Assembly: GCA_945881835.1 (NCBI GenBank) | Contig: CAMCVP010000001.1 | Coordinates: 124,001-188,000 of the forward strand | DNA: 64,000 bases | Direction of reading: 5' to 3' | Source of the DNA: Chryseobacterium gleum | Lineage (GTDB): Bacteria > Bacteroidota > Bacteroidia > Flavobacteriales_D > Sanyastnellaceae | Part shown: positions 1-64,000 of the stretch, piece by piece | How the letters are laid out: each line of letters begins with the position of its first letter | How positions within the stretch are numbered: position 1 is the first letter of the stretch | Translations under genes and position numbers: made by a program | The notes under the pieces: model-generated | The model's input: the letters and a program-made list of their open reading frames with translations, nothing else | Told to the model about the DNA's origin: nothing | Databases searched by the model: none

Positions 1-548
1 GTGATATACTTATAAAGAACGTTTCATACAACGACTTGGGAATTATTCCAGAGGTGTTCCGAAGGATGGGAATTCAAGTTGACCTCGTGAATGGCGATGA
101 TTTGCATATTCCAGCGCAGGATTCGTATGAGATTGATACGTTCATTGACGGGTCTATAATGACCATTAGCGATGCGCCATGGCCGGGCTTCACACCTGAT
201 TTGATTTCTATTGCTTTGGTAACTGCAACGCAGGCAAGAGGTTCGGTGCTTATTCACCAGAAAATGTTTGAAAGCCGCTTGTTCTTCGTGGACAAGCTAA
301 TTGATATGGGAGCGCAGATTATTTTGTGCGATCCACACAGAGCAACTGTTATTGGATTAGACCGCAAGTCTACGTTGAAGGGCGTAACGATGTCTTCTCC
401 AGATATTCGTGCAGGAGTGTCCTTGTTAATTGCGGCTTTGAGTGCGAAAGGAAAGTCAACGATTCAGAACATTGAGCAGATTGATCGCGGTTACCAAGAC
501 ATTGAAGCGCGCTTGCAAGCATTGGGAGCAGATATTAAGCGCGTCTAA
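1..548 (+). CDS. murA: UDP-N-acetylglucosamine 1-carboxyvinyltransferase (MurA), C-terminal part
   Basis: The 5' end lies outside the window; the frame is open from base 3. About 181 residues remain. MurA transfers enolpyruvate from PEP to UDP-GlcNAc, the first committed step of peptidoglycan synthesis in the cytoplasm. Visible family features are the [11 protein letters not shown] segment (family: ENRF..v.eL), the SPDIRAG stretch and the C-terminal [18 protein letters not shown] signature. AroA at 8929 has the same fold, but these motifs are MurA-specific. The active-site cysteine would lie upstream and cannot be checked. No terminator is visible before the next gene, which has its own promoter. 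Confidence 0.95.
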
Positions 549-570
549 ACTCTTTGGCAAGAACTTTGGC

Positions 571-598
571 TTGTGAGCAACATAACGTTCTATATTTG
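571..598 (+). promoter_or_regulatory. Bacteroidota-type promoter for the TlpA-like gene
   Basis: TATATTTG at 591-598 matches the TAnnTTTG -7 box exactly. TTG at 571-573 lies 17 bp upstream as the -33 element. Transcription should begin near 603-606, after the first ATG (601), which favours ATG 616 as the start codon. Confidence 0.65.
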
Positions 599-615
599 AA
601 ATGAATTCAACAATT

Positions 616-1173
616 ATGAAAAAAAATCTTATCCCTTTCACTTTGCTTCTATTCGTGGCGGTGATGTTCGGTTTTACTTCGGTAAACGATAAAAATGCAG
701 TGTCTTCAACTGCGAAAATTGGTTTGGAAATCGGCGACGAAGCTCCAAACATTGTAATGCAAGGGGTAGATGGAAAGGATTTGAAACTTTCTTCGCTTCG
801 TGGTAAAATGGTGCTAATCGATTTTTGGGCTTCTTGGTGCGGACCTTGCCGCAGAGAAAATCCGAATGTTGTAGAAGCGTATAACAAATACAGCAAGGCA
901 GAATTCAAAACTGCGAAAGGATTTGAAATTTTCTCTGTAAGCTTCGATCAGAATAAGAAAGCTTGGGAAGAGGCTATTGCAAAAGACGGATTGTTGTGGA
1001 AAAATCACGTCTGTGATATGAAAGGATGGGCGAATGCTGCCGGACAGCTTTACGGAATCTCAAGCATTCCTTCGAGTGTATTGATTGATGAAAATGGAAT
1101 TATTGTCGCGAAAAACCTTCGCGGACCAGCGTTGGACTTGGAATTAGACAAGTACGTTTCTTCGTTCAAATGA
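616..1173 (+). CDS. TlpA-like secreted thiol-disulfide oxidoreductase
   Basis: A 185-residue TlpA/AhpC-TSA-type thioredoxin. An N-terminal hydrophobic segment (MKKNLIPFTLLLFVAVMFGF) is a signal peptide or anchor, so the protein acts in the periplasm. The redox site is WCGPC in the context FWASWCGPCRREN, and the cis-proline loop is SSIPSSVL. Such proteins reduce or exchange disulfides, for example in cytochrome c maturation or general redox repair; the partner cannot be read here. ATG 601 is in frame, but the promoter box ends at 598, so 616 is preferred. The gene is monocistronic, with a strong terminator behind it. Confidence 0.85.
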   Translation: MKKNLIPFTLLLFVAVMFGFTSVNDKNAVSSTAKIGLEIGDEAPNIVMQGVDGKDLKLSSLRGKMVLIDFWASWCGPCRRENPNVVEAYNKYSKAEFKTAKGFEIFSVSFDQNKKAWEEAIAKDGLLWKNHVCDMKGWANAAGQLYGISSIPSSVLIDENGIIVAKNLRGPALDLELDKYVSSFK

Positions 1174-1197
1174 TCTGACTATATAAGTTATCTTTGC

Positions 1198-1228
1198 GGG
1201 CCGAATGACATTCGGCCCGTTTTGTTTT
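1198..1228 (+). terminator. Rho-independent terminator after the TlpA-like gene
   Basis: A 9-bp perfect stem (GGGCCGAAT / ATTCGGCCC, 1198-1206 and 1210-1218) with loop GAC is followed by GTTTTGTTTT. The stem carries the CCGAAT/ATTCGG arms also seen in the dispersed palindromes of this window. Confidence 0.9.
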
Positions 1229-1241
1229 CTGACAGCCTGTC
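1229..1241 (+). promoter_or_regulatory. Candidate heat-shock operator upstream of grpE-dnaJ
   Basis: CTGACAG-C-CTGTC contains a perfect GACAG/CTGTC inverted repeat with a 1-bp centre, about 60 bp before grpE. A longer version (CTGACAG-TT-CTGTCAG) precedes dnaK at 12083. It does not resemble the HrcA/CIRCE element. Regulation by a shared factor is inferred. Confidence 0.45.
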
Positions 1242-1298
1242 GCTCTTTTTGGCTTGGCTCAACGATTGTCAAATGGGTCTTACATTAAATTTTGAGAT

Positions 1299-2959
<1,661 letters not shown>

Positions 2960-2966
2960 TTAGGCA

Positions 2967-3752
2967 ATGGAGCAGGAAGAAGAGAAAACAGAGTTTGCAC
3001 GCTACTTCCTGCAGATAGCCTACGATGGAACCAACTATCACGGTTGGCAGCGACAACCGAATGCTCATTCGGTTCAAGAAGAAATAGAAAAAGCCCTGTG
3101 TAAAATATTGCGCTTGCCGAAGGTGGTAACACTCGGTTGTGGTCGCACAGACACGGGAGTGCATGCGAGCGATTTTTATCTTCATTTCGTTCCGGAAATT
3201 CATGAGTTGAATGAAGAAGAAACGTTGTTCCGATTGCAACAAGTGTTGCCGAAAGACATTGCAGCCTATAGACTTTTCAAAGTGAACAATCGCGCACATG
3301 CGCGCTTCGATGCGAATGAACGCTCCTACGAATATCGCATTGCGAAGAGAAAGGATCCCTTCAATAGAAATTACACCTACTACTACGGAAAAGAATTAAA
3401 CGTAGAGGCAATGAACAACGCTGCTCGATTAATGTTAGGATCTCATGATTTTGCTTGTTTTTGCAAATCAGGGGGCGGCCAAATGACGACGATGTGCGAT
3501 GTGCGAGAGGCAAGGTGGGAAGAAAAAGATAGCTTGCTAATTTTTCACATTACTGCCGACCGATTCCTTCGGAATATGGTTCGAGCGGTGGTTGGAACGC
3601 TTTTGCAGGTGGGAAGAGGTGAAATGAGTTTGGAAGAATTTCAAGAGGTGCTTAATAGCATGTCTCGAAATGCAGCTGGAGAAAGTGTTCGTCCGAATGG
3701 ATTGTTTTTAACTCGAGTTATTTATCCGGAATCTACTTTCCGAACAAATTAA
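2967..3752 (+). CDS. truA: tRNA pseudouridine(38-40) synthase TruA
   Basis: 261 residues. TruA isomerises U38-U40 in the anticodon stem-loop of many tRNAs. The N-terminal AYDGTNYHGWQRQPN motif and the catalytic aspartate in GCGRTDTGVHA are present, as is the C-terminal FLRNMVRAVVGTL segment. It follows dnaJ by 7 bp and precedes the ABC transporter by 3 bp, so it probably belongs to the same transcript. The dispersed palindrome at 3056-3073 lies inside the gene and encodes PNAHSV just after the first motif. Confidence 0.96.
   Translation: MEQEEEKTEFARYFLQIAYDGTNYHGWQRQPNAHSVQEEIEKALCKILRLPKVVTLGCGRTDTGVHASDFYLHFVPEIHELNEEETLFRLQQVLPKDIAAYRLFKVNNRAHARFDANERSYEYRIAKRKDPFNRNYTYYYGKELNVEAMNNAARLMLGSHDFACFCKSGGGQMTTMCDVREARWEEKDSLLIFHITADRFLRNMVRAVVGTLLQVGRGEMSLEEFQEVLNSMSRNAAGESVRPNGLFLTRVIYPESTFRTN
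3056..3073. repeat. Dispersed palindrome ACCGAA-N6-TTCGGT, copy 1 (in truA)
   Basis: An exact match to ACCGAA-N6-TTCGGT. The arms extend to 9 bp each (AACCGAATG / CATTCGGTT) with a CT centre. It lies in coding sequence; see the finding on the dispersed palindrome. Confidence 0.75.
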
Positions 3753-3755
3753 AAT

Positions 3756-5498
3756 ATGGCATCAGGAAAGGCGTTCGATTGGAAAATTTTTGCTAGACTG
3801 TATCAATACAGTAAGCCCTATCGCGGTGGATTCGCTGTGACGCTCTTGCTGGTATTAGTGCTTTCTGGCCTAACAGTAGTTCGTCCAGAGCAAATGCGAA
3901 ACATGTTAGATGTGGCGGTTCCCGGTGGTGACCCCATGCAAATACTGAATGTCGCCATTTGGTTTTTTGTTGTTTTAGCATTGGAAATTGCGCTTCAATA
4001 CATTCAAACGCTTGCTGCGAATAGCGTAGCGCAGAGCATCACGCTCGATATGCGTGAACGCGTTTATGCGCAGGTGATTCGATATAAGTTGAATTACTTT
4101 GATAAGACTCCGGTTGGACAATTGGTAACGCGTCACATTGGGGATATCGACGGTATTGCGGAAGTGTTTAGCGTTGGACTTTTAGATATCATTCGCGATA
4201 CGCTGAAACTATTGGTTATTGTAGGGTTCATGTTTTTTCTCGATTGGAAGTTGACGTTGATTGTGATGCTTCCCATTCCAATTTTGCTTTGGGCCACGCG
4301 CTTGTTTCAACAAGCCGTGAAGAAGTCGTTTCAAGACGTGCGAAATGAAGTGGCGCGCATGAATGTGTTCGTTCAAGAGCACGTAACAGGAATGAACATT
4401 GTTCAATTCTTCAACCGTCAGAAAATAGAAAACGAAAAGTTCGTAGAGATCAATGCGCAGCAGCGCGATGCGCACATCCGCGGTATCTGGGCCTATTCCG
4501 TATTTTTTCCTGTTGTTGAAATTCTTTCAGCACTATCTGTTTCATTGCTCTTGTGGTGGGGTGTGAAATCGAGTTTGAATTTGGAAATGTCGCCCGGATT
4601 AATCCTCGAGTTCAGCACATTCATTGCCATGATGTACAGACCCATTCGTCAGATGGCAGACAACTTCAACGTACTTCAAATGGGTGTGGTGAATGCAGAA
4701 CGTGTATTCAAATTAATGGACGAAGATCATTCGGAAGAAGATGCGCTGCACGAAGAGATGCAGGATGTGAATGGAAGAATTGAATTCCGAAATGTAAGTT
4801 TTCAATATGTGGAAAATCAGCCCGTGTTGACTAACTTCAATATGACGATTGAAGCCGGAAAGAACGCGGCAATCGTCGGTTCTACAGGGTCGGGGAAATC
4901 TACACTAATTTCTTTGTTGAATCGTTTTTACGAAATAAATGAAGGCGAAATCTATATAGACGATGTTGCACTTTCGAAGTTGCCGTTGGTTTCCCTTCGG
5001 AAAACAATCGGCGTTGTTCTTCAAGATGTTTTCCTTTTCAGCGATTCTATTCGAAACAATTTAACCTTGTACAATTCGGAAATTTCCAATGAGCGAATGA
5101 TTGAAGCCGCCAAAATGGTCGGGGCTCATGATTTTATTATGGCACTACCGGGTGGTTACGATTTCGATGTGAAGGAAAGAGGAACGCTGCTCAGCACAGG
5201 TCAAAGACAATTGCTGGCATTTGTGCGTGTGTTTCTTCAAGATCCAAAAATTGTAATTCTCGATGAAGCCACTTCGAGTATCGATACCGAATCCGAAATG
5301 CTTATTCAGCGCGCTACAGAGCTACTTACGAAAGACAGAACTTCAATTGTTATCGCGCACAGACTCTCAACCATTCAGCAAGCCGATGTGATTTTCGTGT
5401 TGGAAAAAGGAGAAATCATTGAGCAAGGAAGTCACCAAGAGCTCATGAATATGAGCGGTCATTACCGTAACTTAGTGGAACTGCAATACAAGAAATAA
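3756..5498 (+). CDS. ABC exporter half-transporter (fused permease and ATPase, MsbA-like)
   Basis: 580 residues. The N-terminal ~320 residues form a six-helix exporter membrane domain. The ATPase follows with Walker A GSTGSGKST (about residue 376), Q-loop VLQDVFLF, signature LSTGQRQ (an LSxGQ variant), Walker B VILDEATSSID and H-loop IVIAHRLST. It should act as a homo- or heterodimer in the inner membrane and export a lipid, peptide or drug; the substrate cannot be predicted. MsbA-type lipid flippase is one option, but no specific marker supports it. The thioesterase gene overlaps its stop codon (TAATG). Confidence 0.92.
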   Translation: MASGKAFDWKIFARLYQYSKPYRGGFAVTLLLVLVLSGLTVVRPEQMRNMLDVAVPGGDPMQILNVAIWFFVVLALEIALQYIQTLAANSVAQSITLDMRERVYAQVIRYKLNYFDKTPVGQLVTRHIGDIDGIAEVFSVGLLDIIRDTLKLLVIVGFMFFLDWKLTLIVMLPIPILLWATRLFQQAVKKSFQDVRNEVARMNVFVQEHVTGMNIVQFFNRQKIENEKFVEINAQQRDAHIRGIWAYSVFFPVVEILSALSVSLLLWWGVKSSLNLEMSPGLILEFSTFIAMMYRPIRQMADNFNVLQMGVVNAERVFKLMDEDHSEEDALHEEMQDVNGRIEFRNVSFQYVENQPVLTNFNMTIEAGKNAAIVGSTGSGKSTLISLLNRFYEINEGEIYIDDVALSKLPLVSLRKTIGVVLQDVFLFSDSIRNNLTLYNSEISNERMIEAAKMVGAHDFIMALPGGYDFDVKERGTLLSTGQRQLLAFVRVFLQDPKIVILDEATSSIDTESEMLIQRATELLTKDRTSIVIAHRLSTIQQADVIFVLEKGEIIEQGSHQELMNMSGHYRNLVELQYKK

Positions 5499-5914
5499 TG
5501 ACACACGCTGAAAAGATTGTAGAATCTATGTTTGCGAACGACGCTTTCAGCCAATGGTTGGGCATTGAGCGATTGCGAATTGAACCCGGGATTTGCGATT
5601 TGCGAATGACGGTTCGTGGCGAAATGCTAAACGGATTTTCTATTGCACACGGAGGAATAACTTATTCGCTTGCAGACACAGCACTTGCCTTTGCTAGCAA
5701 TGCACACGGACTGAAGTGTTATTCGGTTGAGACGTCTATTTCGCATGTGAAACCGGTGGTGGAAGGAGATGTTCTTTCAACATTGGTTGAAGAGAAAAGT
5801 TTGTCGAAGCGCATAGGTGTTTATCACATCACGGTTTTCAATCAGAACAGTGAGGCTGTTGCCTTTTTCAAGGGGACTGTTCATCGGTCTGAAAAATCGT
5901 GGGAAATCGCATAA
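5498..5914 (+). CDS. Hotdog-fold acyl-CoA thioesterase, PaaI family
   Basis: 138 residues. PaaI-type hotdog thioesterases hydrolyse acyl- or hydroxyphenylacetyl-CoA thioesters in the cytoplasm. The family signature is clear: NGFSIAHGGITYSLADTALAFASNA contains the HGG motif and the catalytic aspartate region, followed by the ETSISHVKPVVEGDVL strand. Translation is coupled to the ABC transporter through a TAATG overlap. A role in phenylacetate metabolism is possible because paaA and paaE lie 14 kb away, but they are not linked by operon. Confidence 0.9.
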   Translation: MTHAEKIVESMFANDAFSQWLGIERLRIEPGICDLRMTVRGEMLNGFSIAHGGITYSLADTALAFASNAHGLKCYSVETSISHVKPVVEGDVLSTLVEEKSLSKRIGVYHITVFNQNSEAVAFFKGTVHRSEKSWEIA

Positions 5915-5941
5915 TTTTCAAGGACTTTCTTTCTTAAATCG

Positions 5942-5949
5942 TAAATTTG
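5942..5949 (+). promoter_or_regulatory. -7 box of the aminotransferase promoter
   Basis: TAAATTTG is an exact TAnnTTTG. No convincing TTG lies at the -33 distance. The ATG is only 5 bases downstream (5954), so a leaderless transcript is predicted. Confidence 0.5.
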
Positions 5950-5953
5950 CACC

Positions 5954-7171
5954 ATGCAAGAAAATACGCGCGTGGGCAAGGTTTCCCACTTGTTGGAAAA
6001 GTTATCTGAATCTGCAACTTTAGCAATGGCTCGTATGGGTCGTGAATTAGCTGCAGAAGGTAAGCCTGTGGTGAACCTTTCTATTGGTGAACCCGATTTC
6101 AATACACCTGATTTCATTAAAGATGCTGCTATTGCAGCTATTCATGCAAACGTTACGCATTATCCGCCGGTAAACGGATTCCCGGAATTGCGTCAAGCGA
6201 TTTCAAACAAATTCAAACGCGATAACGGACTTACTTATTCACCTGAACAAGTGGTGGTGAGCACGGGTGCGAAACAAAGTTTAGCCAATGTAATTTTAGC
6301 ATTGGTGAATCCCGGCGATGAAGTAATTATGCCAAGTCCTTATTGGGTAAGCTACGCTGAATTGGTGAAGATGGCCGGAGGAACGGTGGTTGAACTGCAC
6401 GCTGGTATTGAAAGCAATTTCAAGATTACACCAGAAGGATTAAGCAACGCCATTAACGATAAAACGAAGTTGATCATTTACAGCTCGCCTTGCAACCCGA
6501 CGGGTTCAGTATACAGCAAGGAAGAGCTTGAAGCGTTGAGCAAGGTTATCCTGCAGCACGAAGGTGTTTATGTGATTAGTGATGAGATTTATGAGTTAAT
6601 CAATTTTGTTGGAAAGACTTATTCAATAGGTGCTTGCGAAGGCATGTTAGACCGCACCATAACGGTGAACGGCGTATCGAAAGCATTCGCTATGACCGGA
6701 TGGAGATTGGGATATATTGGAGCGCCGCTTTGGGTTGCGCAAGCTTGCAACAAGATGCAAGGGCAAATTACAAGCGGTGCAAACACCATTGCTCAGATGG
6801 CAGCGAAAGCGGCCTTGGAAGCGGATCCTTCTGTGGTTAGTGAAATGATTGAAGTGTTTAAGACGCGCAGAGATCGTGTTTATGAAGGGCTTTCTAAAAT
6901 CCCTGGCTTGAAAATTAATTTACCTGAAGCAGCGTTTTATTTTTACATAGACGTGACCGCTTTCTTCAACACAACAGACGGAGAAACCATTGTGAAGAGT
7001 TCTGAGGATATGGCCATGTACTTGTTGCGCAAAGTTTATGTTGCAACCGTTGCTGGAGATGCCTTTGGCGATTCGAATTGCATTCGAATTTCTTACGCAA
7101 CGTCTGAAGAGAATTTGAATCAAGCCGTTTCAAGAATGGCTCAAGCGTTATCAGAATTAAAACCGTTATAA
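5954..7171 (+). CDS. PLP-dependent aminotransferase, aspartate aminotransferase type (class I)
   Basis: 405 residues, a full-length fold-type I aminotransferase. The substrate-binding N-terminus (SIGEPDFNTPDF), the SSPCNPTG loop, the ISDEIYE aspartate and the PLP lysine in VSKAFAMTGWRLGY are all present. By similarity to AspC of this subgroup it interconverts aspartate and oxaloacetate with 2-oxoglutarate; aromatic or prephenate activity is possible. The sugar kinase gene starts 1 bp after the stop, which begins an apparent operon through aroA. Confidence 0.9.
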   Translation: MQENTRVGKVSHLLEKLSESATLAMARMGRELAAEGKPVVNLSIGEPDFNTPDFIKDAAIAAIHANVTHYPPVNGFPELRQAISNKFKRDNGLTYSPEQVVVSTGAKQSLANVILALVNPGDEVIMPSPYWVSYAELVKMAGGTVVELHAGIESNFKITPEGLSNAINDKTKLIIYSSPCNPTGSVYSKEELEALSKVILQHEGVYVISDEIYELINFVGKTYSIGACEGMLDRTITVNGVSKAFAMTGWRLGYIGAPLWVAQACNKMQGQITSGANTIAQMAAKAALEADPSVVSEMIEVFKTRRDRVYEGLSKIPGLKINLPEAAFYFYIDVTAFFNTTDGETIVKSSEDMAMYLLRKVYVATVAGDAFGDSNCIRISYATSEENLNQAVSRMAQALSELKPL

Positions 7172-7172
7172 A

Positions 7173-8174
7173 TTGAATAAAGAATCCGTACAGTCGTTCT
7201 TCAATACCTTGTCTGAGAAAACCATTTTGGTGGTTGGCGATGTTATGATTGACGCATATTTATGGGGAAAAGTGGAACGTATTTCTCCCGAAGCTCCCGT
7301 TCCAATTGTTCACATTCAGAAAAAAGAAAATCGTCTAGGAGGTGCAGCAAACGTGGCGTTGAATGTTAATAGCTTGGGCGCGAAAGCCATTATGTGCTCT
7401 GTGGTTGGCGACGGGTCGAAGGGAGATATATTCCGGAAGACCGCGAAGGATTTAGGTTTTAGTACCGAAGGAATAATAGATTCAACCGAGCGAATGACAA
7501 CCGTGAAAACGCGAGTTATTTCTGGAGGACACCACATTGTGCGCATTGACGATGAAATTACTTGGCCGCTATCTGCAACCGATGAAAGGAATTTGCTTGA
7601 TTGCATTGATCAGATTTTAAGCAGACAAAAAATAGACGCAATTGTTTTCGAAGACTACGACAAAGGTGTTCTAACAGAAAGGGTAATTGCTATTGTGATT
7701 GCAAAAGCGAAGGCATTGCATATTCCCGTTAGCGTTGATCCGAAGTTGAAGAACTTCAATTTATACAAAGGCTGTTCACTCTTCAAACCCAACTTTAAAG
7801 AATTAAAGGAAGGTATGAAGGTTGAATTCGCGGCGGACGATACTTCAGCTATTGAAAAAACATTGGTGAATTTGCGAGACGAATTGAACGCCGAAGGTGT
7901 TATGGTGACTCGTTCAGAACACGGAGTAACTTCTTATAACGGTTCTGAATTCTCTACGCATGCAGCGCACAAGCGCGAGATTGTTGATGTTTCAGGCGCT
8001 GGAGATACCGTAATTGCTGTTGCAACCTTGGCCTTGGCCTCGAACTGGAGCTTGCCTGAAATTGCTGAAATTGCAAATCTTGCGGGCGGATTGGTTTGCG
8101 AGAAGGTGGGAGTAGTTCCAATAGATAAAGAATTATTAAAGTTGGAAGCAGAACGAATTGCAGTTTCAGTTTGA
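7173..8174 (+). CDS. PfkB-family sugar kinase, RfaE1/HldE kinase domain (heptose-7-phosphate kinase)
   Basis: 333 residues starting at TTG 7173, one base after the aminotransferase stop. It resembles the first domain of HldE, which phosphorylates D-glycero-D-manno-heptose 7-phosphate during ADP-heptose synthesis for LPS. Motifs seen are VVGDVMIDAYLWGKVERISPEAPVP, characteristic of RfaE1, the GGAANVALN PfkB signature and the catalytic GAGDTVIA near the C-terminus. The adenylyltransferase half of HldE is missing, so it is a stand-alone kinase. The next gene overlaps its end if TTG 8171 is used. Confidence 0.85.
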   Translation: MNKESVQSFFNTLSEKTILVVGDVMIDAYLWGKVERISPEAPVPIVHIQKKENRLGGAANVALNVNSLGAKAIMCSVVGDGSKGDIFRKTAKDLGFSTEGIIDSTERMTTVKTRVISGGHHIVRIDDEITWPLSATDERNLLDCIDQILSRQKIDAIVFEDYDKGVLTERVIAIVIAKAKALHIPVSVDPKLKNFNLYKGCSLFKPNFKELKEGMKVEFAADDTSAIEKTLVNLRDELNAEGVMVTRSEHGVTSYNGSEFSTHAAHKREIVDVSGAGDTVIAVATLALASNWSLPEIAEIANLAGGLVCEKVGVVPIDKELLKLEAERIAVSV

Positions 8175-8206
8175 ACAAAATCGATGCAAATCGAATTCAT
8201 GTAAGT

Positions 8207-8932
8207 ATGGAAACAGTTAAGCCCTACAATCAAGGTGGAAAAAAGGAAGAGGTTGAGCAAATGTTCGATCAGATTGCGCACAGCTACGATTTTTTGAATC
8301 ACTTCTTCTCCTTGGGAATCGATATCATTTGGCGCAAACGTGCCATACGTATTTTGAAGAAATACCATCCGAAGAAAGTACTCGATGTGGCTACAGGAAC
8401 AGCTGATTTCGCGCTTCAGGCGGTGAAGTCGAAGTTGAATGCTTCGTCAATTGTGGGAGTAGATATTTCAGAGGGAATGTTGGAAGTGGGAAGGAAGAAG
8501 GTGAAGGAAAGAGGCTTCGAACAAATTATTGAATTAAGAAAAGGCGATTCGGAAAATCTTCCTTTTGAAGATCACAGCTTCGATGCCTACACCGTTGCGT
8601 TCGGTGTTCGAAATTTCGAAAACTTGGAACAAGGCATGCGCGAAATGTTGCGCGTGCTGCGTCCGAATGGAGTAGGAGTCGTTCTAGAGTTTTCACGTCC
8701 GAAACATTTCCCCATTAAACAATTGTTCGGATTTTATTTCAAATTCATCATGCCAACATTGGGCAAGTGGGTTTCGAAAGACAGTCGCGCGTACGCATAT
8801 CTTCCGGAGTCAGTGGCTCAATTTCCTTCCGGAAAAGATTTCTTAGACATTATGGAAAAGGTTGGATACAAACGCGTGCGTTGCATTCCGCTTAGTGGAG
8901 GTATTGCAAGCATTTATATTGGTGAAAAGTGA
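8207..8932 (+). CDS. ubiE: Demethylmenaquinone methyltransferase (MenG/UbiE)
   Basis: 241 residues from ATG 8207. MenG methylates demethylmenaquinone with SAM, the last step of menaquinone synthesis. The sequence has MFDQIAHSYDFLNHFFSLGID, the SAM motif LDVATGTADFA, and GVRNFENLEQGMREMLRVLRP plus VLEFSRP, all UbiE/COQ5 signatures. The frame is open to TTG 8171, but the METVKPYNQGGKKEEV start matches family N-termini better. The C-terminal codons overlap the aroA start (GTGA). Confidence 0.93.
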   Translation: METVKPYNQGGKKEEVEQMFDQIAHSYDFLNHFFSLGIDIIWRKRAIRILKKYHPKKVLDVATGTADFALQAVKSKLNASSIVGVDISEGMLEVGRKKVKERGFEQIIELRKGDSENLPFEDHSFDAYTVAFGVRNFENLEQGMREMLRVLRPNGVGVVLEFSRPKHFPIKQLFGFYFKFIMPTLGKWVSKDSRAYAYLPESVAQFPSGKDFLDIMEKVGYKRVRCIPLSGGIASIYIGEK

Positions 8933-10200
8933 AAATAGAAATTCTTCCATCGGAAATTAGTGGAACCGTATCGGCACCTGCTTCGAAAAGTATTGCGCAA
9001 CGGTACGTGGCCGCTGCTTTGCTCGCTGCAGGTGAAACAACCATTCGTCATTATCCGAATTCAGAAGATCCGTTTCATGCGCGCAAATTGGCCGAGTCCC
9101 TCGGTGCTATTGTTCAACTTTCGAAAAATACATTGACCATCAAAGGCGGATTTCCTGCCAATGAAATTCACGGAATTCGCTCTCCTCAAAAAAATCTTTT
9201 TGCTGGAGAGTCGGGTTTCGCGTCGCGCTTGTTTGTTCCTATTGCTGCGCTGCATAACAGCGAAAAAGTATTGAATGGAACAGGCACTTTATTGAATAGA
9301 CCCTTTTTCGAATTTGAACCGTATTTGAATCCGTTTGGTGTTCAAGTGACTACGAATGAAGGAAAACTCCCGCTTACTTTTTCTGGACAGTTAACTGCTG
9401 GAAAAGCAGAATTGTCAGCTGCGAATTCATCGCAATTTCTTTCCGGAATGCTCATGGCTTTACCACGCTGCACAGGCGATTCAGAGTTGGTGATCACAGA
9501 ATTGAATAGCAAGCCGTACATTGACTTAACCCTTGCGGTGATGAAAATGTTTGGAGTTGTGGTGAAGGAAGAGGAAGGCACCTACTTCATTAAAGGTTCA
9601 CAGAAGTACAAACCACAAGACGTCTCTGTAGATGGAGATTGGAGCGGTGCTGTACCGCTTTTGATTGCTGGCGCTTTAACGGCGGTAGGTGGATTGTTGG
9701 TAAAGAATTTGAATACGCGACTTCCGCAAGCCGATCAAGCGATTTTGGATGTTTTTGATTTAGCAAAGGTGAAATACACACAGAATGAAAACAGTGTGAA
9801 AGTTTTCGCTAGTAACATTCAATCGTTTGATTTCGACGCAACGCATTGTCCAGATTTATTTCCTTGTTTAGCGGTGTTGGCATCATTCGGAAACGGCGTT
9901 TCAACCTTGAAAGGAGCCAAGCGCTTGCATGTGAAAGAGAGCAATCGAGCGACCGCCATTGTGGAAGAATTTGCTAAATCAGGAATTCGCGTGATCGTGC
10001 GTGGCGACGATATGATGATTTACCCTGGACATGCTCGTCCTGCCGTTTGGAATGTGCACAAGGATCACCGAATGGTTATGGCTGGTGCGCTTTTCGGAAT
10101 TGCAGGCGCGAAGACCGTGTTGCAAAATCCAGAGGTTATTTCGAAGTCGTATCCCGACTTTTTCAAAGACATTCAATCGATTGGAGCAAAGATGAAATAA
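8929..10200 (+). CDS. aroA: 3-phosphoshikimate 1-carboxyvinyltransferase (EPSP synthase)
   Basis: 423 residues from GTG 8929, overlapping the methyltransferase stop by 4 bases. AroA condenses shikimate 3-phosphate with PEP in the route to chorismate. Visible features are the PASKSIAQR lysine-serine motif near the N-terminus, GESGFASRLFVPIAAL (the family G-SGT-xR region in diverged form), SSQFLSGMLMALP, and the C-terminal DHRMVMAGALFG. It is the last gene of the aminotransferase-kinase-ubiE-aroA run. The family is clear, although the second motif departs from the E. coli-type wording. Confidence 0.92.
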   Translation: MKIEILPSEISGTVSAPASKSIAQRYVAAALLAAGETTIRHYPNSEDPFHARKLAESLGAIVQLSKNTLTIKGGFPANEIHGIRSPQKNLFAGESGFASRLFVPIAALHNSEKVLNGTGTLLNRPFFEFEPYLNPFGVQVTTNEGKLPLTFSGQLTAGKAELSAANSSQFLSGMLMALPRCTGDSELVITELNSKPYIDLTLAVMKMFGVVVKEEEGTYFIKGSQKYKPQDVSVDGDWSGAVPLLIAGALTAVGGLLVKNLNTRLPQADQAILDVFDLAKVKYTQNENSVKVFASNIQSFDFDATHCPDLFPCLAVLASFGNGVSTLKGAKRLHVKESNRATAIVEEFAKSGIRVIVRGDDMMIYPGHARPAVWNVHKDHRMVMAGALFGIAGAKTVLQNPEVISKSYPDFFKDIQSIGAKMK

Positions 10201-10245
10201 GTCTTTGCCAATTGAGAAGTATATTCGCACTCAAATCTATTTCGT

Positions 10246-11274
10246 ATGAAATTTACGGCGGAGCAAATTGCCGGTATGTTGGAAGGAACGGTTGAAGGAA
10301 ATTCTTCAGCAGAAGTTTCAGGTCTTTCTAAAATTGAAGAAGGGAAAGCAGGAACGCTAACGTTTCTGGCCAATCCGAAATACATTTCTCATATCTACTC
10401 AACAGGCGCTAGCATTGCTATTGTTTCGAACGATTTCGTTGCCGAACAAGCCTTACCTGAAACGCTTACGCTTATCCGCGTTGCAGATGCATACGGAAGT
10501 TTCGCGAAGTTGTTAGAGGCATACAGCCAGTTCAAAAGACCACGTCCGGGAATTCATGCATCTGCTGTTATTGATGCTTCAGTTGTCATAGGTGAAAACG
10601 TGCATATTGGAGCAGGAGTAGTGATTGAAGCCGGAGCTTCCATTGGAAACAACGCAGTGATTATGGCTCAGTCTTATTTAGGTGAGCACGTGAAGATTGG
10701 AAGTTTTACTTCGATTCATCCGGGAGTGAAAATTTATAGCGACTGTATTATTGGCGCGAATTGCACGCTGCACGCCGGAGTGATCATTGGCGCAGATGGA
10801 TTCGGCTTTGCACCGCAGGCCGACAATCAGTATGCGAAGGTTCCTCAAATTGGAAATGTAGTTGTTGAAGATCGCGTTGAAATAGGCGCGAATACAGCCA
10901 TTGATAGAGCTACACTAGGATCGACTATTATTCGTGAAGGCGTGAAGCTCGATAACCTGATTCAAATTGCACACAATGTTGAAATTGGAAAGAACACTGT
11001 CATTGCTGCCCTAACTGGAATTGCTGGAAGCACCAAGATTGGTGAGAATGTTATGATAGGCGGACAAGTAGGAATTGCCGGACATTTAACCATTGCGAAC
11101 GGCGTGAAAATCGCAGCACAAACAGGCATCAGCGCTTCTGTCTTGAAAGAGGATGTTGTTATGCAAGGGACACCGGCTGTTAGCACAATGGACTTCAAAA
11201 AATCCTACATCATTCACAGACGCTTACCGCAAATTCTCGAGCGCATAGAGCGACTTGAAAAAGGACAGAAGTAA
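10246..11274 (+). CDS. lpxD: UDP-3-O-acylglucosamine N-acyltransferase LpxD
   Basis: 342 residues, the normal LpxD length. LpxD adds the N-linked 3-hydroxyacyl chain in lipid A synthesis. The N-terminal uridine-binding domain has the [16 protein letters not shown] segment. The body is a left-handed beta helix of hexapeptide repeats ([20 protein letters not shown] and onward), and the catalytic histidine context [12 protein letters not shown] is present. The gene starts 45 bases after aroA, and the methyltransferase start overlaps its stop (TAATG). It indicates an LPS-bearing outer membrane. Confidence 0.96.
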
Positions 11275-12047
11275 TGTTATTGCTTCCTTATCTCAAACAT
11301 TTACTTTTTGCGAAAGGACCTCACGGTGTTCATTCACCGTTTGTTTTCAAACTTATTACCGATGTGCTAAAGCAGCAGCGTCCTGCTGTTTGGAATCCCA
11401 TTGAAGAAGCGCGAACAAAACTGTTGGCGAACGATACTGTCTATGTGGTGAAAGACTTTGGTGCAGGAAGCAAAGGCCTTCAGACTACCCGCACCTATTC
11501 GCGTTCTGTGGCTTCCAGCGCCATGCCGAAGAAAAAAGGAGAAACCCTTCATTTGTTGGTTGAACATTTACAGCCTTCCGGGCTGTTGGAAATAGGCACG
11601 CATTTCGGAATAGGCACGCTCTATTTATCAGAGGCCCTTCATTCCACAAAAAAAATAATAACTCTGGAAGGAGATCCCACCCATGCAGCAGCAGCGCAAT
11701 CTCTTTTTCATTCCTTCCAGAAAAATAATATCGAGGTGGTTGAAGGAAATTTCAACGATACCCTTCCAAATACATTGAATGCCTTTCCTGAAATGGAATT
11801 GGTTTATGTAGACGGAAACCATACGGAAGAGGCTACGCTTCGCTATTTCGAGGTGCTACTTCAACATAAAAATATCACGTGCATTGTCTTCGACGACATC
11901 TATTGGAGCAAAGGAATGATGCGCGCTTGGAAAAAAATATGTGCGGATTCTCGCATTGAATTGAGCCTCGATTTCTATTGGTTTGGTGTGATCTTCCTGA
12001 ATGGGAGAATGCGCAAGGAGCACTTCGATTTGTATCTACCGCGCTGA
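11274..12047 (+). CDS. Class I SAM-dependent methyltransferase of unknown substrate
   Basis: 257 residues. A Rossmann-type SAM motif LEIGTHFGIGTLYLSEA is followed by an acidic strand (ITLEGDP) and VYVDGNHTEEATLRYFE, as in O-methyltransferases of the Methyltransf_24 type. The N-terminal FAKGPHGVHSPFVFKL is shared by similar Bacteroidota proteins. Translation is coupled to lpxD, so an envelope or LPS role is possible but unproven. No signal peptide is seen. The acceptor cannot be named. Confidence 0.75.
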   Translation: MLLLPYLKHLLFAKGPHGVHSPFVFKLITDVLKQQRPAVWNPIEEARTKLLANDTVYVVKDFGAGSKGLQTTRTYSRSVASSAMPKKKGETLHLLVEHLQPSGLLEIGTHFGIGTLYLSEALHSTKKIITLEGDPTHAAAAQSLFHSFQKNNIEVVEGNFNDTLPNTLNAFPEMELVYVDGNHTEEATLRYFEVLLQHKNITCIVFDDIYWSKGMMRAWKKICADSRIELSLDFYWFGVIFLNGRMRKEHFDLYLPR

Positions 12048-12070
12048 TTTGTCGGGCGGTTCAAGAGGTG

Positions 12071-12098
12071 TGTCAGAAAATGCTGACAGTTCTGTCAG
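12071..12098 (+). promoter_or_regulatory. Candidate heat-shock operator upstream of dnaK
   Basis: A perfect 7-bp inverted repeat, CTGACAG-TT-CTGTCAG (12083-12098), is preceded by another half-site, TGTCAG (12071-12076), which pairs with the same CTGACA across 6 bases. The dnaK ATG is 70 bp downstream. The shorter form upstream of grpE (1229) shares the core GACAG/CTGTC. Confidence 0.5.
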
Positions 12099-12168
12099 AT
12101 TTCCCTCCTGATTTCTCAATGGCATATTGGTTGAAATGCGGGGTGAAACAAATTGAAAATTTAAGAAC

Positions 12169-14073
12169 ATGAGTAAAATAATAGGCATTGACCTCGGTAC
12201 CACGAATTCGTGTGTATCTGTGATGGAAGGAAACGAGCCCGTGGTTATCGCGAACAGCGAAGGAAAGCGCACCACGCCTTCTATAGTTGCTTTCGTAGAA
12301 GGTGGTGAGCGTAAAGTAGGAGATCCTGCAAAGCGTCAAGCCATTACGAATCCAACGAAGACGATTTCAAGTATTAAACGTTTCATGGGATCATCTTTCT
12401 CTGAAACAGAAAAAGAAGCGACCCGCATGCCTTACACGGTGGTGAAGGGCGACAACAATACGCCTCGCGTGAAGATCGACGATCGTCAGTATACCCCACA
12501 AGAAATTTCAGCAATGATTCTTCAAAAGATGAAGAAGACTGCTGAAGATTATTTGGGTCAAGAAGTAACGGAAGCGGTTATCACCGTTCCTGCATACTTC
12601 AACGATGCGCAACGTCAAGCGACGAAAGAAGCAGGCGAGATTGCTGGTCTAACAGTAAAGCGTATCATTAACGAGCCAACAGCAGCGGCTTTGGCTTACG
12701 GACTTGACAAGAAGTCTCAAGAGATGAAGATTGTGGTGTTCGACTGTGGTGGTGGAACGCATGACGTATCTGTTCTTGAGTTAGGTGACGGCGTATTTGA
12801 AGTATTGTCAACAGACGGAGATACGCACTTGGGTGGAGATGACTTCGACCAAGTAATCATCGACTGGTTGGTTCAAGAATTCAAGAATGAAAATGGAAAT
12901 TTAGATCTTTCGAAAGATCCAATGGCTCTTCAACGTTTGAAGGAAGGTGCAGAGAAGGCGAAGATTGAATTGTCTAGCTCTTCAACAACTGAGATTAACT
13001 TGCCATACATCATGCCTGTTGACGGAATACCAAAGCACTTGGTGAAGACGTTAACGCGTGCGAAGTTCGAGCAGTTAGCAGATTCGTTGATTCGCAGAAC
13101 CATTGCTCCTTGCGAAAGCGCATTGAAGAACGCTGGTTTGTCTGTAAACGACATCAATGAAATTATCTTAGTAGGAGGATCAACACGTATTCCTGCAATT
13201 CAAGATGCAGTGAAGAGTTTCTTCGGAAAAGATCCAAGCAAAGGAGTTAATCCTGATGAAGTAGTAGCCATCGGAGCTGCAATTCAAGGAGGTGTATTAA
13301 CTGGAGAAGTGAAGGACGTGTTGTTGTTAGATGTTACTCCGCTTTCATTGGGAATTGAAACCATGGGTGGTGTATTCACGAAGTTGATTGATGCGAACAC
13401 TACGATTCCAACAAAGAAGTCTGAAGTGTTCTCAACGGCGAGTGATAACCAACCAAGCGTAGAGATTCACGTATTGCAAGGTGAGCGCGCCATGGCGAAA
13501 GACAACCGTACCATTGGAAGATTCCACTTAGACGGATTGCCACCAGCGCCGAGAGGGGTTCCTCAAGTAGAAGTTATCTTCGACATTGATGCGAACGGAA
13601 TCATTAACGTATCTGCGCTTGACAAAGCAACCAACAAATTGCAAAGCATCAGAATCGAAGCTTCTAGCGGATTAAGCAAAGAAGACATCGAGAAGATGAA
13701 GAAGGAAGCAGAGATGAATGCAGATTCAGATCGCAAAGCGAAAGAAGAAGCAGACGTTGTGAACCAAGCCGATTCATTGATTTTCCAAGTGGACAAGCAA
13801 TTGAAAGAGTTCGGAGATAAACTTCCAGCAGATAAGAAAACAGAAATTGAAGCGTCTTTGGAAGAGTTGAAAAAAGCACACGCAGAAAAGAACCTAGACA
13901 CCATTAAAGCGTCTATGGATAAATTGAATGCAGTGTTCCAAGCGGCTAGTGCAGACATGTACAACAATGCTGGCGGAGCGGCAGATGCAGGTGCTGGAGA
14001 GCAACAAGCAGGAGGCAACGACGGTGAAGTAACCGACGTTGATTTTGAAGAAGTAAAAGACGACAAGAAGTAA
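12169..14073 (+). CDS. dnaK: Molecular chaperone DnaK (Hsp70)
   Basis: 634 residues. An ATP-driven chaperone that works with DnaJ and GrpE (encoded at 1.3-3 kb). The ATPase domain begins [16 protein letters not shown] and has [19 protein letters not shown]; the linker is [19 protein letters not shown]. The C-terminal lid ends in an acidic [15 protein letters not shown] tail. Many DnaKs read GGGTFDVS at the phosphate loop, whereas this one has His. From memory this is usual in Flavobacteriia. A terminator follows. Confidence 0.98.
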
Positions 14074-14090
14074 TTCGAATCGAAACAAAT

Positions 14091-14121
14091 AAAAGGCCTT
14101 GAATTTTCAAGGCCTTTTTTT
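14091..14121 (+). terminator. Terminator after dnaK, shared with the converging peptidase gene
   Basis: GGCCTTGA (14095-14102) and TCAAGGCC (14107-14114) form an 8-bp stem with a 4-base loop, flanked by A-rich sequence on the left and seven T on the right. It works best for the + strand. The stop codon of the converging M61 gene (14120-14122) lies in the T-tract. Confidence 0.9.
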
Positions 14122-15823
14122 ATGCGTTGCGTTTGCCAATCCAATAATTGAATAGGACGTTGTTTTCAGGAAATGAAATGTGCGATTGCTGAATAATAGG
14201 AAGTTCAGGATCTGAATGAAGCGTCAATTCAAACTGCACGCCGTTACGCAGTATAAGGAGTTGCGTTGTGGTAGTGGCTTCAATAAGGAAGTTCACATTA
14301 CGGTCTACGGCTATTCCATCGATTTCTAAAATCTCATCGCCGTACCATAATCCGCCAAGATCTGCAGCGGAATTCATGCACACCGAAGTGACTTTGGATT
14401 TGCCCATTTGAATGTCGACACTAAAACCGAATAAACGTTCGGTAGCTAAAACAGAAGGCAACCATTCGAGTTGAACTCCTATTTTATCGAACGCGTTTTT
14501 CAAATGATCGGAATAATCTACTGCTTTTTCAGCAATGTTCTTTCTGAAGTATTGAGCGTTGGAAAGACCTGTAGATTCTAGCGTTTTCCAATAATCTTCA
14601 ACCGAATATCCTTTGTTGTTTTTCGCGAAGGTGTGGTACATGCTGTGCATGACGTCGTCGAGCGATTTCGTTCCTTCCGTAGCTGCAATAAGTTCCATAT
14701 CGAGAATCATGGAAAGCAAAGCGCCTTCGTTGTAGATGGAAACTTTTCTCCAAGGAACACCAGGGACATAACCGTCGAGCCAAGTATCCACGCTGCTATC
14801 TGCAACGCTGTACGAGAATCTTCCGTAGTTCCTGTGGTGGGTGTTTAACCATTTTTCCAGCGAATGTTTCCAGAGGTCGTTGTTCCAAACGTCGCTTCGG
14901 CGCAAGCAAAGATCACCATAATAGGTAGTCACTCCTTCGTCAACGTATCCGAGTTGCGTATAGTTTTCTTTCGTGAAATCGTAGGGCATCATTTCAACCG
15001 GACGTAAGGTTTTTACGTTCCATGTGTGAAAGAGTTCATGGCTACAGATCGCCAACATTTCGTTGTGTTTTTCTTCGCGGTCGAAGTTCTCTCCGTGTCC
15101 CATAACAATCACTGTGCTGGTAGTATGCTCTACACCGTGATGCATGAAGTAGGGAGTGAAATGCAACAAGTAGCGATATTTTGAAACTGGAAACTCTCCG
15201 AAAATATTTAATTGAAGTTGAGTGTATGAGCGGACGTCATTCCAGAAACGTTCGAAATTCAGATTCGTAATTCCGAAGACATGAGCTTGGAAAGTGACAC
15301 CTTGAATCTCTTCTGAAATTATTTCTCTGTTGCGCGAAGCAACAAAAGGTGAGTCTGCTAATTCATCGAAGTTTTGTGCGAATAGTTTATTTCCCTCGTG
15401 GGGAAGTCCGCAAGAGATGTGTGCATAGGAATCGAGAATTTCAACGCTATAATTTTCATTCGCTCTTCCTGGAAGGAAGGGAATACAGTTGACTGGATTC
15501 ACATAAAGCATTTGGCTGTTTACATAGGTGCTTCCAGCGTTGAGCTCTGCTGCGCAATAGAAATATTCAAAGGTTATTTGCTCGTTTGCATTGCAGGCGA
15601 TGCACCATTTGTCTTTCTCGGTTTTTCTAACTTCAAGTGAGTTGTTCGATGAATCGAAGGCTTTCACGTGCGAAATGTTTTTCGCGAAATTTCCCATTTC
15701 ATATCGCCCCGGTCTCCACGAGGAAAGTTGAACGATTTGATTTTCTTCTGAGTGGCTGAATGACACGCGCACTTTCACTAATTTTCTGTGAATGCGCGGC
15801 GTGCTTAATGAAACATGAATCAT
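14120..15823 (-). CDS. M61-family metallopeptidase with PDZ domain
   Basis: 567 residues. The zinc site is HELFHTWN (HExxH) followed by the downstream glutamate in YVDEGVTTYYGDL, as in glycyl aminopeptidases of family M61. A PDZ-like domain near the C-terminus contains AADLGGLWYGDEILEIDG. No signal peptide is visible, unlike many secreted M61 enzymes, so it may act in the cytoplasm; alternatively, the start lies elsewhere. The start codon overlaps the end of the phosphatase gene by 4 bases, so the two are translated together. It carries a dispersed palindrome at 14426. Confidence 0.88.
   Translation of the reverse strand: MIHVSLSTPRIHRKLVKVRVSFSHSEENQIVQLSSWRPGRYEMGNFAKNISHVKAFDSSNNSLEVRKTEKDKWCIACNANEQITFEYFYCAAELNAGSTYVNSQMLYVNPVNCIPFLPGRANENYSVEILDSYAHISCGLPHEGNKLFAQNFDELADSPFVASRNREIISEEIQGVTFQAHVFGITNLNFERFWNDVRSYTQLQLNIFGEFPVSKYRYLLHFTPYFMHHGVEHTTSTVIVMGHGENFDREEKHNEMLAICSHELFHTWNVKTLRPVEMMPYDFTKENYTQLGYVDEGVTTYYGDLCLRRSDVWNNDLWKHSLEKWLNTHHRNYGRFSYSVADSSVDTWLDGYVPGVPWRKVSIYNEGALLSMILDMELIAATEGTKSLDDVMHSMYHTFAKNNKGYSVEDYWKTLESTGLSNAQYFRKNIAEKAVDYSDHLKNAFDKIGVQLEWLPSVLATERLFGFSVDIQMGKSKVTSVCMNSAADLGGLWYGDEILEIDGIAVDRNVNFLIEATTTTQLLILRNGVQFELTLHSDPELPIIQQSHISFPENNVLFNYWIGKRNA
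14426..14443. repeat. Dispersed palindrome ACCGAA-N6-TTCGGT, copy 2 (in M61 gene)
   Basis: An exact match with centre TAAACG. On the coding (-) strand it is read as T-E-R-L-F-G. Confidence 0.7.
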
Positions 15824-17478
15824 TTTTTAGTAGGTCTGAGGAAGCTAATGATTGGATTGCCAATACATGCGTTAGGGTTTCCAATGCGCAAGTAGCTGCA
15901 AATGGTTGGTGCAATGTCGGTAATGCTGTGTGCTGCAAAGTTTGTACTAGCAGGAACATTTTTTCCGTACATTATGAAGGGCACTTGCGAGTCGTAGGCA
16001 TACGGAGAACCATGTGTGGTGCCTTGTCTAGAGTATTCCATAAATCCAGGTTCAAGCACATAGATCACATCTCCGGACAGGGCTGGAAGAAATCCAAGTT
16101 GAACTTTCTTGCCAAGACCATCGTTGTAGTTTTCTTCGGTAAGATCGCAACTTGCGAAGGCTTTGGTAACATAATCTTGTTCTTCAGCCCACTTAGCGAG
16201 TGTGCGTTGCATGTCTTCCAACTTCATATTTTTCTCCCGAACGAGCGTTCGGTTTATGAATAGGTTCAGGTTGCTTTCGTTTAGAATCCAGTTACCTTGT
16301 CCGTATTTCGAATTCATAAAAAGTTCTGCTTTGTCTTCGAAAGCATCAGAGGACCAATATCCTGCGTATGCATTCGATTTCTGAATAAGGCTTGGCGTTG
16401 GAGCACCACCGTGATCGGCGCTTAAGAACAAGAGGTAGTTGTCTTTTCCAAGTCGCTTATCGAGTTCCAACAATAATTTTTCTAGTTCGCGATCGAGACG
16501 AATGTATGTGTCTTGTAATTCTTTTGAATGTATTCCGAATTGATGTCCAACATAGTCCGTAGAAGAGAAGCTCAAGCACAACATGTCAATGGTGTTGTTC
16601 TTTCCCAATTGCTCTCCGTCTATTGCGGCTAAAGCAAAATCGAGCGTAAGCGAATTTCCCATAGGCACACCTTTAAGGATTTCGTAACCACCGTTGTGTT
16701 TCTTCAGTGTGTCTATGTTGTAGGGGAAGACAGGACGAAGCAACGGTTTGAAAGGCATTTCGTAGGCGTTGTTGTCTTCGATGCTTTCGGTGTAATTTTC
16801 TTCGGGAAGAAGAAGGTTCCATGTTGAAGCGGCGTAGGCTTTTGCTTTTCCGTTGGAGTTGAAGTCTTGCACCCATTTTGGAAGTTCGCGCATGTACCAG
16901 CTGCTTGAAGCCCACACGCCTTCTTCTCCGCCTACGAACCAGTAGGCTGCGTTGGCCGTTCTTCCAGCGGGAAGAATAGCGCCACGGTCTTTAAGTGAGA
17001 TGCCAATGACTTTCGATTTTCCTGCGGTGAAGAGTTTAAGTTCGTCGCCAATGGTGCTCGATTTCAGGTAGTGCGGTGACATTTTTCCGGCTGCTGCGGA
17101 AGTACCAACTCCGGTAACCGTTGAGTCGCCTGAGCAGTAGGTCATGCGGTTGTATTTCCGTTCGAACCAGTCGTTCGCAACAATACCGTTGTGTGCTGGT
17201 GAAGTGCCTGTGAATATTGCGGCGTGTCCTGGACCCGTGTAGGTGGGCATGTAGTTGTATTGCAAGTTTCGGGCGTATGCGCCGTTGCGCACGAGGCGTT
17301 TGAATCCACCTTCGCAGTAGTCGTTCCAGAAGCGGTCGATGTAATCGTTGCGCATTTGGTCAACGGTTACGCCAATAACCAACGTTGGTAATTGTCGGTC
17401 TGAATAGGACGTATTTTTTTTCTGTCCGAAAGCGTTTAGGCTAATGAATAGAAGCAATAAGGAAGTAAATCTCATCAT
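15820..17478 (-). CDS. PafA-type alkaline phosphatase (secreted)
   Basis: 552 residues from the ATG at 17478 (17475 also possible). An N-terminal signal peptide (MRFTSLLLLFISLNAFG) sends it to the periplasm. It fits the PafA phosphomonoesterase family: the metal ligand in VTVDQMRNDY, the threonine nucleophile in PTYTGPGHAAIFTG, STDYVGHQFG, SADHGG and the late histidine in THGSPYAYDSQVP. It releases phosphate from organic monoesters. The frame runs further upstream into palindrome array A, but that extension lacks a signal peptide and is rejected. The M61 peptidase is downstream in the same transcript. Confidence 0.9.
   Translation of the reverse strand: MMRFTSLLLLFISLNAFGQKKNTSYSDRQLPTLVIGVTVDQMRNDYIDRFWNDYCEGGFKRLVRNGAYARNLQYNYMPTYTGPGHAAIFTGTSPAHNGIVANDWFERKYNRMTYCSGDSTVTGVGTSAAAGKMSPHYLKSSTIGDELKLFTAGKSKVIGISLKDRGAILPAGRTANAAYWFVGGEEGVWASSSWYMRELPKWVQDFNSNGKAKAYAASTWNLLLPEENYTESIEDNNAYEMPFKPLLRPVFPYNIDTLKKHNGGYEILKGVPMGNSLTLDFALAAIDGEQLGKNNTIDMLCLSFSSTDYVGHQFGIHSKELQDTYIRLDRELEKLLLELDKRLGKDNYLLFLSADHGGAPTPSLIQKSNAYAGYWSSDAFEDKAELFMNSKYGQGNWILNESNLNLFINRTLVREKNMKLEDMQRTLAKWAEEQDYVTKAFASCDLTEENYNDGLGKKVQLGFLPALSGDVIYVLEPGFMEYSRQGTTHGSPYAYDSQVPFIMYGKNVPASTNFAAHSITDIAPTICSYLRIGNPNACIGNPIISFLRPTKK
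16236..16253. repeat. Dispersed palindrome, one-mismatch copy (in phosphatase gene)
   Basis: CCCGAA-N6-TTCGGT: the first base differs from the ACCGAA-N6-TTCGGT consensus. The arms CCGAACG/CGTTCGG pair perfectly around AG. Confidence 0.6.
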
Positions 17479-17482
17479 GCTA

Positions 17483-17490
17483 CAAATGTA
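17483..17490 (-). promoter_or_regulatory. -7 box upstream of the PafA-like gene
   Basis: On the minus strand it reads TACATTTG, an exact TAnnTTTG, 4 bases before the ATG at 17478. A TTG on that strand (17514-17516) is 23 bp away, which is longer than usual. A leaderless or nearly leaderless mRNA is predicted. Confidence 0.45.
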
Positions 17491-17516
17491 CCTCTGAATT
17501 AATTTACTTTTACCAA

Positions 17517-17617
17517 GACGCTTTGCGATGACCACTTTGTGGATGACCGCGGTGCGGATGACACAACGCGTTGTGATGACCACTTTGTGGATGACGCTTC
17601 GCGATGACCGCGGAGCG
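17517..17617. repeat. Palindrome array A: GATGAC linkers with variable palindromes
   Basis: Six exact GATGAC hexamers alternate with seven short palindromes: GC-TTT-GC, CAC-TTT-GTG, CGC-GGT-GCG, ACAACGCGTTGT, CAC-TTT-GTG, GC-TTC-GC and CGC-GGA-GCG. All but one have a 3-base loop. The array fills the gap between the divergent PafA-like and shikimate-kinase-like genes. The palindromes differ in sequence while keeping complementarity. Confidence 0.85.
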
Positions 17618-17640
17618 GAGGGAGTGCAAAAAGAAAGAGT

Positions 17641-18096
17641 ATGAATAGACACATTTTATTAGTTGGAATGCCCGGAAGTGGGAAGACGACAAAGGCGAGG
17701 CAGTTGGCGTTGGAGCGGGGTGTGTCGTGTTATGAGGTAGATGAGATGTTGGAGTTGAAGTGGGGAAGGAGTATTGCTGAATTTGTGGAGGAGCAGGGGT
17801 GGGAGAAATTTCGCGAGGAAGAATTTTCCATGGTGAAAACGATTTTGAACGAACCGGTGGGAATTATTTCAGCTGGAGCGGGGTTTTTCACCACTGAAGA
17901 GAAAGTTGAATTCTCTTTGAATCATTTTGAAGTGTGGTATTTGGAAGTGTCTATTGACGAGTTGTTCAACAGGCTCAACACTCCAGAGGAGCGGGCGAAG
18001 CGTCCGCTTTTGAGTGAAGGGGATTTACGCTATAAGTTGGAGGTGCTTTTGGCGGAGCGGGAGAAATTTTACTCCTTCGGATCAATCACGAAGTGA
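17641..18096 (+). CDS. Shikimate-kinase-like P-loop protein with array-derived C-terminus
   Basis: 151 residues. Shikimate kinases phosphorylate shikimate with ATP. Family features are the P-loop GMPGSGKTT, the SIAEFVEEQGWEKFREEE segment with the substrate-binding arginine, YLEVSIDELFNRL, and the RPLL lid. Several positions differ from the usual enzyme: the DxD motif reads EVD and the GGG motif reads GAG. The protein is short by roughly 15-20 residues. Its last residues (FGSITK) and stop codon lie inside palindrome array B. It may be a functional AroK, a diverged kinase or a truncated copy; the aroK of the genome could be elsewhere. Confidence 0.7.
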   Translation: MNRHILLVGMPGSGKTTKARQLALERGVSCYEVDEMLELKWGRSIAEFVEEQGWEKFREEEFSMVKTILNEPVGIISAGAGFFTTEEKVEFSLNHFEVWYLEVSIDELFNRLNTPEERAKRPLLSEGDLRYKLEVLLAEREKFYSFGSITK

Positions 18097-18230
18097 TCAA
18101 TCATCTTCGATGATCAATCTGACGCTGTCAGATCAATTGCTAAGCAATCAATCACTACGTGATTAATCGTTCCGATTTCACCGAAGGTTTGATCTGAAAG
18201 ATTGATTCGAAGAATTGATCACCTGCGGTG
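18074..18230. repeat. Palindrome array B: ATCAAT / ATTGAT linkers
   Basis: Linker ATCAAT occurs five times, plus one ATTAAT, between palindromes CC-TTC-GG, CAC-GAA-GTG, CATC-TTC-GATG, CTGAC-GCT-GTCAG, TGC-TAA-GCA, CAC-TAC-GTG and CG-TTC-CG. From about 18180 the linker appears as its complement (TTGAT, ATTGAT) between ACC-GAA-GGT, CT-GAA-AG, TC-GAA-GA and CACC-TGC-GGTG. The array thus changes orientation in the middle. Its left end lies in the coding sequence of the kinase-like gene and provides that gene's TGA. Confidence 0.85.
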
Positions 18231-18297
18231 AGTAATGTGACTCTCCTCACAACACCATTCAATTTACCATCCTACCTTCGCTCAAAATTCAAACAAC

Positions 18298-18573
18298 ATG
18301 GATGTATTAGCAGCTTTAAAAAATGGAACGGCAACAATCGTTGATGTCCGTTCAAGAGAAGAATTTCAAAGTGGACATGTAGCAGGTTCAATAAATATTC
18401 CGTTACAAGAAGTGCCAACAAAAGTGGAAGAATTCAAGAATATGCCGAAGCCTTTGGTTATGTGCTGCCTTTCGGGTGGTAGAAGCGGACAGGCAACCGG
18501 ATACCTTCAACAACAAGGTGTAGAAGAGGTTTATAACGGCGGTGGTTGGATGGAAGTAAACGCACTCGTATAA
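18298..18573 (+). CDS. Single-domain rhodanese-like sulfurtransferase (first)
   Basis: 91 residues with no signal peptide. A single rhodanese domain carries VDVRSREEFQSGHVAGSINIP near the start and an active-site cysteine loop CLSGGRSGQ. Such proteins carry sulfur as a persulfide or act in thiol redox chemistry in the cytoplasm. The next gene starts within its stop codon (TAATG), followed by another overlap with a thioredoxin, so the three are one operon. A weak -7-like TACCTTCG lies at 18273-18280. Confidence 0.88.
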   Translation: MDVLAALKNGTATIVDVRSREEFQSGHVAGSINIPLQEVPTKVEEFKNMPKPLVMCCLSGGRSGQATGYLQQQGVEEVYNGGGWMEVNALV

Positions 18574-18887
18574 TGGGACTATTTTCATTCTTAAAAGGAA
18601 AACCAAAGACCGATTTGGTGCAGCTGATGCGCGATGGTGCGAAGCTGGTTGACGTGAGAACCAAAGGAGAATATTCTGAAGGACACGCGAAAGGAACAAG
18701 TAATGTTCCACTTCCAGAAATACCTTCGAAAGCGAAAGCTTGGAAAAAGGACGAAGCCATTATTCTCTGCTGCAGAAGCGGTATGAGAAGCGGTGCAGCC
18801 GTTTCACAATTGAAGCAAATGGGATTCACCAATGTTCACAATGCAGGTAGCTGGAATAAAATGCAATCGCTAATTCAACAAAAATGA
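18573..18887 (+). CDS. Single-domain rhodanese-like sulfurtransferase (second)
   Basis: 104 residues from the ATG in the TAATG overlap; the earlier in-frame ATG (18546) would lie inside the previous gene. A rhodanese domain follows an N-terminal GLFSFLKGKPKTD leader, with VDVRTKGEYSEGHAKGTSNVP and the cysteine loop CRSGMRSGAA. The final ATGA overlaps the thioredoxin start. It resembles the first rhodanese in layout but is clearly divergent, so it is an old duplication rather than a recent one. Confidence 0.88.
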   Translation: MGLFSFLKGKPKTDLVQLMRDGAKLVDVRTKGEYSEGHAKGTSNVPLPEIPSKAKAWKKDEAIILCCRSGMRSGAAVSQLKQMGFTNVHNAGSWNKMQSLIQQK

Positions 18888-19180
18888 AAGGAAGCTTCAA
18901 CGATATCATACAAGGCGATAAGCCCGTATTAGTAGACTTCTTCGCAACGTGGTGTGGACCGTGTAAATACCAAGGCCCCATCTTAGAAGAATTGGCAACT
19001 GCCATTGGCGATGAAGCACGCATTATAAAAATAGATGTCGATCGCAATCAAGCCATTGCCGCGCAATACGGCGTGCGTTCCGTTCCAACGTTAATGATCT
19101 TCAAGAATGGAGAAATGAAGTGGAAAGAAGCCGGCGTAAAAGAAAAAGAGCAGTTGATTCAACTGCTCCGTTCCATCTAA
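18884..19180 (+). CDS. Thioredoxin-family protein
   Basis: 98 residues, a minimal thioredoxin without signal peptide. The redox motif is WCGPC in FFATWCGPCKYQGP, with the cis-proline in RSVPTLMIFKNGE. It probably reduces the persulfide or disulfide formed on the two rhodaneses encoded just upstream in the same operon (ATGA overlap); this partnership is inferred from gene order. It could also serve as a general thioredoxin. The converging paaA gene ends 22 bases downstream. Confidence 0.9.
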   Translation: MKGSFNDIIQGDKPVLVDFFATWCGPCKYQGPILEELATAIGDEARIIKIDVDRNQAIAAQYGVRSVPTLMIFKNGEMKWKEAGVKEKEQLIQLLRSI

Positions 19181-19202
19181 ATTTTAGTTTTTTGTTTGAG
19201 AA

Positions 19203-20150
19203 TTAAGCTGCACTTTGTGCGGCTTTTTCTTTTTGCTTTTCAGCATAAGCCACCGCTGCTTCACGAACCCATTCGCCTTCACTCCAAGCCTTTTGCTTCG
19301 CAGCAACACGCTCTTTGTTACAAGGGCCGTTTCCTTTCACAACCTCATTGAATTCAGTCCAATCGATTTCACCGAAATCGTAATGCCCCGTTTCTTCATT
19401 CCATTTTAAATCTGGATCTGGAATAGTGAGACCCAAGTATTCAGCTTGAGCAACCGTCATGTCTACAAACTTCTGACGCAAATCGTCGTTCGAGTGACGC
19501 TTGATCTTCCAAACCATATTCTGACTGCTATGCGCAGAGTCCTTGTCAGACGGACCAAACATCATTAACGATGGCCACCAGAAGCGATTGAAAGCATCTT
19601 GCAACATTTTCTTTTGTTCAGCTGTGCCTTTCGATAAGGCAATACAAATTTCATATCCTTGACGTTGGTGGAAGCTTTCTTCCTTACAGATACGAATAAG
19701 CGCTCTGCTGTATGGACCGTAACTTGTACGTTGCAATGAAACCTGATTCACAATAGCAGCGCCGTCTACCAACCAACCAATGGTTCCAATGTCGGCCCAA
19801 GAAATAGTTGGGTAATTGAAAATGGAAGAATACTTCGCTTTTCCAGAAAGCATTTCTTCTGTCATAGTATCTCTATCGACACCCAAGGTTTCTGCTGCGC
19901 AATACAAGTACAAACCATGTCCAGCTTCGTCTTGAACCTTCGCTAACAAAATGGCTTTACGACGTAACGATGGGGCGCGTGTGATCCAGTTTCCTTCTGG
20001 AAGCATGCCTATGATTTCGCTGTGCGCGTGCTGTCCAATCTGACGGATAAGCGTTTTGCGATAGCCTTCGGGCATCCAATCTTTGGCTTCGATTTTATTT
20101 TCAGCGTCTACGTATTGCTGAAATTTTTGAAGTGCGATTTCCATTTCCAT
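19203..20150 (-). CDS. paaA: 1,2-phenylacetyl-CoA epoxidase, catalytic subunit PaaA
   Basis: 315 residues from ATG 20150 (20144 also possible). PaaA is the di-iron catalytic subunit that epoxidises the ring of phenylacetyl-CoA with O2. Carboxylate and histidine motifs of the ferritin-like fold are present ([13 protein letters not shown] and [13 protein letters not shown]), as is [11 protein letters not shown]. The usual partners PaaB, PaaC and PaaD are not adjacent, and the gene stands alone with its own promoter. The reductase gene paaE is divergent, 105 bases away. Aerobic phenylacetate degradation is indicated if paaBCD lie elsewhere. Confidence 0.95.
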
Positions 20151-20155
20151 AAACA

Positions 20156-20182
20156 CAAATTTAGTTCATTCAGCCTAAACAA
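20156..20182 (-). promoter_or_regulatory. paaA promoter
   Basis: On the minus strand TAAATTTG (20163-20156) is an exact -7 box, and TTG (20182-20180) lies 16 bp upstream. The start codon is 5 bases after the box, so the leader would be very short. Confidence 0.55.
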
Positions 20183-20213
20183 AATCATTACAAATATCAG
20201 CGGTGAAAAATTC

Positions 20214-20242
20214 TTGTTCAGAAGCCTGTTGGCCTATTTTTG
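20214..20242 (+). promoter_or_regulatory. paaE promoter
   Basis: TTG at 20214-20216, 18 bp spacer, TATTTTTG at 20235-20242 (exact TAnnTTTG). Predicted start of transcription is near 20247, giving a leader of about 10 bases. Confidence 0.65.
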
Positions 20243-20255
20243 CCTTTTCAATATT

Positions 20256-21332
20256 ATGAGACCAACCTTTTCAGCCTTAACTGTTTCCGATGTTCGTCAG
20301 GAAACCGCAGATAGTGTTTCTGTTGCTTTTCAAGTTCCTGCGGAATTAATGGAGCGCTATGCCTTCAAACCGGGCCAATACCTTACGCTTCGTGCAAGTG
20401 TAAACGGAGAAGATATTCGCAGATCGTATTCGATTTGCAGCGGAACAAACGACGGGGAATTGCGCGTGGCTATTAAGCGTGTAGACGGTGGTGTGTTTTC
20501 CACTTGGGCTACTTCAGAGATTAAGGTGGGTATGGAAATGCAAGTGATGAACCCGATGGGTCACTTCACTCCGAATAATTTAGATGGAAAGACGCACGTG
20601 GTCCTTTACGCTGCTGGAAGCGGAATTACGCCAATGCTTTCGATTGCGCGCACGTTGCTTCAAAACAATGCAGAGGCTGAAGTGAGTTTGATATATGGAA
20701 ATAGACACTTCAGTGGAATTATCTTCCGCGATTTGATTGAAGACATGAAAGACATATTCCTCGGACGTTTCCGAGTGTTTCATGTATTAAGCGGCGAGCC
20801 GAATGACATTGCGCTTTTCCACGGAAGAATAGATGCTGAAAAGATCGAAGGCTATACCCAACGTTTCATTCCAATAGATACCGTTTCAGAAGTTTTTGTT
20901 TGCGGACCAGAACCTATGATTCGTGCGGTGAAAGATTTTTATTTGTCGAATGGAATGGCTGAGGGAAATGTTCATTACGAATTATTCGCTTCTCCGGGTC
21001 AAGCAAAACAGGCTCCTCCGGTAGTGAAGAAAGAAGTGGTGTTGGAAGGTCAAGCCGATGTGACCGTTATTTTCGACGGGAATTACACGCAATTCAAAAT
21101 GCCGAAAACAGGAGAGATGATCCTAGATGCTGCTCAGCGCGCGGGATTGGATATTCCTTTCTCTTGTAAAGGTGGAATGTGTTGCACGTGTCGTGCACAC
21201 GTGAAAGAAGGAGAGGTAGACATGAAATTGAATTACGCATTGGAACCGGGCGAGGTGAATGCTGGATTCGTCTTGACATGTCAATGCGAACCTGTTTCAG
21301 ACACAGTCGTTATCGACTTCGATAAAGTATAA
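20256..21332 (+). CDS. paaE: Phenylacetyl-CoA epoxidase reductase PaaE
   Basis: 358 residues from ATG 20256; longer upstream reading is excluded by the promoter. PaaE passes electrons from NADPH through FAD and a 2Fe-2S cluster to PaaA. The FAD-binding RRSYSICSG motif, the nucleotide-binding LYAAGSGITPMLSIARTLL, VCGPEPMIRAVKDF, and a C-terminal plant-type ferredoxin domain with CKGGMCCTCRAHV and the later LTCQC are all seen. Other oxygenase reductases share this layout, but the divergent paaA supports PaaE. It ends 3 bases from the converging LRR gene. Confidence 0.92.
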   Translation: MRPTFSALTVSDVRQETADSVSVAFQVPAELMERYAFKPGQYLTLRASVNGEDIRRSYSICSGTNDGELRVAIKRVDGGVFSTWATSEIKVGMEMQVMNPMGHFTPNNLDGKTHVVLYAAGSGITPMLSIARTLLQNNAEAEVSLIYGNRHFSGIIFRDLIEDMKDIFLGRFRVFHVLSGEPNDIALFHGRIDAEKIEGYTQRFIPIDTVSEVFVCGPEPMIRAVKDFYLSNGMAEGNVHYELFASPGQAKQAPPVVKKEVVLEGQADVTVIFDGNYTQFKMPKTGEMILDAAQRAGLDIPFSCKGGMCCTCRAHVKEGEVDMKLNYALEPGEVNAGFVLTCQCEPVSDTVVIDFDKV

Positions 21333-21335
21333 TTT

Positions 21336-21956
21336 TTAATGTCCGTCTTCGCAGGCGCAAGGAGTTGAGAAATACACCTTGGTTTTCTTCGTGTCTATCA
21401 TTTGAAGAATGCGATCTTGTGTGCCGTAACTCATTTGGTTGTGCAGAAAATCGAGATGCGTGAGGTTCTTCAATGATCCCAACGCGTTGGGGTAGTAGTC
21501 GATGGGATTGTCCCAAAGCGCTAATATGCGCAACTCTTGCAGTTTTTCTATTTCGTCTGGAAGGGTGCTAATGTAATTGTCGCCTAATTCGAGAACGCGT
21601 AAATTTTTCAAGGTAAAAATGGCTGGCGGAATTGAATCGACCACGTTTTCATTCACGCTTAAACGTTGTAAAAATGGAAGCTCGTTAATTTTTGTTGGAA
21701 GGGTTTTGATCTTGTTTCGATCGAGTTGCAAATCGTTTAAGTTCGAGAGTAGGAATACTTCTTGTGGAATCTCGGTGTACTTTTTTCTGTTGAGGTGTAG
21801 GCGATAAACCTTGCTTGGTTCTTTCATTGCAAGGTTAAGATCAGTGTAAATTTTACACGTGTCTATTTTGTCCCACGACACTAGTTGTGCTTGGGAAGCA
21901 ACAATGAAGTTGAATGAAAAAAGAAGAATGAAAAGCGTTGTTTTAGCGAATTGCAT
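21336..21956 (-). CDS. Secreted leucine-rich-repeat protein
   Basis: 206 residues from ATG 21956. An N-terminal signal peptide (KTTLFILLFSFNFIVASQA) is followed by about five leucine-rich repeats of the LxxLxLxxNxIxxLPxxI type, as in NLNDLQLDRNKIKTLPTKI and NLRVLELGDNYISTLPDEI. LRR surfaces bind proteins; no enzymatic motif is present. The start overlaps the ribF stop by 14 bases, so it is read as part of the ribF transcript. The ligand and role are unknown. Confidence 0.82.
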   Translation of the reverse strand: MQFAKTTLFILLFSFNFIVASQAQLVSWDKIDTCKIYTDLNLAMKEPSKVYRLHLNRKKYTEIPQEVFLLSNLNDLQLDRNKIKTLPTKINELPFLQRLSVNENVVDSIPPAIFTLKNLRVLELGDNYISTLPDEIEKLQELRILALWDNPIDYYPNALGSLKNLTHLDFLHNQMSYGTQDRILQMIDTKKTKVYFSTPCACEDGH

Positions 21957-22863
21957 TGGCAATATCTTTTGCAAGTTGTTCTTTCAACGCATCAATTGAA
22001 CCAAAATTTTGTTCGTCGCGCAGCTTTCGAATAAATTCCACTTGCAAAGGTTGCTCGTAGAGGTTGTTGTGAAACCCAATGACATGCACTTCCAGCGAGC
22101 GGCTTCCGTTTAATTCGAATGTAGGACGTGTTCCAATGTTCATGGCTCCGCGGTAGTTTTTTCCGTTGATGTTCGTTTCTACTACATAGACTCCATTTGC
22201 TGGAATAAGTTTCAGCGTATCTGAAATTTTTATGTTGGCTGTCGGAAAACCAATCTTCTGACCGTTTCCTTTTCCATGCACTACCGTGCCTGAAAGGAGG
22301 TAGTTGCGTCCGGTTGCCTGCTGGGCGAATTCTACATTTCCAACTGAAATTGCATTTCGAATTTTTGTTGAACTGACCTCACTTTCGTTGATGAGTTGTG
22401 CCGGAATTTCTTCAACATGAAATTGAAACATGTCGGCGTATTCCAACAACAGTTGGAAATTGCCTTCACGGTTTCTGCCGAAACGGTGGTCGTATCCGAC
22501 AATTACCGTGTGCACGTTCATTCCAACCACCAAGAGGTCACGCACGTATTCAAAGGCAGACTTCTTCGCGAATTCCATGGTGAATGGAAATTCAACAAGA
22601 TGGTATATTCCGCAATCGGCTAAGAATTTTCTTTTCTCTTGGGTGTCGGATAGCAATTGAATGCCGTGATCTTCGGGGAAGAGAACGGTGCGTGGATGTG
22701 GTGTGAAAGTAAGAACAACGGTTTCTCCGTTTACCTCTTGCGCAAGCGTTTTCATGCGGTTCAGAAGCGCCTGATGACCCAAGTGTACACCGTCGAAGGT
22801 GCCAATTGTGAGCACAGGATTTTTAACTTCCTTAAACGAAGAAAAGTCGTGATGAATCTTCAC
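21943..22863 (-). CDS. ribF: Bifunctional riboflavin kinase / FAD synthetase
   Basis: 306 residues, normal for RibF. It converts riboflavin to FMN and then FAD. The N-terminal nucleotidyltransferase domain has GTFDGVHLGHQALL and the VGYDHRFGRNREGNFQLL segment with SSTKIR. The C-terminal kinase domain has VVHGKGNGQKIGFPTANIK and GAMNIGTRPTF. It lies 6 bases downstream of the dehydrogenase gene on the same strand. Confidence 0.96.
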   Translation of the reverse strand: MKIHHDFSSFKEVKNPVLTIGTFDGVHLGHQALLNRMKTLAQEVNGETVVLTFTPHPRTVLFPEDHGIQLLSDTQEKRKFLADCGIYHLVEFPFTMEFAKKSAFEYVRDLLVVGMNVHTVIVGYDHRFGRNREGNFQLLLEYADMFQFHVEEIPAQLINESEVSSTKIRNAISVGNVEFAQQATGRNYLLSGTVVHGKGNGQKIGFPTANIKISDTLKLIPANGVYVVETNINGKNYRGAMNIGTRPTFELNGSRSLEVHVIGFHNNLYEQPLQVEFIRKLRDEQNFGSIDALKEQLAKDIANAIR

Positions 22864-22869
22864 CTTGAA

Positions 22870-23760
22870 TTATTTTGAAAACGAAGGAGAAACGGTTGTT
22901 TCTTTCGTTTCTCTATTCAAAATATAAAATCCTTCTCCAGATTTATCGCCTAGTTTTTTCGCTGTAACCATGTTCACCAATAAAGGACATGGCGCGTATT
23001 TCGGGTTACCGAATCCGTCGTGCATCACACGAAGAATTGCTAAGCAAACATCAAGACCAATGAAATCGGCTAAACGGAGCGGTCCCATTGGATGTCCCAT
23101 TCCAAGTTTCATAACGGTGTCAATTTCTTCAACACCAGCCACTCCTTCATACAAAGTGTAGATGGCTTCGTTGATCATGGGCATAAGAATGCGATTGGCA
23201 ACGAATCCAGGGTAGTCGTTCACTTCAACTGGAACTTTTCCAAGTTGTTTCGAAATCTCAAAAACTTTATCGTTTACTTCGTTTGAAGTGCTGTATCCGC
23301 GAATGACTTCAACCAATTTCATTACAGGAACTGGATTCATGAAATGCATGCCTATTACTTGTTCCGGGCGGTTGGTTACCGAAGCAATTTTAGTAATGCT
23401 TATGGAAGAAGTGTTAGATGCCAAGATGCAATTTGCCGGAGCGTTCGCATCGAGGGTTTGAAATATTTTAAGTTTTAAATCAACGTTTTCAGTTGCAGCT
23501 TCAACAACAAGTTCTGCGTTTGCAACGCCAGTTTCAATAGAGTTTGAAGTGGAAAGGTTGGCAAGGGTTTGTGCCTTTTGCTCTTCGGTTAAAGAACCTT
23601 TTGCAACTTGACGATCTAAGTTTTTAGCAATGGTCGCCAATGCTTTTTGCAATTGCGATTCATTCAAATCAATTAATTGAACGTTGAATCCATTTTGCGC
23701 GAACACGTGCGCGATTCCATTTCCCATGGTGCCAGCACCAATAACTGCAATGTTTTTCAT
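22870..23760 (-). CDS. 3-hydroxyacyl-CoA (3-hydroxybutyryl-CoA) dehydrogenase
   Basis: 296 residues from ATG 23760; the upstream in-frame start lies across the promoter box. An NAD-binding N-terminus (IAVIGAGTMGNGIAHVFA) is followed by EAATENVDLK, the catalytic HFMNPVPVMKLVEVI histidine motif, and the C-terminal helical domain (DYPGFVANRILMPMINEAI). It oxidises 3-hydroxyacyl-CoA. It could serve butyrate metabolism, beta-oxidation or the lower phenylacetate pathway (as PaaH); paaA and paaE are 2-3 kb away but not in the same operon. Confidence 0.92.
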   Translation of the reverse strand: MKNIAVIGAGTMGNGIAHVFAQNGFNVQLIDLNESQLQKALATIAKNLDRQVAKGSLTEEQKAQTLANLSTSNSIETGVANAELVVEAATENVDLKLKIFQTLDANAPANCILASNTSSISITKIASVTNRPEQVIGMHFMNPVPVMKLVEVIRGYSTSNEVNDKVFEISKQLGKVPVEVNDYPGFVANRILMPMINEAIYTLYEGVAGVEEIDTVMKLGMGHPMGPLRLADFIGLDVCLAILRVMHDGFGNPKYAPCPLLVNMVTAKKLGDKSGEGFYILNRETKETTVSPSFSK

Positions 23761-23775
23761 TGAAACAAATTTTTG

Positions 23776-23783
23776 CAAATATA
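23776..23783 (-). promoter_or_regulatory. -7 box of the 3-hydroxyacyl-CoA dehydrogenase operon
   Basis: TATATTTG on the minus strand, an exact -7 match, 15 bases before ATG 23760. No clear TTG is seen at the -33 distance. It would drive the dehydrogenase, ribF and the LRR gene. Confidence 0.5.
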
Positions 23784-23791
23784 GCACGAAG

Positions 23792-24412
23792 CTAACTGAA
23801 CTTTTTAATGAGTTCAGCTATGTTTCGGACCTCTAATTTGCGCATGATGTTTTGCCGATGGGTTTTAATTGTGAATTCACTCAGAAAAAGGAGGTCGGCA
23901 ATTTCTTTATTTTGCTTTCCGCTCTTAAGAAAAGAAACGATTTCTTTTTCTCTGGAAGTTAGAAGAACATTCAGGGGGTTAATGTGAGTTGAGTTTATCT
24001 CAATATTGGGGTCGAAATAAGTTTGACCTTTTAAAACGGCTTTGCAAGCATCAAGCAGAACTTTCGTCCCGCTATTTTTTAGCACGTATGCATCGAAAAT
24101 GGAATGAGCTAAATCGAGCTTAATCTCCCAGGGCTGATACATGCTTAGCGCAATAATTTTCAGATTGGGAACCACTGATTTGATTTGTGTAATTTCTTCG
24201 ATACACAATTCACCGTTGAGGTTAAGATCAGAAATTATGAAGTCTATTTCTTTGCATGAGTTTTTGATGGTAAGAAGATCATCTTTGTTTTGACAAACAA
24301 ATGATACCTCTACGGGCCTTGTAAGTAGAAGAATGTTCTTTAATCCTTCAATAAACAAGGGATGGTCTTCAACGAGACCGATTTTAATTTGATTGTTTTG
24401 GTAATTCAACAT
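23792..24412 (-). CDS. LuxR/NarL-family response regulator
   Basis: 206 residues. The receiver domain has the acidic pair in LVEDHP, the phospho-acceptor D62 in IISDLNLNG, a switch serine (ALSMYQPWE) and the lysine in YVLKNSG. The LuxR-type DNA-binding domain follows: LTSREKEIVSFLKSGKQNK, then TIKTHRQNIMRKL. Its first 29 bases overlap the histidine kinase gene, which makes the two a cognate pair. The regulon is unknown. Confidence 0.93.
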   Translation of the reverse strand: MLNYQNNQIKIGLVEDHPLFIEGLKNILLLTRPVEVSFVCQNKDDLLTIKNSCKEIDFIISDLNLNGELCIEEITQIKSVVPNLKIIALSMYQPWEIKLDLAHSIFDAYVLKNSGTKVLLDACKAVLKGQTYFDPNIEINSTHINPLNVLLTSREKEIVSFLKSGKQNKEIADLLFLSEFTIKTHRQNIMRKLEVRNIAELIKKFS

Positions 24413-26234
24413 AAATTTTTACTCCTTTTGATTTCTCGCTCACTATTTTGAATACGCCATTTTTCAATTCAACTAACTTCTGAATGCTGTCTAGGCCTAA
24501 TCCGTATTGCACAATTTCTTGGTCAAATCCCACCCCATCGTCTTCAACGAAAAGTTGAATTGAATTGGGTTCATTCAAAATTTGAATGATTGTGTTATTT
24601 GCTTGAGCGTGTTTTAGGATGTTTTGAACGCACTCTTGAATGATTTGGAAAAGGACAATGTTAAGATTTTTATCTAGTTCAATAAGGTCGCCAATAACAT
24701 CTAATTGGAAATTGCAAGGCGTAGTGCTATTAATTTGAGTTAGGAATTGCGCTATGCTTTCTTTCAGGCCAAACCGTTCGAGCATCAGAGGAGATAAGTT
24801 ATGTGACGCGTTTCTAACCTCATTCGCAATGAATGAAGATTTTGCAATAATTCGATCAAGAGCTATTGAAGGATTTGGATTGTTTCTTAACGCCTCGAGT
24901 TCGTATCGCATGGCAGAAATTTCAGCACCGATATTGTCATGCAAGTATTGACTGATTCGGGTAAGGTCTTTTTCTTTCACTTCAGTTAGTTTGTTACTGA
25001 AATTGATATTCTGAAGAAGTAGCTCGTGCGTTAGTTCGAGTGATTTCTTTTGAAACCGAATGAACGTTCGGGATATAATGACGCTCATGATTAGGCAGTC
25101 AACGGTATAGACAATTGGCAGGAAATGCTGAAAAACGAGTAAGTCCGGAAGAAAACCCTTTTCGAAAGAATAATTCACGACATGTACTCCGAGAAAAAGA
25201 AAGAGCGAAATGGAAATAAGAAGTGCAAAGGGTAATTTCTTTATTGCGGTTTTAACCACTATGAGAATCAGTAATACAAGCAAGAGTCGCTGGAAGTAAT
25301 GAGATAAAAGAACTCCATAAAACTTAATTTCGTTGCTTTGAAAAATAAGATAAATGCACAGTGCAATAAAAATGAAAGCAATGTATGAGAAAAAACCGAC
25401 GCGGAGGGCTTTGTATAATTTGGGGATATTCTCTTTTACATTGAGTGCGCGTAATATGAAAAGTACATAGAAAACAAATGAAATAGCTAAGGTGATAGGG
25501 CGGAAAAAGTCTAGATTTCTTGCATTGTCAAAAGCGATAATCCAATGCCAAAAGCCGAAATCAGCAACGGAGTAGATTAACATAAAGAACAGAAAGCAAC
25601 CGTATAGAAAGTACAATCTGTCTTTTGCAAAATAAAAGAGAACCCAGGTTATGATGAAGATAACCGCAACTATACCAATTAGCCATCCGAACAAAGCTGT
25701 TTGTTGGCTCAATCGATTTTCAATAAAACCCAGATTGGAAAAGTGAACATTCAAATGAAAAATCTCATTGCGTTTGTCGGCTGCAATAAGTATGAATTTC
25801 GAATTTGCTAAATCGGGGTTTTGAAAAGTGAAACTTGGCGTTATTATTTCTCTCGTATTGAATGGCATGCGATCTCCAGTTGGTTCACACGCTTTTATTA
25901 CTTTTTTGTGCTTATTAAGCCACCAGCATTGAATATAATTGGTGTGAGTATTCGTAATGACAGTGTATGGGTGGTTTTGCCCGATAGTGCTGTCAATGGG
26001 AATGAGTAGCCAGATTTTTCCTTTTAAATTACTCAGTGAATGAGGCAATTGAGTAGAGCTTTTTTCAATGTTTTCTATGAAATAATTGAAATAATTGGCC
26101 TGAGAAGTATCAATCCAACATGTAGTTCCTTCCGGGAAATTATTCGAATCATCGTTTATATAAAAGTTCAGTTCGCTTTGAGAATAAGCGAAAGTGCTAA
26201 TAGAGATTAGAATGATTAGAAGGAAATATCTCAT
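24384..26234 (-). CDS. Sensor histidine kinase with 7TMR-DISM sensing region
   Basis: 616 residues. A signal peptide and an extracellular beta-rich domain (about 25-170, 7TMR-DISM extracellular type) precede seven membrane helices (about 175-400). The HisKA_3-type phosphorylation helix has the histidine in QYLHDNIGAEISAM (near 432). The ATP-binding domain has VEDDGVGFD and GLGLDSIQKLVEL. It should sense an outside ligand, perhaps a carbohydrate as in some DISM proteins, and phosphorylate the LuxR regulator encoded directly downstream. The gene looks more AT-rich than its neighbours. It carries a one-mismatch dispersed palindrome. Confidence 0.92.
   Translation of the reverse strand: MRYFLLIILISISTFAYSQSELNFYINDDSNNFPEGTTCWIDTSQANYFNYFIENIEKSSTQLPHSLSNLKGKIWLLIPIDSTIGQNHPYTVITNTHTNYIQCWWLNKHKKVIKACEPTGDRMPFNTREIITPSFTFQNPDLANSKFILIAADKRNEIFHLNVHFSNLGFIENRLSQQTALFGWLIGIVAVIFIITWVLFYFAKDRLYFLYGCFLFFMLIYSVADFGFWHWIIAFDNARNLDFFRPITLAISFVFYVLFILRALNVKENIPKLYKALRVGFFSYIAFIFIALCIYLIFQSNEIKFYGVLLSHYFQRLLLVLLILIVVKTAIKKLPFALLISISLFLFLGVHVVNYSFEKGFLPDLLVFQHFLPIVYTVDCLIMSVIISRTFIRFQKKSLELTHELLLQNINFSNKLTEVKEKDLTRISQYLHDNIGAEISAMRYELEALRNNPNPSIALDRIIAKSSFIANEVRNASHNLSPLMLERFGLKESIAQFLTQINSTTPCNFQLDVIGDLIELDKNLNIVLFQIIQECVQNILKHAQANNTIIQILNEPNSIQLFVEDDGVGFDQEIVQYGLGLDSIQKLVELKNGVFKIVSEKSKGVKIYVELPKQSN
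25055..25072. repeat. Dispersed palindrome, one-mismatch copy (in histidine kinase gene)
   Basis: ACCGAA-N6-TTCGGG: the last base departs from the consensus; centre TGAACG. Confidence 0.6.
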
Positions 26235-26305
26235 AGAAGCGATCGTGCTCTAAGTTAAAAGATATCCGATGCAATACGTGTCGATAGATGTTAAGATTTA
26301 CGAAA

Positions 26306-26321
26306 TACTCCGAATGGAGTA
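26306..26321 (-). terminator. Weak hairpin after the TPR gene
   Basis: On the minus strand a 6-bp stem TACTCC/GGAGTA with loop ATTC is followed by only TTTC. It lies between the TPR gene (ends 26349) and the histidine kinase. It is a weak terminator at most. The rest of 26235-26348 shows nothing recognisable. Confidence 0.35.
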
Positions 26322-26348
26322 GAAGAATGCAATAAACGGTAAAGTGAT

Positions 26349-28154
26349 TTATTGACTTTCTCCCTTTATAGCTCGAAATCGTTTACGAGCGTCTATGACA
26401 AACAAACTTCCGGGGAAGTCATTCAGTAGGCGCTCGTATTGCGTTTGAGCCTTTGCTAAATCTTTGAAGTGTTTCTCTTCAATTTCTGCTAACGCGAAAA
26501 GCGCATCGTCGGCGTATATTCCGTCGAAGTGAATGTTCACGAGTTCGGTATACAACAACACTGCCTTTTCGAAATCTCCCTGCCTTCTGTAGATATTCGC
26601 TTTGGTGAATAGAATTTCATCTGTAAGCGTATGACCAGGAAAGGCGGTAGTGATGCTATCTAATGTCTGGAAAGCCAATGCAAATTGATTTTGATAAGCC
26701 AGTAATTCTGCACGTGCATACTGCATCATGGGCAATGGAATGGTGTCCATGTTGAAGTTGTCTGTAATCAACAATGAAAGTTGCAAGGCATTGTTTGAAA
26801 TGAGTTTTGAAGTAGACGCTTTCAATACGTCGAGTTGTCCTTGCGACCATTCGAAGTCTCCGGTGTAGAATGAAATTTTCGCGTTGCGAAATTTCGCTTC
26901 GTGCCCAAGCACATCGTCTTTGAAGTCCAAATCAATTTGTGAAAATAACAATGAAGCTTCCCAGATTTTATCTTGGAAGAGGAGCACATCGCCAAGTTCA
27001 AGTTTAATTTCAGCCATCGTTTTAGCGTTCACGCCTGCAAGTGCTAGCGCTTCTTTCAGAAGGACTTCTGCATCTTTTGAATTATTCAAATAGAAGGTCT
27101 TCAAATGCGCCCAGTCTTTTTTCAAGATGGCCAATTCATTGGCCTGAACAATGTCTTTTTGAATAGCGGCGTATTCAATATCTAATGCATTGAATTCTTC
27201 AGCAGTTGTGAATTCATTTTTCTTCAAAAGAAGACTGATTGTTTGAAGTTTTTTTACGCTGGCTTGTTGGAAGAACACCGAAGCTTTTCCTTTGGCTATA
27301 ACGGCGTCATAGCATTTCTTGGCTACGCTGTATTCTTCGTTATTTGTAGCCTGAATGGCCAAATTCATTAGGCGGTTTCCGTTTTCATTGTTGCGCTTGT
27401 CAAGTGCATTCAATTGAATAAACGCTCCGTTGAAATCGCGACGTTGCATTAAGAACCAAGCTAAAAATTCCGAATAGATTGAAATGTTCGGTTCAAGTTG
27501 AATACGCTTCAATACGAGTGTTTTTAGTTCATTGCATCGAACATCGTCGTCTTGAAAATCGACAAGTTGCATGAGCGATGTTTCTACTTGTGCGAGATAC
27601 GATGGGTCTTCTTTTAGTATGTCCATGTAGGCTTCGCTCATACCTAGGAAGTTTCCAAGTGATCCCTGTACTCCCGCAATTTCAAACGAATAAGTATATC
27701 CGTCTTTTCCTTCCGTCTTTCCTTTTTCGTAGGTCTTTAATGCCCATGCATAAAGGTTGACTTCTAAGAATTTTTGTCCCAATTCAAGAATGGGCATTCT
27801 AAAAGCTGCAGTTTTATCCAATGCTGTTTGATAGGCATCAACTGCGTTTTTATCGTGTTTGAAATGCGAGTAAAGGTTACCTAAATCAACATAAAGGGTA
27901 GCGTCTTTGGTTTGCTTCAGTCTTCGTTTTATAAGGGTTTCAGCGTCTTTCTCAAGATTTAATTGAATGAGCGTTGTTTTGTAATTCTCATAGATTTCAT
28001 TCTCAAAACCTTCTTTTGAAAGTTTCTCGTAATACATCTTTGCTTCAGTGAATTTCCCGTCGAAGAAGTACTGCTCGGCAAGTTGTAAATCGCGTTGACC
28101 GAATGAACATTCGGTAGCCAATACCAAGAGTGCTATGAGCCAGAGCTTTTTCAT
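26349..28154 (-). CDS. Secreted tetratricopeptide-repeat protein
   Basis: 601 residues. A signal peptide (LWLIALLVLATECSFGQ) is followed by helical repeats throughout, with TPR-like units such as LAEQYFFDGKFTEAKMYYEKL near the N-terminus and ILFTKANIYRRQGDFEKAVLLYTELV near the C-terminus. TPRs form protein-binding scaffolds; this one would sit in the periplasm or at the outer membrane. The residues around the cleavage site (T-E-C-S-F-G) are encoded by a dispersed palindrome, and the cysteine there could even be lipidated. It is co-transcribed with a lipoprotein gene and serS upstream. Confidence 0.85.
   Translation of the reverse strand: MKKLWLIALLVLATECSFGQRDLQLAEQYFFDGKFTEAKMYYEKLSKEGFENEIYENYKTTLIQLNLEKDAETLIKRRLKQTKDATLYVDLGNLYSHFKHDKNAVDAYQTALDKTAAFRMPILELGQKFLEVNLYAWALKTYEKGKTEGKDGYTYSFEIAGVQGSLGNFLGMSEAYMDILKEDPSYLAQVETSLMQLVDFQDDDVRCNELKTLVLKRIQLEPNISIYSEFLAWFLMQRRDFNGAFIQLNALDKRNNENGNRLMNLAIQATNNEEYSVAKKCYDAVIAKGKASVFFQQASVKKLQTISLLLKKNEFTTAEEFNALDIEYAAIQKDIVQANELAILKKDWAHLKTFYLNNSKDAEVLLKEALALAGVNAKTMAEIKLELGDVLLFQDKIWEASLLFSQIDLDFKDDVLGHEAKFRNAKISFYTGDFEWSQGQLDVLKASTSKLISNNALQLSLLITDNFNMDTIPLPMMQYARAELLAYQNQFALAFQTLDSITTAFPGHTLTDEILFTKANIYRRQGDFEKAVLLYTELVNIHFDGIYADDALFALAEIEEKHFKDLAKAQTQYERLLNDFPGSLFVIDARKRFRAIKGESQ
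28098..28115. repeat. Dispersed palindrome ACCGAA-N6-TTCGGT, copy 3 (in TPR gene)
   Basis: An exact match with arms ACCGAATG/CATTCGGT around AA. On the coding strand it is read as T-E-C-S-F-G at the end of the signal peptide. Confidence 0.75.
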
Positions 28155-28157
28155 GTT

Positions 28158-28736
28158 TTATTTTGAAGAAGCTGCAATGCTGTCGCACCAGAATTTCGCT
28201 TGTGTGTAATGACGTGCGAATCGGTTGTTGATGGAATCAGATTTTTGAATAACAAAATCTATTTCCTTCACTAATGTAGAGTTAATGGTTTTTTCTTGTT
28301 GAATTTGTTTCTTTAAGTAATCGTCATTTATTTCATTCCCAACTGCATCGTGTGTGGCGTTTTCACTCAAAGCTTTTTTAAGTGACGCAAGTTGTTCTCT
28401 CGAGACCATTAGGCCATTTGCAATGTTTTCACGTCGTTTTCCGAATTCAGGAATAAGTTTTCGAATGCTGCGATACGACATGAGTTCAAAGGCAATACTT
28501 TTCTTCATGTCGCCTTTGAAATTCGCTTGAATAAAGTCAAGGTGCATATTTACTGTATCTATTTTGGCTTGAAGCTCATTGAGATTCAGTTGTTCATAGG
28601 TTATCGCGACGTTTTCTAGTGCATTCGAAATCGAATCAATCTGCTTCACATATTCTGTTCTATCCGGCGGAGTGCACGAATGCATAGAGAGCAGAAGTGC
28701 AGAGGCAATGAAGAAATAAAGTATGCGCATATTCAT
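28158..28736 (-). CDS. Predicted lipoprotein of unknown function
   Basis: 192 residues. The N-terminus (YFFIASALLLSMHSC) is a lipoprotein signal with the lipobox ending at the cysteine. The mature part is mainly helical and charged (ALENVAITYEQLNLNELQAKI and QIQQEKTINSTLVKEID), probably coiled-coil. No known family is recognised. The gene sits between serS and the TPR protein with gaps of 3 bases on each side, so all three are made from one transcript. A partnership with the TPR protein in the envelope is plausible. Confidence 0.75.
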   Translation of the reverse strand: MNMRILYFFIASALLLSMHSCTPPDRTEYVKQIDSISNALENVAITYEQLNLNELQAKIDTVNMHLDFIQANFKGDMKKSIAFELMSYRSIRKLIPEFGKRRENIANGLMVSREQLASLKKALSENATHDAVGNEINDDYLKKQIQQEKTINSTLVKEIDFVIQKSDSINNRFARHYTQAKFWCDSIAASSK

Positions 28737-28739
28737 GAT

Positions 28740-30008
28740 TTAAATTCGTTCGAACCCGCAATAGGAAACAAGTGCTTGAGGAATACGAATTCCGTTTTCA
28801 TCTTGGTGATTTTCCAACAAGGCAGCCACTATGCGAGGTAACGCAAGAGCGCTGCCGTTTAGTGTATGAACTAGCTGTGTTTTTCCGTCGTTGCCTTTGT
28901 ATCGACACTTCAAACGATTGGCTTGGAAGGTTTCGAAGTTCGATGTAGAACTTACTTCCAACCAACGTTCTTGAGCAGCCGAATAAACTTCAAAGTCAAA
29001 GGTAAGCGATGAAGTGAATCCCATGTCTCCGCCGCAAAGACGAAGAATGCGGAAGGGTAGTTCTAATTTATTCAACAATCCTTTCACGTGGTTCACCATG
29101 TCTTCCAACAAAGCGTAGCTATCTTCTTGCTTCGATAGTTGAACGATTTCAACCTTATCGAATTGGTGCAAGCGATTCAATCCACGAACGTCTTTTCCAT
29201 AGCTGCCTGCCTCTCTGCGGAAGCAAGGGGTGTATCCGGTTAACTTGATCGGAAGTTGTTCTTCCTTCAATAAAACATCGCGATATAAATTGGTTAATGG
29301 AACTTCGGCGGTTGGGATCAAATACAAGTCATCTGCCCCCGCGTAATACATCTGTCCTTCTTTATCAGGAAGCTGTCCTGTTCCATATCCGCTTGCTTCA
29401 TTCACCATATGCGGAACCTGATGTTCCGTGTAACCAGCCTTCATGGCTTCTTCCAAAAAGAAATTAATCAACGCTCTTTGCAGACGTGCTCCTTTTCCAA
29501 TGTACACTGGGAAACCAGCTCCGGTAATTTTAACGCCCAATTCAAAGTCAATCAACTTATGCTTCTCGCACAACTCCCAGTGTGGTAATTTACTTTCACC
29601 CAACGCTGTGATATCTCCAGAAGAGTAGACCACTTCGTTTTCTTCAGCTCCTTTTCCGAAGACCACACTTTCGTGTGGAACGTTAGGAACGAGGTAAAGC
29701 AATTGCTTCAATTCTTCTTCGAGCTGAGAAAGGTTGGTTTCAATGCTTTTGCATTCTTCTTTGATTTCGGTAGTTCGCACTTTCATGCCGTCTGCCTCTT
29801 CTCTTTTTCCTTCCTTGAAAAGATCGCCAATGATCTTCGAAATTTTATTCGACTCGGCCAAAAGATTGTCGAGTTCGTTTTGAAGTTTACGACGCGATTC
29901 GTCTACGGAAATAATAGACTCAACGGTTGCAGAAAAATCTTTGTTACGCTTGGCCAAACCGCTAAGCGCTTTCTCTGTGTTCTCTCTTAAATAGGGTACT
30001 TGAAGCAT
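28740..30008 (-). CDS. serS: Seryl-tRNA synthetase
   Basis: 422 residues, the usual length. It charges tRNA-Ser and tRNA-Sec. An N-terminal long coiled-coil arm (about 30-110) binds the tRNA variable loop. The class II catalytic core has the TAEVPLTNLYRD motif, motif 2 in FRREAGSYGKDVRGLNRLHQF, and motif 3 in NGSALALPRIVAALLEN. It is first in the serS-lipoprotein-TPR run. The rplU-rpmA terminator lies directly upstream. Confidence 0.98.
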   Translation of the reverse strand: MLQVPYLRENTEKALSGLAKRNKDFSATVESIISVDESRRKLQNELDNLLAESNKISKIIGDLFKEGKREEADGMKVRTTEIKEECKSIETNLSQLEEELKQLLYLVPNVPHESVVFGKGAEENEVVYSSGDITALGESKLPHWELCEKHKLIDFELGVKITGAGFPVYIGKGARLQRALINFFLEEAMKAGYTEHQVPHMVNEASGYGTGQLPDKEGQMYYAGADDLYLIPTAEVPLTNLYRDVLLKEEQLPIKLTGYTPCFRREAGSYGKDVRGLNRLHQFDKVEIVQLSKQEDSYALLEDMVNHVKGLLNKLELPFRILRLCGGDMGFTSSLTFDFEVYSAAQERWLEVSSTSNFETFQANRLKCRYKGNDGKTQLVHTLNGSALALPRIVAALLENHQDENGIRIPQALVSYCGFERI

Positions 30009-30038
30009 GTGACGAAGTTACTTGATGTTGGATAAAAT

Positions 30039-30071
30039 AAAAAACTCCCGACCAAAAGATCGAGAGTTTTT
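30039..30071 (-). terminator. Terminator after rplU-rpmA
   Basis: On the minus strand AAAAACTCTCGA and TCGGGAGTTTTTT form a stem with one mismatch and an 8-base loop, followed by a T-rich run ending near 30030. It separates the ribosomal operon from serS. Confidence 0.8.
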
Positions 30072-30096
30072 GAAAATTGTTGAGACGAACTCTCGA

Positions 30097-30357
30097 TTAC
30101 GCCTGTGCAGGAACAACCGAAACGAACGACTTATTGTCTTTCTTCTTGCGGAATTCTACAACTCCATCCGTTAATGCATACAACGTGTGGTCTTTACCAA
30201 TACCAACGTTTAATCCTGCATTGTGACGAGTTCCACGCTGACGAATGATAATATTACCAGCAATACATGTTTGTCCGCCAAATAATTTTACACCTAAGCG
30301 TTTGCTTTCTGATTCACGGCCGTTTTTCGACGAACCGACACCTTTCTTGTGAGCCAT
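30097..30357 (-). CDS. rpmA: 50S ribosomal protein L27
   Basis: 86 residues. The N-terminus [20 protein letters not shown] is the standard L27 start without a cleaved leader. [15 protein letters not shown] and [16 protein letters not shown] follow. L27 reaches into the peptidyl transferase centre of the large subunit. It lies 19 bases downstream of rplU in the conserved L21-L27 operon, ended by the hairpin at 30039. Confidence 0.98.
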
Positions 30358-30376
30358 TGTCTTTTTGTATTAGGGA

Positions 30377-30685
30377 TTAACCGATGTTTTCAATTACAAT
30401 TTCTGTCAAATAAGCACGGAAACCGTTCTTCTTTTGATAACCTTTACGGCGTTTCTTTTTGAAGATAATTACTTTATCTCCTTTAAGGTGATTCACTACG
30501 CGTGCGGTGACCTTAACACCTTCTACAGCTGGGGCGCCAACAGTGATCGAACCGTTATCATCAGTCAAAAGAACGTGGTTGAATTCAACCTGAGTTCCTT
30601 CTTCGTTTTGAAGACGATTAACGAAGATCTGCTGATCTTTTTGTACTTTGTACTGATGCCCTGCTATTTCAACAATTGCGTACAT
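30377..30685 (-). CDS. rplU: 50S ribosomal protein L21
   Basis: 102 residues. MYAIVEIAGHQYKVQKDQQI and the C-terminal KVIIFKKKRRKGYQKKNGFR match the L21 family; the basic stretch binds 23S rRNA. It is the first gene of the rplU-rpmA operon. A well-formed promoter (30725-30754, minus strand) gives a leader of about 35 bases. Confidence 0.98.
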   Translation of the reverse strand: MYAIVEIAGHQYKVQKDQQIFVNRLQNEEGTQVEFNHVLLTDDNGSITVGAPAVEGVKVTARVVNHLKGDKVIIFKKKRRKGYQKKNGFRAYLTEIVIENIG

Positions 30686-30724
30686 AACGTTAATTTTTAA
30701 TTAGTTTTTCCCGATTAAGGGGTG

Positions 30725-30754
30725 CAAATATACACATTCTTTGTTTGAAAACAA
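30725..30754 (-). promoter_or_regulatory. rplU-rpmA promoter
   Basis: On the minus strand TTG (30754-30752), 19 bp, TATATTTG (30732-30725). Both boxes and the spacer match the Bacteroidota consensus. It is the clearest promoter in the window together with that of mraZ. Confidence 0.75.
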
Positions 30755-30784
30755 TATAATATTTCATAGAAATCGAATTTGCAT

Positions 30785-30876
30785 TCGATCAATCGTTTCA
30801 CGATCAAACCTTTGGTGAAATTCTTTCGAAGAATCTTGCGAAGCATCTTGTGAAACATCTTTCACTTCGTGAATCT
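30785..30876. repeat. Palindrome array C: mixed ATTGAT and AAGAT linkers
   Basis: Read on the minus strand: TCAC-GAA-GTGA, AAGAT, GT-TTC-AC, AAGAT, GC-TTC-GC, AAGAT, TC-TTC-GA, then ACC-AAA-GGT, TTGAT, CG-TGAAA-CG, ATTGAT. It joins the linker type of arrays D and E to that of array B. Its first palindrome provides the TGA stop of the transporter gene. It lies between that gene and the rplU promoter. Confidence 0.8.
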
Positions 30877-31779
30877 CGAAGCAGGCTGTTTATTCACCAA
30901 ATAAATCCCGGTTAGGATAATCCCAGCAAATGCACCGTGAAGCCACGTGAACGGCTCGCCGTCGTATACTCCCCATAAAATAGCTACGATTGGAATGAGG
31001 TAGGTAATGGAAGATGCAGCAAGTGCACCAACCTTCTGAGTGAAGCGGAAGAACAAGATATTTCCGAGTGCTGTTCCGAGAATAGCTAGGGTTGCCACGA
31101 AACCGAAGCTTCTCCAGCCGTGAACGTTCGTTTCAAGAATGTCCAATGTGCCGTCTGTGGCAATGAGGATCCAACAGGGAATGCCTATTACCAACAACGA
31201 AAATGCTGAAATAGCGAACGAAGGTACACCATGTAGTTTGCTATGAATGGTGTTCACACTGAAACCATAGCTTATGGTGGCGAGCACAATAAGCATGCTG
31301 TACGCCATGTTCTTCGAATCGCCCAATCCGCGCAAACTAATAAGGCAAACGGCACCAATAAGTCCGAGCGTTACTCCAACGATTTGCATTTTCCGGACCG
31401 ACTTCTTGAAAACAAGATATCCGACAATTAAGGTGAAGAGCGGGGTGAGAGCATTCAAGATGCCCGACATGCTCGAGTGCAAGAACATTTGCGAATTCGT
31501 GAAAAGGAAGGCAGGAATGCCGCTTCCCAACATTCCAACCACAACATACCACCAGATTAATTCACGCTTAAGCCAACTTTTAAAAATAAATGCAAAAGGA
31601 AGCATGACCAAAGAGGCAATGCCTAATCGTAAAGCAGCAACTTGATTCGGTGAAAAGACAGAAACTTGAATGCCATTGGCTTCGAAGGCGAACATTCCTC
31701 GCTTCATGAGAATGAAGGAGCTGCCCCATATTATTGCTAAAATGACAATAACTGGAAGGCTTCGCCAATTGCCTTTCAT
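30862..31779 (-). CDS. EamA/DMT-family transporter
   Basis: 305 residues from ATG 31779. About ten hydrophobic helices form two EamA repeats; the family start VIVILAIIWGSSFILMKRG is clear, as is the second-half SITYLIPIVAILWG. Such inner-membrane proteins export metabolites or amino acids; the substrate is unknown. The last residues (SRFTK) and stop codon lie in array C. The stop of the T9SS cargo gene upstream is 3 bases before this ATG, so it belongs to the dehydrogenase operon. Confidence 0.9.
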   Translation of the reverse strand: MKGNWRSLPVIVILAIIWGSSFILMKRGMFAFEANGIQVSVFSPNQVAALRLGIASLVMLPFAFIFKSWLKRELIWWYVVVGMLGSGIPAFLFTNSQMFLHSSMSGILNALTPLFTLIVGYLVFKKSVRKMQIVGVTLGLIGAVCLISLRGLGDSKNMAYSMLIVLATISYGFSVNTIHSKLHGVPSFAISAFSLLVIGIPCWILIATDGTLDILETNVHGWRSFGFVATLAILGTALGNILFFRFTQKVGALAASSITYLIPIVAILWGVYDGEPFTWLHGAFAGIILTGIYLVNKQPASRFTK

Positions 31780-31782
31780 CAA

Positions 31783-32778
31783 TTAGTTCTTAATGAATGA
31801 AGAGCAAGTGCCGTGGATACGAAGCAAGTAAAATCCTGAAGAAAGTTCGTCCGTTTGAATGGTATTTCTACCTGAAGTCAACGTTTCCACTTGAATCACT
31901 TTTCCGTCAGCGGAAAGGATTTGAGCAACAACAGATTCTTGCGTTGGATTGAAAACATTCATTAATCCGGTTGTCGGATTCGGATACACGTCGAAGGTAG
32001 CAAGACTATTTTCTTCAACATTAACGAAGGTTGGGGCAAAGCGATAAACAGTTCCTTCAGCTGGTTCGCCATTCAAAAGCGCATTGGAAGGAAGTCCTTC
32101 CGACATTAATATTTCGTTTGGAGTGAAATTCAAAATTGTAGGGTCAGCAGGATTTCCGCTTATGCTGTAGAATCCATCCCAATTGAATCCACTGTTCTGA
32201 TTGAGATTCTCAATAAATACCATAGCAGGTCCGCCGAAGGCATGCACAATTTCTGGATTTGGAATATTGCTCGGCCCGCAGTGGTATTCGAAAATGTTTG
32301 AATTTTCATACAACCACAATTGGAAAGAAGTGGTATTGGTGTAAGTGCCATTGGCTGCCCAATCTTCATAGAATCCGACATTCAGCCATTCGATCTTGCA
32401 GATTTGAAATCCAGGAGGACCTTCTACCACATAGCTCACCGGACTTACCAAGGTGTCATTGTCAGCGTTTGCAATGTCGTCTACAGACGGCAGGAACATG
32501 TCAGTGAGCGAATCATCTTGCAGTCCATAGACGGTTGGTCCTAGCTCACCAACATATAGGGTAGTAATTGTATCGTTCGCCGTGTAAAACGTGAATCCAA
32601 GCGGAACAGTCCATGTAGGATCATCCCAAACCATTCCTCCATCCAAAGAAACACCTTCCTCAAGGGGAGTGAATGTACTTGAATACGTTGTAAATAAATA
32701 ATGCGGCCCAACTGGTTGTTGAGCAAAAACCCCAGCCGAAGCTAGGGTTAGTAAAAAAGCAACTAAGTTTTTTTTCAT
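31783..32778 (-). CDS. Secreted protein with type IX sorting domain
   Basis: 331 residues from ATG 32778. A Sec signal peptide (KNLVAFLLTLASAGVFAQ) and a C-terminal Por-type sorting domain (FDVYPNPTTGLMNVFNP ... SSGFYLLRIHG) mark it as T9SS cargo. The middle part (about 25-255) is beta-rich with no recognised catalytic motif. It should end up outside the cell or on its surface. The gene lies 4 bases after the acyl-CoA dehydrogenase. Its function is unknown. Confidence 0.85.
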   Translation of the reverse strand: MKKNLVAFLLTLASAGVFAQQPVGPHYLFTTYSSTFTPLEEGVSLDGGMVWDDPTWTVPLGFTFYTANDTITTLYVGELGPTVYGLQDDSLTDMFLPSVDDIANADNDTLVSPVSYVVEGPPGFQICKIEWLNVGFYEDWAANGTYTNTTSFQLWLYENSNIFEYHCGPSNIPNPEIVHAFGGPAMVFIENLNQNSGFNWDGFYSISGNPADPTILNFTPNEILMSEGLPSNALLNGEPAEGTVYRFAPTFVNVEENSLATFDVYPNPTTGLMNVFNPTQESVVAQILSADGKVIQVETLTSGRNTIQTDELSSGFYLLRIHGTCSSFIKN

Positions 32779-32782
32779 AAAA

Positions 32783-33961
32783 TTATTTAAATGCATCAAA
32801 TCCTGTTACGTCCATTCCTGTAATTAACAAGTGAATGTCATGCGTTCCTTCGTAGGTAATAACCGACTCAAGATTCATCATGTGACGCATAATCGGGTAT
32901 TCACCTGTGATTCCCATTCCGCCTAACATCTGACGTGCATTGCTAGCAATGGTTTTCGCCATGTCAACGTTGTTGCGTTTTGCCATAGAGATCATGGCGC
33001 TTGTTGCACGGCCTTCGTTGCGAAGTTGACCAAGACGAAGCGTTAGCAATTGTGCCTTGGTGATTTCAGTAATCATCTCAGCCAATTTCTTTTGTTGAAG
33101 TTGAAACGCACCGATTGGCTTGTTGAACTGCATACGCTCTTGAGAATAACGAAGCGCAACATCGTAGCAATCTAATGCTGCACCAATGGCACCCCAAGCA
33201 ATTCCGTAACGCGCGCTATCTAAGCAAGAAAGTGGTCCGCCCAATCCTGAACGTCCTGGCAATAAGTTTTCTTTCGGAACTTTTACGTTATCGAAAATCA
33301 ACTCACCCGTATCGCTTGCGCGAAGGCTCCATTTGCCGTGCATAGTAGGAGTTGAAAATCCTTCCATTCCTCTTTCTACAATAATTCCGTGAATACGTCC
33401 TTCTTCGTTCTTCGCCCAAACAACCGCTACTTGCGCGAAGGGCGCGTTCGAGATCCACATTTTCGCACCGTTCAACAAATAGTGGTCGCCCATGTCTTTG
33501 AAGTTGGTGGTCATTCCACCTGGGTTTGAACCGTGGTCTGGTTCCGTTAATCCGAAGCAACCGATCCATTCGCCTGAAGCCAATTTCGGTAAGAACTTCA
33601 TGCGTTGTTCTTCAGAACCGTATTTCCAAATCGGATACATAACTAAAGAAGATTGAACCGATGCAGTAGAGCGAAGACCGCTATCGCAACGCTCCAACTC
33701 TTGCATGATTAATCCGTATGCAATCTGATCCAATCCGGCTCCGCCATATTCTTCAGGAATATATGGTCCGAAGGCACCAATGCTAGCTAGGCCAGGCAAT
33801 AGGTGTTGAGGAAATTTACAATTTTCAGCAGCCTCTTCAATAATTGGAGAAACTTCTTTTTTTACCCACTCACGTGCTGCATCGCGAATCAATTTGTGCT
33901 CGTCTGTAAGCAGCTCATCCATTAAATAATAATCGTGTCCTTGGTATTGGTCTGTACGCAT
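32783..33961 (-). CDS. Acyl-CoA dehydrogenase, glutaryl-CoA dehydrogenase type
   Basis: 392 residues. An FAD enzyme that oxidises an acyl-CoA. The wording is that of glutaryl-CoA dehydrogenases: SVQSSLVMYPIWKYGSEEQ, CFGLTEPDHGSNPGGM, LDSARYGIAWGAIGAA, and the catalytic glutamate in ITYEGTHDIHLL. It would convert glutaryl-CoA to crotonyl-CoA in lysine or tryptophan breakdown, which would feed the 3-hydroxyacyl-CoA dehydrogenase at 22870. It heads a transcript with the T9SS protein and the DMT transporter; the three have no obvious common purpose. Confidence 0.88.
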   Translation of the reverse strand: MRTDQYQGHDYYLMDELLTDEHKLIRDAAREWVKKEVSPIIEEAAENCKFPQHLLPGLASIGAFGPYIPEEYGGAGLDQIAYGLIMQELERCDSGLRSTASVQSSLVMYPIWKYGSEEQRMKFLPKLASGEWIGCFGLTEPDHGSNPGGMTTNFKDMGDHYLLNGAKMWISNAPFAQVAVVWAKNEEGRIHGIIVERGMEGFSTPTMHGKWSLRASDTGELIFDNVKVPKENLLPGRSGLGGPLSCLDSARYGIAWGAIGAALDCYDVALRYSQERMQFNKPIGAFQLQQKKLAEMITEITKAQLLTLRLGQLRNEGRATSAMISMAKRNNVDMAKTIASNARQMLGGMGITGEYPIMRHMMNLESVITYEGTHDIHLLITGMDVTGFDAFK

Positions 33962-33978
33962 GGTTTCAAAAGTTTGGG

Positions 33979-34006
33979 CAAATATAGTAGTGATTAGCTA
34001 AAACAA
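33979..34006 (-). promoter_or_regulatory. Promoter of the acyl-CoA dehydrogenase operon
   Basis: On the minus strand TTG (34006-34004), 17 bp, TATATTTG (33986-33979). The leader would be about 10-15 bases. Confidence 0.65.
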
Positions 34007-34471
34007 TTAATTATCTGAAGCATTCCGTTCGTACCAGTCATCGGCAGGAAGATTTCTTCCGGAACTTGCTGCTACAGCCAATTCATCGCATATCTCATTG
34101 TATTTATTTCCGGCATGTCCCTTCACCCAAACGAATTTCACGTTGTGTTTGGAAGCCACAGCCATGTAGCGTTTCCATAGATCGGGGTTTTTCACATTCT
34201 TCCATCCGCGTTTCACCCATCCGGCAATCCACTTTTTTTCTACAGAGTCTACAACGTATTTCGAATCGCTGTAAATAGTAACCGGACTGTTATCGAATTT
34301 CAATAATTCCAATGCAGCGCATACAGCCATAAGCTCCATGCGGTTGTTGGTGGTGAGGCGAAAGCCTTCAGAAATTTCTTTGTGGAATTTTCCTGCCATG
34401 AGCACCGCTCCGTATCCGCCAGGACCCGGATTCCCTTTCGCAGCGCCGTCTGTGTAAATCGTAATTTCCAT
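34007..34471 (-). CDS. rnhA: Ribonuclease HI
   Basis: 154 residues, typical of RNase HI, which removes the RNA strand of RNA-DNA hybrids. The catalytic acidic residues are in IYTDGAAKGNPGPGGYG, the NRMELMAV glutamate, TIYSDSKYVVD, and the late GNEICDE-type aspartate (NKYNEICDELA). The WVKGHAGN loop is present. Its start overlaps the udk stop by 1 base, and it is the last gene of the transcript that begins with the phosphopantetheinyl transferase. Confidence 0.97.
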   Translation of the reverse strand: MEITIYTDGAAKGNPGPGGYGAVLMAGKFHKEISEGFRLTTNNRMELMAVCAALELLKFDNSPVTIYSDSKYVVDSVEKKWIAGWVKRGWKNVKNPDLWKRYMAVASKHNVKFVWVKGHAGNKYNEICDELAVAASSGRNLPADDWYERNASDN

Positions 34472-35079
34472 TAATATCCGAGGAGTTTTACCAAACGATC
34501 AATTTCACGTTCAATAGGCTTGGTGCTGTCAATGATTAAATCGCAACGATCAATGAAGGGTTCGAGGTATTCGATTTCTGCTGGACGAACGTGATTGTCC
34601 CACTGATAGCGCACTTCATGCTCGGGATATCCTCGCTGATGAAGATCTCTTCTTATTCTTCGTTGAAGACGTAGCTCTTCGGGAGCATCAAGGTAAATTT
34701 TGTGATGAAGTTTTTCGAAAATTTCATTGTAGTGAAACACAAACAATCCTTCCATGACAACAATGGGTGCCGGTTGAATGGTCATCTTCTGAGGCTCCCA
34801 CGCCGGATTGTTGAAGTTGTATTCCAAAAACTCAATCGCATTTCCATTCAACAATTCATTCATGTCGGAAATGAATCGCTCTTTTTCAATCCCTGTTGGA
34901 AGGTCATAGTTCACCCATCCGTTCTCGTCTCTGTGCTGCTCTGCCTGAGGTCTGTAGTAATTGTCTTGAGAAATCAATGCAATGTGATCTTCAGGAATGC
35001 GCTTCTTTAAATTCCGAAGAACAGTGGTTTTGCCCGAACCGCTTCCACCAGAAATTCCTATGATTTTTACTTGACTCAT
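34471..35079 (-). CDS. udk: Uridine kinase
   Basis: 202 residues. Udk phosphorylates uridine and cytidine to their monophosphates for pyrimidine salvage. The P-loop is GISGGSGSGKTT, followed by SQDNYYRP, FNNPAWEP, VVMEGLFVF, and the RRIRRDLHQRGY lid region, all typical of the family. The ATGA overlap with the VWA gene and the 1-base overlap with rnhA show tight coupling. Confidence 0.96.
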   Translation of the reverse strand: MSQVKIIGISGGSGSGKTTVLRNLKKRIPEDHIALISQDNYYRPQAEQHRDENGWVNYDLPTGIEKERFISDMNELLNGNAIEFLEYNFNNPAWEPQKMTIQPAPIVVMEGLFVFHYNEIFEKLHHKIYLDAPEELRLQRRIRRDLHQRGYPEHEVRYQWDNHVRPAEIEYLEPFIDRCDLIIDSTKPIEREIDRLVKLLGY

Positions 35080-36404
35080 TTTTTCGATTGCTGCTTGATT
35101 AACTCGAAAATTTTCGATTGCGCATCTTCTGCATTTTCAATGCAGAGAAAAGAACCTTCTCCAAATTGAGAAATCTTCTCCAAATTTTCTTTCGCGAATT
35201 TACTTCCTTTTACAACAATGACTGTCGTATGAATGTTTCGTTTGTCTGCTAGTCGAACAAGTTTTTCAATTCGCTTTTCATCTTCGGGTTTGAAGGCGCC
35301 GTCTGTAATGACATAGAGTTGATTGTTTCCCGCTTCAATTTTCGATTTGCGCAACATGCGGAAGGCGGCATTGAATCCTGCTGTTCCGCTGGTTTGTCCG
35401 TTCGGCTTCTTTCCTTCCAACAACAATCCAAGATCACTTATTTCATTTCCTTTTGTCGTATTCAAAAGCACTTTTGCTTTTTCTGAATACGTCAGAACAG
35501 AGAGTTGATCGGTGGCGCGCATGACACCCGATAATGAAGAAAGGGCTTGTTTCGTTAACGGCCATTTTTCTCCTTGCGCCATAGATCCTGAAATGTCTAT
35601 CAAAAAAGAAATGTTATTCGGAACATATTCTTTTTCGTCGAAAGTTTTATTCGGAATGGGTTCCGTTACAACCACAGAAGGAATGGAATCGATTGGAACA
35701 GTTACAACGGGTGGAAGGGGAGTTTCTTTCTTCTCTAATTCGAATACAAATCGGTGGTTGTGAAGATTCACCTGCGTAGTGATTGATTTTCCAGCGTAAC
35801 CTTCTTTTCCTGCATACAGGGTGTAATAGCCAATGGGAATTTCAGCATTCACTTCACCGTCTTTGTTTGTTTTTTTTGTGAGTTGAAGAATGCGTTCTTC
35901 TATCACTTCAACATCTGCATCTCGAATGGGTTTTTTAGTGGCTTTGTCAAGGACCAAAACATCGAGCGAAAATTCGCCGCAGCACTGTGTGGGTTTTTCG
36001 TTGAAGTGCGGACAAGGAAGGTCTTCCGTTAAATTCACGTATGTAACTTCAGCGCTTATGTTAAGCGGAGTTGAAACGCTTTGTGAAGCGAAATAGACAG
36101 GAACAACTTCTTTGAATTTCCCTGTTTTTCTCGGATTGAATTTTATTCGAATCACCAAGCTGTCTCCAGGCTGCACGTCTTTCGTAGAATACAACACTTG
36201 AAAATTCGGAGAGAAGTCGGCACGAAGTAGATGGTCTGTTTTTGTACCTTCATTCCAAACAACAATATCTGTAACGCGCTCGGTGTATTTGGTGAATACG
36301 CCGTAGTTCACGCTCTGCTCACTCCATCGCAATTGAGCACTCGCTTCGAAGCAAAGGAATGTTGCAAGAACAAAAATTATTTTATTTATGTTGAAGTAAT
36401 GCAT
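35076..36404 (-). CDS. Secreted VWA-domain protein
   Basis: 442 residues. A signal peptide (IIFVLATFLCFEASAQ) precedes a DUF1573-like beta domain (about 25-125), a carboxypeptidase-regulatory-like beta sandwich (about 145-235), and a C-terminal von Willebrand A domain with the metal site DISGSM (DxSxS) and VITDGAF. Such domains mediate metal-dependent protein binding at the cell envelope. No enzymatic site is seen. It overlaps the GH3 gene by 23 bases and udk by 4. Confidence 0.85.
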   Translation of the reverse strand: MHYFNINKIIFVLATFLCFEASAQLRWSEQSVNYGVFTKYTERVTDIVVWNEGTKTDHLLRADFSPNFQVLYSTKDVQPGDSLVIRIKFNPRKTGKFKEVVPVYFASQSVSTPLNISAEVTYVNLTEDLPCPHFNEKPTQCCGEFSLDVLVLDKATKKPIRDADVEVIEERILQLTKKTNKDGEVNAEIPIGYYTLYAGKEGYAGKSITTQVNLHNHRFVFELEKKETPLPPVVTVPIDSIPSVVVTEPIPNKTFDEKEYVPNNISFLIDISGSMAQGEKWPLTKQALSSLSGVMRATDQLSVLTYSEKAKVLLNTTKGNEISDLGLLLEGKKPNGQTSGTAGFNAAFRMLRKSKIEAGNNQLYVITDGAFKPEDEKRIEKLVRLADKRNIHTTVIVVKGSKFAKENLEKISQFGEGSFLCIENAEDAQSKIFELIKQQSKK

Positions 36405-37878
36405 CTACCAATTTTCGATCGTTCGCGAGTCGTGGAATTTTATTTTGACCTCCTAATTTTCCTTCCGATTTCATATAAGCATTGAATGCTCCGTTTTTCA
36501 CTGGAGTGATTTTCAGCTTTTGTAAAACGCTTCCCACAATGAGGTCTTTGTAGTAAACATTTTGTTCTTGCATTTTATTGTCTAGCAATTCTTGAAGTAC
36601 ATTCAATTCAGGAATCTCTCCGTTGAACTCGATGATCCATTCGTGATAGGGAAGTCCTTCTGAAGGCTGCACCTGCGGGGCGACATGAAACTCATTCACC
36701 GAGAAGTTCAGCTGAGTGAGTGCGTGTGTCATAGCTCGATCAACTTCTTCACCAATGACGTGTTCGCCAAAGGCACTGGTGAAATGCTTAATTCTTCCAG
36801 TGACTAAAATGCGATACGGATTCAGCGAAACAAACTTCACGGTATCTCCAATGCTATAGGCCCAAAGTCCTGCGTTGTTGCTCAGAATGAGTGCATAGTT
36901 CACACCCAACTCAACTTCATGCAAGGCATAGCGTTTCGGATTTTCAGTGAAGTATTCTTCTGCTTTGATGAATTCGAAATAGATACCGCTGTTGATGTTT
37001 AATCGAAGTCCTTCGGCCTCTTGACTGTCTTGATAGGCAAGGAAACCTTCGCTTGCCGGATATAATTCGATGGTTGGAATTTCTTCTCCAATGAGTTCTG
37101 CAAATCTTGATTTGTACGGAGCGAAATTCACTCCTCCGAAAACGAACAATTCGAAATTCGGAAAAATTTCTTTGATGGTTTGCTTGCCTGTTTTTTCAAG
37201 CAGCAATTCGAAATACATCTGCACCCAACTTGGAATTCCAGAGATGAGACGCATGTCTTGCTTGCATGTCTCTTCAACAATTCTATTGATTTTCGTTTCC
37301 CAATCTTCTATGCAATTGGTTGCGCACGAAGGCATGCGATTCTTTTGCAAATAGGCAGGGACGTGATTTGCTACAATGCCTGAAAGTCTTCCGAAAGGAA
37401 TACCCGAATCAAGTCTACTCAATTCAGGACTTCCTTGAAGGAAGATCATTTTTCCATCTACAAATTTCGATTGCCCTGTTTCACCAATGTAGTTCAACAG
37501 CGCATTGCGCGCCGAACCAATGTGGTTCGGCAATGAAGCCTGTGTAAGCGGAATGAACTTCGTTCCGCTCGTTGTGCCCGAAGTCTTACAGAAATATTTC
37601 GGCATACCTGGCCACAAAACAGAAAGTTCACCTGCCTTTGCGCGTTCCATATACGGAACCAATTCTTCGTAGTCGCGAACAGGAACAGATGCTGTCCATT
37701 CGCTGTGATTCGAAATATTCTTAAAATTGTGGTCGTTTCCGAAAGCTGTATTATTCGCGTTGAATAGGAGGTTTTTCAACACTTTATTCTGCAATTCTTG
37801 CGCATGCTCGTTTTCAATCAACAATGATTTACGAATGCGTTTTCCGAGCCAGAGACTAGCGCTTGACTTGATAGACAT
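36382..37878 (-). CDS. GH3-family acyl-adenylate/amido synthetase
   Basis: 498 residues, similar in length and order to plant GH3 proteins, which join acyl acids to amino acids through an adenylate. The KTSGTTSGTKFIPLT motif for ATP binding is near residue 90, and WAYSIGDTVKFVSL with TGRIKHFTSAFGEHV lies in the C-terminal half. Similar proteins of unknown role occur in many Bacteroidota. No signal peptide is present. The acid and the amine are unknown. It is preceded by a T9SS cargo gene and overlaps the VWA gene. Confidence 0.87.
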   Translation of the reverse strand: MSIKSSASLWLGKRIRKSLLIENEHAQELQNKVLKNLLFNANNTAFGNDHNFKNISNHSEWTASVPVRDYEELVPYMERAKAGELSVLWPGMPKYFCKTSGTTSGTKFIPLTQASLPNHIGSARNALLNYIGETGQSKFVDGKMIFLQGSPELSRLDSGIPFGRLSGIVANHVPAYLQKNRMPSCATNCIEDWETKINRIVEETCKQDMRLISGIPSWVQMYFELLLEKTGKQTIKEIFPNFELFVFGGVNFAPYKSRFAELIGEEIPTIELYPASEGFLAYQDSQEAEGLRLNINSGIYFEFIKAEEYFTENPKRYALHEVELGVNYALILSNNAGLWAYSIGDTVKFVSLNPYRILVTGRIKHFTSAFGEHVIGEEVDRAMTHALTQLNFSVNEFHVAPQVQPSEGLPYHEWIIEFNGEIPELNVLQELLDNKMQEQNVYYKDLIVGSVLQKLKITPVKNGAFNAYMKSEGKLGGQNKIPRLANDRKLVDALLQHK

Positions 37879-37881
37879 ACG

Positions 37882-39741
37882 TTATTGCTTAATGAAAATT
37901 TGAGCGGATGTGCGATTCGCTTGTGTGACACGAACGGTATAAATTCCCGATGAAAAATCTGAAATGTTCATTTCAATATTTGAAACAGCTATATTGCTTT
38001 TTTGCGAGTGAATGTGTCTGCCCGTTTCGTCGAATACTTCGATTGTAGCCGCTTCTTTTCCATTCAAAAGAATGGAAAGAGATTCGGTTGCTGGGTTCGG
38101 ATAAATCTGAAACGATTGACCGAATGATTGTTCGGTTATGTTCGAAACAGGACCGAAATTCATGCGAATCATGGGAGTTCTTGTCAGGTAGAAAAGTTCG
38201 GTGTTTGAATTGTTGAAACGAACCCACGCACTCAAGTCTTCTGATTTTCCAGACAATCCAATTACGGCTTGAAACGCGCTGATTGGAGATCCAACGGCAA
38301 CGAGATACAATCCTTGCGACAGGAACACGGGTGAGTCGAAAGAAAGGACCTTCATGCTTGCTTCGCCAAAGGAATTGATATCTGCTTCTGATACTGCAAT
38401 GTCTTGTGTTGAGGCAATGGCGCCGCCAATTCCTGTTGATAGTGAGAAAGGGAATACGGTTGCATACACTGAGCAGGGAAGTATTGTTCCCTCACCCATG
38501 GCAACACTCACGCTGTGGAGTTGTTGTCCGGAAGGAAGTAAATAAACTGCCCCCATTTCAAAAGGCGCGCTCGCATATGCTTCTGAAGGAAGGAACATTG
38601 ATCCTAAACTGTTTTCGTCACGAGCGTATGTAACAGGTGTAATCTTGAAATGCAGGGTGTCGAGGTTGTTTTCTGTATTTTCATCCGTCTCGGTTTGAAG
38701 ACTGTTGAAGTATACGCTGTAATCGGCAACCACTTGCTCCATTTGAAATTCTCCTGAAACTAAAACAGAATCAGCACCTGGAGCCAATGTCGGCAATACG
38801 GCAGAAGCACTTTCATACAAGAGCGCACCTGAATTGTCATTCATCAAACGCGCATTCAATGCGATGTTGGTTTGTGTATTCGTTCCGAAATTGAATACGT
38901 TGCTCTTCAAATACACAAGCGGAGCAAAAGCGCTCGGATACTGCGTGTATTCCATCATTTCGAATCCGGTGGTGTGGTCTGGATTGTTTAAATCGAAATC
39001 TCCGTATGATGAATTTTCAATGAGCAAATCATTCGCAAATCCTTGAACTAGACGAATGTCGTCGAGTTGCCAGAAGTAATACAAACCGTCGTAAACAAAA
39101 CGCAATTTCACATTGCTCTGATTGCCTGCACTTGCAGGTAAAGGCATGCGAACGGTCTGCGTGTTTTGAGTTGTGATTCCTTGATCTAGAATGTTAGTGT
39201 AAAGTACTTCCCACGGGCCGTTGGCAATGGAAATTTCAACGCGTGTATTTCCTAAATAATAGCGAATGTATTGTTCGAATTCCAACGCCACATTCGCAAA
39301 ACCGGTTAGGTCAATAGATGCGGTTGTTAAGTAGGAAAGGTGTGGACCCGGTGCTTGTCCCGTTCCGAAATTTTCGACGGTGCAAGGATTCAGATTGTTG
39401 TCCCAATAGTTTGAATCGAAGATGACAAATCCGTTTGCAGACGTTGTGCTTGCAATGGCTTCTCCTGCATTTCCATCGGGAAGACATGAGCCTCTTGATC
39501 CAACCAATTGATTTGGGTTTGTTGAAGGACCTCGGTATTCCCAGATTGCAAGTGCGGGTGCACTGGAGTTGTTCCAATTGGCAGGAATGCCGTTGGCGAA
39601 GTCTTCCGACCAGATAACTGTTTCTCTATTGGACGTGTTTGCGGCGTTGCGCGAATGAATGTATGTTCCTGGAGCCGACAGGAATTGTCCTTCCACATAA
39701 AATGAAAAAAGGATAAGAGCAAAAGTTAATAAGCTTCTCAT
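37882..39741 (-). CDS. Large secreted protein with type IX sorting domain
   Basis: 619 residues from ATG 39741. A signal peptide (SLLTFALILFSFYVEGQ) is followed by a MAM/laminin-G-like beta region (SEDFANGIPANWNN near residue 45, LDDIRLVQG near 235), beta-rich repeats, and the sorting domain (FQIYPNPATESLSILLNG ... SGIYTVRVTQ). It should be exported by T9SS to the surface or medium. The C-terminal region contains a dispersed palindrome, read as T-E-Q-S-F-G. It starts 1 base after the phosphopantetheinyl transferase stop. Confidence 0.87.
   Translation of the reverse strand: MRSLLTFALILFSFYVEGQFLSAPGTYIHSRNAANTSNRETVIWSEDFANGIPANWNNSSAPALAIWEYRGPSTNPNQLVGSRGSCLPDGNAGEAIASTTSANGFVIFDSNYWDNNLNPCTVENFGTGQAPGPHLSYLTTASIDLTGFANVALEFEQYIRYYLGNTRVEISIANGPWEVLYTNILDQGITTQNTQTVRMPLPASAGNQSNVKLRFVYDGLYYFWQLDDIRLVQGFANDLLIENSSYGDFDLNNPDHTTGFEMMEYTQYPSAFAPLVYLKSNVFNFGTNTQTNIALNARLMNDNSGALLYESASAVLPTLAPGADSVLVSGEFQMEQVVADYSVYFNSLQTETDENTENNLDTLHFKITPVTYARDENSLGSMFLPSEAYASAPFEMGAVYLLPSGQQLHSVSVAMGEGTILPCSVYATVFPFSLSTGIGGAIASTQDIAVSEADINSFGEASMKVLSFDSPVFLSQGLYLVAVGSPISAFQAVIGLSGKSEDLSAWVRFNNSNTELFYLTRTPMIRMNFGPVSNITEQSFGQSFQIYPNPATESLSILLNGKEAATIEVFDETGRHIHSQKSNIAVSNIEMNISDFSSGIYTVRVTQANRTSAQIFIKQ
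38119..38136. repeat. Dispersed palindrome ACCGAA-N6-TTCGGT, copy 4 (in T9SS cargo gene)
   Basis: An exact match with centre TGATTG, close before the sorting domain. Confidence 0.7.
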
Positions 39742-39742
39742 G

Positions 39743-40330
39743 TTATAGCGTGTATACAACAAAGGTATTGTTTAGGTTCAAGAGCTGCAGAGTGAAAATA
39801 CGCGAGCCATGAACACCGTTATAGTTAGCAAGTATTTCTTCCGAATTCCAATTGATAGCGGTTACGGTTATGCTTTCTGCAAAAGGTACATCGGTGCCGA
39901 AGTATTTGAAGATGGCTTCTTTGGTGCACCAGATGGCAGTTCGTTCTTCTGTGGATTGAAATTGGTTCAATTCATCTTCATTGCAGAATTTACTCGCTAT
40001 GCGATGAATGCGCTCTTCAACGGTTTGAATGTCGAGCCCAATTTCTTCTTCGTGAAAAATTATTCCAACAAGGTTTCTGTCGTGTGAAATGCTAATGAAT
40101 CTACCGTCGCGTAGAACCGGTTTCCCGAATTCATTGTATTGAAGCTGGTCTTCAAGCTTCGCTTCTTTCAACAACAACAATGTCGCGAAGCGCTCGATAT
40201 CTCTGCGGTTGGGAAGTCTGTTGGGGAAGGGGTTTCCGGATTTTTCGGCTAAGTCCATCCATGCATCTTCCGACTCTGTTAAGCGCCAGAGGAGTATGTT
40301 CTTGTTCGTGGGGAGTGGCCAAAGGGGCAT
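39743..40330 (-). CDS. 4'-phosphopantetheinyl transferase family protein
   Basis: 195 residues from ATG 40330. It transfers the phosphopantetheine arm of CoA to a carrier-protein serine. The Sfp-type motifs are present: ISISHDRNLVGII, the Mg-binding GLDIQTVEERIHRI, and WCTKEAIFKYFG (WxxKEA). The carrier protein is not in this window. It is the first gene of the long minus-strand run through rnhA and is divergent from ahcY; a -7-like TACCTTAG lies on its strand at 40345-40352. Confidence 0.85.
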   Translation of the reverse strand: MPLWPLPTNKNILLWRLTESEDAWMDLAEKSGNPFPNRLPNRRDIERFATLLLLKEAKLEDQLQYNEFGKPVLRDGRFISISHDRNLVGIIFHEEEIGLDIQTVEERIHRIASKFCNEDELNQFQSTEERTAIWCTKEAIFKYFGTDVPFAESITVTAINWNSEEILANYNGVHGSRIFTLQLLNLNNTFVVYTL

Positions 40331-40361
40331 GAAAAATCTTTTTGCTAAGGTATTCAACCTT

Positions 40362-40388
40362 TTGTTTAATGTTCTGTTTATACCTTTG
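40362..40388 (+). promoter_or_regulatory. ahcY promoter
   Basis: TTG at 40362-40364, 16 bp, TACCTTTG at 40381-40388 (exact -7 box). The spacer is a little short. A leader of about 15 bases results for ATG 40408. Confidence 0.55.
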
Positions 40389-40407
40389 CAACCTAATAAT
40401 TGAAATA

Positions 40408-41724
40408 ATGAGCCAAACACTCACAAGTACAATGAACTACAAAGTAAAAGACATGTCTCTCGCAGAGTGGGGACGTAAAGAAATTTTATTGGCGGAAGCT
40501 GAGATGCCAGGACTGATGTCCTTGCGCACTGAGTTCGGCGCAAGCAAACCACTGAAAGGCGCTCGCGTTGCGGGATGTCTTCACATGACTATTCAAACAG
40601 CCGTTTTAATTGAAACGCTTGTTGAATTAGGTGCTCAAGTTTCTTGGAGCTCATGTAACATCTTCTCTACACAAGATCATGCTGCTGCTGCTATTGCTGC
40701 TGCAGGAATTCCTGTGTTTGCTTGGAAGGGCATGAACGAAGAAGAATTCGATTGGTGTATTGAACAAACGCTTCACGCTTTCGAAGGCGGTGAGCCATTG
40801 AATATGATTTTAGATGACGGTGGTGATTTGACGAACATGGTTTTCGATCGCTTCCCTGAATTAGCTGCTGGTATCCGCGGTATTTCTGAAGAGACTACAA
40901 CTGGAGTCCTTCGTTTGTATGAGCGTGAGAAGAACGGAACCTTGTTGCTTCCTGCAATTAACATCAACGACTCTGTTACTAAGAGTAAATTCGACAATAA
41001 GTACGGATGTCGTGAGTCTTTGGTAGATGCAATTCGCAGAGCTACTGATTTAATGATGGCTGGTAAAGTTGCTGTTGTAGCTGGATACGGCGATGTTGGA
41101 AAAGGATCTGCTGATTCTTTGAGTAACGCAGGTGTTCGTGTAATTGTAACTGAAATTGATCCAATTTGTGCGCTTCAAGCGGCGATGGAAGGTTATGAGG
41201 TTAAGCGTATGGATACTGCAATTGCTGAAGCAGACATTATTGTTACTGCTACTGGTAACCACCAAATTATTGTTGGAAAGCACTTCATGGCCATGAAGCA
41301 CAATGCGGTGGTTTGTAACATTGGACACTTCGACAATGAAATTGATATGGCTTGGTTGAACAGCAACTACGGTGCATCGAAAGACACCATTAAGCCACAA
41401 GTTGACAAGTACACTTTAGAAGGCAAAGACATTATTGTTTTAGCTGAAGGCCGTTTGGTAAACTTAGGTTGTGCAACTGGACATCCTTCATTTGTCATGA
41501 GTGCTTCATTCACCAACCAAGTTTTGGCGCAGTTGGAATTGTGGATGCACCGTGAGAAATATGAGAACAAAGTATATGTTCTACCTAAGAATCTTGATGA
41601 GAAAGTGGCTATGTTGCACTTGGCTAAGATTGGTGTTGAATTAGAATCATTGTCTCAAAGTCAAGCAGATTACATTGGAGTTCCAGTTGCTGGTCCATTC
41701 AAGAATGATGCTTACAGATATTAA
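40408..41724 (+). CDS. ahcY: Adenosylhomocysteinase (SAH hydrolase)
   Basis: 438 residues from ATG 40408 (ATG 40432 is also possible and closer to some family starts). It splits S-adenosylhomocysteine into adenosine and homocysteine and so removes the inhibitor of methyltransferases. Visible motifs are [28 protein letters not shown], the NAD-binding [26 protein letters not shown], and the C-terminal KNDAYRY ending. It is monocistronic, with its own promoter and terminator. Confidence 0.97.
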
Positions 41725-41745
41725 TCAACATCTAGAGAAATGAAG

Positions 41746-41782
41746 AAAGGGTTGTCGAAAGACAACCCTTTTCTTTTGTTTT
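41746..41782 (+). terminator. Rho-independent terminator after ahcY
   Basis: AAAGGGTTGTC and GACAACCCTTT form an 11-bp stem around a GAAA tetraloop, followed by TTTTCTTTTGTTTT. Confidence 0.93.
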
Positions 41783-41831
41783 ATGTTGATTGGAATAACT
41801 TAAATTCGAACCATAAATAAATGGTTTCATT

Positions 41832-42443
41832 ATGAATAGAAATTGGATTGTTCTCGTTTTAGCCATTGTTTCTTTGGCTTCTTGCTCAGTTGAGAAACGT
41901 GTTTATCAACCCGGTTACCATATAGAGTGGAATCATTTTGCTGCGCAAGACGCGGAGCAAGACGCTTCGCGAGATGTTACACAAGATGCTACGCAAGACG
42001 CTTCGCGAGATGTTACACAAGATGCTGCGCAAGACGCTTCGCGAGACCTTCCGGAGAATCTTTCGAAGAATCTTGAAACAGATGTAACACAAGATGCCAT
42101 GCAAGATGTTTCACAAGGTCGTACCGAAGGTGTTTTTCAAGATGCTGAGCAAGGTCGTACCGAAGGTGCTTCGCAAGACCTTTCGCAGGACCTTTCGAAG
42201 AATCTTTCGGAGAATCTGTTGAAGAATATAGACTCAGATTTAGAAATGATTTTGTTTATTGTACTTGCCTTGTTTCTTCCAGCGTTGACGATATTTTTGT
42301 TGGAAGGGTTTAGCAAAAACTTTTGGATTGCGCTGTTATTGATGGTACTTGCTTTTACCCTGCCTCTTCCAATTTTCTTGAAGTTAATGATTGAAGCTAT
42401 TGCAACAGTTTTGGCCATAGCCGTTGTACTTCACTATTTGTGA
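41832..42443 (+). CDS. Lipoprotein with 4-residue repeats and a YqaE/Pmp3-like membrane tail
   Basis: 203 residues in three parts. Residues 1-36 are a lipoprotein signal (VLAIVSLASC) followed by SVEKRVYQPGYHIEWN, an N-terminus seen in other Bacteroidota lipoproteins. Residues 37-132 are a 4-residue repeat (QDAx, RDVT, QDLS, ENLS) encoded by palindrome array D. Residues 138-203 are hydrophobic, with LALFLPALTIFLLEGFSKNFW resembling YqaE/Pmp3 proteolipids. The middle looks like DNA inserted in frame, because related repeats occur outside genes (array E). The function is unknown. Confidence 0.72.
   Translation: MNRNWIVLVLAIVSLASCSVEKRVYQPGYHIEWNHFAAQDAEQDASRDVTQDATQDASRDVTQDAAQDASRDLPENLSKNLETDVTQDAMQDVSQGRTEGVFQDAEQGRTEGASQDLSQDLSKNLSENLLKNIDSDLEMILFIVLALFLPALTIFLLEGFSKNFWIALLLMVLAFTLPLPIFLKLMIEAIATVLAIAVVLHYL
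41940..42227. repeat. Palindrome array D: 24 units of 12 bp inside a coding gene
   Basis: Each unit is a 7-base palindrome with 3-base loop (GC-TTC-GC, GT-TAC-AC, GC-TAC-GC, CG-TAC-CG and others) plus a 5-base linker (AAGAY, GAGAT, AAGGT). From the GAGAC / CTTCCGG / AGAAT step on, several units are read better on the other strand. The 12-bp period keeps the reading frame (four residues per unit). The order of units around the switch is shared with the minus strand of array E. Confidence 0.88.
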
Positions 42444-42467
42444 AGCAATAAATCGAACCACTAAATC

Positions 42468-43250
42468 TTACAATGAAAGTGTTCTTCCTCCGTCAACGGG
42501 CAAATTAATTCCGTTGATGTAGGCAGCAGCTGGAGAGCATAAGAAAGAAATAGCATTTGCAATTTCTTCGGGTTTTGCTAAGCGTTTAAGCGGAACTTCA
42601 TTTTCCATTTCATGTTTAACTTCTTCGGCAGTATGTCCTGTTTTCGCAGCTTTATTGTTCATGATTTGCTCAAGTCTTCCTGTTGAAGTAGCACCCGGCA
42701 GGACATTGTTTACAGTAATTCCGAAAGCTCCTAGTTCTGACGCTAAAGTCTTGCTCCAGCTGGCAACTGCTCCTCGAATGGTATTGCTTACTCCCAAATT
42801 CGGGAGTGGCTGTTTAACAGAGGTGGAGATTACGTTCACAATGCGTCCGTATCCTGTTTTCTTCATGCCTTCAACAACTGCCTGTGCCAAGATCTGATTG
42901 CAAATGAGGTGTGCGTTAAACGCTTGACGGAATTCTTCAATATCAGCGTCTATAGCCTTTCCCGGATTTGGTCCGCCGGTGTTGTTCACTAAAATATTTA
43001 TGTCGCGATTAGCGGTAACTTTTAGTATCGCTTCTTTCACGGATTGTGGATGAGAAAAGTCTGCCACCGCATAGGTGTGTAGATCTGCATTCTCGAGTTG
43101 AGAGACAGCATGGATTAATCGCTCTTCGCTTCGTGCAATAAGCACAAGCGAAGCTCCTTGTTTGGCCAACTGTGTTGCAGTTGCGAAACCTATTCCTTGT
43201 GTAGCTCCGCAAACCACGGCTGTCTTTCCAGTTAAATCTAAATTCATCAT
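42468..43250 (-). CDS. SDR-family protein with altered catalytic residues
   Basis: 260 residues with a Rossmann start GATQGIGFATA (NADP-type) and NNTGGPNPG. It resembles 3-oxoacyl-ACP reductases, but the YxxxK pair is replaced: the region reads LGVSNTIRGAVASW, with S and R at those places. An SDR subgroup resembling beta-ketoacyl reductases but lacking the full tetrad is known, so this may be a conserved variant rather than a dead gene. The substrate is unknown. The start overlaps the nadE stop. Confidence 0.85.
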   Translation of the reverse strand: MMNLDLTGKTAVVCGATQGIGFATATQLAKQGASLVLIARSEERLIHAVSQLENADLHTYAVADFSHPQSVKEAILKVTANRDINILVNNTGGPNPGKAIDADIEEFRQAFNAHLICNQILAQAVVEGMKKTGYGRIVNVISTSVKQPLPNLGVSNTIRGAVASWSKTLASELGAFGITVNNVLPGATSTGRLEQIMNNKAAKTGHTAEEVKHEMENEVPLKRLAKPEEIANAISFLCSPAAAYINGINLPVDGGRTLSL

Positions 43251-44029
43251 TATCTTAAGTCTTCAGGTATGTTGCAAACCGGAATGGGTTGCATTTTGTG
43301 TTGGTTCTGCTTGTTTAATTTGTGGTAAATTTCTAAAACGTCATGTTGGCGTTTAGAAAGTTTCTCGCCATTGTCTACATAGGCCATCGCCCACTCCAAT
43401 TCGGGATAAGAGGCCCCTATTTGATCTTCATCGCTTCGGTCGTCTCCGAATAATCCGTCGGTTGGCGCAGCTTTCATGATTTCTTCATTTACCCCTAATG
43501 ATTCAGCTAAGAGGTAAACTTCCGATTTTGTTAGGTCTGCAATAGGTGATAAATCTACTCCGCCATCTCCGTATTTTGTGAAAAAGCCAACACCGAAATC
43601 TTCGATTTTATTACCTGTCCCGGCCACGAGAAATTTGTGAATCCCCGCTAAATAAAAGAGGGTAGTCATGCGCAATCTTGCGCGCGTGTTGGCCAAGCTT
43701 AAATGGTTTAAATAATCATTTTCTGAAGGCGGCAGCGCTTGAACAAGTGTATCGAAAGAAGTAGTTAATTCAATTCGAAGACTTGTAACGTTTTCAAATC
43801 GATTTTCAAGAAATGCAATGTGTTGTTGTGCGCGACTGACATGACTGGGAGCTTGGTGAATGGGCATTTCAACCAAAAGCGTCGGTTTCTCTGTCATGGC
43901 GCATAGTGTAGAAGTAAGCGCGGAGTCAATTCCACCACTTACACCAATCACAAATCCGCTCATTCCGTTGGTTTCGCAATAGTTGCGAAGCCACTTTGTA
44001 ATGTGATCTACAGTTTGTTTTTTTTTCAT
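43250..44029 (-). CDS. nadE: NAD(+) synthase, ammonia-dependent type
   Basis: 259 residues. NadE amidates nicotinate adenine dinucleotide to NAD. The PP-loop VIGVSGGIDSALTSTL is present, as are GTGNKIEDFGVGFFTKYGDGGVDLSPI and the SEDQIG-type loop (DRSDEDQIGASYPELEWAM). There is no glutaminase domain, so ammonia is the nitrogen source. The start codon directly follows the T-run of a terminator hairpin, so expression may depend on read-through. In flavobacteria nadE often lies near gldB and gldC, as here. Confidence 0.94.
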   Translation of the reverse strand: MKKKQTVDHITKWLRNYCETNGMSGFVIGVSGGIDSALTSTLCAMTEKPTLLVEMPIHQAPSHVSRAQQHIAFLENRFENVTSLRIELTTSFDTLVQALPPSENDYLNHLSLANTRARLRMTTLFYLAGIHKFLVAGTGNKIEDFGVGFFTKYGDGGVDLSPIADLTKSEVYLLAESLGVNEEIMKAAPTDGLFGDDRSDEDQIGASYPELEWAMAYVDNGEKLSKRQHDVLEIYHKLNKQNQHKMQPIPVCNIPEDLR

Positions 44030-44062
44030 AAAAAAATCCCGAGCCTCAAAGGTACGGGATTT
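44030..44062 (-). terminator. Terminator after the beta-barrel gene, abutting nadE
   Basis: On the minus strand AAATCCCG and CGGGATTT (44062-44055, 44041-44034) form an 8-bp stem, with a further inner CCT/AGG pairing, followed by a T-run that ends directly before the nadE ATG (44029). Confidence 0.8.
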
Positions 44063-44080
44063 AAAAAATAAATTAAGTTC

Positions 44081-44908
44081 TTAGAATAAAATGCCGATGT
44101 TCAATTCAACATAATTTGGAAGTCCAGATAATTCAAATGATTGCGGAGCATTTGCAGTGCCACCATCGAAAAGAGGAGAATTGGTGCTTTGATCTTTCAC
44201 AACACCGGTTCCTTTCAACGCATCTGTAAATCCGTTTTGAAATGTTAGTCCAGCAAGTATGCTCGTATTTCCGGAAAGGTTGTACTCTATACCTGCAGCA
44301 AAAATCAAATTTGAAGAAAAGATGTTCACTTCATTTTTAATGTCTTTTGGCGCACTCATGCTTGTGCTAACACGATTCGACTTTTCCCATTCAAGGGTGT
44401 TCTTGTTTTGATAATATAGGTAGTCGATATTATCAGAACTTAAGGCCTTAAGATTCATATTCAAGCCTAACCCAAATTGTCCCCAGTATGTGATGTAGCC
44501 AATCTCGTTGGTTTTCATTTTAAAGGTCAATGGAATTTGCAAATACTGAAGGCGAAGATCTCTTTCAATTAATCCAACTTGCTTCATGTCGAAAATCTCA
44601 GCCCCAGTTGCATCGAAATCATCTCCGGTATATTGAGCGAAGTATGAATATTTACCGCCAGTGTTGTTAATGTTGAATCCTGTTCCGATGGCATAATTCT
44701 CGGCAAAGAAAATGTCAAAGTTCAATCCGTATCCAAACTGAAGAGACTTATCGCCAACGTTCATATTTCCATCGTCGCTTGCCAACCAGGAAATGTTCGG
44801 AGAAACTTTAAATCCCAAACGGTATTTGCTGGTTGCTGTTTTTGTTGTCTGCGCAAATGACAAGGATGTCAATAAGCAGAACAGAATTAAGGTGTTTATT
44901 TTTTTCAT
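44081..44908 (-). CDS. Outer-membrane beta-barrel protein, PorT-like
   Basis: 275 residues. A signal peptide (KINTLILFCLLTSLSFAQ) precedes alternating beta strands (GFKVSPNISWL, LQFGYGLNFDIFF, YGQFGLGLNMNL-type), ending in a strand with terminal phenylalanine (YVELNIGILF), as needed for assembly by the BAM machinery. It belongs to the small outer-membrane barrels common in Bacteroidota. A link to T9SS (PorT) is conceivable because gldB and gldC are adjacent, but the sequence does not prove it. Its start is 35 bases from the divergent gldB. Confidence 0.8.
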   Translation of the reverse strand: MKKINTLILFCLLTSLSFAQTTKTATSKYRLGFKVSPNISWLASDDGNMNVGDKSLQFGYGLNFDIFFAENYAIGTGFNINNTGGKYSYFAQYTGDDFDATGAEIFDMKQVGLIERDLRLQYLQIPLTFKMKTNEIGYITYWGQFGLGLNMNLKALSSDNIDYLYYQNKNTLEWEKSNRVSTSMSAPKDIKNEVNIFSSNLIFAAGIEYNLSGNTSILAGLTFQNGFTDALKGTGVVKDQSTNSPLFDGGTANAPQSFELSGLPNYVELNIGILF

Positions 44909-44943
44909 ATGAAGGTCTTTTTTAATGACTTTTGCAAATAACT

Positions 44944-45987
44944 ATGCCAAAGCTAACGAATTCCTATCTTCTAGTATTGTCTATTTTGTTGACAATGCTC
45001 TGTTACTCTTGTGGTGAGGCTGACAAGCATAAAGATATTGATGTTGAAACGGAAGGGAAAACCTTGAATCCCCTTCGGTATGATCAAGATTTTTTTAGTT
45101 GCGATTGGAACAACCCAGAGTCGGTTGCAAATCTTAAATCGAAGTTTGGCAGTTTTTTTTGCCTGTATGTTGAGCGCATTCTGAATGCAGGTCCGTGCGA
45201 CAGCGTCTCAACAATGAAGATGATTCAAGGATTTGTTTCGCATCCCGATTTTCAAGATTTGAAATCAGAGATTGAAAAGAGCTATCCACAAGAACGACTT
45301 GATTCCCTTCATGAAAAAATTCTAGAGTCTTCCTTGCGACTTCAGACGTTGATTCCAAACATGAAATTGCCGCAGTTGATTTGGATGAATTCCGGATTCA
45401 ATATTGGCGCTTATAGCACCGACGAATATTTGGCAGTTGGATTGGATTTTTATTTGGGGCAGAACAACCGCATAACGAAGTCGGTTCCTTTTCCACAATA
45501 TCAAAAAGAAGACATGACTCGCGCACAACTTGTGCCGAATGCCATCAAAAATTTGGCTTATTACTATTTGTTGAAGTCCGATACTCTTCAACATGAAAAT
45601 GACATGTTGTCTGAAATGATTTTTCATGGAAAGGCGCACTACCTCACGTGGTTGGCGTTTGAAGAGATTCATGATTCAACGTTAATGGCGTGGACTGCTG
45701 AGCAATATACCTGGACACAAGGACATCAGTTGAATGTGTGGAAGGAAATAGCCCGGCAAGAAGTACTCTTTTCAAAGAACAGAGTGGAAGTTCAACGTTG
45801 GTTTGAGTACGCACCTTTTACGAATGCTGAAAACGTTCCTCAAGAAAGTGCTCCACAGTTAGGCGTTTTTATGGGATTTCAGATGGTAAAGAGTTACATG
45901 GAGAAACATCCGGAGATTACTGTTGATCGATTAATGAAAGAAGACAACGTGCAGAAAATATTACAAGCATACAAACCGAACTTATGA
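44944..45987 (+). CDS. gldB: Gliding-motility lipoprotein GldB
   Basis: 347 residues from ATG 44944. A lipoprotein signal ends in LCYSCG. The mature part has DQDFFSC-type N-terminal and IGAYSTDEYLAVGLDFYLGQNN sequences, seen in GldB. GldB is required for gliding motility and surface protein secretion in flavobacteria; its precise role is not settled. gldC overlaps its end by 4 bases (ATGA), as in other flavobacteria. nadE close by is also conserved. Confidence 0.88.
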   Translation: MPKLTNSYLLVLSILLTMLCYSCGEADKHKDIDVETEGKTLNPLRYDQDFFSCDWNNPESVANLKSKFGSFFCLYVERILNAGPCDSVSTMKMIQGFVSHPDFQDLKSEIEKSYPQERLDSLHEKILESSLRLQTLIPNMKLPQLIWMNSGFNIGAYSTDEYLAVGLDFYLGQNNRITKSVPFPQYQKEDMTRAQLVPNAIKNLAYYYLLKSDTLQHENDMLSEMIFHGKAHYLTWLAFEEIHDSTLMAWTAEQYTWTQGHQLNVWKEIARQEVLFSKNRVEVQRWFEYAPFTNAENVPQESAPQLGVFMGFQMVKSYMEKHPEITVDRLMKEDNVQKILQAYKPNL

Positions 45988-46313
45988 AGAAATCAACCAT
46001 TTCAATTGAAATAGAATTAGACGAGAACAATGTACCTGAAACCATTCAGTGGGAAGCTCCCGAGCTTGGCAAGAAGGCAGAGTGCAAAGCCATGATTCTT
46101 TCCGTTTGGGACAAGGCCGAGGCGAACACTATGCGCATCGATTTGTGGACGAAAGAAATGCAAGTGGAAGAAATGACATTCTTCGTTCATCAAACGTTGC
46201 TAACGCTTTCCGATAGTTTCGAAAAGGCAACGGGCGACGCGCGAATGGCGGCAACCATGCGCGATTTCTGTGACTACTATGCCGAAAAGATGAAGATAAA
46301 TCCGCCGCTTTAA
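45984..46313 (+). CDS. gldC: Gliding-motility protein GldC
   Basis: 109 residues, the usual size, with no signal peptide. STISIEIELDENNVPETIQWEA at the start and a charged helix at the end (MRDFCDYYAEKMKINPPL) match GldC. It supports motility together with GldB but is not strictly essential in model species. Its stop codon overlaps the stop of the converging engB gene (TTAA), leaving no space for a terminator. Confidence 0.9.
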   Translation: MKKSTISIEIELDENNVPETIQWEAPELGKKAECKAMILSVWDKAEANTMRIDLWTKEMQVEEMTFFVHQTLLTLSDSFEKATGDARMAATMRDFCDYYAEKMKINPPL

Positions 46314-46939
46314 TCGTAGTCTTTCGCGAACTCCTTTCTCCAAGCGGCAATTTGCTCTTGAAGTTCTACGCGCCCCATTCTCTCAACAGATGCAGTAAAG
46401 AAGTACTGCGGAAGTTCTTCCCAGGTCTTTTTAAGTTCAGCACTAAACGCATCAAAGCGAATCGTCTTTTGAAGCTCTGTTAGCTTTTCACATTTCGTAA
46501 ACGCGATGCAGAAGGGTAAGCCTTGTTCGCCTAGCCATTGCATAAATTCTAGATCTATTTTTTGTGGCGGAATGCGGAAGTCTAAAAGCACAAAAGTGCA
46601 GATTAGGTTTTCTCTTTGATCGAGGTAGTTTCGAATGAAGCTTCCCCACTTGTTGCGTTCGGTCTTCGATGTTTTTGCGTATCCATATCCAGGTAAATCG
46701 ACCAAGTACCACGGATGCTTTTCCTCGTTAATCAGGAAGTGATTGATGGTTTGTGTTTTCCCAGGGCTTGCCGAAGTTTTCGCAAGTCCTTTTTTGTTCA
46801 CCAACATGTTTATGAGTGAACTCTTTCCAACATTCGAACGGCCAATGAAGGCGAATTCAGGGTATACAGGCGGTGGACACTTGTCGGTTTCAACAGATGA
46901 TTTAACGAACGTAGCAGAATGAATTAATTCTTTGCTCAT
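46310..46939 (-). CDS. engB: Ribosome biogenesis GTPase EngB (YsxC/YihA)
   Basis: 209 residues. G1 is GRSNVGKSSLIN, the G2 threonine region is KTQTINHFLI, G3 is LVDLPGYGYAK, and G4 is FTKCEKL, the normal EngB set. EngB assists maturation of the 50S subunit and is essential in many bacteria. It lies 6 bases after the hydrolase on the minus strand and converges on gldC with overlapping stop codons. Confidence 0.96.
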   Translation of the reverse strand: MSKELIHSATFVKSSVETDKCPPPVYPEFAFIGRSNVGKSSLINMLVNKKGLAKTSASPGKTQTINHFLINEEKHPWYLVDLPGYGYAKTSKTERNKWGSFIRNYLDQRENLICTFVLLDFRIPPQKIDLEFMQWLGEQGLPFCIAFTKCEKLTELQKTIRFDAFSAELKKTWEELPQYFFTASVERMGRVELQEQIAAWRKEFAKDYD

Positions 46940-46945
46940 TTTGCT

Positions 46946-47707
46946 TTATATGTTTTGCTCGATTAACCAAGCGTCTAATAATTTGTTGAATTCCTGCGAT
47001 TGCTCCATCATAGGTGCATGACCACATTCGTCTATCCAATACAACTTCGCTTGCGGAAGTTTGTGTTGAAACTCTTCTGCAACTTCAGGAGGAGTAATGG
47101 TATCGTTTTTCCCCCAGATTAAACAAGCCGGAACGTTCATGTCTTTCAAATCGTCGGCCATGTTGTGACGAATAGCGCTTTTAGCTAGCGCAAGAATTCG
47201 AAGCACTCGGTTGCGATCGTTCACCACCTCGTAGCATTCTTCTACCAATTCTGGAGTGGCGTGTTTCGGGTCGAAAAAAGTAACAGCAACTTTTTGTCGA
47301 ATAAATTCTTTGTCTTCTCTTCTCGGAAAGCTTGATCCGAAAGCATTTTCGTAGAGACCACTGCTTGCGGTAAGAATAAGCGATTCCACTTTTTCCAAAT
47401 GGTTTTTCGTGTACACCAGGGCAACGTGTCCGCCCAATGAATTTCCTAGGAGATTCACTTTGTCCCAATTTTTATGTTGAATGAAGTCGTGCAAGAATTC
47501 AGCAAGAGACTTAACGCCAGTTGTAAGCAAGGGCATTGTATAAAGCGGTAGCATCGGGATAATCACCTTGTATCTCGGTTTGAAGTGATCAACCACATCC
47601 TTAAAATTACTTAAGGCTCCAAATAATCCATGAAGCAGAACGAGCGGTTTGCCTTCTCCTTCTTCAATGTAGGTGTAATCACCGTCGGTTTTTAGCGTGT
47701 ATTCCAT
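46946..47707 (-). CDS. Alpha/beta hydrolase
   Basis: 253 residues. The oxyanion motif LLHGLFGA is followed by the nucleophile elbow GNSLGGHVALVY, an aspartate in IWGKNDTITP, and the catalytic histidine in DECGHAPMMEQ. There is no signal peptide. It resembles esterases and MhpC-type hydrolases; the substrate is unknown. engB follows. Its start lies 285 bases from the divergent mraZ, with the mraZ regulatory region between them. Confidence 0.88.
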   Translation of the reverse strand: MEYTLKTDGDYTYIEEGEGKPLVLLHGLFGALSNFKDVVDHFKPRYKVIIPMLPLYTMPLLTTGVKSLAEFLHDFIQHKNWDKVNLLGNSLGGHVALVYTKNHLEKVESLILTASSGLYENAFGSSFPRREDKEFIRQKVAVTFFDPKHATPELVEECYEVVNDRNRVLRILALAKSAIRHNMADDLKDMNVPACLIWGKNDTITPPEVAEEFQHKLPQAKLYWIDECGHAPMMEQSQEFNKLLDAWLIEQNI

Positions 47708-47818
47708 AATGTATAGCTCACGAATTTACGTGATTCTATTTGAGAACAGGCATTGATTGTTACAAGCAATGAACAATTCGAGGTGAATGAAGAATTGTGT
47801 TCATTGTAATTAACATTT

Positions 47819-47839
47819 CCCACTTTTTCCCACCAGTGG
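47819..47839 (-). promoter_or_regulatory. Upstream MraZ-like box (reverse orientation)
   Basis: On the minus strand GTGGGAAAAA is followed by GTGGGA, i.e. two GTGGG units with a 10-bp period (47833-47829 and 47823-47819). A single GTGG on the + strand follows at 47837. MraZ is known in other bacteria to bind repeats of this type at 10-bp spacing. Confidence 0.55.
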
Positions 47840-47901
47840 TAAATCTGGTCAAACTTCCTATAAATAAAGGGTTTTAATCGTAGTAGGGGAGGCGTTGCTC
47901 G

Positions 47902-47930
47902 TTGAAGTTTTTAACAAATTGCTAAATTTG
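47902..47930 (+). promoter_or_regulatory. mraZ (dcw cluster) promoter
   Basis: TTG at 47902-47904, 18 bp, TAAATTTG at 47923-47930. All parts match the Bacteroidota consensus. Transcription should start near 47935-47937, just before the downstream MraZ box. Confidence 0.72.
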
Positions 47931-47939
47931 GGGTGTTTA

Positions 47940-47963
47940 GTGGTAAAAAGTGGGAAGAAGTGA
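47940..47963 (+). promoter_or_regulatory. MraZ box over the mraZ transcription start
   Basis: Three direct units at exactly 10-bp period: GTGGTAAAAA, GTGGGAAGAA and GTGATTATTT (47940, 47950, 47960). The box starts a few bases after the predicted start of transcription. MraZ represses its own operon in other bacteria, so autorepression of the dcw cluster is likely here. Confidence 0.65.
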
Positions 47964-47991
47964 TTATTTTTGGAAAAGAATTCACAATTGA

Positions 47992-48468
47992 ATGTTAAAC
48001 CTACTCGGAGAATACCACTGTAAAGTCGATGCAAAAGGGCGTTTGCTCTTTCCTGCGCGCTTGAAAAAGCAGCTGGAAGAAATTCTTCATCATGGGTTGG
48101 TGGTTAACCGTGACATCTTCACGCAGTGCTTGGTTGTTTATCCGAAACCGGAATGGGACATGGTAAACGAAGAGATGTCCAAGTTGAGTCGTTACAATCA
48201 GAAGCATCAAATGTTTCAACGCAAATTCATGAAAGGTGCAACTCATCTTGAACTGGACAGTGTAGGTCGTTTGTCGTTGCCTGCGAGTCTTTTGGAGTAT
48301 GCGGGAGTAGATGGTTCGAAGAACGAATTGGTTATTTCAGGATTGGGACAAAAAATGGAGATCTGGAGTTTGGATCAGTACAACGCAGAGGTATTAGGAG
48401 AGGAGATGGATTTCGGAGCGTTGGCGGAAGAAGTTAGAAAAGACATTGACGCAAAAGGCGACAAATAA
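47992..48468 (+). CDS. mraZ: Transcriptional regulator MraZ
   Basis: 158 residues. Two SpoVT/AbrB-like halves: LLGEYHCKVDAKGRLLFPARLK at the start and ATHLELDSVGRLSLPASLLEYAG in the second half. MraZ forms a ring that binds repeated GTGG(G) boxes and controls the dcw cluster. The boxes are visible at the promoter. The stop overlaps the rsmH start (TAATG). The C-terminal 25 residues are acidic. Confidence 0.96.
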   Translation: MLNLLGEYHCKVDAKGRLLFPARLKKQLEEILHHGLVVNRDIFTQCLVVYPKPEWDMVNEEMSKLSRYNQKHQMFQRKFMKGATHLELDSVGRLSLPASLLEYAGVDGSKNELVISGLGQKMEIWSLDQYNAEVLGEEMDFGALAEEVRKDIDAKGDK

Positions 48469-49361
48469 TGGAGAATATTTATCATACCCCAGTGCTGTTG
48501 CAGGAGTCGATTGAGGGGTTGAACATTAAACCCGACGGGGTTTATGTAGATGTAACGTTTGGTGGCGGAGGTCATTCGAAAGAGATATTGAAACACTTGA
48601 CAACTGGAAAGCTTATCGCATTTGATCAAGATACTGAAGCTGCGCGAAATGTGCCGCAAGATGATCGTCTGATTTTTGTTCCACAAAATTTCAGATTCGT
48701 TAAGAACTGGGTTCAGCTTCATGGGTTTCAGCAGGTCGATGGGATATTGGCGGATTTGGGAGTAAGCAGTCATCAATTTGATTCAGGCGAAAGAGGGTTT
48801 TCAATCCGATTCAATGGACCGTTGGACATGCGCATGAATCAATCGACTGGAATTTCTGCTGATGAGTGGATTAACAAGTCGAGCGTTCAAGAAATTACAG
48901 ATGCCTTACGTATGTATGGCGAGCTTGATGGGGCTTACAAGGTGGCGAAGGAGATTGACATGTATAAGCCATTGGGAACGACGCAAGCTTTGATCGACTG
49001 CACGCAGTCGTTCGCGAAACGCGGGAAGGAGAAGCAGTTCTTGGCTCAGATGTTCCAAGCGTTTCGCATGGTTGTGAACGATGAGATTGCGGTGTTGAAA
49101 GAGTTTCTTCAACAGTCATTGGAGTTGTTAGCGCCAGAGGGAAGATTGGTGGTGATTAGTTACCACAGTTTGGAAGACCGATTGGTGAAAGACTTTTTGA
49201 GATCTGGGAATTTAGAGGGAGAGATGAAGAAAGATTTTTTTGGAAATCTGCAACGAATGATAGAGCCGGTTCAAAGTAAACCAATGCTCCCTTCACAAGA
49301 AGAAATTGAAAGAAATGGTAGAAGTCGAAGTGCTAAACTTCGGGTAGGTAAAAAAAAATAA
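48468..49361 (+). CDS. rsmH: 16S rRNA (cytosine(1402)-N(4))-methyltransferase RsmH
   Basis: 297 residues. RsmH methylates C1402 near the P site of the 30S subunit. The family start YHTPVLLQESIEGL is present, with the SAM loop VDVTFGGGGHSKEIL, LADLGVSSHQFD, RGFSIRFNGPLDMRM and VVISYHSLEDRLVK. It is encoded between mraZ and ftsL, as in most bacteria. Confidence 0.97.
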   Translation: MENIYHTPVLLQESIEGLNIKPDGVYVDVTFGGGGHSKEILKHLTTGKLIAFDQDTEAARNVPQDDRLIFVPQNFRFVKNWVQLHGFQQVDGILADLGVSSHQFDSGERGFSIRFNGPLDMRMNQSTGISADEWINKSSVQEITDALRMYGELDGAYKVAKEIDMYKPLGTTQALIDCTQSFAKRGKEKQFLAQMFQAFRMVVNDEIAVLKEFLQQSLELLAPEGRLVVISYHSLEDRLVKDFLRSGNLEGEMKKDFFGNLQRMIEPVQSKPMLPSQEEIERNGRSRSAKLRVGKKK

Positions 49362-49369
49362 AACATTAA

Positions 49370-49391
49370 ACCGAATGAATATTCATTCGGT
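49370..49391. repeat. Perfect 22-bp palindrome between rsmH and ftsL
   Basis: ACCGAATGAAT is followed directly by its reverse complement. It has the arms of the dispersed palindrome but a 10-base instead of a 6-base centre. It lies 9 bases before the ftsL start and could fold in the mRNA. No T-run follows, so it is not a terminator. Confidence 0.75.
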
Positions 49392-49399
49392 CAGCAAGG

Positions 49400-49762
49400 A
49401 TGGCAAAGAAAGAAGACAACAAAAGAAAAGGAATCACCTTCCGTGAGATTATCGGAGGTGATTTTTTGACGCGCCAGAGCATGGTTCGTCAAATGCCTTT
49501 TTTCTTTTTTATAGTTGTCCTGTTTTTCATACAGATCAGCATGATTTATTACTTCGAGTCGGTGCAAATTGAAATGAAGCGCACGAAGGAAAAGATCAAT
49601 GATTTAAATTCTGAATACAGCACAAATGCGAGTGAATTGAGTGTTAAATCGCAGCACAGTGAAGTAGTGGGGCAGGTGGAACCATGGGGATTGATTAATT
49701 CCACAACGATTCCTTTCATTATTGATGTCGATTCAAATTTCTTCAAGTCGAGCCATGAATGA
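49400..49762 (+). CDS. FtsL-like cell division protein
   Basis: 120 residues. A cytoplasmic N-terminus of about 30 residues (AKKEDNKRKGITF) is followed by one transmembrane helix (PFFFFIVVLFFIQISMIYYF) and a periplasmic coiled-coil segment (VQIEMKRTKEKINDLNSEYS). This layout and its place between rsmH and ftsI identify it as the FtsL equivalent, which joins FtsQ (and FtsB) to recruit septal PBP and FtsW. The sequence itself is poorly conserved. The end overlaps the ftsI start by 8 bases. Confidence 0.8.
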   Translation: MAKKEDNKRKGITFREIIGGDFLTRQSMVRQMPFFFFIVVLFFIQISMIYYFESVQIEMKRTKEKINDLNSEYSTNASELSVKSQHSEVVGQVEPWGLINSTTIPFIIDVDSNFFKSSHE

Positions 49763-51851
49763 GTTGAAGAAGATATCTGTTTGGATTTACGTTTTATACG
49801 TTGTGCTTTGTCTATTGGCTTTGCTTATCATAGGCAAGGTTTTTTACATTCAGGCCATTCCAAATGAAGATGCTCAACGCAGAGCTGCTAAGTTCACCTA
49901 CCTCATTCGCGATATTGAACCGGAGCGTGGAAAGATATTGGCTGCCGATGGTTCTCTTCTTTCAACCAGTATTCCTGAATTTGAAATTCGTTGGGACAGC
50001 AAAGGAGGTTATAACATTGATCGTTTCAACGCCAAGTTAGATAGTCTGAGTGCGGGTATTTCTGAAATCCTTGGAAACAAAACTCCTGCGGAGGTTAAAG
50101 CCATGTTCTTAGGCGCAATTGATTCTGAGAATAAATACTTGAAGATTGGTGATCATCTGAATTACAATCAACTTCAACAATTCAAAAAGCTTCCCTTTGT
50201 AAACGCTTCGAAATACAGAAGTGGTTTCATTATTATTCAAAAGGAAAAACGCGCAAAGCCTTTCGGGCCGTTGGCTGCAAGAACTATAGGTATTTTCCGC
50301 GAAGCGAATATGGTAGGTCTTGAGGCATCTTACGATTCGTTACTTCGTGGTAAGGTGGGCAAACAAATGCAACAGAAGATTGCCGGAGACACGTGGATGC
50401 CTATGACGGATGAATACGTTGTAGAGCCTGAGCCTGGATTCGATATTGTTACCACCTTAGATGTCCACTTGCAAGATGCTGCGCAAAGTTCACTGCGTCA
50501 TACCATGGAGGTAAACAGAGCGGATTGGGGTTGTGTGATTTTGATGGAAGTAAAAACAGGTTCAATTAAAGCGTTGGCCAATCTTACTTACGATTCGGTT
50601 GCGAATAAATTTTATGAGACAGAAAATCTTGCTTTGACACAAAGTGTAGAGCCAGGTTCTACCATGAAGTTAGCGAGTTTGCTTGCAGCAATGGAAGAAG
50701 GGAACTTGAATTTGGATAGGGTCATTCACACAGGTGGCGGAACTTTTACCATTGGCGACCATACACTTCGCGATGTGAAGCCTTGCGGTTCTATAAGTAT
50801 TGAGCAGGTGTTTGCTAAGTCTTCGAATGTTGGAACAGCAATGGTTGTTCGTGAAGTTTTCGGAAGCAATCCACAAAAATTTCTCGACTACTTAGATCGA
50901 TTTGGATTCGGACAATTGGTGGGCATTGATTTATTAGGAGAAGGTAAATCAATGGTTAAGCGCACCATGAGAGAATCGGGATGGAGCGATTTGAGTTTGA
51001 CGCAGATGGCTGTGGGATATGAGGTTCAAGTTACTCCTCTTCATCAATTGTGTTTTTACAACGCCATTGCGAACGGCGGAAAGTTTATGAAGCCTCGTTT
51101 GGTAAGTGAAATTCGCAAGAATGGATTGACTTACGAAAAGTTTGATCCGGTTGTTTTACGTGAGAATTTTTTGAAGCCAGAGACCATTGCTAAAGGTCGC
51201 AAGCTTATGGAAGCTGTGACGACTATTGGAACTGGAAAGGGCGTCTTCAAGCACTCGCCATATCGAGCGGCCGGAAAGACGGGAACTGCGCGTGTTTTTG
51301 AAAACGGACATTATTTGACGAATTCGCATCGCGCTTCTTTTGTTGGATATTTTCCAGCAGAAGATCCGAAGTATTCGTGCATTGTGGTCGTAAATAAAGC
51401 GCGCGTTTTTGAAGCGTTTGGAGGAAAAGTGGCTGCGCCAGTTTTCCGTGATTTAGCAAATATTTTGTTCGGAACAGAATTGGACATTCCCCACAATGCT
51501 ATGGGAAGTGACAGCACATTCGTTTCGCAGCCTTGGATTCCAGCTGTTTTGTCTGGAGAGACTAATTCTTTGCGAAAAGCATTTTCACATGTTCAGTTTC
51601 CATATGCAGTGCAGACAGATGCAATGTATGTCAGTGCAGATGTAGTTGGAAGCAATTTGTCTTTGACGAGCAAAGATGCTAACGGCAACAAGGTGCCAGA
51701 TGTTCGCGGCATGGGCCTTTCTGACGCCGTATATGTGTTAGAAAAAAGAGGACTTAAGGTGTCATCAAAGGGTTATGGCAAGGTGGTAACCCAAAGCATT
51801 ATTCATGGGACGAAGGCGATGCATCAACAAATTCAAATTACGTTACGATGA
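49755..51851 (+). CDS. ftsI: Septal penicillin-binding protein (FtsI/PBP3-like) with PASTA domain
   Basis: 698 residues from ATG 49755. An N-terminal membrane helix (SVWIYVLYVVLCLLALLIIGK) precedes the dimerisation domain and the transpeptidase. The active serine is in EPGSTMKLA (SxxK, about residue 302), followed by AKSSNVGTA (SxN) and AAGKTGTARV (KTG, about 507). A PASTA domain (PDVRGMGLSDAVYVLEKRG) ends the protein. It crosslinks peptidoglycan at the division site together with FtsW. The stop overlaps the murE start (ATGA). Confidence 0.94.
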   Translation: MNELKKISVWIYVLYVVLCLLALLIIGKVFYIQAIPNEDAQRRAAKFTYLIRDIEPERGKILAADGSLLSTSIPEFEIRWDSKGGYNIDRFNAKLDSLSAGISEILGNKTPAEVKAMFLGAIDSENKYLKIGDHLNYNQLQQFKKLPFVNASKYRSGFIIIQKEKRAKPFGPLAARTIGIFREANMVGLEASYDSLLRGKVGKQMQQKIAGDTWMPMTDEYVVEPEPGFDIVTTLDVHLQDAAQSSLRHTMEVNRADWGCVILMEVKTGSIKALANLTYDSVANKFYETENLALTQSVEPGSTMKLASLLAAMEEGNLNLDRVIHTGGGTFTIGDHTLRDVKPCGSISIEQVFAKSSNVGTAMVVREVFGSNPQKFLDYLDRFGFGQLVGIDLLGEGKSMVKRTMRESGWSDLSLTQMAVGYEVQVTPLHQLCFYNAIANGGKFMKPRLVSEIRKNGLTYEKFDPVVLRENFLKPETIAKGRKLMEAVTTIGTGKGVFKHSPYRAAGKTGTARVFENGHYLTNSHRASFVGYFPAEDPKYSCIVVVNKARVFEAFGGKVAAPVFRDLANILFGTELDIPHNAMGSDSTFVSQPWIPAVLSGETNSLRKAFSHVQFPYAVQTDAMYVSADVVGSNLSLTSKDANGNKVPDVRGMGLSDAVYVLEKRGLKVSSKGYGKVVTQSIIHGTKAMHQQIQITLR

Positions 51852-53302
51852 AGCTCTTACAAGATATATTGTACAAAGTTCGATTAGACGGTGTGGTGGG
51901 TAAAACCAATGTAGCTGTTGAGAGTATTACATCGGATTCACGAGCGGTTCGTCCGATGGCATTGTTCGTTGCGGTGAAGGGTTTGCAAACAGACGGACAC
52001 ACATACATAACCAAAGCCATTGAATTGGGCGCTGCTGCTGTTGTGTGTCAAGAGCTTCCTGAAAAATTAGCCGAGAACGTTGTTTATGTTCAAGTGACAG
52101 ACACCTCAAGGGCATTGGGAATTATGGCCGCGAATTTTTATGATAATCCTTCAGAAAAAATGAAGGTGCTGGCTGTGACAGGAACCAATGGGAAAACGAC
52201 TGTGGCGACTCTTTTGTTTCGCTTGTATCGTTCTATGGGATACAAATGTGGATTGTTGTCTACTGTTGTGAATCGCATCAACGAAGTTGAAATTCCTTCC
52301 ACACATACCACCCCTGATTCTGTTGCGCTGAACGACTTGTTAGCACGCATGCATCGCGAAGGATGTACCCATGTTTTTATGGAAGCATCGTCTCACGCGC
52401 TTCATCAGAATAGAATGGCAGGAGTGAAGATTGACGGTGCAATATTCACGAATCTATCGCACGATCATTTGGACTATCACGGTTCAATGAACGAATACAT
52501 TAAGGCGAAGAAAATCTTATTCGATGAGTTGGGTTCAACGGCTTATGCGGTTGTAAATGCAGACGATCGTTATCACGATGCATTAGTGTCTGCTTGTAGA
52601 GCGCGCGTAAGAACATTTGCGTTGCATACTATGGCCGATTACAAAGCCAAGTTAATTGAGAACACGCTTGAAGGCCTTCAAGTGAACATTGATCGTTACG
52701 AATTACATTCTCCATTAATTGGTGAATTCAATGCCTACAATCTGACGGCAGTTTTTGCTGCGGCTGTTGAGTTAGGAAGTGACGCAACGACGGTTTTGGT
52801 GCATCTTTCAGCATTGGGAGCACCTGAAGGTCGTTTTCAATACATCCGCAAACAAGACGGCACCATTGCAATTGTTGATTACGCTCACACCCCTGATGCC
52901 TTGGAGAATGTATTGAAGACTATTCAGTCTGTTCGCGGTCAAGAAGAAATTATTACAGTGGTTGGTTGTGGTGGTGACCGCGATCGCACGAAGCGTCCGA
53001 TTATGGCGTCTATCGCTGCGAATAAAAGCGAGCGCGTGATTGTTACAAGTGACAATCCGCGCAGTGAAGATCCGAAGAGTATCATTCAAGAAATGTTAGC
53101 TGATCTAGATCCAATTCAAAAAAAGAAAGTATTGTCTGTAACGGATCGCAGAGAGGCAATTGAAGTAGCATGCTCACTGGCGAAGCCAGGCGATATCATT
53201 CTTATCGCGGGAAAAGGACACGAGAAATACCAAGAGATCAGTGGAGTGAAACATCCATTTGACGATTTAAAAATTATAACAGAACTCTTTCAAACGAACT
53301 AA
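51848..53302 (+). CDS. murE: UDP-MurNAc-Ala-Glu:meso-diaminopimelate ligase MurE
   Basis: 484 residues. It adds the third amino acid of the peptidoglycan stem. The ATP loop is [14 protein letters not shown] (about 108-120), followed by [25 protein letters not shown], and [18 protein letters not shown]. The DNPR motif ([10 protein letters not shown], near 402) indicates a preference for meso-diaminopimelate. It is coupled to ftsI by ATGA, and mraY follows after 2 bases. Confidence 0.97.
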
Positions 53303-53304
53303 GT

Positions 53305-54528
53305 ATGTTGTACCATCTATTTGAATACTTCGATAAGCACATGCACTTCCCTGGATCAGGGTTGTTCCACTACTTGTCCTTTCGCGCTGCATTAAGCATT
53401 CTTATTTCATTAACCATTTCAATGGTTTTTGGAAAGAATTTGATTCGCATGCTTCGTAAAAAACAAGTTGGTGAAACTATTCGTGATCTTGGATTAGATG
53501 GTCAGATGCAGAAGGCAGGAACGCCTACTATGGGCGGTCTTATTATTCTTGCGGCGATACTCGTTCCAACGTTGTTGTTGGCAGATTTAACAAATATTTA
53601 TATCCAAACGATGATTATCGCAACCGTTTGGTTGGGACTCATTGGTTTTTTAGATGACTACATCAAGGTATTCAAAAAGAACAAAGAAGGACTTGCAGGG
53701 AAGAGTAAAATAGTTGGACAAATTGGTGTTGGTCTTATCGTAGCCAGTATGCTTTATTGGAGTCCGTCTGTTACCATTAAAGAGAAAATATCTGAAGTTC
53801 AAATTCAGAATGCAACAACCGAACAGCAAGCGATGCAATGGGAGGAGGAGAAAAGTTTAAAGACGACTATTCCCTTCATTAAAGGCAATGAATTCGATTA
53901 CGCATGGTTGGTTCCAGACAGCATGGAAAGTCCTTGGGTATTGTGGGGTGTGTTCGCGGTAATTGTGATATTCATTGTAACTGCTGTTTCGAACGGCGCG
54001 AACATTACCGATGGTATTGATGGTTTGGCAACCGGTACAAGCGCCATCATTGGAATTACGCTGGCCATCTTCGCGTATGTTTCCGGCAACTACATTTTTG
54101 CGGATTATCTCAACGTAATGTACATCCCACACAGCGGTGAGCTAACGGTATTCATTGCCGCATTTGTCGGAGCATGCGTTGGATTTCTTTGGTACAACAG
54201 TTTCCCGGCACAAGTATTCATGGGCGATACAGGAAGTTTGGCATTGGGTGGAATTATTGCAACATTCTCAATTGCTGTTCGAAAGGAACTTTTAATTCCT
54301 GTGTTGTGTGGAATTTTCTTGGTTGAAAATTTAAGTGTAATGATTCAAGTCGGGTACTTCAAGTACACGAGAAAAAAGTATGGTGAAGGTCGTCGCATTT
54401 TCTTAATGTCACCGCTTCACCATCATTACCAACGCAAAGGTATGCACGAAGCAAAGATTGTTTCTCGCTTCTGGATCATTGGAATTATGCTAGCAGTATT
54501 AACCATCATCACTCTTAAAGTACGATAA
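53305..54528 (+). CDS. mraY: Phospho-N-acetylmuramoyl-pentapeptide transferase MraY
   Basis: 407 residues, longer than the roughly 360 usual in E. coli. MraY makes lipid I at the inner membrane. About ten membrane helices are present with [29 protein letters not shown], the catalytic region [15 protein letters not shown], and [10 protein letters not shown]. An insertion of about 45 residues ([16 protein letters not shown] onwards, around 158-210) lies between helices; similar insertions occur in other Bacteroidota. It overlaps murD by one base. Confidence 0.97.
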
Positions 54529-55871
54529 TGAAAAAGCGATTGGTCATACTTGGCGGAGGTGAGAGTGGTGCAGGAACAGCAGTGCTTGCGAAGAAGATGG
54601 GATACGACGTGTTTCTTTCGGATAAGGGTTTGTTGAAAGACAAGTACAAAGCTGAATTGAATTTACACGGCGTTGCTTTCGAAGAAGGAATGCACACAGA
54701 TGAATTAATTCTGAATGCAGACGAAGTCGTGAAGAGTCCGGGTATTCCGAATACAGCACGTTTGGTTGTTGCACTTCAAGAAAAAAATATTCCTGTGTTG
54801 TCTGAATTGGAATTTGCCTTTCGATATACACAAGCGAAACTGATTGCTATTACGGGTAGCAATGGGAAGACTACAACGACATTACTGACTTACCACATTT
54901 TGAAAAATGCTGGATTGAATGTAGGTCTTGGCGGTAATGTGGGAAAGAGTTTTGCACGTCAAGTGGCTGAAGAAAACTTCGATTACTATGTCCTAGAAGT
55001 TAGCAGTTTCCAGTTGGACAACATGTATTCGTTCAAGGCAGATATTGCTATTCTGACGAACATTACTCCCGATCATTTGGATCGTTACGATTACGATCTA
55101 AGTAAATATGCCGATGCGAAGTTGCGCATTGCGCGGAACCAAACATCAAACGATGTTTTTATTTTCAATGCTGACGATGCCATTACAGAAGAGACTATGG
55201 CAAGACATGTATTGAACGCCACCCTATTTCCTATTTCTATTCAATCTGGAAAGACCTACGAACAAGGAGGCTATTGCGACGAATCAAATTTCAACCTAAA
55301 CACAAACCATAATTTATTTACAATGAAAATCACGGAATTAGCATTACAAGGCAAGCACAACTTGCAAAACAGCATGGCAGCAGGAGCAGCAGCTCGCTTT
55401 TTGGAATTAAGAAAAGAAGTGGTTCGCGACAGTTTAATGAACTTCGAAAACATTGAACACCGTTTGGAGTTTGTGGCTAGTATTCATGGTATTCGTTTCA
55501 TTAATGACAGTAAGGCAACCAACGTGAATTCTACATGGTATGCATTGGAATCTGTGGATAAGCCAATCATATGGATCGCTGGTGGAACAGACAAAGGAAA
55601 CGATTATTCTGAACTGTCTGAATTGGTAAAATCGAAAGTGAAAGCTATTGTTTGCTTAACAAAAGATAGTTCTAAAATCAGAAAAGCATTCGGATCTATT
55701 GTGGATACGATTATTGATACAGACAGTGCTGAACAAGCGGTTCGTGTTTCTTACGACTTAGGAAAAGATGGAGACACTGTTTTGTTGTCACCAGCTTGTG
55801 CGTCGTTTGACTTGTTCGAGAACTACGAAGACAGAGGTCGCCAATTCAAAGTAGCCGTTAAGGGATTGTAA
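54528..55871 (+). CDS. murD: UDP-N-acetylmuramoyl-L-alanine:D-glutamate ligase MurD
   Basis: 447 residues. It adds D-glutamate in the cytoplasm. VILGGGESGAGTAVLAKK begins the UDP-binding domain, with the ATP loop AITGSNGKTTTTLL, VSSFQLDNMYSF, NITPDHLDRYDYDLSKYADAK, and the C-terminal NDSKATNVNSTWYALES. It starts in the last base of the mraY stop and precedes ftsW by 3 bases. Confidence 0.97.
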   Translation: MKKRLVILGGGESGAGTAVLAKKMGYDVFLSDKGLLKDKYKAELNLHGVAFEEGMHTDELILNADEVVKSPGIPNTARLVVALQEKNIPVLSELEFAFRYTQAKLIAITGSNGKTTTTLLTYHILKNAGLNVGLGGNVGKSFARQVAEENFDYYVLEVSSFQLDNMYSFKADIAILTNITPDHLDRYDYDLSKYADAKLRIARNQTSNDVFIFNADDAITEETMARHVLNATLFPISIQSGKTYEQGGYCDESNFNLNTNHNLFTMKITELALQGKHNLQNSMAAGAAARFLELRKEVVRDSLMNFENIEHRLEFVASIHGIRFINDSKATNVNSTWYALESVDKPIIWIAGGTDKGNDYSELSELVKSKVKAIVCLTKDSSKIRKAFGSIVDTIIDTDSAEQAVRVSYDLGKDGDTVLLSPACASFDLFENYEDRGRQFKVAVKGL

Positions 55872-55874
55872 GAC

Positions 55875-57053
55875 ATGCAGAAAATTTTTTCACATCTGAA
55901 GGGAGATCGCGTCATCTGGATGGTTGCACTTTTTTTGTGCACCATTTCGGTGTTGGCTGTGTACAGTGCAGTTTCTTCTTTGGTGTGGAAGGCAGAAGGT
56001 GGAAGCAGCGCTGGTGTTTTGGTGAAGCACGTATTTATGTTAGGGCTTGGTCTTGCCTGCATGTATGCCACTCATCTCTTGCCGCTCACCGTTTTCTCGC
56101 GAATAGGACAGTTAATGATTTGGGTGGTGATACCTCTTCTGATCTTTACGTTGTTCTTTGGTTCGAACATAAACAATGCAGACCGTTGGATTCGTATTCC
56201 CGGAATTGGGGTCACGTTTCAAACAAGTGATTTAGCAAAGTTGGTTTTAATCATTTATGTGGCTCGTCAGCTTACGGTTAAACGACAGATGCTTCACGAT
56301 TTCAAAAAGGGAGTTTTGCCTATTGTTCTTCCAATTGCAGCAGTTTGCGCGTTGGTCTTACCTGCGAACTTTTCTACAGCAGCATTGATTGGGTTTGTGT
56401 GTTTTTTAATGTTGGTGTTTGGCGGAGTTCCTTGGAAGCATTTGTTCAAGTTGATTGGCGCTGGAGTGGGTATTATCGTTTTAATTATTGCTGTGGGTGA
56501 ATTAGGTCCGGAAAAAATTCTTCCGCGATACAGCACATGGAAGAATCGTTTGATTGGAAAAGAGGTTCAAGCCGGAGCCATTGATGATTCGAAATACCAA
56601 ATTGAATTGGCGCAGTACGCCATTTATGAAGGAGGAATTATTCCGAAGGGTCCTGGTTCAGGAACGTCGAGAAACTTCTTGCCGCACCCCTATTCAGATA
56701 TGATTTATGCATTTATTATTGAAGAGTATGGTTCCATTTTAGGAGGAGCAATGGTAATGTTGATGTATGTTATTTTCTTGTTTCGGGTGATTCGAATATC
56801 TATACGAAGTCCGAAATATTTTGGCGGATTAACCGCATTAGGTCTTGGATTGGTGATATCTATTCAGGCGTTCATAAACATGGGAGTAGCTGTGAATTTA
56901 TTTCCAACAACAGGACAGCCATTGCCCATGGTAAGTATGGGAGGAACCTCTATTGTCTTTGTTGCCATTATGTTCGGGGTAATTCTAAGTATTTCAAAAA
57001 TGAGTGAAGACGAATCTGATCAGTCTGACGAATTTGAAGAATCGCCATTTTAA
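55875..57053 (+). CDS. ftsW: FtsW/RodA/SpoVE-family glycosyltransferase FtsW
   Basis: 392 residues with about ten membrane helices. SEDS proteins polymerise glycan strands from lipid II. RWIRIPGIGVTFQTSDLAKLVLI carries the conserved loop, followed by the large periplasmic loop with GPGSGTSRNFLPHPYSDMIYAFIIEEYG and the end motif FPTTGQPLPMVSMGGTS. Its place in the dcw cluster points to the division-specific FtsW rather than RodA. The C-terminus is acidic. Confidence 0.95.
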   Translation: MQKIFSHLKGDRVIWMVALFLCTISVLAVYSAVSSLVWKAEGGSSAGVLVKHVFMLGLGLACMYATHLLPLTVFSRIGQLMIWVVIPLLIFTLFFGSNINNADRWIRIPGIGVTFQTSDLAKLVLIIYVARQLTVKRQMLHDFKKGVLPIVLPIAAVCALVLPANFSTAALIGFVCFLMLVFGGVPWKHLFKLIGAGVGIIVLIIAVGELGPEKILPRYSTWKNRLIGKEVQAGAIDDSKYQIELAQYAIYEGGIIPKGPGSGTSRNFLPHPYSDMIYAFIIEEYGSILGGAMVMLMYVIFLFRVIRISIRSPKYFGGLTALGLGLVISIQAFINMGVAVNLFPTTGQPLPMVSMGGTSIVFVAIMFGVILSISKMSEDESDQSDEFEESPF

Positions 57054-57057
57054 TTTT

Positions 57058-58170
57058 ATGGGAAATAGAGAACTACATAGAGTTTTATTATCTGCTGGAG
57101 GAACGGGCGGACATATATTTCCAGCCATTGCAGTTGCGAATGAAATAAAATCACGTTTTCCTGAATGCGAGATTTTATTTGTTGGGGCGGAAGGAAAAAT
57201 GGAGATGGAAAAAGTTCCTCAAGCGGGATATAAAATTGTTGGACTTCCGATTGCTGGACTTCAACGAAAATTGACGCTTTCGAATTTTTTACTTCCAATT
57301 AAAATTTTGAAAAGCATGCTGAAGGCGAAATCTGTGGTGAAGGAGTTTCGTCCGGAAGTTGCTGTTGGATTTGGAGGCTATGCGAGCGGTCCAACGCTTC
57401 GCGCGGCGGGAACGGCAGGTGTTCCAACGGTATTGCAAGAACAGAATTCTTTCGCTGGGGTAACCAATAAATTGTTGGCGAAAAGAGCACAGGCTATATG
57501 CGTTGCTTATGAGGGAATGCATGCATTCTTTCAAGAAGATAAAATTCATCTAACGGGTAATCCTGTTCGGAAAGACTTTGTGAAGTTGCCTTATTCACAA
57601 TCGGAAGCACTGACAAAATTGAATTTCGATTCAACGAAAAAAACAATATTGATTATTGGTGGAAGTTTAGGAGCTAGAGCCGTGAACGCCGCGGTAGAAG
57701 CATCTATACAGGAATGGCTTACGAAAGGGTTTCAAGTGATTTGGCAGTGTGGCAAGATCTATAAATCGAATTTAGAATCGAAGTATAGCGGAACGGAAGG
57801 ATTGCTTTTATTCGATTTCATTCAGGATATGGCATTGGTTTATGCCGCGGCGGATCTTATCGTTTCTCGGGCGGGTGCCATGAGTGTTTCAGAGTTATCG
57901 TTGGTTGGAAAACCAGTAGTGTTTATGCCTTCTCCCAATGTGGCAGAAGATCATCAAACCAAAAATGCCATGGCTCTTGTTAGCAAGGGCGCTGCAGTGA
58001 TGGTGAAGGACAGTGAAGCGGAAGAGAAGTTGGCTGGAGTGGTTTCGGAATTGCTTCACAATGAAAATGAAATTTCAATATTGAAAAGAAATATTATAGC
58101 ATTCGCTCGTCCGAATGCAACAGAAGAAATTGTAGATACCTTAATTGAAGTGGTGTATGGAAAAGCGTGA
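57058..58170 (+). CDS. murG: UDP-GlcNAc:lipid I transferase MurG
   Basis: 370 residues from ATG 57058, 4 bases after the ftsW stop; a longer frame would overlap ftsW. It makes lipid II by adding GlcNAc. The glycine-rich LLSAGGTGGHIFPAIAVA is followed by GFGGYASGPTLRAA, QEQNSFAGVTNK, GGSLGARAVN, and the UDP-sugar site SRAGAMSVSELSLVGKP. The end overlaps the murC start by 14 bases. Confidence 0.97.
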   Translation: MGNRELHRVLLSAGGTGGHIFPAIAVANEIKSRFPECEILFVGAEGKMEMEKVPQAGYKIVGLPIAGLQRKLTLSNFLLPIKILKSMLKAKSVVKEFRPEVAVGFGGYASGPTLRAAGTAGVPTVLQEQNSFAGVTNKLLAKRAQAICVAYEGMHAFFQEDKIHLTGNPVRKDFVKLPYSQSEALTKLNFDSTKKTILIIGGSLGARAVNAAVEASIQEWLTKGFQVIWQCGKIYKSNLESKYSGTEGLLLFDFIQDMALVYAAADLIVSRAGAMSVSELSLVGKPVVFMPSPNVAEDHQTKNAMALVSKGAAVMVKDSEAEEKLAGVVSELLHNENEISILKRNIIAFARPNATEEIVDTLIEVVYGKA

Positions 58171-59545
58171 GTTAACCTGCGATGTGATGTATTTCTTAGG
58201 AATAGGAGGCATTGGCATGTCGGCACTTGCGCGCTATTTTCATCGCAAAGGAGTGCACGTGATGGGCTATGATCGCACTTCTACTGCACTAACCACAGAG
58301 CTTGAGTTGGAAGGAATTTCTGTTCAGTATGAAGACAGTGTCATGTCATTGCCGCAGTTGCTTCATTCCACACCAAAAGAAAAAATATTGATTGTCCGCA
58401 CACCTGCTGTTCCGAAGGACTCGTCGCAACTTCAGTATTTTCTTCAACATGAATTTAGAATTTGGAAGCGTAGCGAGTTGTTGGGATATATTACGCAGCT
58501 CGATGAAACCATTGCCATTGGCGGAACACACGGTAAGACGACCACTTCAACATTGGTGGCGCATATTCTTCATTCAACCATTGGATGCAATGCTTTTTTA
58601 GGTGGAATTTCTTCCAACTTTAAGAGTAATGTTTTGCTTTCAGACACTTCAAGAACAGTGGTGGAAGCCGATGAATTTGATCGAAGTTTCTTGACGTTGT
58701 ATCCCAAGATTTCAGCCTTAACTTCTATGGATGCCGACCATTTAGATATTTATGGAAATGAAGAAAGCATTCGCGAAGGGTTTCTTTTGTTTTTGAATCA
58801 GACTCGCGCAGATGGAAATGTGGTAGTGAAGAAAGAGTTGAATATTCACGATGAATTGAAGGCAGAGCGCTCGGGTGTTTTGACTTACAGTATCTTGTCG
58901 GACGCCGATTATTTCGCTTCGAATATTCGCATTGAAGAAGGTGCTTACGTTTTCGATTTTCATTCACCAAACGGTGAATTAGCAAATGTTCGTTTGGGAT
59001 TACCTGGAAGACATAATGTAGAAAATGCAGTGGTGGCGATGGCTTGCGCATTACTTGCAGGCGTTGCAATTCAAGATTTATCGAATGTACTGGCTAGTTT
59101 CAAAGGCGTTGCTCGAAGATTCGATGTGCGGTATAAAAGTGAGACTGGAGTCTATATAGACGACTACGCGCATCATCCGACCGAGTTATCTGCTGCCATT
59201 CGTTCGGTTCGAGAATTGTTTCCGGGCAAGCGTATTGTTGGGATTTTTCAACCGCATTTGTTCTCAAGAACAAGAGATTTTGCAGACGGATTTGCCGAGA
59301 GCTTAGCGCTTTTGGACGTGCCGATTTTGTTACCTATTTATCCAGCCCGTGAATTACCCATGGAGGGAATTGATTCACAATGGTTATTTGATAAAATTCA
59401 AAAGGACGAGAAATACTTAGTGGAGAAAGATGCCATCTTCACCTTGCTAAATAAACTGCAATTTGATGTGCTTTTAACGTTGGGTGCCGGTGATATTGAC
59501 ACCTTGGTTTCTCCGTTGGAAGTATATATGAAAGGACGTGTTTAA
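58157..59545 (+). CDS. murC: UDP-N-acetylmuramate:L-alanine ligase MurC
   Basis: 462 residues from ATG 58157. It adds the first L-alanine. The N-terminus FLGIGGIGMSALARYFHRKG and the ATP loop AIGGTHGKTTTSTLVAHI are clear, followed by VEADEFDRSFL, TSMDADHLDIYGN, and the DDYAHHPTELSAAI motif. The murG overlap of 14 bases and the ftsQ overlap of one base (TAATG) indicate coupled translation. Confidence 0.97.
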   Translation: MEKRELTCDVMYFLGIGGIGMSALARYFHRKGVHVMGYDRTSTALTTELELEGISVQYEDSVMSLPQLLHSTPKEKILIVRTPAVPKDSSQLQYFLQHEFRIWKRSELLGYITQLDETIAIGGTHGKTTTSTLVAHILHSTIGCNAFLGGISSNFKSNVLLSDTSRTVVEADEFDRSFLTLYPKISALTSMDADHLDIYGNEESIREGFLLFLNQTRADGNVVVKKELNIHDELKAERSGVLTYSILSDADYFASNIRIEEGAYVFDFHSPNGELANVRLGLPGRHNVENAVVAMACALLAGVAIQDLSNVLASFKGVARRFDVRYKSETGVYIDDYAHHPTELSAAIRSVRELFPGKRIVGIFQPHLFSRTRDFADGFAESLALLDVPILLPIYPARELPMEGIDSQWLFDKIQKDEKYLVEKDAIFTLLNKLQFDVLLTLGAGDIDTLVSPLEVYMKGRV

Positions 59546-60492
59546 TGAAAAATGAAAAAGTAAATACAGCTAAAAAATCTTCATGGTTCATGAGGGCTTT
59601 GGTGTTGGTGTTCTTTGTGTCTATGGGCGCTGGAACCCTTGTGCTGTGGGCTTTTTCTATTTCGAAACACAATACTCAGCCGGTTCCGGAAGTGCGTGTG
59701 AGTATTCAGCGCGGACAGAACGTTGAAGAGCTTATTACGAAGCAAGAAATTGATTCTATTATTCACAGTCACTTTGGTTTGCTTCAAGGAACTCCCATGA
59801 ATCAAATTGACGTGAGTGCTATTCAAGTGGCTGTGAATAGGCATCCAGCGATTCAGTCTTGTAACGTTTATTTGGGTGTAGATGGCGTTTTGAATTTGGA
59901 CATTCAGCAGCGTGCGCCGATGTTCAGAGTCATGAACAGTGATGGAAGCGGATTTTATGTAGACACCTTGGGACAGTCGTTTAATTTGTTAGATCGCGCG
60001 GTTGCTTTCGTTCCAATTTTTTCAGTAGAAGGTGTAATGGGGGCTATGCAATATCCGGCCACCAAGGAGTATTACGATGAAAATATCTTGGGCTTGACGA
60101 ACTTAGATGAATTGGTGACTTTTGGAAATCACATGAGACATAATTCCGAACTAAAAGATTGGACTGAGCATGTTCATTTGACTTCGATGGGAACGATAGA
60201 AGTCATTCCGCGCATTGGAAGGCATGTGATAGATTATGGAAGCGTTTACAATTTGGAAATGAAAACGAAAATGCTTTTTCAGTTTTATCGTTCTCAATTG
60301 TATATAACTGATTTGGAAAAGTACAGTCGGATTAATTTGAATTTTGAAAATCAGATTATTTGTGAGAAGCGCGGTGCTGAATTGTTTTCAGCACCCGTTG
60401 ACAGTCTATCAGCTTTGGCGAATAATACGCCCATTCTTATACCCAACGATTTAATACCAGCCGCTGCGCAAGCGGTTCAACAACCTCAATAA
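59545..60492 (+). CDS. ftsQ: Cell division protein FtsQ-like
   Basis: 315 residues. A short cytoplasmic part and one membrane helix (ALVLVFFVSMGAGTLVLWAF) are followed by a periplasmic region with a weak POTRA-like segment (VAVNRHPAIQSCNVYLGVDGVLNLDIQQRAP). Identity rests mainly on this layout and on its position between murC and ftsA, because FtsQ diverges fast. It would join FtsL and FtsB at the septum. A proline- and alanine-rich tail ends the protein. Confidence 0.85.
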   Translation: MKNEKVNTAKKSSWFMRALVLVFFVSMGAGTLVLWAFSISKHNTQPVPEVRVSIQRGQNVEELITKQEIDSIIHSHFGLLQGTPMNQIDVSAIQVAVNRHPAIQSCNVYLGVDGVLNLDIQQRAPMFRVMNSDGSGFYVDTLGQSFNLLDRAVAFVPIFSVEGVMGAMQYPATKEYYDENILGLTNLDELVTFGNHMRHNSELKDWTEHVHLTSMGTIEVIPRIGRHVIDYGSVYNLEMKTKMLFQFYRSQLYITDLEKYSRINLNFENQIICEKRGAELFSAPVDSLSALANNTPILIPNDLIPAAAQAVQQPQ

Positions 60493-60505
60493 TTATTTGA
60501 AGAAT

Positions 60506-62029
60506 ATGGAATATACTGACGCCTTTTACAACAGTCCAACCCCCGTTAACAAGGAGAAATTAGTAGTTGGAATTGACATTGGAACAACCAAGATTGCTTG
60601 TGTTGTAGGTAAAATAGATTCATTTGGAAAGGTTACCATTCTTGGTATTGGTCGCAGTAAAAGCGACGGTGTAAAGCGTGGGATAGTATTGAATATTGAT
60701 CAAACGGTTGCATCGATTAAAGAAGCCGTTCAAAAAGCTGAGATGGAATGTGGCATTAAGGTGCATCGAGTAAACGTTGGTATAGCTGGCCAGCACATTA
60801 AGAGTATTCAGCAGCCGGGTATTTATACGCGCAAGGATTTGGATACGGAGATTAACATGTCTGACTTGCAAGCGTTGAAGGAAGATATGTTTAAGATTCA
60901 CGTTCCAGCGGGCGAGTCTATTATTCACGTTATTCCGCAAGAGTATACTGTTGACACCGAAGGTGGAATTAAAGATCCAGTGGGAATGGCGGGCGTTCGT
61001 TTACAAGCTAATTTCCATATTATCACGGGTTCTCTTCCAGCCATTAAAAATATTTACCGTTGCGTGAAATTGGCGGGATTGGAAGTGGGTGAATTAACAC
61101 TAGAGCCAATCGCCAGCTCTGCAGCGGTTTTAAGTGAAGAAGAGAAAGAGGCAGGTGTTGCTTTGGTTGACATCGGTGGCGGAACAACAGATATTGCAAT
61201 ATTCTACGACGGACTGATTCGTCATACCGCTGTTATTCCTTTTGGAGGAAATATTTTGACGGAAGACATTAAGACGGGCTGTTCAATATTGAGCAAACAT
61301 GCAGAACAGTTGAAGGTTCAGTTCGGTTCGGCATTGCCTGCTGAAACGCAGAATGCGAAAGTAGTTGTTCCTGGATTGAATGGCAGATTACCGAAGGAGA
61401 TTACACTGGGTATGCTTTCAGGAATTATTGAGGCGCGCATGAAAGAGATTCTTGAGTTGGTTCATTTCGAAATTGTTCGCAGTGGCTATGAAAGAAAATT
61501 AATTGGCGGTATTGTGCTTACAGGTGGTGGTGCGCAATTGAAGCACATTAAGCAATTGGTTGAATACATTACAGGATTGGATTGTCGCATTGGTAAGCCA
61601 ATTGAGCATGTGGTTAATTATACAGACGAGTCGCAATTGCCACCTGCCCTTTCAACGGGTGTAGGTTTGGTAATAACGGGTGAAGAAAATGTGGGTGAAG
61701 ATTTCATCGAACGTGCTGTTGCAGAAGCTCAGTTGGAAGAAGTAACACTTCCGGATGAGATTGTAGAAACAGTAGGAAATGTTTCGTTGACGGAAGATTT
61801 CATGTCGTTCATGAATACAGAACTTAAGAATGACGAGCCATCGGCTGAGGAAGAAGTTGTTGCCGAGAGCAACGAAGAAACTACTGCCTCAGATGTCCAA
61901 AATGAGCGCGAAGAAGGCGAAAATCAAGAAGAAGTTGAAGAACCAATACGTAGACGTCGCAAGTCTTTTGGTGAAAGCATGTTAGGTCGTTTCAAAGGTT
62001 TCTTTGAAAACGACGAAGCAATGAATTAA
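60506..62029 (+). CDS. ftsA: Cell division protein FtsA
   Basis: 507 residues from ATG 60506. An actin-fold ATPase that tethers FtsZ to the membrane. VVGIDIGTTKIACVVGKI, the SHS2 insertion with HVIPQEYTVD, VDIGGGTTDIAIF, and GGIVLTGGGAQLKHIKQLV are all present. The acidic linker of about 65 residues ends in a basic amphipathic tail (SMLGRFKGFFEND) for membrane binding. ftsZ, which usually follows, is missing; the converging rlmD stop overlaps the ftsA stop. Confidence 0.96.
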   Translation: MEYTDAFYNSPTPVNKEKLVVGIDIGTTKIACVVGKIDSFGKVTILGIGRSKSDGVKRGIVLNIDQTVASIKEAVQKAEMECGIKVHRVNVGIAGQHIKSIQQPGIYTRKDLDTEINMSDLQALKEDMFKIHVPAGESIIHVIPQEYTVDTEGGIKDPVGMAGVRLQANFHIITGSLPAIKNIYRCVKLAGLEVGELTLEPIASSAAVLSEEEKEAGVALVDIGGGTTDIAIFYDGLIRHTAVIPFGGNILTEDIKTGCSILSKHAEQLKVQFGSALPAETQNAKVVVPGLNGRLPKEITLGMLSGIIEARMKEILELVHFEIVRSGYERKLIGGIVLTGGGAQLKHIKQLVEYITGLDCRIGKPIEHVVNYTDESQLPPALSTGVGLVITGEENVGEDFIERAVAEAQLEEVTLPDEIVETVGNVSLTEDFMSFMNTELKNDEPSAEEEVVAESNEETTASDVQNEREEGENQEEVEEPIRRRRKSFGESMLGRFKGFFENDEAMN

Positions 62030-63447
62030 TTTTTTTCGAACAGTGTCACTGCCTCTAAGTGTGAGGTGTGTGGAAACTGATCAACGAAACTAATTTTCTT
62101 CAAGTTATATCCTGAGAGAATAAGTGTCTCGCAATCTCTTGCTTGAGTGGCTGGATTGCATGAAATATAAACGATGCGCTTCGCGTCGAGTCCTATAACT
62201 TTTCTTAGCGTCTTAGGTGAAATTCCACCACGCGGCGGGTCAAGGACAAGCGTATTGATTTGATTTTGAAATTGCGGTTGTTCCAACAAGAATTTCCCTA
62301 CATCTGCTGCGAAGAATTCGATATTCGAAACGTTGTTTTCCTGGGCGTTTTTCTTTGCGTCGTCAATGGCAGCTTCCACAATGTCTACTCCTACAACCGG
62401 CAACGACGTTTTCTGCGCAATGAGTTGTCCGATTGTTCCTGTTCCGCAGAACAGATCGAGGATATATCCATTTGGAACTTCTTCCGGATTGCAGTAATCT
62501 ATGGCTTTGGTATAAAGTCTTTCAGCGCTTTTCGGATTGGTTTGAAAGAAGCTCTTCATGTTTACTTTGAACTTCAATCCCAATAAAATTTCTTCGATCT
62601 CCGAATTTCCATAGAGCAGGTGTGAAGAGCCATTCAAAGGCTCAGCACGGTCTCCTGTGTCGTCGTTCAGCGTATGAATAATTCCTCCGCAACGCTCTCC
62701 GAGTATATCTAAAACGAGTTTCACAAATCCATCGCGATCAAACTGTTCCAGTCCTTCCGATGAAGTAACAAGATTGATCAGAAGCAAGTCGTGTGTGAAT
62801 GATTTTCGAACCACAACATAGCGAAAGAATCCTTGGCGTTTCGGTGGATGCCAAGCAGGAAGTCCGCTGTTTATGCAAAAGGTGCGAATGCGATGCAGGT
62901 TGTTTTCGAATGTCGCATCGAAGAGACCCGATTCCGCATCCAGATTTTCAACCATCCACCATGTTCCTCTGTGCTTGAAACCTAATCCGAAATCATCGAG
63001 TTCCGTTTTGGTTGGAAGGTCATAGCGGATAGCGCTGAAGCTGTACTCCATTTTATTTCTGTAGTTCCAAACAGAAGGAGATTCAATGTATTCGTCGAAC
63101 AGTTCAGCAATGTTTTCAATTTTACCAATGCGCTTGTAGAGTTGAAGGCACGAATCTTTTTTCGCTTCGTGTTGCTTCTCTATGGGCCAAGCAGCGTATG
63201 GCGCGCCGGGAATGCGCTGGTAAGGCAAGTCTATTTCATCTGGAGAATTTTCAAGCACTTCAATCAATTTGCAATTTGCAAATCGCTTGTCGGACTTGAT
63301 CACTTGTGCACGCACGAGTTGTCCCGGGAATGTGTTTTCAACAAAAACAGTAAAATCGCCTTTGTCGGTTTTCAATAGCCCTATTCCATTGCCTCCAAAG
63401 GCAAAGCGGTCTATTTTAATGTCGAGTATTTGGTTTCTTTTTAGCAC
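62026..63447 (-). CDS. rlmD: 23S rRNA (uracil(1939)-C(5))-methyltransferase RlmD-like, lacking iron-sulfur cysteines
   Basis: 473 residues from GTG 63447. An N-terminal TRAM domain (IDRFAFGGNGIGLLKTDKG) is followed by the RNA methyltransferase core: SFFQTNPKSAERLY, LDLFCGTGTIGQLIA, LDPPRGGISPKTL, and the catalytic cysteine in YISCNPATQARDC. The CxxxxxCGGC cluster site of RlmD is replaced by PYQRIPGAPYAAWP, so a 4Fe-4S cluster is not expected. It could also be another RumA-type enzyme (RlmCD). Reading further upstream enters array E and is rejected. Confidence 0.85.
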   Translation of the reverse strand: MLKRNQILDIKIDRFAFGGNGIGLLKTDKGDFTVFVENTFPGQLVRAQVIKSDKRFANCKLIEVLENSPDEIDLPYQRIPGAPYAAWPIEKQHEAKKDSCLQLYKRIGKIENIAELFDEYIESPSVWNYRNKMEYSFSAIRYDLPTKTELDDFGLGFKHRGTWWMVENLDAESGLFDATFENNLHRIRTFCINSGLPAWHPPKRQGFFRYVVVRKSFTHDLLLINLVTSSEGLEQFDRDGFVKLVLDILGERCGGIIHTLNDDTGDRAEPLNGSSHLLYGNSEIEEILLGLKFKVNMKSFFQTNPKSAERLYTKAIDYCNPEEVPNGYILDLFCGTGTIGQLIAQKTSLPVVGVDIVEAAIDDAKKNAQENNVSNIEFFAADVGKFLLEQPQFQNQINTLVLDPPRGGISPKTLRKVIGLDAKRIVYISCNPATQARDCETLILSGYNLKKISFVDQFPHTSHLEAVTLFEKN

Positions 63448-63451
63448 GGGG

Positions 63452-63459
63452 CAAATATA
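63452..63459 (-). promoter_or_regulatory. -7 box of rlmD
   Basis: TATATTTG on the minus strand, 4 bases before GTG 63447; no clear -33 box, since array E begins at once upstream. A leaderless transcript starting near the GTG is predicted. Confidence 0.5.
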
Positions 63460-63462
63460 TGT

Positions 63463-63645
63463 GCGGAGCAAGATACTTTGTAAGATTCTTCGAAAGATGC
63501 TTTGCAAGATACTTTGTAAGATACTTTGTAAGATTCTTCGAAAGATGCTTTGCAAGATACTTCGTAAGATTCTCCGAAAGGTCTCGCGAAGCGTCTTGTG
63601 CAACATCTTGTGTAACATCTCGCGTAGCGTCTTGCGAAGCATTGA
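63463..63645. repeat. Palindrome array E: two converging halves, AAGAT linkers
   Basis: The left half (63463-63580) repeats AAGAT with AC-TTT-GT, TC-TTC-GA, GC-TTT-GC, AC-TTC-GT and TC-TCC-GA at a strict 12-bp period. The right half is the same type read on the minus strand (GC-TTC-GC, AAGAC, GC-TAC-GC, GAGAT, GT-TAC-AC, AAGAT, GT-TGC-AC) and matches array D. The array fills the divergent gap between rlmD and the DAEYKA-repeat gene. Confidence 0.88.
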
Positions 63646-63674
63646 TTATCTTCGTTGAAACAAAAAACACAGTT

Positions 63675-64000
63675 ATGAAATCGATCGTTCTACTTTTTGC
63701 ATTGTGCGCATTTGGAATTAGCGCGAATGCTCAGAAGATTTATTCAGTAGATGCTGAATACAAGGCGCAGGTGAAGGTTTATGTGGTAGACGCCGAGTAC
63801 AAGGCAGATTTGTTGGTTTACAAGGAGAATGCGGAATACAAAGCGGGCAACAACGACGGACGTTGGTATTTCGTAGATGCAGAATACAAGGCAAATAAGA
63901 AAATATATTTTGAAGATGCCGAGTACAAAGCTGATTTGAAAATTTACTTTGTCGACGCGGAGTACAAAGCAGGTTGGAAGAATGCTTCTAAGAAGCAGTT
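63675..64000 (+). CDS. Secreted DAEYKA-repeat protein (DUF6150-like), 3' end beyond window
   Basis: At least 108 residues; the frame runs off the window. A signal peptide (SIVLLFALCAFGISANAQ) is followed by six units of 12-18 residues containing [DN]AEYKA, alternating with short hydrophobic strands (KVYVV, LLVYK, RWYFV, KIYFE, KIYFV). The last part, DLKIYFVDAEYKAGWKNASKK, resembles what I recall of the DUF6150 family. The repeat is conserved in protein but varied in codons, so it is an old repeat, unlike the adjacent DNA array. It may form a beta solenoid outside the cytoplasm. Function unknown. Confidence 0.75.
   Translation, partial: MKSIVLLFALCAFGISANAQKIYSVDAEYKAQVKVYVVDAEYKADLLVYKENAEYKAGNNDGRWYFVDAEYKANKKIYFEDAEYKADLKIYFVDAEYKAGWKNASKKQ

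Follow-up and report, generated by a model that had tools for sequence, protein, structure and literature searches.

In-frame palindromic invaders of genes are best known from Rickettsiales, where each RPE is a single element, about 100-150 bp long, whose family consensus can be recognised. In the passages cited here, RPE and their Wolbachia counterparts are described as lineage-bound palindromes lying in frame within assorted housekeeping genes, typically in non-structured segments (PMC2996958, PMC3733652). The repeats studied in this work, designated here the array D family, share with RPE their palindromic DNA (542 of 606 units) and their in-frame insertion in unrelated conserved genes that have empty orthologues (shikimate dehydrogenase, AroE; acetyl-CoA synthetase, ACS; family-2 glycosyltransferase, GT2). 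Unlike RPE, they consist of 12-bp mini-hairpins that differ in number and in their stems, reside in a Flavobacteriales genus, and are also found outside long open reading frames (ORFs) and in head-to-head arrays. PARCEL, according to the source passage, constitute tandem dyad-symmetric coding repeats that share a conserved motif of 25 residues and occur in membrane proteins and lipoproteins, in ORFs of unassigned function (PMC2996958); in the array D family, by contrast, the repeat peptide of 4 residues shows no conservation, and the DNA unit is found within enzymes as well as away from long ORFs. The protein encoded by the array D gene had no match to the PARCEL motif (DUF285/TIGR02167 type) in Pfam or NCBIfam.

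Other short palindromes resemble these arrays less closely. REP/BIME and the GTAG- and CGTC-tagged repeats with RAYT transposases are, in the portion of the source used, small interspersed bacterial palindromes that are sometimes grouped or tandem (PMC3733652), whereas the array D family displays 9-nt palindromes in a 12-bp register and a Y1 transposase is not consistently present; direct reading of the units of array D and of the other arrays of its genome (G000) revealed no GTAG or CGTC tag beside a 20-40-bp palindrome. Mitochondria, too, have short hairpins or palindromes that multiply or are located within coding sequence, namely double hairpin elements, repetitive hairpin-forming elements, palindromic microsatellites and nematomorph coding palindromes (PMC7218506, PMC6649704, in the parts cited); these are organellar, and 12-bp in-frame arrays in enzymes do not figure in those parts of their descriptions. 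CRISPR, which the cited passage describes as 24-48-bp repeats with non-repetitive spacers (PMC3733652), was considered and set aside, as the array D units consist of 3-nt linkers and 9-nt palindromes. GNA-loop mini-hairpins, d(GCGAAGC), are known as a chemical motif and as part of aptamers, whereas the array D family constitutes natural arrays, and no report of natural genome-wide GNA mini-hairpin arrays was found among the literature matches listed (open-licence papers). The nearest known kind is represented by the in-frame palindromic elements of Rickettsia and Wolbachia; the tandem mini-hairpin arrays presented here are new, and arrays of this kind in bacteria were undescribed among the literature matches listed (open-licence papers).

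We analysed a stretch of 64,000 nucleotides (the window) and compared it with related genomes, of which G001 to G008 are congeners of G000. With a probability of about 0.7, we regard array D as a member of a genus-specific family, made up of arrays of DNA mini-hairpins, that looks self-spreading, its reading as protein being a tolerated side effect. The host gene and the array are laid out as follows:

41832-42443, plus strand: lipoprotein-like gene hosting array D (ORF call, PF01679, syntenic orthologues in G001, G003, G004, G006 and G007)
41832-41936: N-terminal part of this gene
41945-42230, plus strand: array D, in which 12-bp mini-hairpin units, about 24 in number, share a single register
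41948-42043, plus strand: sense block 1, 8 units of linker AGA plus 9-nt hairpin, reading QDAx/RDVT (7 of 8 units with three stem pairs)
42044-42079, minus strand: inverted block 1, read in the gene frame as LPENLSKNLE (units marked inverted at 42050-42073)
42080-42175, plus strand: sense block 2, 8 units (7 of 8 with three stem pairs)
42176-42230, minus strand: inverted degenerate block 2, reading DLSQDLSKNLSENLLKN (units marked inverted at 42194-42217)
from about 42240: C-terminal Pmp3/YqaE-like region of the gene

The ORF (plus strand) runs uninterrupted over 203 aa, which begin with a signal-peptide-like start containing LASC, a lipobox assigned by eye, and continue with the segment EKRVYQPGYHIEW. 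About 95 repeat residues follow, and the protein ends in a hydrophobic tail, with residues 140-175 matching PF01679 (Pmp3) at 24 bits, barely above the Pfam cut-off of 22.9. The presumed lipid anchor and the membrane tail are joined by a linker that array D fills. From ORF reading, the gene is preceded by a putative S-adenosylhomocysteine hydrolase gene and lies opposite a putative short-chain dehydrogenase gene that faces it. TRF detected 12- and 36-bp arrays at 41940-42051 and 42170-42227, that is, at both ends of array D, and the stretch between them, laid out by script, shares the 12-bp register. The three stem pairs are complete in 14 of the 16 units of the two sense blocks; block orientation follows the order sense, inverted, sense, inverted, and the inverted blocks stay in frame and encode ENLSK-type peptides. 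An earlier note, made from the letters of the window, had described 24 units of 12 bp encoding a QDAx/RDVT-type repeat; the roughly 24 in-frame units between a lipoprotein-like start and a Pmp3/YqaE-like tail stand, while the uniform peptide does not, given the ENLSK-type reading of two blocks. That description did not include the covariation of the mini-hairpins, the inversion of two blocks or the insertions into further genes.

Syntenic orthologues in G001, G003, G004 and G006 agree with the G000 gene in their ends, and their middles, built of like units, span 121 to 197 residues, as compared to 101 in G000. In the array-free congener G007, the orthologue carries a non-repetitive 115-residue middle and a longer C-terminus; the expectation that orthologues would lack the middle part was therefore not borne out, the part being replaced rather than lacking. 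The pooled pN/pS was 0.12 for the N-terminal and 0.23 for the C-terminal part (ten pairs each): both ends are under purifying selection, and the middle varies in length and sequence. Relative to the orthologues of G001 or G006, array D differs by length blocks of 12, 24 and 36 bp, with additional blocks of 19 and 8 bp relative to G001. In G005 (locus L239, equivalent to window positions 41778-42467) the entire gene is absent, and 18 bp separate the flanking matches; thus, the gene is dispensable in G005. No orthologue was recovered from G002 (71% complete) or G008 (84% complete).

The unit of the family consists of a 3-nt linker (AGA or AGG) and a 9-nt mini-hairpin formed by three stem bases, three loop bases and three complementary bases, as in CGC-TTC-GCG, TGT-TAC-ACA, TGC-TAC-GCA, TCG-TAC-CGA and TGC-CAT-GCA of array D. 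Covariation was assessed in runs of at least four AGR anchors at 12-bp spacing, and the genus runs were picked by loop sequence alone, yielding 113 of 153 runs with 606 units; some of the 40 runs that failed the loop criterion correspond to arrays in the wrong phase, and the genus counts leave aside 14 outside loci, L194, L197, L200 and relatives of other genera. All three Watson-Crick pairs were found in 542 of the 606 units, as compared to 119.8 when right half-stems were shuffled (sd 9.1, max 149), a raw count that overstates independence because units share descent; when each distinct 9-mer was counted once, 74 of 119 were fully paired versus 13.4 in shuffles (max 26). Mutual information peaks at pairs 2-8 and 3-7, and pair 1-9 varies little, ranking fifth when all units are considered and third among the distinct ones. 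Fifteen different stems are in use across the arrays. Among stem-selected arrays, a TNC loop (GNA on the other strand) was present in 493 of 673 paired units and in 33 of 85 distinct units, so that the loop rule is carried largely by a small number of frequent units. Both unit orientations occur and often switch within one array, as in array D and in array E, where a sense arm is followed by an inverted one.

The type sequence of GNA-loop mini-hairpins is GCGAAGC, and unit TGCTTCGCA, which reads TGCGAAGCA on the other strand, includes it. Under nearest-neighbour models, single units fold marginally (0 to -1.0 kcal/mol), and whole arrays fold as DNA only somewhat better than shuffles (z -1.49 for array D, -2.02 for array E). 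DNA mini-hairpins with GNA loops are described as unusually stable in the cited portions of the literature (PMC6479982, citing Yoshizawa 1997; PMC10527192); the link to GNA-loop stability rests on these sources, because ViennaRNA DNA parameters show no advantage for the GNA strand.

The distribution of the family was examined by pattern search. A degenerate pattern matched 59 times in G000 and the reversed pattern 0 times. Across 60 genomes (G000 and 59 relatives), nine contained a match, and eight of these are among the nine genus genomes, their match counts ranging from 12 to 83; the single match among the 51 non-genus relatives (L058 in G034) was not an array on viewing, the reversed control pattern matched 3 times in G003, and the congener G007 (95% complete) had no pattern match. 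A scan of 84,980 species yielded 94 stretches, 80 from seven MAGs matching the congeners G001-G006 and G008 and 14 from other taxa; two viral contigs also matched. On viewing 11 of the 14 other-taxon stretches and both viral loci, most looked like low-complexity protein repeats without paired stems and were rejected as relatives from outside the genus. AGR-anchor runs of outside loci held at most four distinct units where counted (all but L194 and L200), with mostly low pairing, the exceptions being L201 (0.92), L181 (0.67) and L200 (0.67). No comparable array was found outside the genus in the 60 genomes and 84,980 species searched. Within the loci collected, 114 distinct genus array clusters of 3 to 36 counted units were identified, 33 of which lack any through-frame reaching 100 aa. 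Fifty lie in long ORFs, defined by a longest frame through the cluster of at least 200 aa that extends at least 100 bp beyond it on either side, a class in which some antisense cases may be spurious frames, while clusters failing the rule may still be terminal gene extensions, array E being an example.

The coding arrays were examined for constraint on DNA and constraint on protein. In the QDAx frame, where the fourth codon is fourfold degenerate, its third base is complementary to position 2 of the codon before it in 196 of 202 units (97.8 expected, loop-selected) and in 27 of 32 distinct units (12.3 expected). As protein-level constraint would not predict such pairing, it is the DNA unit, and not the peptide, that is maintained. 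The third base of the Asp codon and the second base of the next codon were T-A in 228 cases, C-G in 8, C-A in 5, T-G in 0 and others in 8, a covariation that is weak in distinct units (T-A 40, C-G 2, C-A 4). Selection at the protein level is nevertheless visible in the use of the frame and in the scarcity of TAA-making units: the QDAx frame is used by 41 of 43 sense runs in long ORFs (38 of 40 loop-selected), and units making TAA are rarer in coding copies (5 of 275 versus 40 of 402, stem-selected; 5 of 249 versus 20 of 293, loop-selected). The earlier note held that the frame chosen avoids stops, which our counts do not support as stated. Outside long ORFs, QDAx is the most stop-prone of the sense frames (22 stops in 1172 codons versus 16 and 5 in 1231), and yet it is the one in use; inside long ORFs it has 0 stops in 1252 codons versus 15 and 15 in 1306, partly by construction. 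It is also the most hydrophilic, with a mean hydropathy outside long ORFs of -1.11 versus -0.41 and -0.67, and the frame looks chosen for a soft peptide, not for stop avoidance. Another proposal of the same note, namely that a DNA-level element yields the peptide as a by-product, is supported: the units turn up in unrelated enzymes as well as away from long ORFs, they do so in either orientation, and synonymous positions keep the stems.

Further copies of the family and arrays with other linkers were identified in the window:

63471-63578, plus strand: array E, plus arm of 9 units, upstream of a minus-strand gene or forming its N-terminal extension
63585-63632, minus strand: array E, inverted arm of 4 units; both arms together constitute an inverted repeat
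30825-30860, minus strand: third family copy, 3 units, with a longest through-frame of 51 aa
17527-17608 (G000:C1:141527-141608): GTCATC/GATGAC-linker array with variable hairpins
18080-18231: GATCAATC-linker array with hairpins such as AATCACTACGTGATT and TCACCTGCGGTGA, including six mini-hairpins at 18150-18231

The window holds four clusters of at least four GNA/TNC mini-hairpins, as compared to 0 in 10 Markov controls. A minus-strand ORF of 538 aa (62026-63642) can start with an ATG at 63642, and its frame crosses all of array E into methyltransferase-like sequence, which begins only past the array; array E may thus represent an array-derived N-terminal extension. The claim that array E units lie outside genes is consequently ambiguous for array E itself and is clearer for the family copy at 30825-30860, which lies outside ORFs. 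The place orthologous to this copy is longer by 40+9 bp in G001 and by 28 bp in G006. Adjoining array E, at 63675-64000, we observed a gene start with a VDAEYKA-type protein repeat and a 39-bp tandem array at 63867-63971. Arrays with the GTCATC linker were found in eight of the nine genus genomes, G007 again being without them, and six other relatives gave 1 to 5 matches; their hairpins are of variable stem length, with a stem of at least 3 in 48 of 67 distinct segments versus 15.9 (max 24) when shuffled. The GATCAATC-linker family was present in seven of the nine genus genomes and in 0 of the other 51. Its covariation is only suggestive, 11 of 15 distinct segments being paired against a shuffle mean of 6.1 and a maximum of 11, which is not exceeded. 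The shared design and distribution of the three linker families suggest one underlying process.

Arrays of the family were also found within enzymes. The translations of array-bearing genes include shikimate dehydrogenase (named from PDB matches), acetyl-CoA synthetase, family-2 glycosyltransferase, an Alg9-like mannosyltransferase and others, and in phosphoglucomutase/phosphomannomutase the array lies between domains I and II. In a Pfam search of ten proteins, AMP-binding_C and Glycos_transf_2 each matched in two stretches that flank the insert. The AroE site carries sense arrays in G000, G001 and G005 and inverted arrays at the same position in G006 and G002, and is array-free in G004, in G007 and in 11 of 11 best matches outside the genus, a comparison that leaves out G003 (partial) and G008 (gene not found). 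For ACS, arrays are present in G000, G008 and G006, and array-free versions in G004, G005 and G007 (two flanking stretches 85-97% identical to G000) and in the two outgroups aligned, with G001, G002 and G003 left out. The GT2 array forms a length series in seven congeners, ranging from a single unit-length in G001 up to about 22 units in G006, and is missing from G007 and four outgroups, with G002 left out. The inserted positions are probably surface loops. The empty alleles are too diverged for exact junctions or target-site duplications to be read. Between the window and G001 or G006, indels of 8, 9, 19, 28 and 40 bp also occur, so that not all are multiples of 12. Separately, a membrane mannosyltransferase-like gene (L132:2293-4107) harbors two arrays in opposite orientations at different places, and in three genomes (L129:3192-6302, L120, L184) a protein roughly 1030 aa long carries arrays close to its N-terminus, the L129 protein displaying hexosaminidase-like and serine-hydrolase (PBP4B-like) regions below NCBIfam cut-offs.

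Because orthologous sites are occupied in some congeners and empty in others, and because opposite orientations occur at one site, we infer that the arrays move, rather than having arisen in place many times. In the mechanism that we propose, arrays would enter non-coding DNA and insert-tolerant positions in coding genes, in either orientation, and would then grow or shrink, largely in 12-bp steps, by slippage or recombination. Sense copies that persist in genes would nearly all be those in the hydrophilic QDAx frame, and inverted ones would often read [DN]LS[EK], the host protein tolerating the resulting soft linker. Stems would be kept paired through copying or repair of folded single-stranded DNA, by template switching within the hairpin, a process that in the part of the source cited both creates and repairs stems (PMC8794818); it is probably the DNA hairpin, and not an RNA, that matters. 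A Y1 transposase was considered as the driver, a role that the distribution of Y1_Tnp (PF01797) does not strictly fit: it is present in four of the eight array-bearing genomes and absent from G003 (96% complete) and from the array-free G007. Reverse-transcriptase copying was set aside, with no PF00078 match in 13 genomes; of these two enzymes, Y1_Tnp and reverse transcriptase, neither could be tied to the arrays as a mobiliser. A more far-reaching version, tentative and rather doubtful at present, is that of a gene-free self-amplifying DNA element, in which single-stranded copies fold into C-GNA-G hairpins and one half-stem templates the other, with AGA, GTCATC and GATCAATC linker arrays spreading in one genus, housekeeping enzymes included; if this were true, stem pairing would stem from the copying process and not from selection.

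Other explanations account for part of these observations. One that is purely mutational, in which microsatellites are born in place by slippage and hairpin-templated repair keeps their stems without any mobility, agrees with the 12-bp length steps and with template switching, documented in the cited passage as creating and fixing stems (PMC8794818). We nonetheless consider it unlikely, since in-place birth predicts neither the reappearance of one set of linkers and stems at dozens of unrelated places nor the nearly identical genus distribution of three linker families. If selection had instead favoured QDAx as a disordered linker, spread in the form of a peptide-coding microsatellite, its DNA likeness being secondary, the frame common to 41 of 43 sense runs in long ORFs, the fact that this frame is the most hydrophilic, and the G007 lipoprotein middle, also long and hydrophilic at 115 aa, would all be accounted for. 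Identical units, however, also lie in places devoid of a long frame and occur in either orientation, inverted copies at the AroE position yield an unrelated peptide, fourfold synonymous positions are tied to the stem, and insert-free versions of the enzymes exist in congeners, which makes an origin at the protein level quite improbable.

Stem covariation is a classical sign of RNA structure, and transcribed mini-hairpins might act in mRNA through stability, termination or protein binding. We give this little credence: among the mismatched pairs (n = 88) there were 13 G-T and 20 A-C, with no G-T excess such as a one-strand RNA stem predicts, one sense transcript holds both orientations, the window has no Rfam match at the gathering threshold, and 3-bp RNA stems are marginal. 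Dyad symmetry and the regular 12-bp spacing would also suit tandem sites for a sequence-specific DNA-binding protein, which appears very improbable in view of the 15 different stems and of a symmetry that is conserved more than base identity.

Read as copies of a mini-hairpin DNA family, these arrays indicate that a lineage distant from Rickettsiales carries a modular version of in-frame palindromic insertion, with a minimal unit, occupied and empty orthologous sites, and length series in single enzymes. Synonymous-site covariation provides a built-in test that separates DNA-level from protein-level maintenance, and annotators should be warned that repeat peptides of this sort can be by-products of DNA. 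Taken together, the family constitutes a tractable system for the study of compensatory stem change, of gene-free repeat spread, and of enzymes gaining long soft insertions.
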